A stretch of DNA of 64,000 bases from Yponomeuta sedellus. Taxonomy: Eukaryota; Arthropoda; Insecta; Lepidoptera; Yponomeutidae. Numbering within the stretch: position 1 is the stretch's first letter; the number at the start of each line of letters is the position of its first letter. The notes under the pieces are model-generated. The model was not told the DNA's origin and made no database searches. It was given only the letters and a program-made list of their open reading frames with translations. Positions 1-64,000 of the stretch are shown piece by piece. The DNA is taken from positions 11,833,016 to 11,897,015 of the forward strand of contig OW203734.1 in assembly GCA_934045075.1 (NCBI GenBank), given 5' to 3'. Both the position numbers and the translations under genes were made by a program.

Positions 1-799
1 CACACGTAGAAGTTAGCTAGGTACTTCCGCTTACCTAAAATACACATATGTTGTGAACTGTACCTACCAAAACCTTGATTAATATTACATACATAATTCA
101 GCACCTGTAATTTGAAATCCTGAAATATCTACGGAAACGCTCACCTGGGAACATTGGAATATTGGATCCGAGGGTCAGCGTGATGAAAATTCTTACCCGT
201 GTCCTTTCACCCTAATACACATATTTCACTGGAGTCTCAAGCGCAGTACAAAGCTTTAATAATTCCCTAGAGAGGGTGAGAGGTAACGTCAAATTCCAAC
301 GGTCTTATGTTTAAGAACACGATTCCTTTCAAACACTCCTCCAGTTTAAATACTCTGTGGTTACCTAAATCTACAAATCTACATCTCTTTACCCACAGAC
401 AATTTAAGTGTTCTAAGGAATTGTGTTTAGGAATAAGACTGTAAGAATTAAATAGATAACCAATTTAGCTTCTAAGGTTTCCGAACTGAATGAACGGTTA
501 TTCTTTTTTTACGGAGTTTTAAAAGTTTCGAAAAATGAAGTTACTCTTATGATAAAAAGCTTATTAGACGTAGTTTTTCCCAATTTTAAACGTTTCATTC
601 AATCCTTTATTTAAGGGTGAAGACATTATAACATTGTTATAATGTCATTAATAACATTGTTTTAAGAGCAAATATTAATACCTAAATACTTCGTACATTA
701 TAACAAACTATCGTGCTATACTACTTCTTACTATCAACTTGTGACGTCACAATATAGGTACCTACGCCCGATATATGGAGAGTCTCTGTACGCGTAGTT
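1..799. other. AT-rich intergenic DNA, nothing recognised
   Basis: No convincing coding frame, RNA gene or repeat with clear ends was seen. A short near-palindrome around 625-660 (ATAACATTGTTAT) is the only structure noticed. Confidence 0.4.
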
Positions 800-1010
800 T
801 TATTATGAAACTAGCTGACCCAGCGAACGTCGTACCGCCTAACATTCGATTTTTCTTTTATTTTTTATTTTCCCCTCCGTAAGAACCATCCTCGTACTTT
901 AAGGAATATCCAAAAAAAAGAATTGGCTAAATCGGTTCAGCTGCTCTCGAGATTTGCGCTTACCAACACATTCAGCGATTCATTTTTATATTATAGATGT
1001 ATGCATAGGT
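800..1010. repeat. Interspersed repeat resembling a common moth LINE/Helitron-type tail
   Basis: The stretch begins near GAAACTAGCTGACCCAGC and continues through a block with CTCCGTAAGAACCATCCTCG and GAGATTTGCGCTTA. I recognise this phrasing as a dispersed repeat of lepidopteran genomes. The family cannot be named from one copy and there is no second copy in this window, so the assignment rests on general familiarity. Confidence 0.4.
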
Positions 1011-1654
1011 AGGGATATATTTGTCAACATTGACTTTTAACATGCCCTCTCCAATGAAGAGGATTTTTTGTGCATTTTCTCGATTGGCAAGAGGTGTAGT
1101 AGCACTGATTTATTTGTCATTTACTTTTCATGGTACGTCTAAAAACATTTCTCGCTCTGCTTATCACCTCGCCGCTTTATTTTTATTTGTATTTAACCAG
1201 AGGCACGCACGCGACTTTATTGGCTGCCGGCAAACCGTTGCCGCAATTTAGTGTCTCATAGGTACAAGATGTGCCAATAGGTGGAAGGTCGTAAATAGTG
1301 CTTGCAATGCGAAAATCTCGTTGGAGACACGCAAAACATGCAGAAGAAATATTTATTATTGTACCATCTATTCACTGGTGTTATGCGAAAAAGCCTTTTA
1401 CTCTGTTGATGAATATCTGGACGAACAACTGAATTGACATTATCATTTGACATTATATTATTAACGATATATTATTTTAATCGTTAATTGATTATACAGA
1501 TTTATTTGTATTCATTATGAAATGTAATTATGTTATATTGTAATTTAAGCTAAACTTCTGCTATGGTTTTATACTTAAAATATAAATTGACGATATTGTT
1601 AAACTGAATAAATGAATATGAATATAAATGTCACTCGTGTTTCATTTATCCTAC
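1011..1654. other. Intergenic, only short spurious ORFs
   Basis: Two short overlapping frames on opposite strands (1021-1251 and 1256-1453) have no recognisable domain, splice context or codon signal. Nothing else is seen. Confidence 0.4.
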
Positions 1655-1659
1655 ATTAA

Positions 1660-1712
1660 GAAAAAAGATAAGGAAATGTATCATCCTACATAATACATTT
1701 CCTTATCTTTTT
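1660..1712. repeat. Short perfect hairpin next to a SINE
   Basis: AAAAAAGATAAGGAAATGTAT is followed after about 11 bases by its reverse complement, giving arms of about 21 bp. It directly abuts the 5' end of the tRNA-derived SINE at 1713. It may be a target-site or twin-priming scar or a small foldback element. Confidence 0.6.
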
Positions 1713-1962
1713 TGAGGCAGCAGAGCGGTAGACCGCCTGTTTCTCAATCGGGAGGTTATGGGCTCGAATTCCGGCATGTACCAACGACTTTTCTAAGTCA
1801 TGTACATTTGAGAAGTTACCTATAGTAGCAATACCACTCGCTGAGGTTGAAGGAAAACATCGTGAGCAAACCCTAGGGTCAGAAGTGTTGAGAGACGTGA
1901 AGTGGTAACAGCGCTTCCTGCGTACAATGGCCCAAGAATGAGGCTAAGTGCGGAAATATCAA
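1713..1962 (+). repeat. tRNA-derived SINE, family 2 (sense orientation)
   Basis: A tRNA-like head (box B-like GGCTCGAATTCC) is followed by the family body: GCATGTACCAACGACTT, GTACATTTGAGAAG, GAAGGAAAACATCGTGAG and a 3' part ending GGCTAAGTGCGGAAAT. The same body occurs at 7068-7245, 27097-27345 and 35876-36128 in the opposite orientation. The anticodon-arm region reads TTCTCAA between paired arms, suggesting descent from a CTC (Glu-like) tRNA. It is not a functional tRNA. Confidence 0.8.
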
Positions 1963-1975
1963 GTCTATCTTTTAT

Positions 1976-2062
1976 TTTTATCTTTAGCGACCGAGTGGTT
2001 CACCCGTCTAGTATGAGTGACGGTGACACCGGACGTTGCATAAATCATCTCATTACGTAAAT
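1976..2062 (+). repeat. Repeat fragment shared with 19128-19195
   Basis: The block GTTCACCCGTCTAGT...GTGACGGTGACACCGGACG...ATAAATCATCTCATTA closely parallels 19128-19195 (TTCACCCATCTAGTG...TGGACGCTGTATAAATCATC). It is a second repeat module attached downstream of SINE family 2 copies, perhaps a longer composite or LINE tail. Confidence 0.55.
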
Positions 2063-2190
2063 GCAAAGACCAAAGTTTTCTTTGGCCTCTTTCATCTTTG
2101 GAATTCCGGCAGGCACCGTGCACCGTTTTGTTTGTTTCTACGGGGTGTACCGATATTCCCGGTATTGGGTGTTCTACTCTTCGATAGAAT

Positions 2191-2260
2191 GAACTTTTAC
2201 TATGAGGAGAACTTCGAAATGCGACGTAAAAAAGTAAAGTTTTCTTCATAGTAAAAGTTG
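2191..2260. repeat. Imperfect hairpin, 23-nt arms
   Basis: AACTTTTACTATGAGGAGAA and its near reverse complement (ending ATAGTAAAAGTT) face each other across about 25 bases. The arms carry two mismatches, both G/A type. It could be a small MITE or a hairpin RNA; the sequence alone does not decide. Confidence 0.5.
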
Positions 2261-2262
2261 TT

Positions 2263-3755
2263 AGTATAAACCATTTTCTGATTCTTTGGGGATTTTGTTC
2301 CAGCCTGAATACTGAAGTTACGTGCATACTTTTTATGAATCGGTCACCTTTTATTATGATGTTTTTGGTAACTTTTTCGCAAAGGTTATAAAGGAAGAGT
2401 GTGAGAGAAACACCAACCCCTATAAACTTCTTCATCAAGAACCTATGAATCCTGCTGGAAGCTTATAATAATTATGCTACTTGTTATCAGCTCGGGGCTT
2501 GATTGGAAACAAACACACGGTCAACGTTACAAAATAAGGATGAGTATTTTATTAACCATGAGATCATAACTATACCTACAAGCCTATCTTGGCTTAAGCA
2601 CTCAAAGTTCCTAGTGGCATTGCGCATCACTGCTTTCTAACTAAAATCTTCTTCTGTTCTTTCTTTTCTCACTTGCACATTGATCTGGGCCGACTTTCAT
2701 AAAACAACAATTCGTAGTTTAGGAATGATCCTCCCCCAGGGGCTTGTTTCATAAAATTTCATTACGAGTATTACAATTACGGGAATTTACGCAAGCCCGG
2801 ATTGGGCGACTATCTCTGAAAGCCCAACTGTAGGGCGGGACGCTGGTATATAGCGGACGTGTACCCGAGCTTCTGCTTGCGTCAGTCTGCGTGCCTGTTA
2901 ATGGTGGCAGACTCCGTGAAGGCTGGTTGCTATACGCAGTAAGAGCGTGTCGGATCCGTGCCTTACGGCGTCTGCGCCTAAGGCTTAGGTGCTTAGGCTT
3001 AAGCACAGGGTACTAGGAGTGGGTCGTTGTCCGATTTTTCGACGACGAACGCAACCGTTTTTTCTGAAACGAAAACAGGTCTTCGAAACGGTCCTCGTTC
3101 GCAACTGGTTTCATTGTATGCGAACGAGCAAGGCGCAGAGGACGGTCAAACGAGTGCGAAAGAGACGAAATCACGAAACATCGGAAAAAAATAGTTGATT
3201 TACACGATATTCGACTGTATACTCATAGACATAAAGATTACTTTATTGTATCACCGACCAAAACAAACGGAACGAGCAAGGAGCCGACGACGACGTCGCA
3301 ATGATCTCATTACGTTCTAGGCTCTATTAATATAGCACTAAAGGACATATCCGCGTCAATCTAAGGACTGGTCTCGCGACGAACAAACGCTGGCACTGCT
3401 TTAGAGTCGCTGGCACTGCTTTAGAATGAAACGTAAAACGGTCCTATCGTCGCGGAACACAAAACGGTCTTATAAAACGGTTCGTCTTTGCTACGATCAC
3501 GCCTACAGGGTACTACCGCCCCAGTCACCCTCCTGCAGGCCCGCCTAGACCACTACCAGCCAAACCAATTTTGTATGAATCCTTTGTAAGGAATGAATAC
3601 TATGAAAGCTGGCTCACCAATCCGCGCTGCTTCGTACAATAACGATTTTCAAAAATTTGGAAAGATTTCAATCACTTAGTCGCAGCCGATACTTCAGCTC
3701 GGATTTAGATATAGATGGTCGATTGTTGACACGCTGTTGACTGTACTTAATAATT
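2263..3755. other. Gene-poor stretch with repeated AAACGGT word
   Basis: No supported gene. Between about 3050 and 3485 the words AAACGGTC, AACGGTCC and AAACGGTT recur in otherwise unrelated surroundings, and GTCGCTGGCACTGCTTTAGA is present twice in tandem near 3406-3425. The ORFs at 2749-3006 and 2989-3198 overlap head to head and look spurious. Confidence 0.35.
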
Positions 3756-3767
3756 AAACCCCTACGT

Positions 3768-3812
3768 TGATGGAAAACATCGTGAGGAAACCTACACCCC
3801 GGGGGTCTTAAA
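3768..3812 (+). repeat. Fragment of SINE family 2 body
   Basis: The diagnostic GGAAAACATCGTGAGGAAAC core of SINE family 2 is present without the tRNA-like head or 3' end. Confidence 0.5.
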
Positions 3813-4459
3813 ATATTTACAAATCCAATTTCATGTTACCTACCAAATCAACATTACCTAATTTGTCTCCGGCTTCTCCTGGTTTCCAGTCTCTTATTCC
3901 AGTTGAAATGAGAAAAAAGTCTATTACCTATCCCCCACAGATTACCCTCGCCCTACAGGAAACTGTCCGGAACGCTTCTTTCAGCGGCGTCAGTGGCCGC
4001 TTGTTATTCGTTCCCGGGCGGATATTCCGGAATCGAATAAGTAATCCTGCATGGCAGATCACAAACGGGGTCGATGAGGGTTCTTTTTTCTTATTGCTCT
4101 TCAGCCCATAGCCACCAACGCATATTACCTAACACGTTTTAATATCAAAAGAATGTGTGCCTCGTCATACCGACGCGCATTCCAGAAAAATTGCTACCCA
4201 AAATTCAAAATAATTTATTTGTTAAATATGGGTAAGTATATAAAACAGATGTAATGTACATACAGCAGAAGATTGTGCTCCATATTTTGCCTTACAGAAT
4301 ACAAATTATAAAAAAATATAATGTTAAGTTAGCATGCAATGTCAATTCTATAGTACAATTCTATATTAGGTACATTATGTCAATCTCGAAGTATTTATTT
4401 AAAATATGAAATTCTCATACCTACTCCAGTGTTACATAGATTCTTTTAGGACATTGATG

Positions 4460-4720
4460 ATAGATGATATCAACCCTTGTATGTCCCCACTGCTGGGGCA
4501 CGGGTCTCTTCCTGAAACGCAGGATGGTTAGGCCATAGGTACTCCATCACGGGGGCCAAGTCCGGGTTGTTGGAGGATTGTAAAACAGTGGCGCGCCTTA
4601 CTGTCAGAAGTTATCAAGCCGCCCATAGGCCTCTGACTTGGCTTAACGACTGCCATTACATGACCGCCAGCACCAGGCTTAACGTGCCTTGTGAAGCACC
4701 GAAGCGCTAGGAAAAATGCC
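4460..4720 (-). repeat. Interspersed repeat family 3 (copy 1)
   Basis: Read on the minus strand this copy matches 14315-14565 nearly throughout: a block with GCCCCAGC, GGAAGAGACCCGTGCC, GGCCAAGT and ACTTCTGACAGTAAGG, ending GCACGTTAAGCC. A third, truncated copy is at 18366-18445. No coding capacity is apparent; it is likely a short retroelement or the tail of a longer one. Confidence 0.7.
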
Positions 4721-4819
4721 ACTCTCGGTAGTCATGGGATGGTCACCCATCCTGCACCTGACCTCGCCTGTTGTTGCTGAACTCAAGTGATATATTCCAA
4801 TCACTCGGTTCGACTAGGC

Positions 4820-4905
4820 CACTTCTTCTTCTTCTTCAGGCTATATTATGTAGTTCACTGCTGGACATAGCCCTCCCCTAACGACTAGGCCACGAGCGCT
4901 TCTTT
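4820..4905 (+). repeat. Possible non-LTR retrotransposon tail fragment
   Basis: A CTTCTTCTTCTTC run followed by TAGTTCACTGCTGGACATAG resembles the last bases of moth RTE-like LINEs (compare CAGCAGTGGGACAC at 23610 and 40168). It is too short to assign firmly. Confidence 0.35.
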
Positions 4906-4913
4906 TTATTGAG

Positions 4914-5134
4914 ACATTACTATGTTAACACTATTTTTATTTTTAATGCACTAACCCGTGCTAAGGAACAAATTTAAAAACCTATTTAGAGGCTAAAAAT
5001 TTCACCCATGCCGGGATTCGAACCCGCAACCTCTGGCTATCTGTACCAGATACGGATAGCCAGAGGTTGCGGGTTCGAATCCCGGCATGGGTGAAATTTT
5101 TAGCCTCTAAATAGGTTTTTAAACATTACTATGT
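4914..5134. mobile_element. Head-to-head palindromic SINE family 1 composite with 12-bp target-site duplication
   Basis: ACATTACTATGT flanks the unit exactly at 4914-4925 and 5123-5134. Between them lies a reverse-complement SINE arm (long tail, then tRNA-like box B) joined at about 5040-5055 to a forward arm ending in the shorter tail AAATAGGTTTTTAA. Both arms carry GGGATTCGAACCCGCAACC or its complement, forming an almost perfect inverted repeat. Because the duplication bounds the whole palindrome, it probably inserted as one event. The left tail extends further (TATTTTTATTTTTAATGC) than the right one. Confidence 0.85.
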
Positions 5135-5162
5135 ATCAACACTTTACTTGGTTTGACCACTA

Positions 5163-5904
5163 AATCCGCTATTTGACTCTCTTTTCAATAAGTCTTAAAC
5201 GGTAAATAACTCTTCTATTAGACCAAAAAAATATTTTAGTATATTTTTTAGGACCTAAAAGCAACACAAAAATTTTTAAAACTTTATTTTCCTAAACAGC
5301 CAAAAACGCGGTCAGCCTTTTTTGTCTATGGTTGGAAGTCCAAAAAATTGTAAACAAAGTTTTGACATTCAATTTTCTGTAAGTGATCTCTGAACATAGT
5401 GAATTAACAACAACGCAACCATGATTTCATCGAATTTACATCCAAAATATACCAATTATCATTATTACATTGTTCGAGAAGGAAAAAACACGTCAATAAA
5501 GACCCCCGGGAATTTGTAGATTCGTGTACCCAGTGAAATTAAAATTCGAAAAACTTGGCTCAAACCTGCCAAAAGAGACCCCGACTCTTTATCAATTGAA
5601 ACTCGGGTGTATTAATGTGAAGATCACTTTGATGTAAGTCGTATAATAATCAATGTCCACTGGCTCTGGCTGAAAGATGTTTGTTTACATACTTTAGTTA
5701 TATTGGTTTCAAGATGGCGGATAGCGTTTTCGCCGTTACCTACGAATTAAACGAGGAAAACATTTTTTTTACTTTGCAAATTTTGCAGCCATCCTGGATA
5801 CTTACTTACCAAAATCAATATATTTCGGTTTCTTACGTTAAATATGTACTATAGGAAATATTCATTTATCGCGTCAAATTTGATACGTGTCAAATAGCGG
5901 ATTG
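5163..5904. mobile_element. Candidate non-autonomous DNA element with 15-bp inverted ends
   Basis: AATCCGCTATTTGAC at 5163 is matched by its exact reverse complement GTCAAATAGCGGATT at 5890. The interior is non-coding and AT-rich. No clear target-site duplication was seen, so the boundaries are provisional. Confidence 0.35.
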
Positions 5905-6386
5905 TCTTTTTCCGACGCATGGGCCGGCTATTCCAGTAGGTACCTACCTAAAAGAATGAAGAACAAACTTTTCTTCCAACATAATGATTGTGTTTATATA
6001 AAATTGTGCTTACTGGGCTAAACGAATTAAAAAATGGGTTAACGCCTTATAAAGGGTTTAATACCCAAAAAGGTCGCCATGGGCGGCGAGAAAATGGAAA
6101 CGTTGCAAATTACAGTTAAATTATTTAACCGGGCCAACGCAGCCAAGCCACGTCTGGGTAATCGAATAAATAGAGGGGAGAAACTGGCGTTTTATAAGTG
6201 TTTGTGTATTGTGTAATAGACAGAGAAGAGTCTTAGATATTTAAGTTTTTCACGTATTGGCCCGAAGGCGGCGGCTGCCATTTTTACGTTGTAAAAATGC
6301 CGCAACCTGAGCAAATAGAAAGTAAATTCTTTACGTTAAAAAAACTTTAAATGTACCTATGGTGAACAATAAACAGTAGGTATTAA

Positions 6387-6606
6387 TCACACTAATATTA
6401 AAAAGCCAAAAGTTTGTGTGCAAGTGTGTATGTTTGTTATTTCTTTACGTCTAAACGGCTGGAGTGGTTTTAATAAAATTTTGTATGGAGTTAGCTGACA
6501 CCCTGGATTAAGACACAGGCTACGTTTTAGGAAGGTACTGCGGTAAAATACCTTATTCTCATGGGAAAATCGATAAACCTCGGGTAACACCGCGGGATAC
6601 AGCTTG
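6387..6606 (+). repeat. Helitron-like short repeat (copy 1)
   Basis: It begins TCACACTAATATTA and shares most of its length with 40215-40435, including GTGTGTATGTTTGTTA, TCTAAACGGCTGGAG, GGAGTTAGCTGACAC and TTCTCATGGGAAAATC. The better copy ends CAGCTAG|T, as expected of Helitron CTRR ends; here the end has decayed to CAGCTTG. Confidence 0.6.
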
Positions 6607-7067
6607 TCTAATCTAATCTGTAGTATAAAGTGTAAACAAAAGCAAACCATTAGAAGTAGGTAGGCATTGTACAACTAGTTAGGTAGGTACCTATATTAGA
6701 ACATTGCAAACTATGGACCAGTTTCTGAATTGAGAATTTCGCTAGATGTAATGTAGGTAATGAGATGATTATTGTCTGTTATGTGTTGATTTGTGATTTG
6801 TTGCACTTACTATTTGCATCTGCGAAAGTTAGAGAAAGAAAAAGAAAAATTTAAAAAGACACCATTTCTCTCTTTCAGAGATAACCGTGTCTTTGTACCT
6901 TATGTTATTTGTTAGGTAATGTAGTTTTTCCATAATTTCCATTTTTATGTACCTACGATAAAATTTTCCCTATCTCTCTATCTCTAATATCCTGTTAAAT
7001 GTTTGGTGTGCAGTAAAATAAAATAAAGTAGGTATAGGTAATTGTAGTTAGTTACACCTGAAATTTC

Positions 7068-7245
7068 CGCACTTAGCCTCATAGTTGGGCCTCTGTAGCA
7101 AGTGCTGTGGTGTATGCTAATATTTCAGACACTAGGGTTTCCTCGCGACGTTTTCCTTCACAGTTAGCGAGTGGTATTGCTACTATAATTCACAAATGAA
7201 CATAACTTAGAAAACAAAGACAGTGACTTTGTTTTCTAAGTTAAA
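7068..7245 (-). repeat. SINE family 2, 5'-truncated
   Basis: The minus strand carries the family body (GCTAAGTGCGGAAATT at its 3' end, GAAGGAAAACGTCGCGAGGA in the middle). The tRNA-like head is missing. The 5' boundary ends in a perfect short foldback, AACTTAGAAAACAAAG and its complement (7204-7243), where the SINE body meets an inverted copy of itself. Confidence 0.7.
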
Positions 7246-7308
7246 GTTAAAGTGCAATGTTTTACACAATATTTATATAAGTTAAATAACGGGAGTTAGT
7301 TAACGGGA

Positions 7309-7342
7309 TTTGACCCGTTTAATAGTTATATTAAACGGGTCA
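7309..7342. repeat. Short palindrome TTGACCCGTTTAAT
   Basis: TTGACCCGTTTAAT and its complement surround about six bases. A related phrase, GACCCGTTTAATATAATATAAC, occurs at 21187 in a MEK intron. Confidence 0.5.
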
Positions 7343-8089
7343 ACCGCGATTTTTTATTAGGTAAAACGTAATAACCTTAGTTCCCGACGTTTCGGCAGCG
7401 TTACAGTTGCCGTGTTTTACACAATGTATGTAGGTACCTAATGGAAGCAGCCTTCGGGTTGATTTGGTAATGGCAAAAAGGCAACGAAAAACCTCCACTC
7501 CGACCATCTTTTCTCAAATAATATTACCTAAACGTAATAATACATGAGTAGGTACCTACGTAATAAGATTCCAAGAGTGCCATCAAGGACATTAAATGAT
7601 AAGGTTTTATTTATAAAAAGTCGATCTTACCGTTAAAACACTTTCAGGAGGGATTTAAAGTCGGTGTATACGTCGGTCGGTGTAGGTAGGTACATGCGGA
7701 GCCTAAAGTACAAGTTTATTCCTAGAGTAGGTGTACCTAATGCTGGTAAACCTTTTAGTTTTACTTATAATAAAAAATTAATTCCAATGATTTTATGAAT
7801 AAATTTAATTTTGTCTTATAACAGGAAATGCTCTCCCCACCACAATATATCACCCCTAATGCCGTATTAAGAGTGTTTTAGTGGATCCGTCTTTTTATAA
7901 CGCAACACCCATAATCACCCGAACTTATGTAAAGTGTTGTCATATATTAAATTTCAATGTACCTATCTTTCTATTATCATTATTAAATCTAATAATAATA
8001 AAAAAATAATTTTGCATGTATAATTGAATATTGGATCTATTGTATTAAATATTTCGTTTTCTCTTTTAAGCATGTAATTACAAAACAAT
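7343..8089. other. AT-rich intergenic DNA
   Basis: Contains GACGTTTCGGCAGCG...GTTGCCGTG near 7387-7420, a degenerate relative of the palindromic repeat at 53056. Nothing else is recognised. Confidence 0.35.
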
Positions 8090-8192
8090 ATTGTAGACTT
8101 TTAGTCCGGAACTACTTACGGGTGTTGTTACCTGGTCGGACTCTTCCGATATAACAACACCCGTAAGTAGGTCCGGACTAAAAGTCTACAAT
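8090..8192. mobile_element. 103-bp foldback MITE
   Basis: Arms of about 45 bp, starting ATTGTAGACTTTTAGTCCGG on the left and mirrored on the right, surround a short centre. Mismatches are few (for example GAACTACTTA against GACCTACTTA). It has no coding capacity and its superfamily is not clear. Confidence 0.7.
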
Positions 8193-8614
8193 GTGTTGTG
8201 CTTACGAAAGTTTTAGTACAAAACAATATAGTTAGAAGTAAAATTTTGGAATAAACAATGTTAATATACCTATAATATTGAAATTTAATATACTTAACAA
8301 AATTTATTAGATCATACATAACATGCTTATATTGCCGCAATGTAATGTCAATATAACGCCCAATTATCTCGTGGCGCCCACGATACACGATACAAGGCTG
8401 TGCCTAGTGTGGGGTCACCGTTGCTCTGATATCTTACCGTTAAACCTTTATTTGTCTAAGCACTGTTCTACCAATTTTATTTGTCTCTGTGTATTATTCT
8501 TCAAGATAATAAATATATTTGTATTATTTGTAGGTATAAATAAAACCGAAATAGTATTTTATAAAACGCGATTCCTTATTAGTTTGAATAGACTGAGGGG
8601 AAAGAAAATAACAT

Positions 8615-9253
8615 TTTCACACCTCCTGCTCGACAATGCTATATTACGTACCGTCAAATATCATCGTAAAGCATAGCCTTGTCTCTCGAGGGCAATAATA
8701 ATGAAGAATTTCCCTAGGGAATAAAGTGATTTGAATTTAGAATGTCAAAATTCGCATGAAAACTATGAAGAGGCCCCGCATTGCAATTCGAAATTCGAAT
8801 TGTTGTTCGAAACTCACCCCTTTTTTCTTTTTTTTCTGAACTACTGTGTCGTGTGACCGCGCGAAACACCAATAAAAAAAAGAACAAAAGGCGCGAATTG
8901 CAAATACGAATTTAAAAGTTATATTCAATTTAAGTTGCTAAGCCGTAAAAGAGTGTGGCCTTTATATTAATAAATATTTTTCAACTTATGCAGCCCTGTC
9001 TTTTTATTGTCTCCCAGATGGTGTGAAAAGTAGAGTATTCACCTCTGGAATAAAACATGTCTTAGTCTCGGGCGGTATGAACCCCTGGCTTCACTCAGGA
9101 CTCTACATAACTCCCTCGCTTCGCTCAGGAGTTAAAATTTAACTCCCTCGCTGCGCTCGGGAGTTAACTCGGAGTCCTTCGCTCCGCTCAGGGTTAAATA
9201 TACCGCCCATGACGTAATACATGGTTTTATTCCCTTAATGCATAATCTACTAT
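8615..9253 (+). mobile_element. Crypton-like element, internally deleted copy 1 of tandem array
   Basis: This unit is the 5' module (CACACCTCCTGCTCGACAATG to about 8967) fused directly to the 3' module (TTTTTCAACTTATGCAGCCC to TAATCTACTATT). The same modules flank the recombinase gene in the third unit at 9883-11957, so the unit is an element from which the gene has been deleted. Both modules are highly similar to those of the other two units. The 3' module contains repeated hairpin-prone words of the type CTCCCTCGCTTCGCTCAGGAG. Confidence 0.8.
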
Positions 9254-9882
9254 TTTACACCTCCTGCTCGACAATGCCTTATTACGTACCGTCAAATATC
9301 ATCGTAAAGCATAGCCTTGTCTCTCGAGGGCAATAATAATGAAGAATTTCCCTAAGGAATAAAGTGATTTGAATTTAGAATGTCAAAATTCACATGAAAA
9401 CTATGAAGAAGCCCCGCATTGCAATTCGAAATTCGAATTGTTGTTCGAAACTCACCCCTTTTTTCTTTTTTTTCTGAACTACTGTGTCGTGTGACCGCGC
9501 GAAACACCAATAAAAAAAAGAAAAAAAGGCGCGAATTGCAAATACGAATTTAAAAGTTATATTCAATTTAAGTTGCTAAGCCGTAAAAGAGTGTGAACTT
9601 TATATTTTCAACTTATGCAGCCCTGTCTTTTTATTGTCTCCCAGATGGTGTGAAAAGTAGAGTAGATTCACCTCTGGAATAAAACATGTCTTAGTCTCGG
9701 GCGGTATGAACCCCTGGCTTCACTCGGAACTCTACATAACTCCCTCGCTTCGCTCAGGAGTTAAAATTTAACTCCCTCGCTGCGCTCGGGAGTTAACTCG
9801 GAGTCCTTCGCTCCGCTCAGGGTTCAATATACCGCCCATGACGTAATACATGGTTTTATTCCCTTAATGCATAATCTACTAT
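9254..9882 (+). mobile_element. Crypton-like element, internally deleted copy 2 of tandem array
   Basis: Abuts copy 1 head to tail at the junction CTACTATTTTACACCTCC. It has the same 5' and 3' modules with few substitutions. The deletion joint reads CTTTATATTTTCAACTTATG. The intact element carries ATATTTTCAAC just upstream of the start codon and ATATTTTTCAAC in its 3' module, so the gene was probably lost by recombination between these short direct repeats. Confidence 0.8.
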
Positions 9883-11957
9883 TTCACACCTCCTGCTCGA
9901 CAATGCCTTATTACGTACCGTTAAATATCATCGTAAAGCATAGCCTTGTCTCTCGAGGGCAATAATAATGAAGAATTTCCCTAGGGAATAAAGTGATTTG
10001 AATTTAGAATGTCAAAATTCGCATGAAAACTATGAAGAAGCTCCGCATTGCAATTCGAAATTCGAATTGTTGTTCGTAACTCACCCCTTTTTTCTTTTTT
10101 TTCTGAACTACTGTGTCGTGTGACCGCGCGAAACACCAATAAAAAAAAAGGAAAAAAGGCGCGAATTGCAAATACGAATTTAAAAGTTATATTCAATTTA
10201 AGTTGCTAAGCCGTAAAAGAGTGTGGACTTTATATTTAATTTCAGTTTTTAATACATATTTTCAACACGATAATGTCGTCAAGTGATAGCGAAGCGTCAA
10301 ATGATTTGACTCCGGAATTTATCAAATCGGACGCAATAGGAATTATAAATAATCTGCTCCCGGAAAAATCCAAAGAGAAATATATGAAAGCGTATGACGA
10401 TTTTACTAAATGGAGAACAACAAAAAAAGTGAAAGTGGTGAACGAATCCGTTCTTTTAGTTTATTTTCAACACATAGCGTCAAGTCGAAAACCAAGCAGC
10501 CTATGGTGTATTTATTCAATGCTAAGGTCAACAATAAGTATCAAACATAACATACAAATAAATACATACAGCAGATTGATAGCTTTTTTAAAGAGGAAAG
10601 CTGAAGGCCATAGGGCAAAAAAATCATTTGTATTTACCACACAAAATGTGGAAACTTTCCTAAATGAAGCACCAGATCGCAACTTCCTCGCCATGAAAGT
10701 AAGTATGCCTACCCTACCTATCTACGATTTTCATTAAATTGTATGGTTTTAGTTTAGAGATAGGTTACATTTTATAGAAATCGCAGCTATAAATACCATA
10801 AACTTACCTTCTTATAACATTACATAAAGTTTGTTATATTATGTAGCTATTTAAATATTAGGCATAATAAATATCCTCTTGAGTTTATATAATTGATAGA
10901 CTTTTTGTTTTGTTATAGGTGGCCATGATTTTTGGAGTAAATGGCGCTTGTCGTGGAGGTGAACTCGTTAACATACGGGTCAACGATATCAAAAAGTATC
11001 CGGATTTAATGTTGGTAAATTTGCCTGATACCAAAACAAAGCGAGAACGCTCATTCGTTGTCCGTGGAGAACAAGCTAAAATTGTAGATAAATATTTAGC
11101 ACTACGCCCTTCTGGCGTTAGTACTGATAGGTTTTTCCTGTATTACTGTAATGGAAAATGCACAAAGCAAGTGATTGGTAAGAATAAAATGGGTGTCATG
11201 CCAAAGGAAATAGCAAAATACCTAAAATTGGAAGATTTCGATCGCTATACAGGGCATTGCTTTAGAAGAACCTCAGCTACAATTTTGGCCGATTCGGGAG
11301 CAGATATCACGCAAATAAAAAGGCATGGTGGCTGGAAGTCCACTTTCGTAGCCGAGGGCTACATAGAAAATTCGATTCAAAATAAGAAAACTATAAGTTG
11401 CCGGATCAATGAAAACATAAATAAAAAAAAGTATAATGTTGATCCGTGGACTCCTTTACCGCCACAACCATCCACATCAGCCACAATAGAAAGCTCGCCT
11501 CCACAGCCACTGTCGACAACCTTCACAGATACAGAAAATACTCAATGTACCTCCACCTCCACCATAAATATACCAAATAGAAATATCAGTATATCACTAC
11601 ATAACTGGACTAACGTATCTAATGTCAATATAAATTTGTAGTTAATTTACGCAATATTTCTCAGCTTAATAAATATTTTTCAACTTATGCAGCCCTCTCT
11701 TTTTATTGTCTCCCAGATGGTGTGAAAAGTAGAGTAGGTATTCACCTCTGGAATAAAACATGTCTTAGTCTCGGGCGGTATGAACCCCTGGCTTCACTCA
11801 GGACTCTACATAACTCCCTCGCTTCGCTCAGGAGTTAAAATTTAACTCCCTCGCTGCGCTCGGGAGTTAACTCGGAGTCCTTCGCTCCGCTCAGGGTTCA
11901 ATATACCGCCCATGACGTAATACATGGTTTTATTCCCTTAATGCATAATCTACTATT
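9883..11957 (+). mobile_element. Crypton-like tyrosine-recombinase element, full-length copy 3
   Basis: The 5' module (9883 to about 10240), recombinase gene (10273-11641) and 3' module (about 11668-11957) are complete. There are no terminal inverted repeats, as expected of Cryptons. The outer flanks of the whole array share AACATTT (8610-8616 and 11958-11964), compatible with a short crossover or target repeat. Internal junctions share CTACTATT followed by TTTACACC or TCACACC. Confidence 0.8.
10273..11641 (+). CDS. Crypton-type tyrosine recombinase, two exons, apparently intact
   Basis: The exons are 10273-10698 and 10919-11641, joined in phase 0 by a GTAAGT...ATAG intron, giving 382 codons. 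The N-terminal part (about 1-140) is a SAM-like/core-binding region (LPEKSKEKYMKAYDDFTKW). The C-terminal catalytic domain shows the tyrosine-recombinase set: Arg154 in GACRGGEL, His255-x-x-Arg258 in GHCFRRTSA, Trp281 in HGGWKS and the candidate nucleophile Tyr290 in AEGYIEN. A Ser/Thr/Pro-rich low-complexity tail follows. The family (Crypton elements) cuts and joins DNA through a covalent tyrosine link and a circular intermediate. All key residues are present and the frame is open, so the element may be recently active. The ATG is the first in frame, with an upstream leader that belongs to the element. Confidence 0.85.
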
Positions 11958-11964
11958 AACATTT

Positions 11965-12789
11965 ACCAGTCCATTTAACTATTATTCAGCTACATTTGAG
12001 GAGTGTTACCTAATATTAGTTGTTATGTTCTTACCTTACAAAAGCAACATAACATTTCAACTTTGTTTAAGTAAGTAGATTCTCAGGTCAGCTTTGGTAA
12101 CGAACAAGGTCTATCGTACAGAGCAAAATGCCCCTCAATTAAGCTGTAAATCTACTGGGTACAATACCGACTTAACTACCTACAGGATATTGTATGTCTA
12201 TCCTCACAAATTCGCCGAGAATCCGGGGAGTGAAGCGTGGAGATTTGCTCTATATTGTTATTTTAATCGCAATGCCGACGTGGTATGATGTATCGATTGA
12301 CCCAGTTATGGGAATCGAATGGAATGAGATACGTCCGCTTCTCACCTAACATCAACGTCTTATGTATTTTTATCATGATGCATTTTATTTAGGTACCTAC
12401 ATTCGTGTCTTTCAGCCATAGCCATTTTTGTTCTGGGAGATTGGTAGGTAGTTATTTAGGTGCAGTCGACAGCACATCAACCTTTACAAGCGTGCACTTT
12501 GCTCAGGTAGGTTATGGGCCTAGGTATGGGCGACTTTGCAAAGAAAATGTAAAGGTTGACCAGAGTCTTATTTCATAAAGGCACAATTCAGGGTTTACTA
12601 TGACAATTCGTAGTAGATACACTGCTAAGTCGATTAACCCACAGATTAATAAGTACGAGTACCTACTACTGCGCAATATACACCAAATAGTGATAATGAG
12701 CTATGTAGGTACTTTGAGGACTATTGACTGTACTTCGACAGATTTCGATTTTTTTGCAAGTTGAGACACGCATTGTACCTACTAGTATA
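11965..12789. other. Intergenic, nothing firmly recognised
   Basis: AT-rich sequence with one short ORF (12094-12288) lacking any domain. Confidence 0.35.
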
Positions 12790-12936
12790 TAGGGGCCTCT
12801 AAACGGGCCATATTTTTACTGCAATGCGTGACCGACAACTATTGGTGTATTTCTCTAACATGTGAGTAGGAGAGGGACACCAACAGTTGCCGGCCACATA
12901 TTGCAGTGAAAATATGGCCCGTTTAGAAGCCCCTTA
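12790..12936. mobile_element. About 146-bp foldback MITE
   Basis: The whole unit is a hairpin. It starts AGGGGCCTCTAAACGGGCCA and its right end is the reverse complement (GGCCCGTTTAGAAGCCCCTT). The arms stay paired almost to the centre (GTTGGTGT, GGAGAG). Several mismatches are transitions that would become G-U pairs in RNA. Confidence 0.7.
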
Positions 12937-14314
12937 ACGCGCTCTATGAATGCAGAATACACTGAAGAATGTTTATTACAATATTGTAAAAATTATCTTT
13001 TAAACAGCGCCCAAGAGAGCAAAACCGTGTAACTAGGTACATAAAGAGGAAAATTGAAAATTAAAATTAAGAGGAAAAAAATTAAAGAATTTCTCATTTT
13101 TTCTTGAGTCGAAAAGAGACGATAAAAGTTAAATTACGAAGTAAATTACCAATTTAATTGAAGTGTTTCAATAGGTAATTCCACATTTGTGGATTTGCTT
13201 AGTTTAAGTTAACTTTGTGATTGTGCATAAAGTGATTAAGTAGGTACTTATTAAAAGTGACAAATCATTAACGATAACATTAACTTAATTTAGATGACCC
13301 TTTACAAGTGTAGGTACGCATTATAAAAATATATAACAGAAATAACATATTTTGTGGAGGCGTATAAAGAAAGAGCACAATTTGAACACAGGTAGGTACC
13401 TACCTAATTTTTACTTCATTGAAGCTTGTAAGAAAGGCGTTGTTATGCTCAAAGCACAAAACCAATTGTGAAATTGAGTGGCTCCGCCAAACTCCGGTAA
13501 AAAGCATCTGAAAGAGAGGGCAAATTGTAAGCCAAGAGGCCTCTGCGAAGTACGAGAGGACTTTTCTAATGAACCAAGGGAAATTGAAACCAATAAAGTT
13601 GTACAAAGGAGTTTGTTATAATGGCTAATGAAGTACCTACACTCTACTTCGTAGAGTCGGGCTTTCCGGGATATCAGTGTCAAAGTTCGCAGTGGCCCTG
13701 CCAAGTGTAGGTACGCGAGACTAACTTTTTGCCAAACTTTGCCACTTGAGTACTGTATAAATTGACGAAGTTTCCGTGTTATTATTTATACTCCATTATC
13801 CTGAGCGGAATGGGTTTTAAATTGCCTCCGTAACCTTCGAGTGAATCGGCGAAAGAAACTTGCCACTCTGCCAAGAAAAAATGTAAATTGTTCTTCATAG
13901 GGTATTTTTTTTACAACAAACCCCGTGACTAAAGAGAAAATTCACCAACTTATGGACGTCCTTAATTTCCATAAAAAGCGGGAACATTTTTCATGTGATT
14001 TTAATGCAAAAATCTCGAGGCCTGCCGGCTTAAACTTGAACTCCTAATGGCTTCTTAATGACTCCGCGTCCGCGAAACAATATTTACGCACATTTATAAT
14101 GAGGTAGGGTGCCCAGCGTGCCGCCCCATATATTTAAATTACACGGGGCTGCCCTACCCAGCGACGCCAACTAAATAGTGCATGGAATGACCCTCCAGGC
14201 TGGAATAAATAATAATGAGCGCGACAGAATGATTGTTAATCTACGTACCTTTCACGCTGAAGGCAAAGGCATTTTGTATTTACTAATTTACGCAAGCACA
14301 TTTACTTTTATACT
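12937..14314. other. Intergenic, nothing recognised
   Basis: The overlapping antisense ORFs at 13400-13704 share the same bases in two frames and have no splice or domain support. No repeat with clear ends was found. Confidence 0.35.
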
Positions 14315-14565
14315 AATCTCGCAAGGCACGTTAAGCCGTTGGTGCCGGCTGTCATGTAATGGCAGTCGTTAGGCCATGTCAGAGGCCTTATGGGCGGCTT
14401 GATAACTTCTGACAGTAAGGCCTGCCACTGTCTTACAATCACGCTTACAATGCTCCGCCAACCTGAACTTGGCCCCCGTGGTGGAGTATGGCCTAACCTT
14501 CCTGCGATGCAGGAAGAGACCCGTGCCCCAGCTGTGGGGGCAAACAAGGGTTGATAACGAATCTC
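14315..14565 (+). repeat. Interspersed repeat family 3 (copy 2, most complete)
   Basis: It spans GGCACGTTAAGCCG to CAAGGGTTGATAACG and aligns with the minus strand of 4460-4720 over its whole length. Its 3' part is repeated at 18366-18445 (CCTTCCTGCGATGCAGGAAG). Confidence 0.7.
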
Positions 14566-17236
14566 GCATGTCATAAAACATTATCGAGTTTTATTTTATG
14601 CAAAATGAGATTCTTTTTTATATTCTTTTGATTCTCTTCCTGTCCTTTGTTATTTCCTTCAGCTTTGGTCGCCACAAACTGTGGATAGAAATGTTAAAAT
14701 AAGGAATGTAATAATTTCTACAAAGTTCTTTGCTCGGCCCAGGATCATAAATTATGAACCTCACTTTTTAAAGAAGTATGAAATGCTATCAATTTCTCGA
14801 CTTTGATAGTATTTTAAAGTTAGTTTTTGTCGTTGCAGACCAAAGATGAATGCAACGAAATATAGATTTGCATTTTTCAGATTGAATTAAGAAGACTTTG
14901 TTATAGGTTTTTATTAACATTTATTTGTACACAACTATTCTAGACGCGGATAAAGAAGCTATGAAAAAAATGATTATATCTAATGCAGTACATTAGGTAC
15001 ATAGGTAGTTACATTTTTTCAAAGTACACATAAGTATATATCGAATAGTATGAAAAAACACGGAGATCGGACGCCATATTAATACGCACAATAATGACTT
15101 GGTAGGTAATTTCAACAAATTTTGAAATAAGTTTTAATAGTAGATAATAACAGATAGTTCAAACTACTATTTGCAGTCAAATTAAAACCTGCTCTGCGAT
15201 TCACAATTGGAAAAACCTACTTAAACTAAAAAATGCTCTCCTTAAAAAATATAAATCATCACAATGATCATTACCTATTCAACTTCACTTACAAGGTGTA
15301 GTCACAGTTGTATGTTGTATTAAATAGTATACTAATTAGTTTTCTGTTGGACAGACTTGATACATCGTCGGTATTAATTCTACATTACATCTTATTTCTA
15401 TAACAATAGGTCACATATCAGATTTTCTTAATGCAGATGCCATAAATTGGAGGCTCTCGGTATTAGAAACCACACTGTCATATTACCTCCAAGCACACTG
15501 ATATTATGTTTGATTAATCGAGTGATAAAACAAAGCGCCAGTGTGATATAAAAAAATAAATGTCTTTATCACGGTAAAAACACATTATCTTTAAATTAAA
15601 AATATAATAAAGTCTTAAAAACTAGACGCGAAATATTTTAAATAGCTTAAAACATCAATGATAACGGTTTGATTTTGATTATCACAAATCCAAATATACA
15701 TACAAAAGTTGTGATTAGGAAGACACAAACAAATGCAGCAAGCTTGCATTGCAAATAAAACACATGATATTTAATCATTCAATAAGGATCTATAAATGCC
15801 TTACAATCCGGAACATTTGATGAGGGCGTGCAATAGGATAAAAAGCATCATATAATAATTCTCACATCGTAGGGTTCAAGCAAGAATTTCGAAGACCATG
15901 GAGCTTAGCCTAGAACTTAATTAAGATGGTTTTCATTTATTCATAAAACGAAAGCCATGCTCATAAAATAGTTTACATTTAATTAATCGGAAGTCATAAA
16001 ACGCCAAATCAACGTGTTAATATAGCGCTTGTACAAGCTCTCACTCCATAAACAATTCGATTGGATATTATAAAATATTGTTACACTAAGGTGTTCAGGT
16101 CAGGGAAAAATAAAGCTTCATATAGCGGGACTAACCAAAACAAAGCATTCTCACAATCACAAAACGAACAAAAACGGGGGAAAAGTGCATCACGTCAATA
16201 GAAAAAACATGCCTATTTTAATATTTTTTCATTACAATGTACTTTCATTTTTTTTTAATAATTTTGTTATTTTTCTTTCTAAAAATGAATGTTCTATTTT
16301 ACAGATTTATAACACACTTCGGGAGCTCTGGAACGCTCATACGCTCCCTGAATGGTTCAAGGGACCGTTTGACCATTTCAGCGCTCGTTGTGTCCGCGCG
16401 ACTACAAAAATCACACGGACACAATCATAAAACAAAAACTATTGGAATCACAAATATCAGCTGACATGAATTACGCACTTTCAGCAAAGAAAAATATGTC
16501 AAAACACTACAAACGTTTTTTTTTTCGACTTGCGACTAGTTAAATCAACTCTACTTGACCCATTTTTACCGTTTTTTTCTTTGTAATAATCCTTTAATAG
16601 TTGTCCACGAATGCATTATGTTTTAGTATTAATACCCCTATCTATACTCAGACACCTTGTTGAACTGTTACAATGCACTTTGTCAACACAGACTGTTCGG
16701 TTTCACTTTCGCATACTCATATATCTCCAGTATATGAATAGGAAGTAAACTCAAATTATTTATCTTTATTACCCTTTCCATGTTAAAGTGTAATTTAAAA
16801 CAGTTTCGTTACTCCTACGTAATATTTTTTTTTTATTATCTTAACTTTAGCCAATTTCTAGAAAATTAATTTTTCAATTTCGTTTCAATTTAAATTTGTG
16901 ATCGATGCCAGTTATCTCCTCTGATTTGTCGAAACATTATGCAAAATATTTTGGTGATATGTCGTTTTGTTTCATTCGAATGACCCGAGTCTGTCGTGAT
17001 TTGAGAATGACTCGTGAGACTGGGCAATAACAACGTACGATTTCTCTAAGAACATTATGTGATAGTGTGGATTTGCCGCTGTAATGTGACACCGACCAGA
17101 CTAAACATTAAACATTAGGTTAAGTACCTGATGTACATCGTCGTCAAATTATGTGAGCTTACTTAGAGCAAGCGAGATGCCGCTATAATTTCCTTCCCTT
17201 TTGCTTTGATGTTTTCTTTATCAATAAGATCGCGTT
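14566..17236. other. Long AT-rich stretch without supported genes
   Basis: I see no exon with splice sites and family resemblance on either strand. A short palindromic-looking pair around CGTTGTGTCCGCGCG and CACACGGACACAAT (16387-16426) is present. Overlapping ORFs at 16185-16464 are low-complexity and look spurious. Part could be an untranslated or intronic region of a gene outside the window. Confidence 0.35.
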
Positions 17237-17530
17237 TGGCACGCAATTGTATCGCATGCAAAATAAGTTTGAGCGCGATTTTTGTGCAATTCAATTGCAT
17301 GCAAACCGCGATTGTACTCGATCTTAATACAATTCATGTGCATGCAAAACGCGATTGGCGCCGATCTTAGTGGACTTCATTTGCATACAAAACGCGATTG
17401 CATGCGTTCTCTTTGCAATTCAATTGCATGCAAAACGCGATTGGGCGCGATCTTAGTGCAATTCATTTGCATAAAAAACACGATTGCATGCGTTCTCTTT
17501 GCAATTTAATTGCATGCAAAACGCGAACGA
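17237..17530. repeat. 43-bp minisatellite, about seven units
   Basis: Units start near 17286, 17329, 17373, 17415, 17458 and 17501, with a degenerate first unit near 17243. Each carries a GCAATTCATTTGCATGCAAA-type core followed by ACGCGATTG. Unit endings alternate between CGATCTTAGT and GCATGCGTTCTCTTT, giving an 86-bp higher-order period. The array is rich in ATGCAT/GCATGC palindromes. ORFs across it are artefacts of the 43-bp period. Confidence 0.8.
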
Positions 17531-18365
17531 AACCAAATTGCGCATTCATTATTCTTTGCTGCGTTCATGACTTCATACAAGAATATTTCACAGGCATCTC
17601 GACGTAATAATGACAAATATAGATGAAACTAAGGGCTTGTCTCTCCCGTTGGCATCCAAATAAGTTCATATATATTTAATACTTTTGTTACAGGTATACC
17701 AAAATCTCATAAAAAAATAGGAATTCGGGGTTGAACACCGTTGGCTTTTCAGGAAAAACGGATGAAAAGTTCTTGGTAGTGGGCAGCAGGTCAACTAGGC
17801 CTTTGCAGATGTGTGGAACATCACTTTCATGAAATTAGTTGTATGAAACGTGCGCCTATTAATGAAAATAAGTTGGTCCATCCATTCCATTCTTTTTTAT
17901 ATTTAGTGAAGGTATATAAAGGTTACCTATTAGAAAGTTTTCAAAGACTAGTATGTTGGTAGTAAGTGGTATAGTGGCATGTTGGTAGTTAAGGAACTGA
18001 CGAGACACTACTACCAATACGAAGTTTCGAGAAACTCAAGAAACGAGATGAAAATAAAAGTAATTTGGATGAATCATAAAACAATGCAATAATGCAATGC
18101 AACCACAAAGAGCATAATTCTTAGTCCATCTATTCAATTCAATAAAATTCTTTTCAATGACTCCCCGTAGGAATCTGCCAATGTTCGGTGTGTAAAGATG
18201 GCGCCGGTTTTTTTTTTTATGTGTAATTTTTATATGACATCATCGTTTGACACACACTGCCATATCCTGATCCAGTTATTTTTCCCATTTTTAAGCCATG
18301 AGACAACGGTACACCTATAAATAATTTTCCCACGTGTAAACAAGCGTATCCACGTGTGAACTCCG
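17531..18365. other. Intergenic, nothing recognised
   Basis: AT-rich. The phrase GTGGGCAGCAGGTCAACTAGGCC near 17778 faintly recalls LINE tails but is too short to call. Confidence 0.3.
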
Positions 18366-18445
18366 TGGTGGAATTCGGCCTAACCTTCCTGCGATGCAGG
18401 AAGAGACCCTTGCCCCAGCTGTGGGGAGATACAAGGGTTGATATC
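18366..18445 (+). repeat. Interspersed repeat family 3 (truncated 3' copy)
   Basis: Matches the 3' third of the copy at 14315-14565: GGCCTAACCTTCCTGCG, then GCCCCAGCTGTGGGG and CAAGGGTTGATA. Confidence 0.7.
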
Positions 18446-18812
18446 GAAACAAGTGTCTGATTCTGGTGTCACACAACAACGGAACGTAAGGGATGCATTG
18501 CGCTAGGCGGTCGGGTGTGGAGGCGGTGAACGGACAATGGTATCTAGAGTTGACATACTGCTGGCTCAGTCCCGAGACTCCTCGCCGGCGGTGTCCTCAC
18601 TGATCGTCTCGCCCGCCTTTTCTTGGGAAATGTTTTGACCTGCGGCAATGGGCTGGGGTTTAGACGGGGTGAAGGTGATAGCAACTGGGCACTTAGGGGC
18701 ATGCTTCGGGTTTGTAGAGATAAAATACACCTGGGCCGGTTCTGCAAAACTACAATTCTTAGTTTATAACGTAATTTAATTGTATTAACTGACGATCATA
18801 CATGGTCAAGGA

Positions 18813-18990
18813 GCTGTCGTAGCTCAGTGGGTAGAACCATAGACTGGCAAGCGAAAGCCCCAGGTTCGATCCCGAGTGCGGGCATGTACCAATGACTTTA
18901 TTTAATTTCAAAGTTACGTACATTTGCGAATTTGTAGTCGCAATACCACACGCTAACGGTGAAGGAAAACATCGTGAGGAAACCCGCGGC
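18813..18990 (+). repeat. tRNA-derived SINE variant sharing the family 2 body
   Basis: A tRNA-like head (GTCGTAGCTCAGTGGGTAGA with box B GGTTCGATCCC) is followed by the family 2 body phrases GCATGTACCAATGACTTT and GGTGAAGGAAAACATCGTGA. The head is from a different tRNA-like sequence than in the other copies, so two SINE lineages appear to share a body or tail. Confidence 0.7.
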
Positions 18991-19195
18991 TTGGTTGGCT
19001 CCGCACGTATTGACTAGTCTTTCCTGTGGGCTAGGCCGACTAAGCTGTCAGGATGGTATAGGTGCTGGGCAAGCCTACACCATCTATAAAACCATGTCCC
19101 AGGCACTACAGCGTCGGAGTGGTCCCTTCACCCATCTAGTGCAAGTGAAGATACCACTGGACGCTGTATAAATCATCTCATTGAGTAGATGCTAA
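18991..19195 (+). repeat. Repeat module downstream of the SINE variant
   Basis: Ends with TTCACCCATCTAGTGC...GACGCTGTATAAATCATCTC, the same module as at 1976-2062, in the same order after a SINE family 2-type unit. This suggests the two belong to one longer element. Confidence 0.5.
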
Positions 19196-19233
19196 AAAGG
19201 CCAATATTATTAATTTTTATACATGGTACGAGT

Positions 19234-19352
19234 CGGACAGCGGATCGGGCGTACTATCGGACCGAGCGAACATGAAATAGTATTATTTATGTTCGGCAGA
19301 CAACTTTCCAGACGACCGAATGTGGTATGGAGCCTACCGAATCCGCTGTCCG
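19234..19352. mobile_element. Inverted-repeat element (candidate MITE)
   Basis: CGGACAGCGGATCGGG on the left is answered by CCGAATCCGCTGTCCG on the right, with one mismatch. A second, inner pair (GAACAT/ATGTTC) lies inside. No target-site duplication is evident. Confidence 0.45.
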
Positions 19353-20194
19353 GCCCACACCAAGTTCGATCGTCTATTAATACTTAGACAATTCGAGGTG
19401 CATTGCGGAGCAGACTCTACTGGTCAATCTGTGGGTAAAACGAGTTTTCAATGTACATAAAATTGTTATACTCATAGTAAATCACAAATTGTAGTACTAT
19501 GAAACGGCCCTAGTCTAATAACGCATCCTAGTTCATTAAAGCCAATTAACACGACATAATTTACCTCTATTTGGTATTGTTCTAAACAATGGTATAACCC
19601 GCGCAAATTAAATGGGCATCTCTCGCGAAGATCGAATTTAGCGCGGCGCCGAGTTAGATTGCACGGGTTACTACTACTGGAATGCAATTGATTAGAAGAT
19701 TACCAATAGTGGCAATGAAACAACTATAACCGTAGTAATATCACTCCATTGAACAACTGGGCTTATGTAAATTTAAAAAAGAGAATGAAATGCATCGGTT
19801 CTGAACTACAGAAACAGTTGAAGATACTCGTCCTCAAGAAAATAAAAATAGTTTCTGCTACCTACGCATTTTATATTTCTATGCAACGTGATTTTTTAAG
19901 GGTAATTTAAATAAAACATTTTTCATGATACAAAAAGAATTAGGTAGTGAATTTCTAGCATGAAATTTATAGCACACATAATAAAATTGAAACAAAAGCA
20001 CACGTCATAACATATTTTGAGACAACCACTTGACACAAGAGGATTACAAGTTCAGATGCTTCCTAGAATAAAAAAAATATGTTATAAGGTTCTATATAAT
20101 TTCAAATGCTATTTAGAACTGCTTGGCATGTATAGAAGAAAGTAGAATTGATTGACTGTGACGTAATTCAACACCTAAAATAAAACAATAAAGA
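19353..20194. other. Region downstream of MEK
   Basis: No gene seen. It probably contains part of the MEK 3' untranslated or downstream region. The ORF 19472-19687 has no support. Confidence 0.3.
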
Positions 20195-20200
20195 TTTATT
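20195..20200 (-). terminator. Candidate poly(A) signal of MEK
   Basis: AATAAA on the minus strand, about 48 bases past the MEK stop codon. Confidence 0.5.
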
Positions 20201-20247
20201 TAGAAACTCACCCTTTTTCGCTGTTGAAAGTATGCACTTCTTGCAGC

Positions 20248-23200
20248 TTATGAAGAAAAAGGAGACACATTGGAGTTTGGGGTCGAAGGCATGAGGTCCA
20301 TCGTCTTGCACACCCAACCAGCTATGTCCACTTTCTCCGCGTCCGCGTTGCGGATCCATTCGTGATTCTGGAACAACGAATAAGAATATTAAACTATTAA
20401 TTATTCTTTTTATTGCACTATCCCGAGCTAAGGACAATTTTAAAAACCTATTTTTAAATCTGGCCTGGGATACGGGTTGGATGAAATGTGGGAAAAGGAA
20501 ATCCTTTGCCTAATATATATGACCGCTTTTGGGGAGTGTATTCGGTTGTAGTGTTTGTGTGAAAAACTGTAATTTTTTGTAGTCGACACTATAATACTTT
20601 TGTTACAGCATATAGTTTTATAGGTATTTCGGGGTATGGGTTCCCATACAGCGAGGACTCTTAACATTATGAAAATCGCCTGAGACGATGCATGGAAAGC
20701 CCCTTCGACTCACCATCAAGGTCTTGAGGTCGGCCCGCTCGTCGGGGTTCTTCTTGAGGCAGCGGTCGACAAAGTCCTTGAAGTCGTCGCTGAATATACC
20801 AGCCGGTAACTTCGGCGGCGGCTCGTTCACGATGTAGTCTAGGAGCTCGAATATCGCCATCGGCCGCGGCGAGTTCGGTGCCTGGCAACGGAAAATACAA
20901 TGAGTCTACCCGTGACCGCGGCAACAATAGCGCTGCCGAAACGTCTGGAAATAAGGGAATTACTTTGTAGCTATATTTTTTTAAGTAGTACCTATAGGTT
21001 ACACTTGACCCCTGTCACACCTGATGGTAAGCGAAAACGGGGTCTACGATGTTACGTGCTTACCTGTTAAATGCAGGCTAACTCTACTTTTTAAGACACC
21101 CAGGTTATATTTCTCTGGAAAGACAGACGATGGCGGCGTGTTCCACAACTCCTTCAGCCGTTCTTATTAATAAATAATAGCGATTAGACCCGTTTAATAT
21201 AATATAACTATGGAAGATACAGAGTATGAAGCCCGATTTTACCGTCTTCTAAGGCGTACTCATGAAGCGACTCCCAGGGAAACGTGGTTTGGTTTTCATT
21301 GTATAGGTGCCGTTACTTTACTAAGAAATTCAATAACACTTTTGATCTGCAATAGGTACCAGAACTCTTTATTTATATTAGACACTGAAATAGACATAAA
21401 AACTAAATTTAAAACTGACACAACTTTTTACAAATTGAATATGTGTAAAAACCTAATTTAAAACTGACACAACTTTTTACAAATTGAATATGATCTTTAA
21501 AGAGAAAAATAAAAATGTCTGTCGCCAACAGTAAACTTGATTTCGAGGTCATACAGCAATGATATGTAAGCTCAACGGTGGGTCATTCCACGCTTCATGC
21601 TGATGCGTCTTAACGCGAAAAAGAAAATGTAGCTCGTAGTCACTGGTGTTTATAGCCTGTAAGGGTGCAGTTGAGACACTCACCTGTCCCGGCGAGTGAT
21701 CCTCATTTTGGCCGCCAAAGATGGCGGCGAGCGTCTTCGCGTCAGGCGGCGGTATCGGGTACATGCCAATGGCCATCTCCACCAGGGAAAGGCCGAGCGA
21801 CCAAATGTCTGACTGCACCGAGTAGTGGGTGCCCTGGAGCCTCTCCGGCTGAAAGAGTAGAGTAATAATTCAATTCAGACCGAGCTTCCTTCGCTTGTGA
21901 TTGGGTATCGTCTTCTCTAAAACATGACTTTGGTACAGGATTATGCACATGATAAGTGCAGTTGGACCAGAAAACAGAATTGAATTGAAGGTTTATTTTG
22001 TTTACTTTTTCTGAAAAAACCCGTTATTAACTTACCGACATATAACTCCTAGTTCCAACGAACGAGTTGGCCATAGAGTCGATCAACTGGCCCGAGACGC
22101 CGAAGTCGCAGATCTTGATCTCGCCATTGCTGTTCACGAGAATGTTCGACGGCTTGACGTCACGGTGCATTATGGCGTGCTTGTCGCGTAGGTAGCTCAG
22201 ACCCTTGAGCACCGCCGATGTTATGGTCCCTGTGGCGTAGAGAAGAGAGGCTAAGTTTGGCTGTCAACTAGATGCGTCCAGCGCCTTTACAATGCAGTGA
22301 CATATTTATTTTCTTTGCCACTGTGATTCCTTCTTTTATGTGCTGTATTGTATATTGCAGTTTTTCCGTATTGGATTTGTTGTGAGTAGGATTCACGAGA
22401 CAGGTATAGATTTTAAATCACAGGTATAAATTGACCATCTGCATCAAATTATGCTTATACAAGAACAATCATAGGATTGATTTATGGACCAGGATCAATC
22501 TCAAAAATGCGTTACTGCAGTGATATACATTATACGCAATGTAAAGTATTACTGCAGGTCAGATGCCTCCTCCCAAAGATAGAGTATGATCTCAATCATG
22601 CGGATTGGCGATTGCAAGAACCGAAGATGTAATCGGATGTGAATCCCTCCGATACTTAGGTTTTCTCAAGATATTTTTCTTTACATTTAGCGAATGATAT
22701 TTAACGAAATGTACGTAACGTAGAAAACAAGGTCATGGATACATGCGGGCATCAAACTTGACAGCTCTCGATTGCGAGGAATGCATTCTATCGATTTTAT
22801 TTATTAAGGAAATCATTGAATTATTTCAAAACTTCTCCAGGTTGACCATTCCAAAAATAACTAGAAAATAATTGCACCGCCAACACTGTCAGCTACAGCT
22901 TAACCTCCTCCGTCCTGAATGACTATGACTTGATGACTTGACTTGCTTTGAATGACCTTTAAAATAACAATAGAAAACCATTGATATTTTCTACGTCTAG
23001 ACTGAGGAGCTTATGTAATCCAAATCAGGGAACTTACCCAAGATGGACTCGGGGATCCTGCCGGCCTTCTTCAGTATGAGGTCCAGGGATCCTCCATCCA
23101 TGTACTCCATGCAGATAGAAATCTCGCCGTCGCTGTAGAAAGCGCCGTAGAAGCCCACGATATGGGTGAAGTTGCACTCGTGGAGCACCTTCAACTCCCT

Positions 23201-26200
23201 GGGTGTGAAGATTTGAGTTTGTACCACAGAAAAAAAAATATTCTGATTTTGTTTCAGTGGTCGTGGTTCAGTGGGTAGGCCGCCTACTCGATGAAACGAA
23301 GTAAATTAAAAAGGCGGCAGGTCTAGCAGAGCACAGGCGAGGTTGGCGTGACGGTGGAGAGGCCTATTCCCAATGGGCGTCTTCCATAGCCGGTATCAAG
23401 GATGTTTTAGCCAAAAGTTCTTAGGCGGTAAAGGGAGATAGATTAACATTAGCATTAAGTCCACGTTTTGTACATTAAGTATCTTTTGTGTAAAAAGGAA
23501 TTCATAATGCGAAGGTGGCGGGACGACCTTACGACCTTTTCGCCAGGCTGGCAGGATGTGGACAGAAAGGAGTAGAAACTGAAAGGAGAGGCCTTTGTCC
23601 AGCAGTGGGACACAACCGAGGCTACATAAATAGGAAGCCCTAAAGTTGAGGCTACACTTATTATTATTATTATTAAATTCTTTATTGAACGAGTAAGAAT
23701 TGTACAACTGGTGGGCTTAATACTAAATAGTATGTTATTCAAGCCAACCAATAGGTGATGTATATACCGTATCGGAAATCGTGTTGTAATTATTAATAAT
23801 ACTGGCTAATCTCATTTATTCTTTGTTATTCAAAAATGTTGTTTTTTTATTAAATATGTTTTTTTGTTCCTTTTTATAACTTTGATTTTTCTCCGTACTT
23901 CAACAAGAGCTGTATCAATAAACAGTATGTGATATTTAAAAAACCTATTTAGAGGCTAAAAATTTCACCCATGCCGGGATTCGAACCCGCAACCTCTGGC
24001 TATCCGTGCCAGCGCTCTTCCAATTGAGCCAATGGGTGACTCACCGGCATCAGTGAAATTTCGAACCTCTTTACACTATTCTATGTATTACGTACAGGCA
24101 GCGACATCTGGCTTAAGCAAATTGCATCACTTACAGCCCCGACCACCTACTTTGCAGTTAGGTTTTACATCGGAACGATATCACTGTACCCACACGATTA
24201 TACTATTTTTAATTTTAATGCACTAACCCGTGCTAAGGACAAATTTAAAAACCTATTTAGAGGCTAAAAATTTCACCCATGCCGGGATTCGAACCCGCAA
24301 CCTCTTGCTATCCGTGCCAGCGCTCTTCCAGAGAATAGTGTAAAGAGCGTAATGATCGATTTAACCGGTTAACTCGAGTTAAATGAGTTAACCTGGGCTG
24401 ACGCAAGTGGGCCTTAATAGGTATAACAAGGAAGTACAATGCTCGACCTAGCTTGACGCCTGCGCTTGACGGGCTGCGCCTCATGCCAACTGCAAATCAT
24501 GACAGTTTAATGCTCTTTACATAGCCGAGTCTTCCTACTCGTTAATCTGTGAGTTAGTCAACTTGACAATGTAGCTACATCTGTCACAGTAAACCATGAA
24601 CTGTAGTTCTACGAAATAGAACTATAATTCAGCTGGCTAAGCTTACCTGATAATTTGTTTCTTGATAGCTGGCTTCACTTCAAGATGGATGAGCTTCCGG
24701 GCCATGATGAGACCAGTGGACTTGTGGCGGACTTTCATAACTACACCGCCATTGCCTTGACCTGAAGAAAAAGAGATTGTGATGTTGTTAGCTTATATTG
24801 AAGATAACAATGTTTTAGTATAGTTATTTTTATGGCAGTATCTGCTGTACCAGGATTACCATTATTATGGATTACCAGGATTACCATTACTCCTAAGATG
24901 TTGGAGCAGTGAGGTGTTGCAAGATTTGCAAAATACAAGGGTCAGAATTTTTCTTTTCTTGAGAAAATCTGTAGGTTTTGGTGTTCAGAGGCAAAACTTC
25001 ATTTAAAATTATAATTAATTTCATGTCGTTATAAAAAGCAATGATTGAATAATTATTATACTATAATTTTTTAAGACACTGTCAAAGGGAAACTACAATT
25101 TTATTGTATCAAGTAGATTAAATTCAATAACTTGAAATCAGGAAATAAAATTATTAAGAAAGTTAACCCGAATTATTACATAATATAGGAAGTCTTCTGT
25201 ATGTTTCAAAATAAGTAGGTATGTTTTGATTTAAATTAAGTAAGCCATGTCGACCATGTGTAAAAAAAGAAAAGTTGCCAGAAAAATTGCCATTAGCGGT
25301 ATATCAGTAGTCACGGGACGAAAACACATTGTGCACCTGAGAGCGATTCACCTACAGCCTATGTCCACCCTGGAGATCCATTTTAAATATTGGTAAAAGA
25401 TTATTTTAAATTGGATAAGTTACTTTCAGAGATTACCCCTAGAAACATTTCCTCTTTATAATATTAGTGTAGATAAAAAAATCTGATTTTAATTGTTGCA
25501 AATCAAATACAAAAGTTAATATAAGTAGGTACACTTAATATAGATGTGTGATAAAAAGGAGATAGGCTCAGCATAACTGCTGTATTAGATGAACAATCTC
25601 GTTTTGCACATAATGATAATAATGTGTTAGAAATGCAGCTCAGTCAGTAAGATAATAGTGGTTCATAAAGATTACCCCATGATACACAATGATGAATCAC
25701 CATGAACTTGTACAAAATGCATCGATATTCTATTACACACAATGCACATACAAAGTTATACATGATTACACTATTTTTATTTTTAATGCACTAACCCGTG
25801 CTAAGGAACAAATTTAAAAACCTATTTAGAGGCTAAAAATTTCACCCATGCCGGGATTCGAACCCGCAACCTCTGGCTATCCGTACCAGCGCTCTACCAA
25901 TTGAGCCAATGGGCGACTCACGGCATCAGTGAAATTTCGAACCTCTTTACAATATTCTCTGTATTACGTACAGGCAGCGACATCTGACTTAAGCAAATTG
26001 CATTACTTACAGCCCCGACTACCTACTTTGCAGTTAGGTTTAACATCGGAACGATATAACTGTACTCACATGATTACACTATTTTTATTTTTAATGCACT
26101 AACCCGTGCTAAGGAACAAATTTAAAAACCTATTTAGAGGCTAAATAGGTTTTTTAATTAATTAATTAATTAATTTTTTAATTAGGAACCTATTTTAGGT

Positions 26201-27805
26201 TGCGGGTTCGAATCCCGGCATGGGTGAAATTTTTAGCCTCTAAATAGGTTTTTAAATTTGTTCCTTAGCACGGGTTAGTGCATTAAAAATAAAAATAGTG
26301 TAATCATGTGAGTACAGTTATATCGTTCCGATGTTAAACCTAACTGCAAAGTAGGTAGTCGGGGCTGTAAGTAATGCAATTTGCTTAAGTCAGATGTCGC
26401 TGCCTGTACGTAATACAGAGAATATTGTAAAGAGGTTCGAAATTTCACTGATGCCGTGAGTCGCCCATTGGCTCAATTGGTAGAGCGCTGGTACGGATAG
26501 CCAGAGGTTGCGGGTTCGAATCCCGGCATGGGTGAAATTTTTAGCCTCTAAATAGGTTTTTTAAAGTTATACATGTATAGTTGATAATTTCTTTCCTTTC
26601 TTTCTTTTTTTTTTAAGCTGAATCTTGGGATAAATATCCTAAAATCTACAATGACAAAAATATAAAATGCCCGACCATTGTGACTTATACCACATAAGTG
26701 TGATAACAAAGTATCAAATTCCATTTACAAGCTATTCTTACCAAGTTCACCAAGCTTCTCAAAATCATCATCACTGAGCTCTCCTATCTTCTCCTTCTGA
26801 CAGAGAAAGACCTCTATCCTGCGCCTCTGGGTGTCATCCATCTCAATCTGCTCGAGACGCTCTGTGAGGGCCTCTATGCTGGTCTTGGATTTCCCGGCCA
26901 AACCCTGACGTCTATAATACACATTGAAGTGTTGTAAGATTGAAACTTAGTGTGTGTTTGTTGATACAGCCCTGGTGTACAGTAGAACAGCTGAGGTGTT
27001 GAAACACACTGAATACCTTGGAAATTGTACAGTTCTGCTCAGCATGCAACTATTAGTAACTACTAGTTGCATGCTGTACATCTGTTGTAGTTAGACCTGA
27101 TATTTACCGCACTTAGCCTCATAATTGGTCCATTGTACGTAGCCAGCGCTGAGGTATGTTAGCACTTCAGACAAACTAGGGTTTCCTCACAATGTTTTCC
27201 TTTAAAATTAGCAAGTGGTTTTGCTACTATAATTTCACAAATGTACATAACTACAAAACAAAGTCAAAAGTACATGCCGGGATTCGAACCTACAACCTCC
27301 TGATTGAGAAGCCGGGAGTTCTATCGCTCCCCTACCACCGCTTAAAGAAAACATGCAACTAATAGATGCAGTGTCACAGTAAATGTAGAGCAGGATTCCT
27401 GGCTGCTTGCTTTGTTTACAGCAAGCTAAATAATGATTGATTTCTGTCTTAATACTGTAGTAACATCAATTACTGTCTGTGATTGTCTCTGATTGACTGT
27501 CTGTGAAGCTAGAGCTGGAACTGTGTGGACCGTGCCTACGCTACTATTGGGTTACAGCTACATGCGTTAGGATCTGGTGTGATATTCATTTTTAGGGTCT
27601 CATGCGCCAAGGCTCAACGGCTGGTAAATAACATCGATATTATCGACAATCATGCAGTAGCTGTAATAGCTATAGGGTGTACTTACTCAGTAGCCGTTGC
27701 AGATTTTAACTGAGGGGTCATGTTAGAAGGTGTTACCGCCGGGACAGTGTCTATAGAACCCGGCGGAAGTGTTAAATTCAATTTATTTTTCGACATTTTA
27801 CTCAT
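20248..27805 (-). CDS. Dsor1: Dual-specificity MAP kinase kinase (MEK1/2, Dsor1-type), eight exons
   Basis: The product phosphorylates ERK on Thr and Tyr in the Ras-Raf-MEK-ERK cascade. Exons 5' to 3' are 27687-27805, 26742-26911, 24647-24761, 23038-23198, 22036-22229, 21684-21848, 20714-20881 and 20248-20367. All have GT/AG boundaries and matching phases, giving 403 codons (mammalian MEK1 has 393). Visible features: N-terminal basic/hydrophobic ERK-docking motif ([10 protein letters not shown]), an export-signal-like helix ([10 protein letters not shown]), the glycine loop GQGNGGVV (97-104), ATP lysine 119 in MARKLIHLE, catalytic Asp212 in [11 protein letters not shown] at 230-232, and the activation segment SMANSFVGT with Raf-target serines 240 and 244. 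There is no truncation or missing residue. The start may be codon 1 or Met4. Introns 2 and 3 hold SINE arrays; intron 3 also holds a LINE tail. Confidence 0.96.
23490..23640 (+). repeat. 3' end of an RTE-like LINE in MEK intron 3
   Basis: Translates as [16 protein letters not shown], a stop, then [14 protein letters not shown], the same C-terminal segment as at 39907-40194. It is a 5'-truncated dead insertion, opposite in strand to MEK. Confidence 0.7.
23936..24349 (-). repeat. SINE family 1 tandem dimer with inverted end, MEK intron 3
   Basis: Two minus-strand copies follow each other (tRNA-like heads near 23972-24030 and 24280-24330), joined through the family linker (GCAGCGACATCTGGCTTAAG and the tail AATGCACTAACCCGTGC). 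The second copy ends abruptly in AGAGAATAGTGTAAAGAG on the plus strand, which is a head segment in inverted orientation. So this array also contains a head-to-head joint. Confidence 0.75.
25752..26575. mobile_element. Large palindromic SINE family 1 composite with 13-bp target-site duplication, MEK intron 2
   Basis: AAAGTTATACATG flanks the unit at 25752-25764 and 26563-26575. The left arm (to about 26150) is the reverse complement of a SINE dimer and the right arm (from about 26170) is a forward dimer. They meet at an AT-rich joint of repeated TTAA words. The arms are nearly identical for roughly 380 bp. Tails face outward: a long tail with TATTTTTATTTTTAATGC on the left, a short AAATAGGTTTTTT on the right. 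The tRNA-like part reads GCCCATTGGCTCAATTGG with box B GGTTCGAATCC. Transcribed within MEK pre-mRNA this would form a very long intronic hairpin. Confidence 0.9.
27097..27345 (-). repeat. SINE family 2, full-length, MEK intron 1
   Basis: It has the complete tRNA-like head (box B as GGTTCGAATCCC on the minus strand, TTCTCAATC arm) and the body to GCTAAGTGCGGTAAA. It lies in antisense to the head of the 1713 copy and in sense with MEK transcription. Confidence 0.8.
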
Positions 27806-28288
27806 TTTTGAGCGCGATTTGTCACGGCATCTAGAGAAGTAATTATTTCACCGCTGTACCTAAGTCAGCACCGAAATCCACCAATTTACAAAAGTCACTA
27901 AAAAACTACCGGTACCTAGATAGATTCGCAGAAATATGATAGAAAAAAGAAAAATCAAAGAAGTTCGTCACCACCCGCAAATCATTTGTCAAATTTCGAG
28001 TAATGGTTTCGCATTTCAACATTATGAATCGAACGTTAGCTTTTAAGTTGGATTCTCAAGCCACCGTTGGATTACGAAAAACGATTAGGTATCAAAAGAT
28101 ATCAAATATTATTTTAAAAACAAAAATCTGACTTCACAAAAGTGCACTGTTGATTGATTTATTATCGCATAACCTTGAACCTCTCCGTCAAAATGGGTGC
28201 AATTCAATGAGCTTGAGATTGATCGAGACTGACATATATTGTTTGATTGATTTTATTTTTGGTAGGTAAAATGCGAAGATATAGTTTT
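27806..28288. promoter_or_regulatory. Upstream region of MEK
   Basis: About 480 bases between the MEK start codon and the LINE insertion. It should contain the MEK 5' untranslated region and core promoter. No TATA box or other element could be assigned with confidence. Confidence 0.35.
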
Positions 28289-31200
28289 ACTCCCTCTAGG
28301 GGGTCGATGTTACTCCACGTCCGTAAGAATAACCGCCACATACCTTACACGTGACCCCTGGGTGGTGCTAAGAGAGTGACAAATCCGGCAGCTGCACTGT
28401 TCCCTGAGAGCCTCGCAGCAAACACTGGTCTACTACACTATACAATGCTCCTGAATAAACACAATGCTAAACCAAACGGCTCTTCTAAGAGCCCATTGAC
28501 AAAAGATATCGGACCTACAATCCGTATCTGCTCCCTTAACGTAGAAGGCATAAGCCGATCTAAAACAGAATGCTTACAAAAGGTACTATATGAACTTGAC
28601 ATTGACGTTGTGCTGCTTCAAGAAACGCACACACCGGACGCTGCTCAACTCGCCCGGAGAGGGGATATCGCCGGCTACAACCTAGTCGCAGCTACCTACC
28701 ACGCACAATATGGCACTGCAATCTACCTGCACCATTCTATAGCACAATCTGCTACTGTCATCTCGAACAATATAGACAACGAGAACATCGCCACTACATC
28801 AATTGAGCTAGGTGAAACTAAGATCACTAATATTTATAAGCCACCGAAAAGCCAATGGCCGTCGCCAGCCTTACAGGGGCTCGATCACCCCTCCATATAC
28901 ATAGGAGACTTCAACAGCCATCACACAAACTGGGGTTATAACAACAGCGATGAGAATGGTAAAAGATTAGTAGACTGGGCCGACAAATCAAACTCATTCC
29001 TTGTACACGATAATAAAAGCAGTGGCTCATTCAAATCCGCCCGATGGGGAAGAGACTATAACCCGGACCTTGTCTTCGTGTCCAAAGATCAAGAAAACCG
29101 CCCCCTACCTGTACAGAAAACAATCCTAACGGACTTTCCAAAAAGCCAACACCGACCCGTTCTAATAGAAATTGGACTAAAAATACCGATAGTCCAATCC
29201 TACCCTGGCCCTCGTTGGAATTTCCAAAAGGCCAACTGGGAAAACTATGCCAAAAAACTGGACGAATGTATACGATGGATCGAACCCTTGCCCAGTAACT
29301 TCGGTAGATTTAAAGGACTACTAATAGCCGTAGCTAAGCAATCGATTCCACGAGGGTACAGAAAACAGTACATCCCTTGCTGGAACGACAGTACAGAGGA
29401 GCTCTGGCAAGAATTCAATAGGACTGCCGACAAGAACACAGCCCATCAACTTATTGAATCCTTGGACCATGCTAGACAGGAAAAATGGGAAAACACCGTG
29501 GGCAATTTGAACTTTACGCATTCTAGCCGAAAGGCATGGCACATTCTAAGAAGGCTAACTACAGGGAAAACATCAACTATGAAACCCAAGCTCAGCAAGG
29601 CTAGCCCGAATGACATAGCAAACAGAATAGTGCTCCTCTCAAAAGCCCCCAGCCACAAAGCCCACACACGCAAAATACGTAAAGAACTAAAAACTATAAA
29701 ATCCATAACAACACCCAATAGTATGTATAGCGCCCCCGTACAGGTCGGCGAAGTAACTCTCGCTATCAAGCATATAAAAATGAACAAAGCCTGTGGAGAT
29801 GACGGAATATTCCCGGAGTTCTTAAAGAACAGTGGCCCACGAGTGCAGACATGGCTGGCAAAGTTCTTCTCTAACATCATTTTAACAGGAAAGATTCCAC
29901 CCGAACTTAAAGCTTCCAAAGTAATTGCTATACTGAAGCCGGAAAAACCTGAAGACAATGCAGAAAGCTACCGGCCCATAGCACTCCTGAGCATCGTGTA
30001 CAAGCTCCTGGAACGAATAATCTACAACCGCATTTCGGACACAATTGATCAGAACATTCCTCAAGAGCAGGCAGGCTTTCGCCCGAAACGAAACTGCTGC
30101 GATCAGGTTCTTGCATTAACCACTCATATAGAAAGAGGTTTTCAGCGTGGTGAGAAGTCATCGGTTGCCTTCATCGACCTAACGGCTGCTTACGACACCG
30201 TATGGAGGCAAGGGCTACTAATCAAACTCCTCAAGATCATACCATGCATTAGGATCTACAGACTTATAGAGGATGCCCTTACGAACAGACCATTCCAGGT
30301 ATTTCTAGGCGAACACTCAAGCAGTAGACGATCCCTAAATAATGGCCTTCCGCAAGGCTCAGTGCTGGCCCCGCTACTTTTCAATGTGTATACTCACGAC
30401 TTCCCTAGCACTTCATCAAGGAAATTTGGATACGCTGACGACCTAGCCCTAGTAACCCAGACTAAAAGCTTTGAAACTGCCGAAAAGGTACTGGAAGCAG
30501 ATCTGATGGCGATGGACGAGTACTACAAACATTGGCGTCTGTGTCCCAACGCGACCAAGACAGAAGTAAGCTGCTTCCACCTCAACAACAAACAAGCAGA
30601 CAAAAAACTAAATGTGAGATTCCGAAACACCACTCTTCAGCATAACCCTTACCCGAAATACCTCGGAGTTACCCTCGATAGGAGTCTCACATACAAACAA
30701 CATCTCAGTAAACTGGCAGGAAAAATGAAAAGCAGAAACAGTATCATACAAAAGCTCACTGGTACCTCCTGGGGCACTAGTGCTGCATGCCTAAAGACCT
30801 CGGCCATGGCACTGGTTTATTCAACGGCCGAATACTGTGCCCCTGTGTGGAAGAACAGCGTTCACGTGGCGGCGGTAGATACAGAGCTCAACCACACGAT
30901 GAGGTTAATTACGGGATGTATAATGCCAACCCCAACCTACTGGCTGCCTGCTCTCAGCAATATCGCTCCCCCACACATCCGTAGAGAAATGTGCCTGAAA
31001 CGAGAGCTCGAGAAAATTGCGACAAACCCGTTACTACCCATTAACGACGACCTGTGCCATCTCGCGACTACAAGGCTTAAGTCACGCGACCCACCCGCCA
31101 AATCCTACCATACCTATAACCCTTTGTGGAGTCCTAACAATGCATGGTTAGATGAGTGGAAAACCAACAGCTCTCGAAAAGACATTTTTGAACTCAACAC

Positions 31201-31568
31201 CCAGGAACGACCCGCGGGCTTCAAAACAACGCGAAACGTTTGGTGCCGCCTAAACCGCCTCAGGACGGGTGTGGGCAATTGTGCCTACCTATGGCACAAA
31301 TGGGGCTGGTGTGATTCGGCCGCCTGCGAATGCGGTCACCCACAAAAAACCATTGATCACATAGTCTACGAATGTGAATTGACCAAGTATCATGGGATGA
31401 AAGATGATTTCATAAACCTCTCCGGCGACTCGGTTACGTACCTTAATAATTGTAAATTTTGACTTCAAATTTTTGACATTCCATTATTATTAATTATAAA
31501 CGCATTGTGTCTGGTTGTGAGGCCATTGTAAAATGCCATACGATAAATAAATAAAATAACTCCCTCTA
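28289..31568 (+). mobile_element. Structurally complete non-LTR retrotransposon with 10-bp target-site duplication
   Basis: ACTCCCTCTA at 28289-28298 is repeated at 31559-31568 and delimits a 3260-bp element. It has a short GC-rich 5' leader (28299-28375), one long ORF and a short 3' tail ending in CGATAAATAAATAAAATA, a microsatellite-type rather than poly(A) tail. It lies about 480 bp upstream of MEK, in the opposite orientation. Full length, an intact ORF and identical duplications suggest recent insertion. Confidence 0.9.
28376..31462 (+). CDS. Endonuclease-reverse transcriptase polyprotein of the non-LTR element
   Basis: The frame is open for 1028 codons. It follows an in-frame stop and the first ATG is at 28445, so about 1005 residues from that ATG. 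An APE-type endonuclease occupies about residues 45-265 (LNVEGI, LLQETHT, GDFNSHHTNWG near 177-187, PDLVFVS). The reverse transcriptase follows (DDGIFPEFLKN, AGFRPKRNCCDQ, FIDLTAAYDTVW, GLPQGSVLAPLLF) with catalytic YADD at 686-689. A C-terminal Cys/His segment (CECGHPQKTIDHIVYEC) ends the protein. No separate gag-like ORF1 precedes it. The domain order fits Jockey-superfamily or related single-ORF LINEs; the clade is not assigned. All catalytic motifs are present. Confidence 0.92.
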   Translation: MTNPAAALFPESLAANTGLLHYTMLLNKHNAKPNGSSKSPLTKDIGPTIRICSLNVEGISRSKTECLQKVLYELDIDVVLLQETHTPDAAQLARRGDIAGYNLVAATYHAQYGTAIYLHHSIAQSATVISNNIDNENIATTSIELGETKITNIYKPPKSQWPSPALQGLDHPSIYIGDFNSHHTNWGYNNSDENGKRLVDWADKSNSFLVHDNKSSGSFKSARWGRDYNPDLVFVSKDQENRPLPVQKTILTDFPKSQHRPVLIEIGLKIPIVQSYPGPRWNFQKANWENYAKKLDECIRWIEPLPSNFGRFKGLLIAVAKQSIPRGYRKQYIPCWNDSTEELWQEFNRTADKNTAHQLIESLDHARQEKWENTVGNLNFTHSSRKAWHILRRLTTGKTSTMKPKLSKASPNDIANRIVLLSKAPSHKAHTRKIRKELKTIKSITTPNSMYSAPVQVGEVTLAIKHIKMNKACGDDGIFPEFLKNSGPRVQTWLAKFFSNIILTGKIPPELKASKVIAILKPEKPEDNAESYRPIALLSIVYKLLERIIYNRISDTIDQNIPQEQAGFRPKRNCCDQVLALTTHIERGFQRGEKSSVAFIDLTAAYDTVWRQGLLIKLLKIIPCIRIYRLIEDALTNRPFQVFLGEHSSSRRSLNNGLPQGSVLAPLLFNVYTHDFPSTSSRKFGYADDLALVTQTKSFETAEKVLEADLMAMDEYYKHWRLCPNATKTEVSCFHLNNKQADKKLNVRFRNTTLQHNPYPKYLGVTLDRSLTYKQHLSKLAGKMKSRNSIIQKLTGTSWGTSAACLKTSAMALVYSTAEYCAPVWKNSVHVAAVDTELNHTMRLITGCIMPTPTYWLPALSNIAPPHIRREMCLKRELEKIATNPLLPINDDLCHLATTRLKSRDPPAKSYHTYNPLWSPNNAWLDEWKTNSSRKDIFELNTQERPAGFKTTRNVWCRLNRLRTGVGNCAYLWHKWGWCDSAACECGHPQKTIDHIVYECELTKYHGMKDDFINLSGDSVTYLNNCKF

Positions 31569-32420
31569 CGGTAAAATGTTACTTATTATGAGAGGACAGC
31601 AGGCAAAGCCTCATTTCATAAAAACTGTTTCATGGCTTACAGTGACAGTTCAAAATACATTGCATAGTTCAAAATACATTGCATTCAAAGTACGTTTTGT
31701 TTTTCATTACGTAATATAAAATCGGTTCAGCAGGTAAAGCCTTAATGTAGTCGTTAATAAATATACATACGCGCGAAAAACATACCCCTCCTTTATTTTT
31801 GCATTCGGGTAGCTAAGGCTGCGTTCAATTATTTTTTGGGTACTAAAACGTAAATGTTGTGGCTTTCTCGGATCAAGGCCATATTATGCCTTAATAACAC
31901 AGATTTATAGATTTGATATAGCTATTTGACAGTGTTAAAAAATAACCCCTTGACTTGACGTTGTTTTCTTACTCACTAGTGACGTCACTAATAAAATTCC
32001 TAGTTTCCTACTATTCCTAGGCGAAGCCATATTGCTAGCGCGTTTGCAAATAAAAATTCATTTTTTATTAATGTTTATTTGCATTTTTTAGAAAAAATAG
32101 GTCTGTACAACATAAAAGCTTCAAAAATTATACTTTCTGTGCACTTATACCAACGAAAAATCTGAGTTGGGTTTTAGAATCCTAGTGCTTAATGCGAGTT
32201 TTTTAACTACCTACTCGATCGCGTTAACCTAAACTCATATTTCTATGGCATCGAGGAAGCGCCACCTAGCGACAAGTATAGAAATTAAAATTGCTGAGTG
32301 CGAGTTGTAATGGTTTACGTTGAGAAGTGAACACGTTTACCAGCCAAAACACGAATAAACGCGAGTGCGAGTTGTACTTGTGACTGTGACAGCGTTTTGC
32401 CAGTTCGAACGGTTAACTTA
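31569..32420. other. Intergenic, nothing firmly recognised
   Basis: AT-rich, with no supported exon. The right flank of the LINE begins with the remainder of its target (CGGTAAAATG). Confidence 0.35.
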
Positions 32421-33343
32421 GGGTGGTATTACACTGGGGTGCGATGCCAGATTACCTTCCCGTGTGCCCTTCCGCTTCCGTTCCTACTGATTCATCTTGA
32501 ACCAGTGGGAAGGGTAAGTGGCAAGGGCCGGTGCACCCTGGGCGCTGGTCAGTAACTTCTCTTTATAGGATCTTGCTGGTCAGCGGCGAAAAATCTGGCG
32601 GGAGGGGTCGCGTGGGCCCTGTTTCACTTTGTGGAGCGGGACCCAGGGGACCAACCGAATGAAGGACCGACTGGGGGGGGCGCCGCGGCGCGGAAGCGCG
32701 CGCGCCTCGTACCAGTCGGACCAGAGTGGCCGCCGGGACGCGGAGGGTCGGGGGACCCTCCGCCTCCATCACGGCGGGCCGGAAGGCGCCCTTGCGTGTT
32801 CCGAGGGTGCCTTCTGGCACGGAGGGGGCCCGCGCGGTCGCTCACCGCCTTCTCTGCTTTCAGAGAAGTGCTGGTGGGCGACGTGACGGGCCTCACGTGT
32901 GGGGCGTGTGGGGACCGGGACGCTTGGGCCCCCACGCGCCTCAACGAGGAGGTGCGCCGCCCTCCCCGTCTCATCGACCGGGTTGCGATGGGATGGAGGG
33001 GGCGGCGCGTTGGGGCGTATGGGGGCCAAGATCATACGCACTTGGCCCCTATGCGCTCCAACGAAGAGATGCGGCGTTCCTTCGCCCTGTTCCTGCGGGC
33101 AGGGTAGGGACGCCGCCGAAGGAGTGCCCGAAAGGGCGCCCGCAGACGGGGTCGCGGAAGTGTGCGCAAGCGTCCCCGTGGCCCCGTCCTTTGCGGTGCG
33201 GAGGAACACCCCAGGAGTTTTAGTCGGTATACCGCCCTTTTCAGGGCGGGGAGTCCGACATAACCACTGTGCTCCCCGGAGCCGGTGGTACCCGTAATTG
33301 GGGTTTCTCCTGGGTGAAAAAAAAAAAAGGGTGGTATTACACT
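32421..33343 (+). mobile_element. GC-rich retroelement copy 1 of a tandem pair
   Basis: The body 32436-33328 (893 bp) is flanked by GGGTGGTATTACACT on both sides (32421-32435 and 33329-33343) and ends in a run of twelve A after TCCTGGGTG. It is strikingly GC-rich and CpG-rich within an AT-rich genome. A near-perfect hairpin (GGGGCCAAG...CTTGGCCCC) lies at 33022-33060, and a similar structured unit with GTGTGGGGACC just upstream. Long ORFs in several frames are a by-product of base composition. It behaves like a short non-LTR element or a large SINE; the family was not recognised. Confidence 0.75.
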
Positions 33344-34258
33344 GGGGTGCGATGCCAGATAACCTTCACGTGTACCCCTCCGCTTTCCGTTCCATCTGAT
33401 TCTCTATGTACCAGATGGAGGGGCAAGGTGGTGGGGTCGGTGCACCCTGAGCGTTAGTCAGTAGGTTGGTATCGGAACTTACTGGCTAACGGCGAATAAT
33501 CTGGCGGGAGGGGTCGCGTGGGCCCTGCTTCACTTTGTGGAGCGGGACCCAGGCGACCAACCGATTGAAGGACCGACTGGGGGGGCGCCGCTGCGCGAAA
33601 GCGCGCGCGCTTCGTACCAGTCGGACCAGAGTGGCCGCCGGGACGCGGAGGGTCGGGGGACCCTCCGCCTCCATCACGGCGGGCCGGAAGGCGCCCTTGC
33701 GTGTTCCGAGGGTGCCTTCTGGCATGGAGGGGGCCCGCGCGGTCGCTCACCGCCTTCTCTGCTTTCAGAGAAGTGCTGGTGGGCGACGTGACGGGCCTCA
33801 CGTGTGGTGCGTGTGGGGACCGGGGTGCGTGGGCCCCCACGCGCCTCAACGAGGAGGTGCGCCGCCCTCCCCGTCTCATCGACCGGGTCGCGATGGGATG
33901 GAGGGGGCGGCGCGTTGGGGCGTGTGGGGGCCAAGATCATACGCACTTGGCCCCTATGCGCTCCAACGAAGAGATGCGGCGTTTTCTAGCCCCGTCGTCG
34001 AGCACCGACGGGGCAGAAGCGCCGCCGAAGGAGTGCCCGAAAGGGCGCCCGCAGACGGGGTCGCGGAAGTGTGCGCAAGCGTCGCCGTGGCCCCGTCCTT
34101 TGCGGTGCGGAGGAACACCCCAGGAGTTTTAGTCGGTATACCGCCCTTTTTTTTTTAGGGCGGGGAGTCCGACATAACCACTGTGCTCCCCCGAGCCGGT
34201 GGTACCCGTAATTGTGGTTTCTCCTGAGTGAAAAAAAACAAAAGGGTGGCATTACACT
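33329..34258 (+). mobile_element. GC-rich retroelement copy 2 of a tandem pair
   Basis: The body 33344-34243 (900 bp) follows copy 1 directly and ends in an A-rich tail and a third copy of the target word, GGGTGGCATTACACT (34244-34258). The main body from about 33500 is nearly identical to copy 1. The first 150 bases are clearly more diverged, and a short segment near 33985-34020 (AGCCCCGTCGTCGAGCACC) replaces a different one in copy 1. The frame 33535-34158 stays open but has no recognised domain. Confidence 0.75.
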
Positions 34259-34795
34259 TATCAAATAACTTTGTCCAATGTACGATTTGATCAAAGAAAT
34301 TGGAAGAAATTGGGCGACTGTAACAAATGTCTTGGAAACACCGATATTTGATCAAATATTAATGACACTTAAATCAAAATGGCTGCAAACAAGATATCGT
34401 GGACGATTCCAATGACAATATTTTTAATAAATACTTTTTTTTGTTTTGACTTTTGGTTTTTCATTAACACCCTTACTCATACTCAATGCTCGATTAGCGC
34501 GGTAGTAAAGTTATTCAATTGGATCTGTCAAACTCGCACTAAGCACTCAGATCCTGACGTTTGCGATAGCATGTTTGACAAGTCCCTCCACCTCCACAGT
34601 CGCCCGTTCCGTTCGCGACTTTAGACAAAACAGACATGTTGCTACTGATGTTGTAATGCTATGTGCTATACTATAACATATTACAGTACTAAGCCTTGTG
34701 CATATTAAAAATAAGAAACTGCCAATTGCCTACCAAATCCGCGCCTTAAGCAGGGTCGGACTGGGTCTAAGGAGCCCGGGCGGCATTATGACCTA
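34259..34795. other. Intergenic between retroelement pair and MITE
   Basis: AT-rich. GATTTGATCAAAG and TTTGATCAAATATT hint at a small inverted-repeat element that was the target of the retroelement. No gene is supported. Confidence 0.3.
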
Positions 34796-35363
34796 AGGGT
34801 CAACTCACACCGAAAGAGCGGCGAAGGGCAGCGAAGCGCGGAGTCACGGAGTCCCGCGACTTCTCGAGCATTCCAGCGACTTCTCGAGCAGTCGCGGGAA
34901 TCCGCGCGCCTTCCCGAGCCCACCCGCGATGAATTCATGGGTCGCTCTCCTATGCGCAGTCTCAATTTCAACAAAACTCGAGGAAACTTGTGTTTAAGCA
35001 GTGAAAATAGGTATTTTGGAATTAATTATTATTGCACATATAAAGAAGAAAAGGAAGAGGCCGAAGAGATAAGGAGGGAAAGATTTAAAAGATTGATATT
35101 GGGATATTGCCAGCGGCCGCTCGGCGCTCGCGACTGCTCGAACATTCTCGGGACTTCCCGCAATTTCTCACGCAGTCGCACGGCTCCGTTTATGGAATTC
35201 CCCGAAATTCCTGCGGCGCCGCGGGCATCCGCGCGACTCGTTCGAGTTTCTCATGCGATAATAAGTATTATGGAAATGATAATAAAGTTGAAATTCATAT
35301 GAAACTGAAACTGCGCTCCGCTTCGCTGCCCTTCGCCGCTCTTTCGGTGTGAGTTGACCCTTA
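34794..35363. mobile_element. Non-autonomous DNA transposon with about 45-bp terminal inverted repeats
   Basis: The left end starts AGGGTCAACTCACACCGAAA after TA (34794-34795). The right end is its reverse complement, before TA (35362-35363). The inverted repeats extend about 45 bp (AGCGGCGAAGGGCAGCGAAG). The TA duplication suggests a Tc1/mariner-type mobiliser. The interior has repeated GC-rich words (GCGACTTCTCGAGCA twice, and a decayed version near 35130-35190). An ORF at 34937-35302 shows no recognised domain. Confidence 0.7.
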
Positions 35364-35875
35364 GGGGCATGTCACATAGGTATATACCATCAGGGGGATG
35401 AGTCTCTAAAATACATAGTCGTTCAATAGACTCATCATAATATATTAATCGGGTAATGGTAGGTAATAAACTGCTCTTATCAGACAATTATTTTTAATAA
35501 CCCCAAGCGGGTACAATTTTTAAATTAAATTACCTATATTTACAAAAAAGAGAAAGCTCGTATTGAGGTCAAAGTAGCATTAAGATAAGAATATTCAGAT
35601 GAGTTGCAACAACACAACATTGCTCTCAACATAGTATTTGATAGAGTGATCACACGGAACCTACTGAGCCTACAGAGTTCTTAAGGCGCTACGCAGTGCT
35701 AATTAGCGCATCCAATGAAAAAACAAACATACCTATCTTTTGTAACGCGCTTAATAGATATTGTAGCTCTTTGTAGAAGATACTGAGAAGACCTTGGTCT
35801 AAGAAAGTAAGACTTTAGAGCTTTTGCTAAAAACGGCCGTTTTTCACAGAAATCTTTTAATATCCTAGGTTAGTT
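35364..35875. other. Intergenic, nothing recognised
   Basis: No exon, RNA gene or bounded repeat seen. Confidence 0.3.
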
Positions 35876-36128
35876 AGTTAGACCTGAGATTTCCGCACTT
35901 AGCCTCATAGTTGGGCCATTGTACGTAGCAAGCGCTGAGGTACGCTAACACCTCAGACACTAGGGTTTCCTTACGATGTTTTCCTTCACCGTCAGCGAGT
36001 AGTATTGCTACTATAATTTCACAAATGTACATAACTTAGAAAACAAAGTCATTGGTACATGCCGGGGTTCGAACCCACGACCTCCCGATTGAGAAGCCGG
36101 CGTTCTACACCGCTCCGCTACCACCGCT
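35876..36128 (-). repeat. SINE family 2, full-length
   Basis: The best-preserved copy: tRNA-like head with box B GGTTCGAACCC, TTCTCAATCGGGAGG arm, body with GGTGAAGGAAAACATCGTAA and 3' end GCTAAGTGCGGAAATCTCAG. It lies 3' of the CAF-1 gene in the same orientation. Confidence 0.85.
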
Positions 36129-36727
36129 CCTAGGTTCTAGTGTAGGTTCTAAAAATACTTGTTAAGATTTCTGAGTTTTTTAGGTGACATATATAATAAA
36201 AAAGTTGGTATTTATTCCATTGGTGGTGCTAGTTGTCATCACATAGTACCTTAATATAAACCCCATTGAGTGCCATCTCACTTTGCCTATCGGCCTATTT
36301 GCCTTCGGCATGCACAGTTTAAAGAGGTCACGTGGAGGAAGAATACCACAATACCAATTTACTCAGAACCTGGACGAGGCAATCAAGCAAGAAGTAAATG
36401 TTACTCTTTACTGTGAATACTCATTGTGGTTGGAAGCTTTCCTTAACTTGGCCTTAGATTAAAATTAGGATGCATCAGCTACAAATTCCACTAAAATAAT
36501 GTCAATTACAAAATAATACTAAAAATATCTGAAACTGTCCTGCATCATTCATTGCTGTAGCTTAGAGATTAGAAATCCAAAAAAGGATATTCTTTTCAGA
36601 GGAGCGACTGGTCCCTTCATGAACGCCTGGACCAATATAACATATCCTGACACAGACATCCTGTCGTGATACCAGAGCATTAGTTTTGTTCATCAATCAT
36701 CACTTACTCAAAAACTCAAATATTATG
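36129..36727. other. CAF-1 3' flank
   Basis: Probably contains the CAF-1 3' untranslated region. The nearest minus-strand AATAAA found is at 36211-36216, about 510 bases past the stop, so the poly(A) site is uncertain. Confidence 0.35.
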
Positions 36728-39700
36728 TTAAGGGGATTTCAATTTAGTCAAGAACGAATTTATACCCAGCTGATTTTTCTTCACTTCAGGCGTATTCTTT
36801 TTGGGTTCAACCTTCTTGGTTTCTGGTTTGGGCTTTTCAGCTTTAGTTTTTTTCTTTTTATCGCTTTTGGGACTGGCCTGTTCGCCTTCAGGCGCCTTTT
36901 TCTTTCTGACCTTCTTTTTCTCTGTGTCCTCAGATTCCGGAGCAGGCTGGAGAAAAGGCGTTAGGTCTTCCATGACCATAGCTAGTTTGCCGAAGTAGTT
37001 CCATAACGCATCCACGCATTTGTCGGGCCTTCCGCCATCGCTGGTCTCCCAGATCAAGCCGTAGAGCCTAGGCTTGAGTTTTTCAGTTGGTTTCTTCAAT
37101 TCCGATTCAAATTCGTCTTCGAGATGCTTCAGCCTAGCTTTTTGCGTTTCGGGGGAGAAGGAAAGAATGTCACGGTCTTCTTCTTCATCCATTGTGGCTT
37201 CCTGGAAATTTAAAAGTATTTTTATTAAACAAGAGCCATATTTTATAAGTACCGCACCATTTTCTGTCAAGATGAAAATTCTGCATGTAAATACACGCGC
37301 TAGTTTGAATAACTGAACACATAGTAACATGGTTACATAACAACTGAGTTTGTTATTGGGGTAACGCTGGGCACAAAGACTTTGAAGGCAACCTTTTACT
37401 TGTACTAAGGCTGAAGTCTGACCATAATATATTCACCATGTTGGATAACAACTCAATTAGGTTTCATGGCAGCTAACTTCATCTATAACATAGCCGTGGG
37501 CCATGAAGATCTTGTGGTCACCACTTGCACAAAAGTTCCATGTCTCACAAACTAAGGAAAAGCTACCTGACCTCGAGTCAGAGATAGCTGTGGGGCACAA
37601 AGACTCGTTGTGAAACTCATAGTCATGCTCGGGCTCCGCGTTACTGTCAGCGGAGATCCTGTCGAGGCTCTCGCCAGACTCTGCTCCTCTAGCTAGAAAA
37701 GCGTCTAGGCTAAAGAGCAACTGACCTCATCACTGAGATAGCCGTGGGGCACGAAGACCTCGTTGTCAACCTCATAGTCATCCTCGGGCTCCGCGTCACT
37801 GCCGGCGGCGCTCCCGTCGAGACTCTCGCCCTCTTGCTCCTCCTCCCATTCGTCGTCACTATCCACCTCGTAGTCGAGGTGTTTCTGATAAAAAAAATTT
37901 TATTGAGCAGAACAAAACTTATAAATGATGCAAATTACTTCCACCAGATGTCGCTGCCTGTATGTAATACAGAGAATATTGTAAAGAGGTTCGAAATTTC
38001 ACTGATGCCGGTGAGTCGCCCATTAGCTCAGTTGGAAGAGCGCTGGCACGGATAGCCAGAGGTCGCGGGTTCGAGTCCCGGCATGGGTGGAATTTTTAGC
38101 CTCTAAAATAGGTTTTTAAAACTTATAAAGTAACTGTGAACACCAAACTAATTTAAATTGTATCTTGGGGTTCACAGTGCTCCATTCGGTATGAACTAAA
38201 ATATATCACAACATACCTATTATATCTTCCATATCAAAATAAAGTAAGAAATAACATGCATATGGCAAAACTATGATATGGCTCAAATATATTTTAAATT
38301 ATATAAAACTACATATAACATAACGAGGTTTGAAGATGTCTAGAGTTTGGAGAAAGGGCTGTTTGAAACAGTAATATCCTAATAATATTAAGATGATTAT
38401 TTCATGTTAGTTTAGTCAAGCAGTATTGTTATTTTGCTCCTTGGCTTACTGATGGACTAAGTTCAATGTGAACTGGTTACGCGCACCAAATCCTGAGCGA
38501 TTCCCATCATTTAACAGTCAAACTATTATGAAATTTAAAAGTTACACAATTGGAATCGCTCAGGATTTGATGTGCGTAATTAGCAATGTTCAGTGCTCGT
38601 GGCCATATCAGCTAGGCAGCGCTTAAGTAACAAATGTGTTGCTAACTGGTACAAATGATTTGTCAGGCTCTATAATTACACTCCTGGACAGATCTATTGG
38701 CCCACCTTAGAGTTCAGGTTTCGATGGCCCCTACCTAAATATGGTTGCTAGATTGAACAAAAACTATTGATGCAGTTTTAAACCTGATACATTTTACATA
38801 AACCTGGTTCAAAACTGAATAAAAACTTTTTCCTTGACCTAATATAAATTTTTAGCAAGGACTAAATGAAACTGAAAATGCAAGGTGGGCCAATAGATGT
38901 GTCCAGAAGTGTATGATATTTATCATCATAGGTCTCAATATTATGGAATGCGGTGTCACGCATTTGAGAATGTTGCAGGAAATGTAGATAGTGGCTTCTA
39001 TTTTTAAAAATGTTGTCATTTAATAATACAGAAGTTGTATCACTTACCTCATCCTGTTGAAAGGGCCTACGCGGCTTGACAACTGCGCTTTTCTTGCGCC
39101 ACGTACCCCAGTACGGCGGCCGTCGGTTCTCGTGGAAGCTGAACAGTTTCGGCTTAAGTTTCTCCCGAACCGCTGATTCGCAGGTTATCACTTCGCCAAC
39201 GTCGTCCAGGGTAGGCAGTTCATCTTCTGGACATAAAATAATGAAGCAATTAAGGGTCAGTCAGGAACAAGTAATAAATTAGGCTTTTAGAAGTACCATT
39301 AGATAATGCCCTAAATAAATCCTCTATAGAAAATTTCTTTTAATTTCTTTTCTTTATAGATAATAATTTGACAGCTTCAATGCCACACTCAACCAATTTT
39401 GGTTTATGGAAATAGAAGTATAGATAGTTTTACTCCCTCTACGTATAGATTGTTTATACAGCATTTAATAGCACTTTACCTATACCAGATACAGGTGAAG
39501 TGATCAGACAAAGAACAAATTTCCAATAACTTCATAGAATTTAAGATGGTGGATTTAATATTATCAGATTGAACTATTGGCAATTAGTGAGTAGTTTAAA
39601 TCAGTTACAAATCAAATACAAATACTGCAATAGAAGAAGTCATCTGATTTATAAAGTTTCATACTTTGCATGGGTGAGGCTGTACTTGCACAGGAATATT

Positions 39701-42700
39701 AAAAAAAATCAGAAAAAATGATAAAAGCTGAAGTTGATGGTTAAACGCACTATCGCATTATGAATACCGCTGGCATTTTTATCATCACACCATCTATCAA
39801 ACTAATATTATTATAATTATATAATCAGTTATCACATCACAGTATTCTGTAGTATTCTGAGCGCAGTATTCTAGGTGTAAAAAGAATTGACAGGATTCGT
39901 AATACAATGCTGCGCTCCAGAACCAAAATTGTCGATGTTGGAGCTGCAGCCGCTAAGATGAAGTGGAACTGGGCGGGTCATCTAAGCCGTATGGGCCCAG
40001 AGAGGTGGGCAAAAATCGTCACTGACTGGGTTCCGCGCGACGGATATCGCAAACGTGGCCGACCCAAGCGGAGATGGCGGGACGACCTTACAACCTTTCT
40101 GCCGGACTGGCAGCAAGTGGCCATGAACAGTAAGGAATGGAAGACAAAAGGGGAGGCCTTTGCCCAGCAGTGGGACACAATGGAGGCTACATAAAAAAAA
40201 AAAATCACATCACTTCACACTCATATTATGAAGGCGAAAGTTTGTGAGTGTGTATGTTTGTTACTTCTTCACATCTAAACGGCTGGAGCGATTTTAGTAA
40301 AATTTGGTATGGAGTTAGCTGACACTCTGGATAAACACATAGGCTACGTATTACTACGGGAAAATATCTTATTCTCATGGGAAAATCAATTATTTTCCCT
40401 AATAAACGGCGCGTAGCACCGCGGGGCACAGCTAGTAACAAAATAAAAAGCAATAGCATTAGAACTAATAGTGTGGATATGGCCACATACAATCAATATA
40501 TGGCCACAACCATTCTTTAAGAAATTTGCTTACCAATGATCATGATATCATCATCTTTCTCACTCAAGGGCCATGTCTTGCTACTAGCCGCTGGTTTCAC
40601 TCCATTCTTTAGAAGCTGCAAGTACAAATCCTTATTATATTGCTCTTTCAGGAAACCATCTAGTGTCTTTCTGCGGTCTTCTGTGAAGTCTTGTCGGACA
40701 GTTGGAGCCAGTCTCATGTCAGATTTTATTGTGAAGCTAGACAGCATATTGTTCTGGATAATAGGGCCGGTTACAGCTTGATCTTTGTCAGTTTTCTGTT
40801 TTGATACAAAAAATTTGCCAAATGCTTCGGCTGCCTTCTTTTTCTTGAGTTCCTGTTCTTGTTTTTCAAGTTCAAGGGCCTCTTGCCGCTTCCGTTTCTC
40901 TTCCTCGCGTGTTTCTTTTTCTTTTTTTCTTTGTTCTTCTTTTTCTTCTCTCTCTTTCTTCTTCTGCTCTTCTTTTTCCTCCTTCTCCTTCTTTCTTTGT
41001 TCCTCTTTTTCCTCTCTTAGTTCTGAAAGGTGGAGATTGTTATTAATAAAAACTGTATTTGTACGGATATTTCCTTGTTTAATTTTATATTTTACAATTT
41101 TCCAATGTTTCGGCACTTTTGCAACTACCATGGTCCCGGAAGACTTAGGTGACAGGTGTCACATTCTTAAGATAGTTTTAAAGAGTTAAACCCAGTTGAT
41201 AATAGGAACTCCTCTCAGACCAATTATGTAATTCTTTACATCCAATCTGCTATTAAAAGCATATAACTCCGGACATACGATTTGACACAGGGAAATTTCT
41301 TCCGTTCATTAATGAGCATTTTAATATCAACGTAGGTATTGATAGAATCCATAAAGCTTTTATACCTACCATTTAAGTTACTGCCAAGAAAGTATGATTA
41401 GCTCATGTATTTTAAGAAACAAGCCTTGTGAAGATAAAAAATTTGTTTTATTTAATTTTACTTTAGAGTTATGATAAAATAATATGTTTAGTGTTAGTGT
41501 TATGATAAAATAATATGTTTAGTTGGGAGTGGAAGATTTGAAAATTTGAAGTTTAAATGCACATTCATACAAGAAAATTACATACCTTTACTCCATTACA
41601 AAGCACAGACCTTTATGAGACAAATTAGAATTATAGATTGAAACTATGCTAAGTAAAAACCAGACCAAACTTGCTATCTTCAGTGATGATCAATAAGTAA
41701 TGGCAATTTTTTTTTGTTAATTTAAAAGGTTTTAATTAATAGTCCAAACCCTTACTTTTCTCCTGTTCTTTCAGCTTCTCTTTTTCTTCTCGCTCCTTCT
41801 TTTTAGCTTCTTCTTTCTCCTCCCTCTCTTTTTTCTTTTGATCCTCTTTCTCCTTCTTCATCCTGTCTCTTTCTTCTTTTTCTTGCTGTCTTTTTTTCTC
41901 ACGATCCTGCTTCTCTTTTTCGCGTTCCTCTCGCTTTTTTGATGATTCCAGTTTCTTTTGGAGCTAGAAACATTATAAGAGCATAATAAGTAATAGCTGA
42001 CCTCGCAAACTTAGTTTTTCCACATTCATTAGACGAGCTGTTCTCAGATCTGCCAAAGGGTTGGCTATAGACTTTGGACTCATGATAATAATTGTGATCT
42101 TAATATGTTATATGAGGGCTTGGTAAGCTTTAATTAGGACCATTTCATCCACTTTCAAGTCTAAGAATCATACCTAGACATAAAAATTTATAACATAGGT
42201 TGAATTATGGGCAAAAACCTTAGGTTAGGTTACATTAGAATAGTGATAAAATCATAGCCAGTATGGGTTATGGTAGGTTGCATTGTGAGTGTAAACTGTA
42301 TGAAAGGTTAGAACAGTAATTTGGATTTGGAGCTCCCACACCTGAAAAACATTGACATGAACCAATCATTGATTAAGTACCTGAATGTACCTTACATTAG
42401 AAATATAATAATTCATGACGATACTGTTGTGGATTTACATAGTTTATCGATACCTTAATTCGCAAACCGGCTAACTCCACTTTTGTGAAAAAAAATATTA
42501 TGATGCCGTTTTTTTCCTACAGTAACTGCGCGTAATCAGGAAATAACAGTAACTCCATTTAAAGCCTATTTTTTGCGTAAATTGCTGTTCGAAAATCAGA
42601 CAACTCCATGCGTTTGAGAGCGCGCGAATTTTGACAGCTAACTCCGCTCAGTCGGCCATTTTGTATGGCGTCACAGGACGAACACCTTGTAGCTCCAGAT

Positions 42701-45700
42701 TATTTTCATAAATTGATATAATAACAGTGGAGAAGGTTGTAAAAGTGTGCAAAGCAATATTATTTGGATTCAAGGTAAGTGTTAATCAATTGCTTTTTTC
42801 TAAATGCGCCGTAAATTTTGGGTAATTTGTGTTTTATGTTTTGCTTGGAGTTGGCCGATTTGCCTTATGATGATTTTTGTGAATGTGGCGGGAGTTGGCT
42901 TATCTTCTTCATTTCATTTTCCCTACTTTTAACAATTAATTTACGAATAATTATTTCATTAATGGGTCGTTTTCGCTAGCAATGGAAAAGGGAAACACCT
43001 AATTTTCATAAAATTGCTTTTCTTTGCTTATGTGGTAACCTTCTTGTTTCATGTACTTATTACATTAGATGGCTGCCCAAAAAGCACGTATAAAAAAAAA
43101 ATTCAAAGCATGCAAAAAGAAAGCACAGAAGAAAAAGACTCTGATTTGTTTCTGAATAATCAGTTCCCTACGCCGTATGATAAAAATCCTTTTCCTTTAG
43201 CTGCTTCTCCCAACAACAACAGCAGCTCTGAATTATGTTATGCGCTTGAAGAACCCACTGAGATTTTATTTACTCTTGAATCTTTAAACTTACCTGATGA
43301 CCAGATCCTTGCACTTGTTGACGGAGTAATTATTGAAGAAGTGTCCGAAACAAGGTCTCCAGAAAAATCAAGATCAAAATCAAAAATAAAAAGAAAAAAA
43401 CGATGTCAGGTAAAGAAAGAAGAATGGGCGGAAGAAATTAACAAAAAGACAGAGAAAATGGAAAGAAATACTACGGTAAGAAAAAAATTGAAGGTGAATG
43501 GAAAAAAGACATTGAGAAACCTAAAAGGATAATGAAACCTCGATGTGCATGTAAAGAAAGGAAAGGAATGATTCAGTGTCACCTCTTATTGGAAGAGGAC
43601 AGACAAAAGCTTTTTGATAAGTTTTGGGCTATGTCTTGGGACGAAAAACGGATGTACGTTGAAAATTTGGTAAAAGTGATTTACACCAATAGACAGAGGG
43701 ACGGAAAAAACCCTGATGAATCAAAAAGATCGTGCACTTTTGTATACTACTTAAAAAAGAAGAAGAGCCGGTTAGAGTTAGCAAAACATTATTTTTGAAT
43801 ACTTTATCAATCGGTAAATCATGTATCTAGAGTTGGAAGACGCAAGCTAAAACCACAAGTGATGAACCAAAAACTGATGAATCAAAGACTGCAAAGCCTA
43901 AAAAGACACCTTTTGAGACTGAGCTTAAATCAATGCAAAACTTTCTCGACGAGTTACCGAAGATGCCTTCGCATTATTGTAGGAAAAGGACCAGTCAGGT
44001 TTATTTACAGCCAGACATTGAGAGCAAACGGCAACTCTACAATCTCTATAAACAACACTGCCAGGACAATAATACGAACTCACTATCGATAGCCACATTT
44101 TCCAACGCCCTGGCAGTCCAAAAGATATCTTTATTTAAACCCAAAAAAGATTTATGCGAAATCTGCAACGGATACAAGCTAAACAATATAAGTAAAGATG
44201 AATACGATGTTCACATTGCTAAGAAAGAAGAAGCAAGAGCAGAGAAAGATTTCGATAAAGAGCAAAAAGACTTTGTGTTTACTGTAGATCTTCAAGCGGT
44301 CTTGATGGCACCTCGGTCTAATGTGTCGTCGCATTATTATAAAACTAAGTTGTGCGTACACAACTATTGTATCTATGATATGAAAACCAGTGAAGGGTAT
44401 TGCTTTCTTTGGAACGAGGCCGAGGGTGGTCTTAATTCAGACGAGTTTGCCACCATAATAGCTACATTCTTTATAGAAACTGTTATACCTAAAATGGGTA
44501 ATACAAACCGTGAAATAATTTTATACTCTGATGGTTGCTGTTACCAAAATAGGAATACTGTCTTAGCGAATGCCCTTTCCAATGTGGCAATGTTGTACAA
44601 TGTGACAATCACACAAAAATATTTGGAAGTCGGCCATACGCAAATGGAGGTCGACAGCATGCATGCAATGATCGAAAAGAAATTAAACCGAACATTATGT
44701 ACTTTCCCTTTTATGGATAAAACTATCTGCGTAAAAGCTAATTACTTCTTTCTCTTCGTTTTCCAGGTGACCGATATAAGATCTCTGAAGTATGATCCGG
44801 CCGGCCAAGTATTCTATAAACTTCGATTTCACGATGAATACACGTTACTAAATCAGCGACGAAATAAGGCTGTAGATAAAACTCCTTTTGAAAACATACC
44901 ACAGCTACATACTGAACGCAGAAAGATAAAGAAAAAGAAGTATTTAGATTTGCAACAGTTAAAAAACACAATGCCCGAAGACTACCGAAATTTTTACGAC
45001 AAGTTACCTTATGAAGATTAAACTATAGATTAAACCTTCATTGTGTTACACTATGCCCTTAATATTATTTTAATAATATTTTTTAAAGAAAACCATGTTT
45101 TATTACCTACTTAATGTCACTCAGTAAAATCCGATAACTACAACTAGCTCAATTTTTTGTTTTTCGCATAAGGGCCAACTCCAAAAAAACGCTTTAAGTT
45201 GTCAATGGAGAGTTATTAAGTTATAAACCTAGTAAAATATAAAACCTTGTGATATAATAAACCAACAGGAATTTCAGTTTCTTTTAATTTTATTCAGAAA
45301 CAAAACTAGAAAGTTTTTAGTGTCTCCTGTAAACTTTAGCAAATCGGAGTTGGCCGATTCGTGGATTAAGGTATCGTTATGTTATTCTTAGGTCAATAAG
45401 TAAGTTCATTGAACTTTGATTTAGAATTTTAGAGATTCATAAAGTAACATAATAACTTCGGTGCCAATGAAAATAGTTGCCAAGTTCCAATCATGCTAAC
45501 TTAATTGGTTAAGATATGATTAAAATTTTTTGAACTTTCTTTCTAAAAATAAAAATATATGCTGTGATAATTCATTAATTAAAAAGGTCCATCTTTTAGA
45601 AAGGACACTGCACATCACGATAAAATAAGTATCTCAGGTGTTCACCATTAACACTCTTTCATTCCATTCTGTTAAAAAAACAGTAATCTACTCACTTGCT

Positions 45701-46643
45701 TAGGTGTCAATGATTTGTTGGAGTTATTTAAGTCTTCACCATTAGCACCAATGGAAGTGTTTTTATTCTGCTTTGGGGTACTGACGTTTGACAACATAGA
45801 CTCATCTTTTGAGCTTGATGTTGATACATCTAAACTTGACTTATCTTCAGATTTTTTAATTCTGGAACTTCTTTTAGGGGTTACCACGGTGATCTTTGAG
45901 GGAGATTCTATTCTGTTCGCATGTGTGGTTTCATTGTCTTTAATATTATCGCCTGATGTTTCACTTTCATCTCTACCGGAAACTGTTTTATTGTTAGATT
46001 CGTTGACTTCACTGGAATTATTTGAGTCTTTAAGCTCAATGATTTCGGCATCTAACTTAATAGTTTCTTTTTCACCACTATTTGGTTCTGTAATACTGGT
46101 TTTATCTTCTGTGGAACATATAGGGGTTTCAAGATCCTTGGTTGTTACTATAGTCTCTGTTAAAAGTTTTGAGGTTTTCTTATTATTATTTTCCATACTG
46201 ACTACCTCGGTTGCCTCATCAACTTCCATAGTATCATCACTATTCTGCACTTCAACACAATCATAAATCACAGTTTCTTTTTTCTTGTTACTCTTCTTCT
46301 TTTTCGGCGTTTTAGTCTTCTGGAGCTTCTTCTTGATCGCTATATCGACCAGTTTCACAAACGGATTGGACATATTGGTGGAAATTTCCTGTTTATCGGT
46401 GTCTTTACCCTCATCGTCACTGATGACAACAAGGTCATCATTGATGCCGTTTTCTTTGGCAACTTTACCGATCTTTGATGCAGTTTCATTCTCCTGAGCG
46501 GATAACTTTCTTTTTCTGGAATTAGGACTCTCAGACACCGGCGCAATTTCACTAATAAGCTTAAAAGGCAATCGTGCCTGCTTCAATTTCTTTTGCGAAG
46601 GGCTCACCACGATACTGGCATCGGGTGCCTTGTTCGCCTTCAT
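36728..46643 (-). CDS. Caf1-180: Chromatin assembly factor 1 large subunit (CAF-1 p150/p180), six exons
   Basis: The large CAF-1 subunit deposits H3-H4 behind replication forks with PCNA. Exons 5' to 3' are 45696-46643, 41756-41963, 40534-41022, 39048-39226, 37726-37884 and 36728-37201, in consistent phases, giving 818 codons. Visible: the conserved N-terminal motif KKLKQARLPFK (18-28); SUMO-interaction-like DLVVISDDE (70-78); an HP1-type PxVxL motif PFVKL (94-98); the Lys/Glu/Arg-rich charged helix (about 317-425, exons 2-3); the family signature FHENRRPPYWGTW in exon 4; the acidic exon 5 (YEVDSDDEWEEE); and the C-terminal winged-helix region with a terminal QLGINSFL that resembles a PCNA-binding box. 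The exon 5 donor GTCAGT is weak but plausible. Intron 1 holds a Sola-like transposon, intron 3 LINE and Helitron pieces, intron 4 a SINE and two small DNA elements, intron 5 exon remnants. Confidence 0.93.
37474..37692 (-). pseudogene. Two decayed partial copies of CAF-1 exon 5
   Basis: Directly downstream of functional exon 5 (37726-37884) lie a longer copy (about 37570-37692; reads GESLDRISADSNAEPEHDYE against GESLDGSAAGSDAEPEDDYE) and a short third copy with its donor region (37474-37532; HKIFMAHGYVIDEVSC against NEVFVPHGYLSDEVSC). The repeat unit includes intron sequence after the donor. Neither has a proper acceptor in the right phase and both carry frame changes relative to the exon, though one minus-strand frame (37457-37720) stays open across both. 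Confidence 0.8.
37914..38129 (+). mobile_element. SINE family 1 monomer with 12-bp target-site duplication
   Basis: AAAACTTATAAA at 37914-37925 is repeated at 38118-38129. The 192-bp monomer between them gives the family structure: head with GATGTCGCTGCCTGTATG, tRNA-like part (GCCCATTAGCTCAGTTGG, box B GGTTCGAGTCCC) and tail TTTTTAGCCTCTAAAATAGG. The paired arm CTGGC/GCCAG encloses ACGGATA, which lacks the universal U33, so it is not a tRNA gene. The insertion sits about 30 bases upstream of the CAF-1 exon 5 acceptor. Confidence 0.9.
38476..38580. mobile_element. About 100-bp MITE
   Basis: The left arm (38478-38504, ending AAATCCTGAGCGATTCC) and right arm (38552-38578) are inverted complements with two mismatches. 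TA is present at both ends, fitting a Tc1/mariner-mobilised MITE. Confidence 0.6.
38677..38913. mobile_element. Tc1/mariner-type MITE, 233 bp
   Basis: TA|CACTCCTGGACAGATCTATT on the left and GATGTGTCCAGAAGTG|TA on the right form inverted repeats of about 35 bp (core CTATTGGCCCACCTT). TA is duplicated. The interior is non-coding. Confidence 0.75.
39840..40194 (+). repeat. 3' end of an RTE-like LINE in CAF-1 intron 3
   Basis: The open frame 39907-40194 reads KMKWNWAGHLSRMGPERWAK, then GRPKRRWRDDL and EAFAQQWDTMEAT, a C-terminal segment typical of moth RTE-like reverse transcriptases. It is 5'-truncated with no catalytic domain. A short A-rich tail follows the stop. It is antisense to CAF-1. 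Confidence 0.75.
40215..40435 (+). mobile_element. Short Helitron-like element
   Basis: Begins TCACACTCATATTATG and ends CACAGCTAG followed by T, matching Helitron ends (5' TC, 3' CTRR, insertion before T). A GC-rich hairpin-prone stretch (GGCGCGTAGCACCGCGGGGC) precedes the end. It is related to 6387-6606. Non-autonomous. Confidence 0.65.
41049..41150 (+). repeat. Degenerate copy of the repeat forming the 53056 palindrome
   Basis: Shares AAAACTGTATTTGTACGGAT, ACAATTTTCCAATGTTTCGG and GGTCCCGGAAGACT with one arm of the palindrome at 53056-53244. It lies about 25 bases upstream of the CAF-1 exon 3 acceptor. Confidence 0.65.
42444..45380 (+). mobile_element. Sola-like DNA transposon in CAF-1 intron 1, TTAT target duplication
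   Basis: The element is 42448-45376 (2929 bp), with TTAT at 42444-42447 and 45377-45380. The terminal inverted repeats begin CGATACCTTAAT and pair over about 31 bp with several mismatches (left TTCGCAAACCGGCTAACTCC against right CCACGAATCGGCCAACTCC). The four-base duplication and the transposase type fit the Sola superfamily as I recall it; other DDE superfamilies cannot be excluded. The word AACTCC (or its complement GGAGTT) recurs near both ends, as subterminal binding sites often do. Confidence 0.8.
43014..45021 (+). pseudogene. DDE-type transposase of the Sola-like element, frame-broken
   Basis: Three successive frames (43014-43532, 43532-43798, 43933-45021) lie in phases 0, 2 and 1, and an in-frame TAG occurs at 43828-43830 before the third. 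Together they show an N-terminal acidic/basic region, a Cys-bearing segment (KPRCACKERK) and the catalytic core: DLQAVLMAPR, FLWNEAEGG, ILYSDGCCYQNRN and VGHTQMEVDSMHAMIEKK, which supply candidate Asp, Asp and Glu/His residues. The third frame alone keeps the core (362 codons). The breaks could instead reflect unrecognised small introns, but no good splice sites were seen at the joints, so decay is likelier. Confidence 0.8.
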
Positions 46644-46749
46644 ATTTTTAAGGCGTGGGTTAGATGGTGATAATTTCTACTGATTTTGTCGAATAAAACA
46701 CCGATATCTAGTAAATAAATCAACTAAACAACGCATTCAACACAGCACC
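46644..46749. promoter_or_regulatory. Possible bidirectional promoter
   Basis: Only 106 bases separate the CAF-1 start codon (minus strand) from the ATG of the plus-strand ORF at 46750. If that ORF is real, both must use this interval. No TATA box is obvious. Confidence 0.35.
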
Positions 46750-46977
46750 ATGAAAATGAATGTTCTATCTTTATTGACAGCTGTCTCAAAATCGCGGGAG
46801 TTTTTGGTGCGGCCCGGTGCGGGTTTGTTCGGAAACTACGATCCCATTTTACACGCGGTTGCTGTGGGAAATAGGACTGACAAAAATGTTTTCACCTTAG
46901 CAGCTCCAACATACTGGGTTTACTGCTTAATAACAGTGAGGGAAACGCGTTTTCCCTGCGAGAGTGAGGGAAAGTGA
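46750..46977 (+). CDS. Small ORF divergent from CAF-1, unknown
   Basis: 75 codons starting in a good context (ACCATGA). The sequence (SKSREFLVRPGAGLFGNYDP and FTLAAPTYWVYC) has a compact, non-repetitive composition and a hydrophobic C-terminal half, and looks more like protein than chance. I do not recognise the family. It may be the first exon of a longer gene, since TTCACCTTAG near its middle resembles an acceptor. Confidence 0.4.
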   Translation: MKMNVLSLLTAVSKSREFLVRPGAGLFGNYDPILHAVAVGNRTDKNVFTLAAPTYWVYCLITVRETRFPCESEGK

Positions 46978-47837
46978 TTTGAATTTATAATGCTGCGAAT
47001 TATCATTAATATCATTATGTAACGAAACTCGTCATTCGAAGTTCGATTTATCAAATTTCAGAATACCCAAACAATAAAACGTTCGGAAACTAATAAACCT
47101 TTAAAATGAAAATTATTTGGTAACGTTGTAATTAAATATCTAATTAAATAATAAAATATAATGAATACACTGAACTAGAGAAAAAAATAAAGAAAAGGTT
47201 TTAGAAAAAATACGAAGGAGATATGCACAAATAATTTATAGTTTTAAAAATCTTTATTGGTACAACACAATACTATGGGTGAAGTTTCAGAACGTAACTT
47301 TAAAAATAGCGGGAAACAAAAATCAATATATTTCTCTTTCTCCTTCTTTTGTTTTTCGGTAGGTAACTACAATTTAGTGTTGCATATCGCACCCGTATAA
47401 CAAGACAGCGCTAAGTCGAAAAACTTATTTTTTCACAATTGACGAAAAACAGTTAACTTTTTTTGTATTGAAGTTATTGCCAAAGTCTTAAATGTTTCAT
47501 TTAATGTATACAATGTGAATTAATATTATATTGTTTTTTCCCCTTACTAAACATCGAGCAAGAGTTAATATGCATTTTTCGATTTAACTCTCTATTTCTT
47601 AATTATCTCACGAAACAAAAACAAATTATTTTGAGATACGTCCTTTTTGTAGAATGATTATGAAATAGTGCTGTATTATTTTGCCATATATTATTTAAGT
47701 TCAGATATACAATAAAGACCTATTTGATTTCTTTTCAGGAATTTTCCTGTTGTTACTAAATTTAAAGATAAAAGTTACGAATTTCAGCATTTTTATTAAA
47801 ACTTCATTGATAAAATAGCGTTTACAAAATTATTAAG
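46978..47837. other. AT-rich intergenic DNA
   Basis: Nothing coding. AAAGTGATTTGAATTTA near 46971 echoes the Crypton 5' module (AAAGTGATTTGAATTTAGAA at 8720), too short to call an insertion. Confidence 0.3.
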
Positions 47838-48146
47838 GGAAGGAAACATCAAGTTTCACTATACTATATCTAGTTACTGCATAGGTACTATTGACTGTGA
47901 ACAATGTTATACTGTTAGGTAAAAAAATGCTTTACATCTGGAAAGGAAACATCAAGTTTCACCATTCGATATCTAGTTACTGCATAGGTACTATTGACTG
48001 TGAACAATGTAATACTGTTAGGTAATAAATGCTTTACATCTGGGAAGGAAACATCAAGTTTCACCATACGATATCTAGTTACTGCATAGGTACTATTGAC
48101 TGTGAACCATGTAATACTATTAGGTAAAAAAATGCTTTACATCTGT
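47838..48146. repeat. Tandem triplication of a 102-bp unit
   Basis: Units start near 47838, 47940 and 48042 with GGAAGGAAACATCAAGTTTC and end AATGCTTTACATCTG. They differ at only a few positions, so the expansion is recent. Confidence 0.85.
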
Positions 48147-48508
48147 ACTATCTTGGTAACCTACGATAATCTTTTATTTCTAATCAAATCCTAACTTTAA
48201 CAATAAAATATTAATTCACTTAAATTTCACAGAATCAACAAGCACCTTCATATGAAATCAATACAAAAATCAAAGTAAAACATCTTTAAATCTTTTAACA
48301 AAGATGGCACTTAAAACTTAGTTGCGATTTTTATTCAGTTCTGTACCATTTTTCTTAAAATTTGTATTTTGATAACTTCTAAGGTATCAAGTCTCTATAA
48401 GGAACAAGTGTTTTGTAATGATATAAATTATTATATAATTTAAATAATCTCAATGTTACAAAGATCAACAAGTACTTTCATATCGACTTAAAACTTTCTT
48501 ATAACACA

Positions 48509-49007
48509 TCCCACTAATATTATAAAAAAGTTTGTAAGTATGGACGGATGGATCGATGTTTGTTACTATTTCACGTAAAAACTACTGAATGGATTTTAAT
48601 GAATCTTTACAATAACATAGCTTTTACATCAGAATAACACATAGGTTACAATTTATAAATATATTGTGTGAATTGTCCAAAATATAACAAAATAAATCTA
48701 CGAATTACTTTGGTGTGCGCTGCCAAAACCGCTAGCGTCACACATGTATAATGTGTAATGTATGGTAGTGTATTATGGAAAAGTTGAAAAATCGTTAAAT
48801 ATTTAGTTTATAGCAGCATACTGCAGCAGCTACCTATAGGCCTATGATCAGGGCTCCGCGGAATAATATCAGGATGTTATATTTTTCAAATGCAAAAATA
48901 TTTAATGTGATAATTTGAATGCCATAATGTTAGTTCTTTTCTACACCGCACTAATAAGCTACTCAAAATACCAATCCTGCACAGACGCAGTCGCAGGCAC
49001 CAGCTAG
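48509..49007 (+). mobile_element. Non-autonomous Helitron, 499 bp
   Basis: Starts TCCCACTAATATTAT after A and ends GGCACCAGCTAG before T. A short hairpin-prone stretch (GACGCAGTCGCAGGC) precedes the 3' end. The phrases TGGACGGATGGATCGATG and ACTACTGAATGGATTT are typical of moth Helitron families. Confidence 0.7.
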
Positions 49008-49156
49008 TTTTTAATAAAATAATCACAATCTTATAAAGATCAAAAAGGTAAGTAAACAACAACAACAAACAACGACCTTTGTATTACAATATGCAAAGAG
49101 TGATGCCGCCACATTCGAAAGTTCAGTATAATTTTCCCTATGGACTTCTTGGACAG

Positions 49157-49668
49157 CTAGCTGCCTTTTCGAGCATCAGCAAGCTGCGTCCCTTCATCAT
49201 CTGCCATTAAATGAGTGAGAACTGAAATAATTCAAAAATACAGCATTATCTGAGAAACATGTTTATTTTGTCCTAATACAATAAGAAAAATACTGCATAA
49301 AATATTTTCCTTTAAATATACAATCATAATAAGAATTCAAAGTATTCAGAGACCATTTTAAATGATTTTTTAATAAACTATCGCAACTTTTAAATGTCCC
49401 ATCAATAGAGCATTATTTGAAAAAAAAAACACATATTTGAAACAATACGGAACTATTTTGGAATAATACATAAAAATTAACATACCTTCGTCAATAATAC
49501 TACCGTATTTCGGAATACTAGTAAAACGCCAATCAGGAAAATTCTCCAATACGGGATTATCACTAAATAACTCACTTAAATTGTCTCAATAACCTCAACA
49601 ACATCAGATTATTCCTAAATAATTTGGTTTTGCGTAAACGCAATACGGTTTATTACGATTTCAGCCAT
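49157..49668 (-). pseudogene. Two-exon gene fragment of unknown family with frame breaks
   Basis: Exon 1 (ATG at 49668, donor GTATG after 49487) and exon 2 (49157-49221, after TTTCAG) join in phase 1. The 3' part of exon 1 plus exon 2 reads NLSELFSDNPVLENFPDW and then RFTSIPKYGSIIDEVLTHL, ending ADARKGS and a stop. The frame from the ATG (MAEIVINRIAFTQNQII) meets TAG, and SDVVEVIETI follows in the first frame before a shift, so at least one stop and one frameshift interrupt it. Either it is a decayed gene or there is a cryptic intron (TTTAA|GTGAGT is available). I do not recognise the protein. Confidence 0.45.
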
Positions 49669-49866
49669 GTTGCAACTAGACATAAACTCGTGTTCATGGT
49701 ATGATCTTTTACTCATTCATTCACCAAGAGCGACGTACAGTGCCATCTCTTGGGCGTCTGTGCGAATATAAATAAGCCTGTCTTAGTGGTATGCGCGGTA
49801 AAACTTTGCGGATTCCAATATGCAATAAAGTCGATTTTGAGATTTTTCGAGATAATTCCGTCTTGT

Positions 49867-50732
49867 TCTAGGAGCAGTGTTGCCAACGTGGGCGATCTTT
49901 CGCCGTTTAGGCTACTCGGATAGAAAATCGGCGACGAAAAAATGTCAACGGCGACCGGTCGCCTTTTAGGCTATCTCGAGGGCAACTCTGAGATAGCCTA
50001 AAAAAAGAAAAAAGTAGTGTCGAAACGACGAAATTATTAATGCGGCCAGTACACAATGGCCCATGCTGGTCCACTGCTCGCCATTGCCATTGTGTACATG
50101 GGGGAATGGTGTGTAGTGGCGGACAATTGCCTATCGTGGCGCGCAATCGGACAGTTGTCGGTTTTTTGGGCACACTTCAAAGGAATCGTGGCGTAGCATG
50201 GCCCATCCCTGTTTACACAGTGGCCCATCGTTTAGTCAATAATATTATTGATTTTCAAGTTTTTTGATTTAAGTCAATCTGAGTCCGTAATTTTGCGCCT
50301 TTTGCGCCATTTTTTTTAATAACTTTGTTGTTGTACATACTTCTGTAATATGTCTTCTGTCTACAGTCTCTAATGCTGACATTTAGAGACGAAAACTAAA
50401 GCTAAGACCGGTCTCAGAAATGTCAAAATGTACGTGATTTGGACATTTGTAAGACCAGTCTTTGCTTAGTTTTCGTCTCTGAATGTCAGCCTAAGAATAG
50501 TATATTTCTAAAGCAAATTACTATGTTTTAAATTGTACATTACAATAACGACTTTTTTTTTAAAGTAAATAGCAAATAATTTTTCAAAACTACCTTTTTA
50601 TTTTATTTTTAACGTTTTGTGTTTAGGCTACTTATTTAGGCTACCTCAGCAAAAATTGGGCTACTTTAGGCTACTTAAGCTTTGAAAAACGGCGATATCA
50701 TGCTGTGAGTCGTTGGCAACACTGTCTAGGAG
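49867..50732. mobile_element. Non-autonomous hAT element with 8-bp target duplication
   Basis: TCTAGGAG at 49867-49874 is repeated at 50725-50732. The ends are CAGTGTTGCCAACG and CGTTGGCAACACTG, a perfect 14-bp inverted pair of hAT type. GGCTAC and GCCTAAA words cluster near both ends as subterminal repeats (for example TTTAGGCTACT). There is no transposase. A 114-bp foldback (50377-50490) is nested inside. Confidence 0.85.
50377..50490. mobile_element. 114-bp foldback MITE nested in the hAT element
   Basis: CTGACATTTAGAGACGAAAA and its complement TTTTCGTCTCTGAATGTCAG bound a hairpin whose arms pair along most of their length (AAGACCGGTCT against AGACCAGTCTT). Confidence 0.7.
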
Positions 50733-50757
50733 TGCGATATCACAAATTCATAAAATA

Positions 50758-51943
50758 TGAGTGAGTCTAGTGACGAAAACAGCAATTTAACACCTGAAGA
50801 ATTAAAACAACAAGTGTTGAATGCTAAATTCAGTTTTCTTCCTCAGAAATCATGTGATAAGTAGATATCTGAAAACCTATGATGTTTTCAATAAATGGAG
50901 ACTTGAAAAGGGCGCGAACACTTTCTCGGAGAATGTATTATTGTCGTACTTCATAGAATTATCACAAACGAAGCAATCACCTACAATGTGGAGTACCTAT
51001 TTATTCGATGTTGAAAGCTACAATAAAGACAAAACATAATGTTCATATTGAAACTTATCCCAAACTTATTGCATTTTTGAAAAGAAAGTCAGTAGGACAC
51101 AAATCTAAAAAGTCCAAAATTTTTTCAATCTCTAATATTGAAAAATTTCTTAATGAAGCTCCGGACTGCAATTTTCTCGCTGCAAAAGTAAGTTACTACC
51201 TATGTCTATACTTAATTAGTAATACCTATATCTGCACGTACGCTAACCATTTTCGCTAATATTTACTAAAATACGAGTTACTTATGTAAAGAAAGTGGGT
51301 AAATACTACGTTTTGTTTGTTATACATTTTAATTAGGTACTAACATTTTACTTATATAATATTTTTATTACAGGTTATCCTCATTATTGGAATAAATGGA
51401 GCATGCCGCTCGAACGAACTGTTAAATCTGACTGTTAATGCCATCGAAAAACATTCTGACGAACTGCTATTAGTCAACCTACCTAACACAAAGACAAACA
51501 TTGACAGGTCCTTTGTTATTCACGACGAATATGTGAAAATTGTCGAGAAATATAAGGCATTACGACCTGATACTACGAAAACAGATCGATTTTTCTTGCA
51601 GTATCGTAATGACAAGTGTTCAAGACAGCCTATGGAATTAATAAAATAGGCGGGACACCACAAAAAATACTTATCCACTTCTTTAAAATTACAAGAGCCT
51701 CAACTTTACACTGGACATTGCTTTAGGCGAACTTCGGCCACGCTTTTGGCTGATTCAGGAGCCAACCTCACAACATTAAAACGTCATGGCGGCTGGAAGT
51801 CAAACACGGTCGCGGAAGGATTTAATGAAGATTCGATAGAAAATAAGTCTAAAACCTGTAAACGCATAATACAAAGCATAAACTTTAAACCTGATCCTTA
51901 TGCACACCCGCGCCCCTCTAGGTACTTCCAAAGACACAAATAA
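50758..51943 (+). pseudogene. Decayed second Crypton-type tyrosine recombinase
   Basis: Homologous throughout to the recombinase at 10273-11641, including the same intron position (AAA|GTAAGT at 51189, ...TACAG|GTTATC at 51375). Exon 1 is broken by a TAG after SFLPQKSCDK and by frame changes. Exon 2 keeps GACRSNEL and GHCFRRTSATLLADSG but has a stop and shift after QPMELIK, and the tyrosine nucleophile is replaced by phenylalanine (AEGFNED for AEGYIEN). So it is certainly inactive. The two copies are diverged, not recent duplicates. Confidence 0.85.
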
Positions 51944-52255
51944 GTATCATTGAAAATTCGGTAAGAAGTCGCACCGAGTCGCCAACGTTTACTAATACCA
52001 TTGAATTAATTCAATGCTAATACCTAGTATTGTCTCGTCACAGCCCAATAAACAAATGGAAACGAACTCGAGTCAAACTCAAATCGCAAACTCCACGGTA
52101 TCACTTCCTAATAAAACTATAAATTTCCAAAATAAGTTACATTTTGAAAATAACTGCAATTTTAAATTTTAGTACATAGGTACCTACTTATTGTTTGCAA
52201 ATATATGTGGTTTCATTTTTATTCATGTTGTATCTTTTTATCCCTAATAATGTTC

Positions 52256-52440
52256 TCGCTGCTAAGGTGAAAAGTTGTATGTGTCACGCGAGAGAAAAGT
52301 TATTTCCATCTCGTACCTTAGAATCCCTCGCGACGCTCAGGATTCTAATGTAGAATCACTGGCTAACGCTCGTGATTCAATTATTAGAATCCTTCGCTTA
52401 CTCGGGATTCAAAATTAGCACTCGCTTGGATAACCAACTT
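52256..52440 (+). repeat. 3' terminal region of the decayed Crypton
   Basis: Contains TCCCTCGCGACGCTCAGGATTC and related words, analogous to the CTCCCTCGCTTCGCTCAGGAG words in the 3' module of the 8.6-12 kb elements, though the sequences are not closely alike. Confidence 0.4.
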
Positions 52441-52460
52441 TCCTCTCTAGTTGAACAAAT

Positions 52461-52756
52461 AACTATTAGTTGTTTACCGAATTTCATGAGTGATCTGTGG
52501 GCAATGTATGCAACATTATGCTTGTGAAACATAAAGTTAAATTATGATAAATAAAATTGATTTTCCATAAGATTAGATGTTATCGACCAAAAATATCTAT
52601 TTTTGGTCGATAACATAACTATTAGTTGTTACCGAATTTCATGAGTGATCTGTGGGCAATGTATGCAACATTAGGTATGCTTGTGAAACATAAAGTTAAA
52701 TTATGATAAATAAAATTGATTTTCCATAAGATTAGATGTCATCGACCAAAAATAGA
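52461..52756. repeat. Direct duplication around a 36-bp palindrome
   Basis: A unit of about 140 bp (AACTATTAGTTGT to ATCGACCAAAAATA) starts at 52461 and again at 52617, nearly identical. At the joint (52579-52614) the first copy's end is mirrored, forming a perfect palindrome (GTTATCGACCAAAAATA, two bases, and its complement). Confidence 0.8.
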
Positions 52757-53055
52757 TTTGCTTGGAATAATTAATGTTTCTTACACAGGTTTTTAGGGTA
52801 CCAAGTACAACGCTCCTTTTCGGCCTCCAAAAACGTTTCGTTCATGATAGATTCATGAACGGAAAGTTGTAAAAAATGTGAAAAAAGCAACTTACGGAAT
52901 AACTCGCACTAAGAAGAAGAGTTTCATGATTTTTGCAGCAATATTATCAACGGATTTTGACCTTTATATGGGCCACCACCACCCCCTCGACGTGCCCAAT
53001 TTTCTAACAAAAAAAATATATAGTATTTTCTAAGGTTAACACGAGCTGTAGACAT

Positions 53056-53244
53056 AATTAAAACTGTTTTTATACGGATTTATGCTCGTTTATTACATTT
53101 TTACAATTTTCCAACGTTTCGGCACTTTTTCAGGTGCCGTGTGTCAGTCATCCGGGACCACGGCACCTGAAAAAGTGCCGAAACGTTGGAAAATTGTAAA
53201 AATGTAATAAACGAGCATAAATCCGTATAAAAACAGTTTTAATT
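53056..53244. repeat. Perfect inverted repeat, 86-bp arms
   Basis: The arms 53056-53141 and 53159-53244 match at every position, separated by 17 bases. The arm contains ACAATTTTCCAACGTTTCGG and CACTTTTTCAGGTGCCGTG. A diverged single copy is at 41049-41150. Complete identity implies very recent formation or continual arm-to-arm correction. Confidence 0.9.
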
Positions 53245-53618
53245 AAAAAAAATATAATTGAAATTGCTCCTACTAAAGGTCGATTAACACAAGAGTAAAA
53301 ATCGAAATTGAAACCCTGTATAATAATTATAATACCTACTAATTATTATTATACTCTAAGACTCTAATCTAGTAATAAATACCTACCGTATAAGTCTGGT
53401 ATAGTTACACACAAAGAGTAGGTATTTAACCACTACGTTTTACACAGTGTTTTGTTCACGTCATTTGAATGTCATTTTCAGTTGGAAGAAAAGAGACAAT
53501 ACACTGCATACTTATACAATACTTACACCAAGTTGATTAGTAAGGCTGGATTTCACTTTCTATTGAATATAAAGATTTTGTCATATTCACACCTATTTAT
53601 TATAGGTATGAATATGAC

Positions 53619-54073
53619 AAAAAAATTATGATTACTTATACTATTTTTATTTTTAAAGCACTAATCTGTGCTAAGGACATATTTAAAAACCTATTTAGAG
53701 GCTAAAAATTCCACCCATGCCGGGATTCGAGCCCGCAGCCTCTGGCTATCCGTGCCAGCGCTCTACCAATTGAGCCAATGGGCGACTCACCGGCATCAGT
53801 GAATTTTCGAACCTCTTTACACTATTCTCTGTATTACGTACAGGCAGCGACATCTGGCTTAAGCAAATTGCATCACTTACAGCCCGACTACCTACTTTGC
53901 AGTTAGGTTATACATCGGAATGATATCACTGTACCCACATGATGATGTGGGTACAGTAAGTCGCCCATTGGCTCAATTGGTAGAGCGCTGGCACGGATAG
54001 CCAGAGGTTGCGGGTTCGAATCCCGGCATGGGTGGAATTTTTAGCCTCTAAATAGGTTTTTAAAAAATTTATG
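53619..54073. mobile_element. Head-to-head SINE family 1 composite
   Basis: AAAAAAATTATG (53619-53630) and AAAAAATTTATG (54062-54073) flank the unit with one mismatch. The left arm is a full reverse-complement SINE (long tail with CTATTTTTATTTTTAAAG, tRNA-like part, head to GTACCCACAT). The right arm restarts after GATGTGGGTACAGT with the tRNA-like part (GTCGCCCATTGGCTCAATTG) and ends in the short tail AAATAGGTTTTTAAAA. Tails point outward, as in the other two composites. Confidence 0.85.
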
Positions 54074-54606
54074 TTCAATTTTATAATAATATTTTATAGG
54101 TAGATACCTAGTACTAAGTACTACTACACGGATGTAGTTAACTAAACTAAAATATAGGTACTTATCTATGACCTAAACCAGTCGGAAGCACACTGAAATG
54201 TACCTACACTTAGGTACTTACCTACATGAATTTATTTTACTCAGTTACGTTACGGCCGATTTCACAACTAAATTGTAGGCATAGGTTGATGTGCAGTCGA
54301 CTTTATTTACCTACCTAGAACACAAAAATCGAGACAAAGATAAAAATTCGCAGCATAATTCATGGACGTAGGTCCGGAAAGTATTTTGCAAAAAAAGTAG
54401 CACCTCCTTGGCTTCGTCTCATCCTCCTTAACATCATAATTATGTCAAAACAGGTCAAAACCCGTGTCTGTTTTTGGCACAGAACAATTTTATTAAAGTT
54501 TTTGGCAAAGAGTATATAACCACGTTTTTGGCATCGTATGTCATCTCTTTCACCCAGCTTTCACCTCTTTCGTGCTCCTTTTGTAATCTGCGATTCCTAT
54601 GAAAAA

Positions 54607-56360
54607 ATGGCACCAAAATCTAAGATCGATTTCAGGGACGTTTGCAACGCGCTGAAGGCCTTCCGCAATTTCCTGCTGGGCCGGAAGCATACTTTGCACG
54701 TTCGCTTCCCGTCTCTATTGTCACCTCGTACAATCCCGCCAGCCGAGGTTCCACGCAGCCGTTTCAGTCCCTGCGAAAAGTACTCAGACATGAGCTATTT
54801 CAGCAGAAGCGCCATGGATTCGGTCAAGCCTCCTATAGTGGCGCCTATCGCCGAAGGGCCGGGATGTTTCGCGTCTCCGCTCAAACCACAAGGTGAAGGT
54901 GTGCCCATGAAACCGGATGAAGTGAGCACTTTTTTGGTTTAAATATCGACGGCAATGACTGTACAATCTAGGTACTCGTAGCGTAAAACATAGGTGTAGG
55001 TAAGGCATCCTAACGGCAAGCGACTTTAACCACTACTAGATACGGTATCTGGTGAAAGTATCTTAAACGGCATCATGTTTATTTATATCCCTGTGGGACT
55101 ATGCCACAACGCGACAACTAAGGGCCGATTGATACTTCTGGATGCATATAGCCCCTGAGAGCGTTTCCTCCAAATCCCTTATTCGATAATATCTTGTGCT
55201 TCAAGGTAAAAAAAGGTAGGGCTGACTAATAGCGATTGAGCGCTGACTCCTCAGGTGTGGTTCGCTTGCACGCCGATGCTGGTGATGGTGGGACGGGCAC
55301 TGCCACTAAGATCCTAAATGTAGGCCTATCCCCTGCGGCGAAGCACTCATACTTCCTCTAAATTTTGTCAAAATTCCTAGAATACCTTTTTCGATTCATG
55401 GTGGGGGTAGAGAGCGTGGGTCTAAGCGGCGGACTGTTCAGGTGTGATTCGTTTGCGAGCCGATGCCGGGGGACCTTGGTGGTGGGATGGTCAACATTAC
55501 TACGACCGCAGGGTTGTAGTCCTAAAGAGCAGTCTTTAAAAAGGCCCATACTCTGCAGTGTGGGAATAAACTACTGCTTAGTTGGAGGGCTGATTCCTCT
55601 GAATTACTCAGGTGCGGTTCGTGTGCGCGCCGATGCCGGGCCGGCCGTGGTGGGGGCACTGGCGTAGCTACCTAGGGACTAGGCGGGGCAGTGCCCCGGG
55701 GCCCTCAAGCTCAGAGGGCCCTCGAATCCTTACAAGAAATATCGATCGAACTGACCTTTTGGAATTTTCTCCCATTTTCAAAATCAATATGACAGGTTGC
55801 AACCCCATTTTAATCATGACAACTCAGTTGAGAGAAATTCAAAAGTTATGCCTAGGGAATTCCCCTAAATTCTTTCTGTAGGTTGGCAGTATTGTCAATT
55901 TGACGGGTAGTGATATGTGCGTTTTAATATCCATCGATGTGCGTTTTATTGTATTCGTTAAACTATTTGTATATTTCATAAAACCTAATCAGTTTACATA
56001 GCAATGGGGCCCCATTTTTTAATTTGCCCCAGGGCACTTGGTTACCTAGCTATGCCACTGGGTGGGGGGCCGGTCACCGCTTCTACGAGTCGTCTCTTTA
56101 AGAAGGTCCATCCCCTGCCGGTCTAAACTATTGCTTAGTGGTAGGGCTGATTCCTCTGAATTCGTCAGGTGTGGTTCGCGTGCGCGCCGATGCCGGGCCA
56201 GCCGTGGTGGTGGGACGGGCACTGCTACTACGACGTGGGGCCTGATGCGCCGCCGCCGAGCTGCACCACGCCGGCCGCCATCGACGCCGCAGCCGCAGCC
56301 ACCGCCGCAACGGCCTGCGAGGTCTCCGGGTTCCGGTTTAAGCCAACCGGAGCTAAGTAG
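54607..56360 (+). CDS. NDUFA7 (B14.5a)-like complex I subunit, two exons
   Basis: Exon 1 is 54607-54921 and exon 2 is 56169-56360, joined in phase 0 (GATGAA|GTGAGC and TCGTCAG|GTGTGG), giving 168 codons. The segment FRNFLLGRKHTLHVRF followed by SPRTIPPAEVP and VKPPIV has the spacing of the NDUFA7/B14.5a family of mitochondrial complex I accessory subunits, but the usual NYY..RDGRR block is replaced (DMSYFSRSAMDS), so this is a divergent paralog if the call is right. Exon 2 begins VWFACAPMPGQPWWWDG and ends in an alanine-rich tail. The start is the ATG in AAAAATGG; an upstream in-frame ATG (54538) is possible. The AATAAA at 56823 is the nearest poly(A) signal seen. Three decayed copies of exon 2 lie in the intron. 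Confidence 0.55.
55255..56093 (+). pseudogene. Three tandem decayed copies of the NDUFA7-like exon 2
   Basis: Each starts after a CAG acceptor and pyrimidine-containing intron sequence similar to that before the real exon. Copy i at 55255 (VWFACTPM, then frame lost), copy ii at 55442 (GTG TGA, immediate stop), copy iii at 55612 (VRFVCAPMPGRPWWG), interrupted by a hAT insertion and resuming at 56069. Spacing is about 145-190 bp apart from the insertion, so exon plus flanking intron was amplified in tandem. Confidence 0.8.
55649..56068. mobile_element. Non-autonomous hAT inserted in dead exon copy iii, 8-bp duplication
   Basis: GGTGGGGG at 55649-55656 and 56061-56068 flanks a 404-bp element with ends CACTGGCGTAGCTACC and GGTTACCTAGCTATGCCACTG (inverted, with mismatches). 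A second inner pair (GTGCCCCGGGGCCC and GGGCCCC...GGGCAC) extends the termini. With the insert and one duplication removed, the flanks rejoin to continue the exon homology (CACCGCTTCTACGAGTCG against CACTGCTACTACGACGTG). Confidence 0.85.
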
Positions 56361-57077
56361 GCTATTTGATAGGGTTCTCAAAACCAACACAGATTTTTCG
56401 TTGGTGTTTAAGTGCTCAGAAAATGATAATTTTTAAATCCTTCGTGTACTTTTTCTACAAAAAGAAAAAAATTGTGTGCCGTGACGTCATTATAGATTCG
56501 ACTAACCGGCCGTTTTTGATAAAATTGCTACAGATACAAAACCATGAAGTCCTGTTTTTTTTGCAGACATGACCCATTCTTTTTAAAATTTAATATGCCT
56601 TAAATCTTGTTTAAAACTCATAATTTGATAAGTTTAATTAATAAGTAGGTACTTTTTGTTTGCACAATGTGAAATAGCCTATTAGTTCATAGGCAGTTAC
56701 TGCCCACGTACCTACTCTCGATGCGAGAACTTGCGTTACAATTGAGTGCGTTTATTTTGCGTTTTATTTGAACCAAATGTGTTTTTACATTGTTTTGTAT
56801 AAGGTCTCGTATGTGGCTTTACAATAAAACATTACATACTTTAACACTCTTATTTATTAAAATGTGATTATGTTCTTCTATGGTGAAGGGAATGACTTCA
56901 CCACATTATTTAAGCTGTAAGGAGCATTTCAAAGGAGTCGTGTTTCTATCGTGGCAGTCCTTGGTCGCTGCCTACCCCTGTGGGACACAGGCGGGAGGCT
57001 ATGTATGTTATGTATGTAATTTTTATAAACCAAAGTCACATCCAGTAAAGTGAGATAGAACAAAATATATGTTGAAA
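56361..57077. other. Region between convergent genes
   Basis: Probably 3' untranslated sequence of the NDUFA7-like gene up to about 56840, then unremarkable DNA. Confidence 0.3.
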
Positions 57078-57090
57078 TTTATTCTTTATT
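57078..57090 (-). terminator. Two candidate poly(A) signals
   Basis: AATAAA occurs twice on the minus strand (57078-57083 and 57085-57090), 34-46 bases past the stop of the exon at 57124. Confidence 0.55.
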
Positions 57091-57123
57091 TCTAAATGAC
57101 ACCTGAAACACGTCTATGTGAAG

Positions 57124-57582
57124 TCAAAGTAATTTGCTAAAGTAATTTTTCAGGCATAATAGCACGGTTGGGAGAACTAAAGAGCTCTGCTCGTTAGACA
57201 ATTTTTTAACGAAGACACTTGCTTCACTAACTTGATATTTAGATACTAATTTAATGGCACTTACCTTACGAACATTATAATATGTGGCTGGAATAAATGT
57301 TATTCCATACAATTCTACTAGTGTAAACAATCCATCCTTGTTGTTTGGACAAAATACGTCTAAATTAAGTAGGAAATGAACATTTATTTCAAGTAGGGCA
57401 TTTTCTTTATAATACGTTTCCTTTTTGCCTATAGCCTTTCGCTTGACAGGTACATACTCGTACTTCTTAGTCTGTAGAACCGAAAATGTATAATTTACTA
57501 AGTAATAGACGTTGATTAAAGTCTTGCATCTGGTTGGTTTACCATGTTTTTCTTTAGTAAATAAATCATTAATCGGCTTTGC
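57124..57582 (-). CDS. Terminal exon of an unrecognised gene
   Basis: An open frame of 152 codons follows a good acceptor (TCTACTCCACCAG|GCAAAG at 57583-57584) and ends at TAA. The translation is non-repetitive and protein-like: KHGKPTRCKTLINVYYLVNY, then NALLEINVHFLLNLDVF and FTLVELYGITFIPATYY, ending YFSKLL. CGTAAG|GTAAGT at 57265 is an internal potential donor, but the frame continues coherently past it. No ATG is available near the acceptor, so upstream exons must exist; none was identified before the repeats starting near 57780. Family not recognised. Confidence 0.55.
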   Translation of the reverse strand, partial: AKPINDLFTKEKHGKPTRCKTLINVYYLVNYTFSVLQTKKYEYVPVKRKAIGKKETYYKENALLEINVHFLLNLDVFCPNNKDGLFTLVELYGITFIPATYYNVRKVSAIKLVSKYQVSEASVFVKKLSNEQSSLVLPTVLLCLKNYFSKLL

Positions 57583-57779
57583 CTGGTGGAGTAGAAATAT
57601 TTATAAAAATAATTATCGCGTTACAACTATTAGAATTTAGGTGCTTAGATGACTAAAACGTTATTCGTGCTAGTGGGATATTGCTTAGCTGGTTAACATT
57701 AACAAATTGGAAGGTCATGCATGACTCGCAGCTTTGTCACTTAATAGGCAAATATCGACCAAGTGCCAGTCTGACTCGC

Positions 57780-58560
57780 GCGCCGAGGGTTCCTTACCAC
57801 CTCAGGTTTTTTGTAAATATCTAAAGTACTAACTTCTGCCTGCGACTCAGTCCGCGTGAACTTTAGTTTTTGCAACCTCGTTCACTCCCTTAAGGGTTAA
57901 ATTGGAAAAAAAACGGCGAAACACGTGTTCAATCAATTGTGTTAATGAGTACATTGAATTTACTTTAAATTCAATGATGAGTATTTATTTTAAGTTTCAA
58001 GAACATTAGACAAGATTCTTTATACCTCCCATACAAATTTTGGCAACCCTTTTCGCCCCTTCAGGGGTTGAATTTCAAAAAATCTGGTCTTATTCCTTGC
58101 CTACGTGATATACCCTCTGTGCAAAATTTCAGCTTCCTAGGTCCAACAGCTTGGGCTGGGCGTTGATGAGTGAGTCAGTCAGTCAGGATTTTGAATTTTA
58201 TTTATATAGATTAAGTGGGTTCGACTCGTTTTTTATTATTTTGTGGATAGAACATGTAATAAATCTTACAGTCACGCCAACATTGATGCCAGCCTTTACC
58301 TATGTTTTACCGTTTTTACGATAGAGCCTAAACAAAAACCGGCAAAATAATAAAAATAAAGGGGTCTCTAGAAGACGTATTGTCCCCCTTATTTTATTAT
58401 ATTTTTAATTGTATCATTTCTTAGGTAATCCGCCTTAAATGTATCCTTAACAATGTATCCTGTGTAAAGGTCGGACGGACGAACAGACCGACGGACAGAC
58501 AGACAGACAGCGGTGGCAGAGTAACAGGGTCCCGATTGACATCCTTTAAGGTACGGAACC
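57780..58560. repeat. Dispersed moth-type repeats
   Basis: Phrases such as CTGCGACTCAGTCCGCGTG, CCTTCAGGGGTTGAATTTC, GTGAGTCAGTCAGTCAGGAT and a GACGGACAGACAGACAGACA run before GGTACGGAACCCTAAAA are familiar dispersed repeats of Lepidoptera. They are probably two elements, with boundaries not resolved. Confidence 0.5.
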
Positions 58561-58764
58561 CTAAAACTTGGTTAGGTATACAGAGTTATTTCTAAAATGC
58601 ACAATTCTGACCGCAATTAGAGTTCGTTGCTAACAACTCGAGTTCTATGCGTTTTTACTCGGGATTTTAGTGTTCCCAAGTCAACAATGAACTCCTATAG
58701 TTTCGTAATGTCTGTCTGTCTGTTCATGGCTTTGAACTGAGGCAACAAGTACTAGAAAGCTGAA

Positions 58765-60125
58765 ATGAAATGAAATGAAAAGGTTTTATTCAAAGTAGCA
58801 CAGCAACTGCGGCGTAATGAACGTTACAATTCAAACTAGGTGTCCATTTCAAAATCTAGATCATTTAGGAGAAAAAATGGACAAAAAAACTCCTAACTTA
58901 GTCTTTTCAAAAGTCCTTAATTACCATAGTTTACATAATTATTATAAACATAGAACTCATAAATTGTACTGGCTTTAATTCCAGACCTCATTGTCATCTA
59001 AATAATCCTTTATGTTATAGTAGCCCTTTTGGCACAAAGTGTGCTTAACATATTTTTTGAACCGCGATTCAGACAAGCTTAATATATATCTTCAGGGATT
59101 TTATTATAGAAGCGTATACAATGCCCCATGAAGGATGTATTAACCTTTGCCAGCCTAAATAGTGGGAACAAAAGTTTATGTTTATTTCTAGTATTTACAT
59201 TGTGTTGGTAAATACTAGAGTAAAGTTTTAAAGTTACTGATATTTTTCCTAACGTACATAATGTTTTCATATATATACTGACTGGCAACTGTCAGGATGT
59301 TAGTTTCTTTAAAGAAATTTCTTAACGAATCTCTACTACCCAGCCTATAAATGAATCTGATCGCTCTCTTCTGCAAGACGAAGATGGTCTCAATGTCTGC
59401 TGCCCGTCCCCACAGTAGTATGCCATAGGACATAAGACTATGGAAGTAACTAAAATAAACAAGCCTAGCAGTTGCGACGTCAGTTAGTTCCTAATTCTTT
59501 TGACTGCATATGCTGCTGAACTAAGCCTATTTGCTAATTTTTCTATATGAGGACCCCATTGAAGCTTTGCATCAATTGTGATACCTAGAAATACAGTTTC
59601 ATTCACAAGGTCTAATTTGTCATTCCCCAGTAAAACATTGCTGTCTACCGTTTTGACATTTGGAAGAGTGAACTTTATACATTTCGTATTTTTTGAATTT
59701 AACAATAAGTTATTAGAAGTAAACCAATTTATTACCCGAGAGAGAGCATTATTTGTATTGTCAAGGTCATTTTCTTGTCTCTTAATTTTAAAAATAAGTG
59801 ACGGGTCATCTGCAAATAATACTTTCTCTGACATATTTTGAACCATGAACGGCAAATCGTTTACATATACGAGGAAGAGGAACGGCCCCAAAATCGATCA
59901 CTCCTATCGTGGCACTCCTATCCTGACCTCTGACCCTGAAGATTTAGTTCTATTTATATCAGCTCTTTGAACTCCCCCTTCTAAATATGATGTCATAAGT
60001 TTTAGGCTATTCCCGTTTATACCATAGTGCTTTAATTTTAAAAGAAGTGTTTATGGTCAACGCAATCAAATGCTTTCGACAAGTCACAGAATACGCCTAT
60101 AACATCCTTGCGCTCTTCCCATGCA
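58765..60125 (-). pseudogene. Decayed Jockey-type LINE, 3' half of reverse transcriptase
   Basis: On the minus strand the frames give, in order, FCDLSKAFDCVDHK (about 60100), SYLEGGVQRADINRTKSS, a broken GVPR..SILGPFLFLVYVND with two stops (about 59890-59930), FADD at the active site (about 59815), and downstream YGILLWGRAADIETIFVLQK, to PEDIY at 59079. The 3' end is a TTTCATTTCATTTCA simple tail near 58765-58783. It is 5'-truncated next to a piggyBac end at 60128. Multiple stops make it dead. Confidence 0.8.
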
Positions 60126-60127
60126 CT

Positions 60128-60700
60128 AACCCTTTACCGCATGATTGTTTTTTCTCGCCGGAAAAAATATATACGGTAGGAAATGGAAAATAAATAGACA
60201 CGTATTTTTTTATTTTCAATTTTATTAAGGAAATTGGAAAAATATAAGTTTTTTACTGTGGCTCAAATAAGGCACATGCAGCAAAAAATACATAAAAATA
60301 CCCTAAATATTGGGAGCTACAAGCTGACTACCAACAGAATGATGTAGTATGAAACAGAAGAAAACAGTTTCTTTTCTCATTTAGGCACTGATTAACTCGG
60401 CATTTACTGCATTCTACATGAGATATTCCTTTACATTCTGGTACCTTGCAGCGCTGCCGAGAAGACCAGACAGGAAGATGGTCCAATTTATCCTGGCGTA
60501 CGTCTTGTGAGGGCATAATAGCTGGAGCACCTGAAAAGAGTATCTGAAAAATAACCTGGTATACAGTAGACATACTTAATTCCACTATGTTAATCCAGGC
60601 TACAAAGAAATCAAATCCCGGTCTCTACATTCTGATAATCACGCGATGTAAGCAAAGGCATGTTGAGCACCGCAGAAACGTATTATGTTTTTAGGTCAAT
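60128..60700 (-). pseudogene. piggyBac-type transposase C-terminal fragment
   Basis: The frame 60328-60585 ends in the Cys-rich domain typical of piggyBac transposases (RQRCKVPEC, ECSKCRVNQC, NCFLLFHTT). Upstream GFDFFVAWINIVELSMST continues the piggyBac fold to about 60660. The right end CTAACCCTTTACCGCATGAT near 60126-60145 resembles a piggyBac terminus next to a mutated TTAA. The catalytic part and the other end are missing. Confidence 0.7.
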
Positions 60701-61508
60701 CGAATTCACCCCTTAGGTAAAATGTCTTGAGTTGAGTGCGGCGCCATTCTGTATCTAGGTACGGCGTGGGGGAGACTTTACTTAAGGCCACCTGTAGGCT
60801 TAGCACGCTAGTATGCGGGAAAATGACAGGCGCCGCGGCATACTCTTTGCCGCAGTATTAGTTTTGTCGCAACAGCGAACATGATATGAGTGGAAGAGAA
60901 ATTAAAACCCTGTCTAAAGTCTATCCCGCAGGCGGCAAAATGGGGATGCCAATTAAATGAAATTACTTTAATGTTTATATTTTTTCGGTTCGCCACACTC
61001 GAACGGTATACTTCGACTGTATTACAACACTATTCATTCGTTCATTTGGTTCTAATGCGTTTCGATCACAATTTTTTTTTCATAAGAACAGACGTGTAAC
61101 CTAAGTGTTTTGACTGAAGTGACCACTAGCATAAATATATGACTGGACTACATACCGAAACGTTTATTTTTCCTCGTGTTTTCTTTTTTCCGCAAGCAAA
61201 CTGTCATGAATTTTTTTTCTGAATCTCAACTGAAAATGGAGCGAAAAAACTGAGTAAACGATATTACGATATTTAAGTTCTACTCCTTTGCTTCAAGTTT
61301 ACCGCTATCTCGGCGCGCATTTCCTTACACTTTACACCTCGTATCGCCCAGTGGTGCATATCGGAGGGATGTAAGTGCGAAAGTACACTGAGCCTTTAAA
61401 GAGAACTCAGAAGGGATACAAAGTAATGCTTTTTAATTTATTCCTTTTTACTGTATAACGTATCATGTACTTCCGAACAGATGACCCAACGGGCCCTCTG
61501 ACCTTTAC
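60701..61508. other. Nothing recognised
   Basis: No domain-bearing frame. It may contain more of the piggyBac remnant in decayed form. Confidence 0.3.
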
Positions 61509-61778
61509 CTAAGAAAATAAAAAAAGTTGTAGTACATATCCAATTTCTTTAAAAATCACCGCATATCCGTCAGATATCTTCAGCTGTAGGTCTTCTGGCA
61601 GCTCCTCGCACAGATAATTCAGCATATCTCTACTTATTTTATAATTTTGAAGGAACTCTTCATCGAGGATGTCCTGTGGAAGGGACATCTCCCACTCTCG
61701 CACTTCCGTCCGCTTTTTTTTTCGGGCTTCTTTTTCAGTGTTCATTGCGTAAAGATATCTTACATACGCCCTAGCCAT
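61509..61778 (-). pseudogene. Harbinger-type (HARBI1-like) transposase N-terminal fragment
   Basis: An 89-codon frame with a charged N-terminus (EARKKKRTEVREWE) and DEEFLQNYKISRDMLNYLCE, which matches the start of PIF/Harbinger nuclease-like proteins. The nuclease core does not follow downstream on this strand, so it is truncated. Confidence 0.6.
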
Positions 61779-62794
61779 TTTAGCAATAAAATTCGTTATG
61801 TACGTTAGGTTTCAGCCACAGTCGAAGCCACAGAACATAAAAAAAGAGTAGAAGTCGTAAGTGGGCGGTGCCCGCGTGCCTCACATTAGCAATGTATTGC
61901 CTATGCGTAGTCGGTGACAGTTTTGTTGACTTCAGTTGCCGTGCGCTTCTAGTAAAGAAAAAATGGTGAAAACTTTGTTAACCTGCCTTGTTATGCTGTG
62001 TTAGAGAGTAAAAATAAAAGTTGGGCACCAAAATATACCAATCATGGCGTAACATTTCATCTGCAAGACGTATTTCATTGGATTTTTAATTAAATTTGTA
62101 ATGACATGAACACGGAAACCAATCCGAAAATGAGAAAGTGAAACCACCTTTATTGACTGGTTACTAAAGTTGAATTTTCATCGAAGAAAGTGTACATTCT
62201 CTAGAAATTTCTGTCAAAATTTTAATTCTACTCAATTACGGATGGGGGCACACATGATAAAAATCTATCGATAATTAATTGTCTATGACTTACTAGTCAT
62301 ACATACTTAACGGTACTTAGGTATTGTAAATTCCAATTCGTCTTAGTAGGTAAAATAATTATTGTTATTTTATATCTGCTTCCTAAGTGCCTTTTCATAT
62401 GCACCCGGTAGCCGTCCGGTCGCCGGGCCGGGTAAAGTAGTAATGTATGAGCTCCGGTCACCGGCTGGTGGTTGTGCATGTAAAAACTGTCATTGGAGCT
62501 CATACATTACTTTCATACAAGACATGACATGAGCACATACAAGAAATGAGCACAGCTAGATCGCGATATAGTTTCTCTTCACCAGTTTATCAGGGACTGC
62601 AATATTTAAGATACTATCAAAGTAATTTTAATCTTACATTTTTAAATATTCCAACCGAGATGTAAAGTGAGGTTATCGAACACGACTCATATGTTTTTTT
62701 TTACTTCAGTTCAAAACATTAAGTAAATTACTTATTATATTGTTTACCTGTTCGAGTGGTTGTTCTCTTGGCGAGCATCAGATTTTTGTTTTGT
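61779..62794. other. Mostly unassigned; possible THAP remnant and inverted pair
   Basis: ATG at 61963 starts a short, quickly interrupted frame (CLVMLC, then SKNKSWAPKYTNHGVTFH after a shift) that faintly recalls a THAP domain start. GTAGTAATGTATGAGCTCC (62430) and GGAGCTCATACATTAC (62496) form an inverted pair. Confidence 0.3.
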
Positions 62795-62899
62795 TATGTT
62801 ATTTGATTTATGGTTTTTTATTATTCTGCTATTTACCCTTAATACTTCAACCCCTTTGACAACAGCAAACCGAGGCAATGATAAAACAACCCTCTCGGA

Positions 62900-63118
62900 A
62901 TCAAAACAATTTGGAAGTGAGTTTTCGTTTAGTTTTCCTAAGTAAACCGGATACGAAATTAAAATGGATGGCAGCGATAAGAGGCAAAATTGCTTCCCAA
63001 TGAAGAGGAGCACAATATATTCAGAGCATTTTCATACACTTCATGATAACTAAAAAGGCGGAAGATGGCACTTATGTGATGCAGCAATACCAGAAAAAAT
63101 GTGCTTCACTTTCAGGTT
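62900..63118 (+). pseudogene. THAP-domain fragment, frame-broken
   Basis: In successive frames the sequence reads SFSFPK, KWMAAIRGKIASQ, RSTIYSEHFHT and KGGRWHLCDAAIP. This is the order of a THAP zinc-finger domain (FPxxxxxxKW, CSxHF, AxP), with stops and frame changes between them and the leading Cys pair missing or remote. THAP domains occur in P-element-derived and other transposase genes. Dead. Confidence 0.5.
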
Positions 63119-63214
63119 AGACTCTTGCGTATAAATGAAATTATATTAGTACCATCATCAATTAGTATTACTTATGAAACATGGCGTATAGATAGACAAA
63201 GTATTTTTTTTTTA

Positions 63215-63255
63215 AATTATAATTTCTAACGCCGGCGAAGCAGTGGGTTAAAGCT
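63215..63255 (+). repeat. Helitron-like 3' end fragment
   Basis: ACGCCGGCGAAGCAGTGGGT then AAAGCTAGT resembles the CTAG|T ends at 40435 and 49007. Confidence 0.35.
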
Positions 63256-63705
63256 AGTTTTAATAAGAGATATTATTTTAAAATATTATGAAATCTACCA
63301 CATTGTTTATTTGTATATGTATCCAGCCTATTAGTATTATTTCTTCATTGCACAAAAGATAATGTAAAAAAGATGCATTTTCTACCAGTCAACCCGCAGG
63401 CAAAAAAGAAATTGCCAAAAATACTTCTGAGTATCAGTATTCGTATTCAGCCGTTAATGTGTTAAACTGTTTGTATAATTTGTCGATAGGTTCTCCCAAT
63501 CGACAAACTAGAACTCGCATTGTCCCATCCCAAACTGAGAATGTACTTGTTTTTCAATTTTGAACTTTATGTCTTACTAGGTAAAAGTTCTTTTCGGTCC
63601 GACGCGGCGGTAGTTCCATCTAGTGTAGAGTAGCGTTACTAAAAAATGCCAATCCTTATTTCATCACTGTCATTTGACTTTGATCATTGTTAATATTCTG
63701 AAAAG

Positions 63706-63981
63706 GTGCATATTTTACTCGAAACTTTTATGATGTACACCTTTTCGGCATTGACTTTATTTACCAATGGCAGCTTGGCATTCGTAGTGTGCGTTTGGTT
63801 TATGTGTATCAGTTTGGTTACACTGGTTTTCGTACTAATGTGTCATGTCACTACTTCTACTCTTTTTTTATGTTCTGTGGTCGAAGCCAAAGGCGTCGTT
63901 GTAGGAGGTAAAGTAGTCCGTGAAAAGCTGATAGAGCCCAAAAAATTTCAACAAATACAAAAAACTAAATGTTTTATTTAA
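63706..63981 (+). CDS. Hydrophobic ORF of unknown nature at window edge
   Basis: 91 codons with two or three hydrophobic segments (residues about 10-55) followed by a charged tail (GGKVVREKLIEPKKFQQ). The frame starts at a non-ATG codon; the first ATG is at about 63730. There is no family resemblance and no splice context. It may be chance. Confidence 0.25.
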   Translation: MHILLETFMMYTFSALTLFTNGSLAFVVCVWFMCISLVTLVFVLMCHVTTSTLFLCSVVEAKGVVVGGKVVREKLIEPKKFQQIQKTKCFI

Positions 63982-64000
63982 AAGAAAAACACGGAAACAA

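Follow-up and report, generated by a model that had tools for sequence, protein, structure and literature searches.

In the 64-kb window (the whole stretch of DNA that was analysed, 64,000 nucleotides), an intron of the MEK gene carries a large palindrome that probably arose from one insertion event, in which a non-autonomous retroelement with a tRNA-Ser-like sequence in its 308-nt unit entered by bidirectional target-primed reverse transcription of the type used by Penelope-like elements (PLEs). By this mechanism, an endonuclease would cut both target strands about 12 bp apart and leave 3' overhangs, each of which would pair over a few bases with one of two start sites inside the RNA, u255 and u302 (u, position in the unit). 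Both overhangs would use the same RNA, one start site each, and the reverse transcriptase would circle repeatedly round a circular RNA, or along a multimeric one, from both ends. Microhomology would then serve to join the cDNAs at their 3' ends, often after fold-back on a TTTAG-AGG-CTAAA hairpin. The least secure parts of this PLE-type reading are the circular template and the provision of the enzyme by one of the PLEs of this genome, both of which were deduced indirectly. More tentatively, it is possible that a tRNA-bearing circular RNA devoid of a ribozyme parasitises Penelope-type machinery through a two-ended rolling-circle insertion, in which the overhangs are obliged to use different start sites.

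Structure of the insertion in the MEK intron

The first-pass annotation had described nearly identical inverted SINE arms, bounded as a whole by a 13-bp duplication and placed inside a MEK intron, and all of this was borne out. Self-comparison gave perfect inverted arms at 25813-26145 and 26232-26564 (333 nt, 100% complementary, 86 nt apart), and AAAGTTATACATG was found at 25752 and again at 26563. Five of the 13 bases of this duplication (ACATG) also match the element beside its end; therefore, these five bases are a shared microhomology. The exon at 26742-26904 matched dSOR1/MAP2K1 (best E 6.7e-18) and has a GT donor at 26741-26740, splice sites being judged by eye. Because another MEK exon was found near 24.7 kb, the insert is intronic. 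The arms had been called SINE dimers; repeated copies are indeed present in each arm, but they amount to 1.25 (left) and 1.19 (right) turns of one 308-nt unit. The two outer ends differ as had been noted, and what had been taken for a long left and a short right tail was recast as a difference in unit position (~303 on the left versus ~252 on the right). The features of the locus are as follows.

25752..25764, no strand: left copy of the target-site duplication AAAGTTATACATG; its final 5 bases are common with the element (microhomology)
25760..26067, minus strand: left arm, complete 308-nt unit (u1-308) with a long-type outer 3' end (~u303)
25841..25916, minus strand: tRNA-Ser(GGA)-like region of the left arm (ARAGORN; Rfam RF00005, 38 bits)
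26068..26145, minus strand: left arm, 5'-truncated second turn (u231-308), which stops at the imperfect palindrome TTTAGAGGCTAAA
26146..26196, no strand: 51-nt centre, in which TAGGTTTTTTAA repeats the end of the left arm as a fold-back copy and is followed by (TTAA)n-like filler
26197..26309, plus strand: right arm, 5'-truncated turn (u196-308)
26310..26562, plus strand: right arm, second turn with a short-type outer 3' end (~u252)
26461..26536, plus strand: tRNA-Ser(GGA)-like region of the right arm (ARAGORN; Rfam RF00005, 38 bits)
26563..26575, no strand: right copy of the target-site duplication (AAAGTTATACATG)
26742..26904, minus strand: MEK (MAP2K, dSOR1-like) exon just upstream of the insert-bearing intron

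The 51-nt centre was probably formed by self-primed and slipped synthesis where cDNA met cDNA. RNA of the palindrome is predicted to fold strongly within the MEK intron, and such a hairpin might, as the first-pass annotation had suggested, influence splicing, editing or siRNA production. Rfam matches to miRNA precursors were below the gathering score; they probably reflect the palindrome alone and were rejected.

The repeat unit and its tRNA-like core

The element consists of a 308-nt unit with a tRNA-Ser-like core, of which 0.07 to 6.25 copies are present per arm. As in tRNA-derived SINEs, it contains tRNA-related sequence with Pol III boxes, judged from the ARAGORN tRNA-Ser prediction and the Rfam tRNA match (38 bits). 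A unit of 308 nt cannot hold a TERT-like reverse transcriptase and a GIY-YIG endonuclease in one frame; therefore, the element is not an autonomous PLE. Rfam scans, run on the window copy and on a portion of the array at locus L026, revealed no self-cleaving ribozyme, and the hammerhead core CTGANGA is missing from both strands of the circularised unit. The same kind of scan found no ribozyme in the stretch containing the PLE L069 either, so minimal ribozyme variants could be missed by it.

Orientation, duplications and ends of other copies

Inverted pairs with shared duplications, which the first-pass annotation had pointed to as worth seeking elsewhere in the genome, were found there. Sixty-seven element clusters from the window and 39 fetched loci comprised 42 head-to-head, no tail-to-tail, 21 single and 4 mixed arrangements; because the central loci were picked by similarity to the palindrome itself, 42 of 67 is not an unbiased rate. 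An exact duplication of at least 10 bp surrounded the whole insert in 31 of the 42 head-to-head copies. Its length was exactly 12 bp in 19 of these (the mode) and 13 bp in 7. In the control, 10 of 1700 mismatched pairs of left and right flanks reached at least 10 bp.

The outer ends were classed as short (u244-262) or long (u294-308), in ranges chosen after the data had been seen, and 30 of the 31 duplicated inserts had one short end (~u255) and one long end (~u302), with no short-short and no long-long pair. The exception, L024, had one end at u106. At the long end, microhomology between target and template could be measured at 21 of 30 sites and averaged 2.10 bases versus 0.46 +/- 0.16; at the short end, 26 of 30 sites were measurable and the mean was 2.23 bases versus 0.50 +/- 0.16. 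The preference at the cut site looked alike on both strands, approximately TT^GT, and weak (30 sites). The duplications of about 12 bp and the microhomology at both ends support the earlier suggestion that priming occurred from both nicked strands and that the cDNAs were joined 5' to 5'. The inner ends of the 31 inserts were variable, and the first tandem copy was 5'-truncated.

Eleven of the 42 head-to-head copies had no 10-bp duplication. One long and one short end were present in three of them (L014, L017 and the copy at 53628 in the window), two short ends in L038:750 and two long ends in L039:2342; three further copies had an end at u288, and L022, L031 and L042 had an odd end. At L015, initially classed among the single copies, both ends are short, and a 13-bp duplication and a second arm of ~20 nt are present. 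Genuinely one-armed inserts flanked by duplications also occur, for example, L021, L038:24 and L042:761. The tandem copying, the rule of one short and one long outer end, and the likeness to PLE anatomy were absent from the first-pass annotation.

Penelope-like elements of the same genome

Three abundant PLE families (A, B and C) were found to include copies with the same anatomy as the tRNA-bearing element. Seven PLE loci (L069-L075) were fetched for reading. The four palindromes with both boundaries set (L069, L071, L073 and L075) had exact flanking matches of 12, 12, 13 and 12 bp, respectively, and all four carried an extension of ~25-39 nt at one end only. L072, which either has been rearranged or extends beyond the fetched sequence, yielded no duplication, and L070 and L074 lack a palindromic structure. 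Among the 150 neighbouring GIY-YIG matches listed in a first search, 20 head-to-head and no tail-to-tail pairs were present; among the 150 listed in a second search, the numbers were 32 and 0.

The protein encoded at L069 is that of a PLE, with a TERT-like reverse transcriptase and a GIY-YIG endonuclease in a single frame. Its homologs are annotated with RVT_1, PF26215 and PF28514, its named top matches are mostly lepidopteran, and the YVDD and GIY-YIG residues are invariant in an alignment of 40 sequences. In structure searches, telomerase was the nearest fold to the reverse-transcriptase part. A GIY-YIG fold was not found by these searches, whose rows cover mainly residues 163-614; the GIY-YIG assignment rests on the conserved residues in the alignment. 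The profile PF01541 gave one match across the genome, at L048, and missed the PLE endonucleases; L048 itself was judged by eye to be a host SLX1-like gene and was discarded as a PLE endonuclease.

Comparison of the tRNA-bearing element with families A, B and C gave scores of 19-25 against shuffled means of 20-23, that is, no shared sequence above the shuffled level, and the PLE partner is therefore unproven. Further PLE families may exist in the genome, and a partner could be among them. Candidate partners sought through a shared tail were rejected: the tail matches at L049, L054, L059, L063 and L052 look like nearby SINE copies, as does the stretch beside the GIY-YIG remnant at L074.

Template use and the origin of the two arms

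Among 66 variant columns covered by at least three units, the variant was present in a single unit in 51, in all units in 12 and in an intermediate number in 3. Four of the 12 all-unit columns were private to their locus and present in both arms (L009, L010 and L041). Private variants in both arms, together with variants confined mostly to single units, point to one template sequence copied repeatedly by both arms, with which two identical sister RNAs remain compatible. A circular template is deduced from the star-like variation of the units; the same pattern would be expected if a young array gave rise to multimeric transcripts of homogeneous sequence. The difference between the arms was smaller than the median distance to other loci in 26 of the 31 inserts and larger in L011, L016, L019, L024 and L045, in the case of L016 because one arm has a gap. 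The turn numbers of paired arms were uncorrelated (rho -0.007; maximum 6.25).

The first-pass annotation had attributed the two arms to two separate SINE RNAs, so that each cut strand would have captured its own transcript. This is compatible with the anatomy alone, and some arms do differ at several sites (9/328 in L011 and 8/504 in L019), but the private variants of L009, L010 and L041 are common to both arms and to all tandem units, and the arms of L009 and L041 differ at 0/868 and 0/1156 positions, respectively, whereas the distances to the closest other loci are 0.36% and 0.82%. The explanation is therefore improbable and survives only as two sister RNAs of one source. In self-priming, a single strand primes and the first cDNA folds back and is copied into the second arm; a mechanism in this spirit, though on an antisense template, was put forward for the inverted repeats of PLEs in passages of PMC3846280. 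Self-priming agrees with the joins: 16 of the 19 inner ends at u230-232 continue with at least three bases that fold-back at TTTAGAGGCTAAA would template, and the second arm begins at ~u239, as fold-back predicts, in L014, L015, L017 and perhaps L030. (Because the bases that follow are those of the fold-back, an RNA processing site at u231 was set aside.) However, self-priming predicts equal outer ends, and 30 of the 31 duplicated inserts have two different ones; moreover, the turn numbers of the arms are unrelated, many second arms start away from the fold-back position, and target microhomology is present at both ends. Self-priming is thus unlikely and largely refuted by the differing outer ends, and fold-back looks like a frequent joining step rather than the usual origin of the second arm.

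Events at the DNA level are also a classic source of perfect palindromes, and the assembly of inverted repeats is difficult, so a palindromic DNA element, an inverted duplication after insertion (a fold-back transposon or SINE-SINE recombination) or an assembly error had to be considered. Such an origin is very improbable, since the inner junctions and turn numbers vary by locus, the outer ends fall at two fixed unit positions, the inserts carry duplications of their own, and PLE palindromes of the same design occur independently. It is hardly credible that the element is a Helenus-like TRIM, i.e., an LTR-type miniature element with a tRNA-like LTR, multimerised by recombination. In the order of its parts the unit recalls LTR-internal-LTR, and TRIMs that bear a tRNA are known, as described in passages of PMC10886601; like the element here, Helenus is a retroelement that is small and non-autonomous and has captured a tRNA-like sequence. 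However, according to the same passages, it has LTR machinery, a PBS and a PPT, and its duplications are 4-5 bp, whereas those found here are mostly 12-13 bp; in addition, the copies lie head-to-head and vary at their 5' ends, and a fixed LTR pair was not seen. Helenus or TRIM identity was ruled out by the duplication length and the head-to-head habit.

Comparison with known elements

The proposed PLE-type bidirectional insertion has parallels in published work. It was demonstrated that a purified Anolis PLE cuts and extends both target strands and starts internally on its own RNA (PMC11167929), and passages of PMC3846280 describe PLEs with head-to-head inverted copies, partial tandems (pLTRs), a tail extension at one end and short duplications. 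The element here resembles Penelope/Poseidon-type PLEs in its head-to-head copies (42 of 67 clusters), its partial tandems with a 5'-truncated first copy (0.07-6.25 turns) and its extension at one outer end (30 of 31), and resembles the PLEs of this genome in its duplications (mode of 12 bp, 19 of 31, against 12, 12, 13 and 12 bp). In contrast to PLEs, it codes for no PLE-type protein, is 308 nt long, has a tRNA-Ser-like core and has no sequence in common with the three families tested. The published descriptions treat the tail as optional, whereas here exactly one end carries it in 30 of the 31 duplicated inserts.

In twin priming of LINEs, the two target strands prime on the RNA and the cDNAs are joined inverted, and each half derives from its own section of one linear RNA, the two sections abutting without overlap. 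In contrast, the arms found here overlap and can run several turns.

PLEs have been proposed as helpers of metazoan retrozymes. The available passages of PMC7761336 present retrozymes as small non-coding tandem units that are thought to spread via circular RNA and copying of multimers, and in the units and the multimer copying the element here resembles them. However, it contains a tRNA-like core instead of a detected hammerhead or other ribozyme, and head-to-head inserts are not mentioned for retrozymes in those passages.

A tRNA-related region with Pol III boxes is shared with the lepidopteran SINEs HaSE1, HaSE2, PxSE1-3 and Metulj, none of which is described as head-to-head in the available passages of PMC3272025, PMC8010984 and PMC6685494; intronic copies are reported for HaSE1 and HaSE2 in those of PMC3272025. 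As compared by partial description, HaSE1 carries an RTE-like tail, the 3' region of HaSE2 is mariner-like, and the tRNA part of both is ascribed to another tRNA; on such description HaSE2 was rejected as the identity of the element. No report of a tRNA-bearing PLE-type SINE was found in the open-licence literature. Short nonautonomous Penelope elements of Heliconius, mentioned in a passage of PMC6685494, may be related to the element here.

Significance for PLE insertion

How insertion is completed is an open question for PLEs, which form the third class of eukaryotic retroelements. The 2024 biochemistry left the later steps to be validated (PMC11167929), and the inverted copies had earlier been put down to self-priming (passages of PMC3846280). 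A short, abundant and young family with clean duplications provides statistics that are unavailable from long PLEs, namely, those on paired start-site use, microhomology at both sites, a single template sequence and repeated turns. The element suggests that tRNA-gene capture, known for LINE-dependent SINEs and LTR-dependent Helenus, occurred among PLEs too. If true, the PLE-type reading would account for the stock of perfect palindromes in this genome, and the two-start-site rule would explain why PLEs in general have inverted pLTRs and a tail on one side. A circular-RNA parasite of Penelope machinery, if real, would be a third way of making a SINE.

Other copies in the window

Four more copies were located in the window.

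4928..5123, no strand: head-to-head copy, long end left and short end right, with the 12-bp duplication ACATTACTATGT
23936..24347, no strand: copy whose minus arm is long and whose plus arm measures 17 nt (u109-125), with no clear duplication
37945..38120, plus strand: one-armed copy with its end at u255 and the 11-bp match AAACTTATAAA
53628..54064, no strand: head-to-head copy, long end left and short end right, with an exact flanking match of just 8 bp

Three of the five clusters in the window are thus clearly head-to-head, and a fourth has a second arm of 17 nt.

Palindrome in the MEK intron

The insert was found to be built as the first-pass annotation had described, with inverted arms (333 nt each, perfectly complementary, 86 nt apart) and a flanking duplication, AAAGTTATACATG, at 25752-25764 and 26563-26575. 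The same annotation had placed it inside a MEK intron, and this was borne out by the following exons:

26742-26904, minus strand: MEK exon matching dSOR1/MAP2K1; edges read by eye
near 24.7 kb, minus strand (strand of the MEK gene): further MEK exon

Read along the gene direction, the insert begins ~165 bp into the intron. RNA of the palindrome (window 25813-26564) was predicted to fold at ~-650 kcal/mol, with 360 pairs across 752 nt, and transcripts of this genome may contain numerous hairpins of this kind.

Both arms of the insert exceeded a single turn of a 308-nt unit (1.25 turns in the left arm and 1.19 in the right). With the unit numbered in tRNA sense from u1 at window 26310, a tRNA-Ser(GGA)-like region occupied u152-227. 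The majority unit sequence, treated as a circle, gave a more stable fold than 100 shuffled versions (z -4.6).

Head-to-head copies and their outer ends

In a search of the same genome, 40 of 1112 candidates were scored, 176 matches were listed and 39 places were fetched with flanks (L numbers denote fetched loci). Matches of at least 60 bp in the window and these places formed 67 clusters (42 head-to-head, 0 tail-to-tail, 21 single and 4 mixed), a proportion that is not an unbiased rate because central clusters were picked by similarity to the palindrome and the genome was not randomly sampled. Among the five clusters of the window, tallied without two shorter fragments, three were plainly head-to-head, one had a second arm of just 17 nt and one was one-armed.

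Exact flank matches of at least 10 bp were present in 31 of the 42 head-to-head copies (exactly 12 bp in 19, 13 bp in 7); only 10 of 1700 mismatched left/right flank pairs attained 10 bp. It was found that in 30 of these 31 inserts a short outer end (u244-262) was paired with a long one (u294-308), these ranges having been fixed only after the ends had been inspected. The exception, L024, had one outer end at u106, and none of the 31 was short-short or long-long. Under free choice with both end types equally likely, the chance of all 30 pairs being unlike would be near 1e-9. End types were less regular in the 11 remaining copies.

End types of head-to-head copies without a good duplication
Short-long: L014, L017, window 53628
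Short-short: L038:750
Long-long: L039:2342
Ending at u288 (related subfamily): three copies
Odd end: L022, L031, L042

L015, initially tallied as single, had two short ends, a 13-bp duplication and a second arm of ~20 nt resembling a fold-back. In the related subfamily (L039:461, L047:467, L047:2288 and L074:3109-3420) the tail beyond u288 was approximately GAATATAATCATGT; these copies ended there without clear duplications and are probably older.

Target cut and inner joint

The duplication's final bases also matched the template, for a mean of 2.10 bases at the long end (21 of 30 sites measurable; random flank 12-mers, 0.46 ± 0.16) and 2.23 bases at the short end (26 of 30; random flank 12-mers, 0.50 ± 0.16). 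The window locus had 5 such bases at its long end. Base preference at the two cut positions looked alike on both strands, approximately TT^GT, and weak (30 sites). A staggered cut leaving 3' overhangs, both of which would serve as primers, would be consistent with the 12-bp duplication and the presence of cDNA on either side.

The inner ends were variable. A common position was u231, on the imperfect palindrome TTTAGAGGCTAAA, although its frequency was inflated because the query favoured u231 arms. Of the 19 ends at u230-232 (16 head-to-head, 3 in single copies), 16 ran on with at least three bases of TAGGTTTTT, the copy expected from cDNA folding back on itself, and most then changed to other sequence. 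The 51-nt centre of the window palindrome was of the same kind, with TAGGTTTTTTAA followed by TTAA-like filler. The joint is read as fold-back and microhomology joining of two cDNA ends.

Template of the arms

In columns covered by at least three units, non-consensus bases occurred in all units in 12 cases, in exactly one unit in 51 and in an intermediate number in 3. Four of the 12 all-unit variants were locus-private and shared by the two arms (L009, L010 twice, L041). In 26 of 31 loci, divergence between the arms lay below the median distance to other loci, many overlaps being short. No differences were found between the arms of L009 (868 positions compared; nearest other locus, 0.36%) or L041 (1156 positions; 0.82%). 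The reverse held in L011, L016, L019, L024 and L045, the larger difference in L016 being due to a gap in one arm. Turn numbers of the two arms were uncorrelated (rho -0.007), with a maximum of 6.25.

Repeated copying of one monomer accounts for the variant pattern, the arm similarity and the turn numbers. Most simply, the template would be a circle; a homogeneous multimer would explain all three observations as well.

Comparison with Penelope-like elements

In PMC3846280, rotifer Penelope-like elements (PLEs) are described with inverted pLTRs (partial tandem copies), an optional 31-bp tail on one pLTR and 8-10 bp duplications; head-to-head is their commonest arrangement, and self-priming on an antisense template is suggested. 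Copying back of the first cDNA to make the second arm predicts equal outer ends, whereas the observed ends differ. Cutting and extension of both strands were shown for a purified anole PLE, with internal start sites and the tail lying between them; no difference between the strands was visible in vitro, and later insertion steps were left open (PMC11167929).

There is good support for the element inserting in the manner of a PLE. It had no sequence in common with the three PLE families of this genome, and searches of it found no ribozyme; its descent from a PLE, or its mobilisation by one of the genome's own PLEs, is rated no higher than likely. The pairing of a short and a long end in each insert, the microhomology at both and the single-template pattern are additions to the published work, as is a tRNA-bearing non-coding element with all these features, of which no report was found in the open-licence literature searched.

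Among the PLEs themselves, two head-to-head pairs (G000:C3:17771313-17775040 and G000:C20:7186657-7190384) were identically spaced, and their frame lengths mirrored each other (306/791 and 791/306); they would be either a duplicated segment or a palindrome moved as a unit. L074 (G000:C28:2050062-2050723) contained a family C GIY-YIG remnant in tandem duplication with a 300-bp period. At L070:1-1541, a PLE copy was adjoined by an 8-bp tandem repeat that extends for ~1.5 kb with every forward frame open.

Other features of the window

28355-31459, plus strand: LINE with a single, apparently intact 1035-codon open frame (endonuclease/exonuclease/phosphatase and reverse transcriptase domains)
10919-11641: tyrosine-recombinase frame (Phage_integrase, 9e-11), preceded by a frame at 10240-10737
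9083-9162 and 11786-11865: two copies of a 32-bp tandem repeat flanking the recombinase frame; 9083-11865 may represent a Crypton-like element ending in these repeats
32500-34400: GC-rich stretch containing two similar blocks, unlike the remaining window (window average 52% at 32-36 kb)
47837-48145: 102-bp tandem repeat, 3 copies
52459-52754: 159-bp tandem repeat, 1.9 copies
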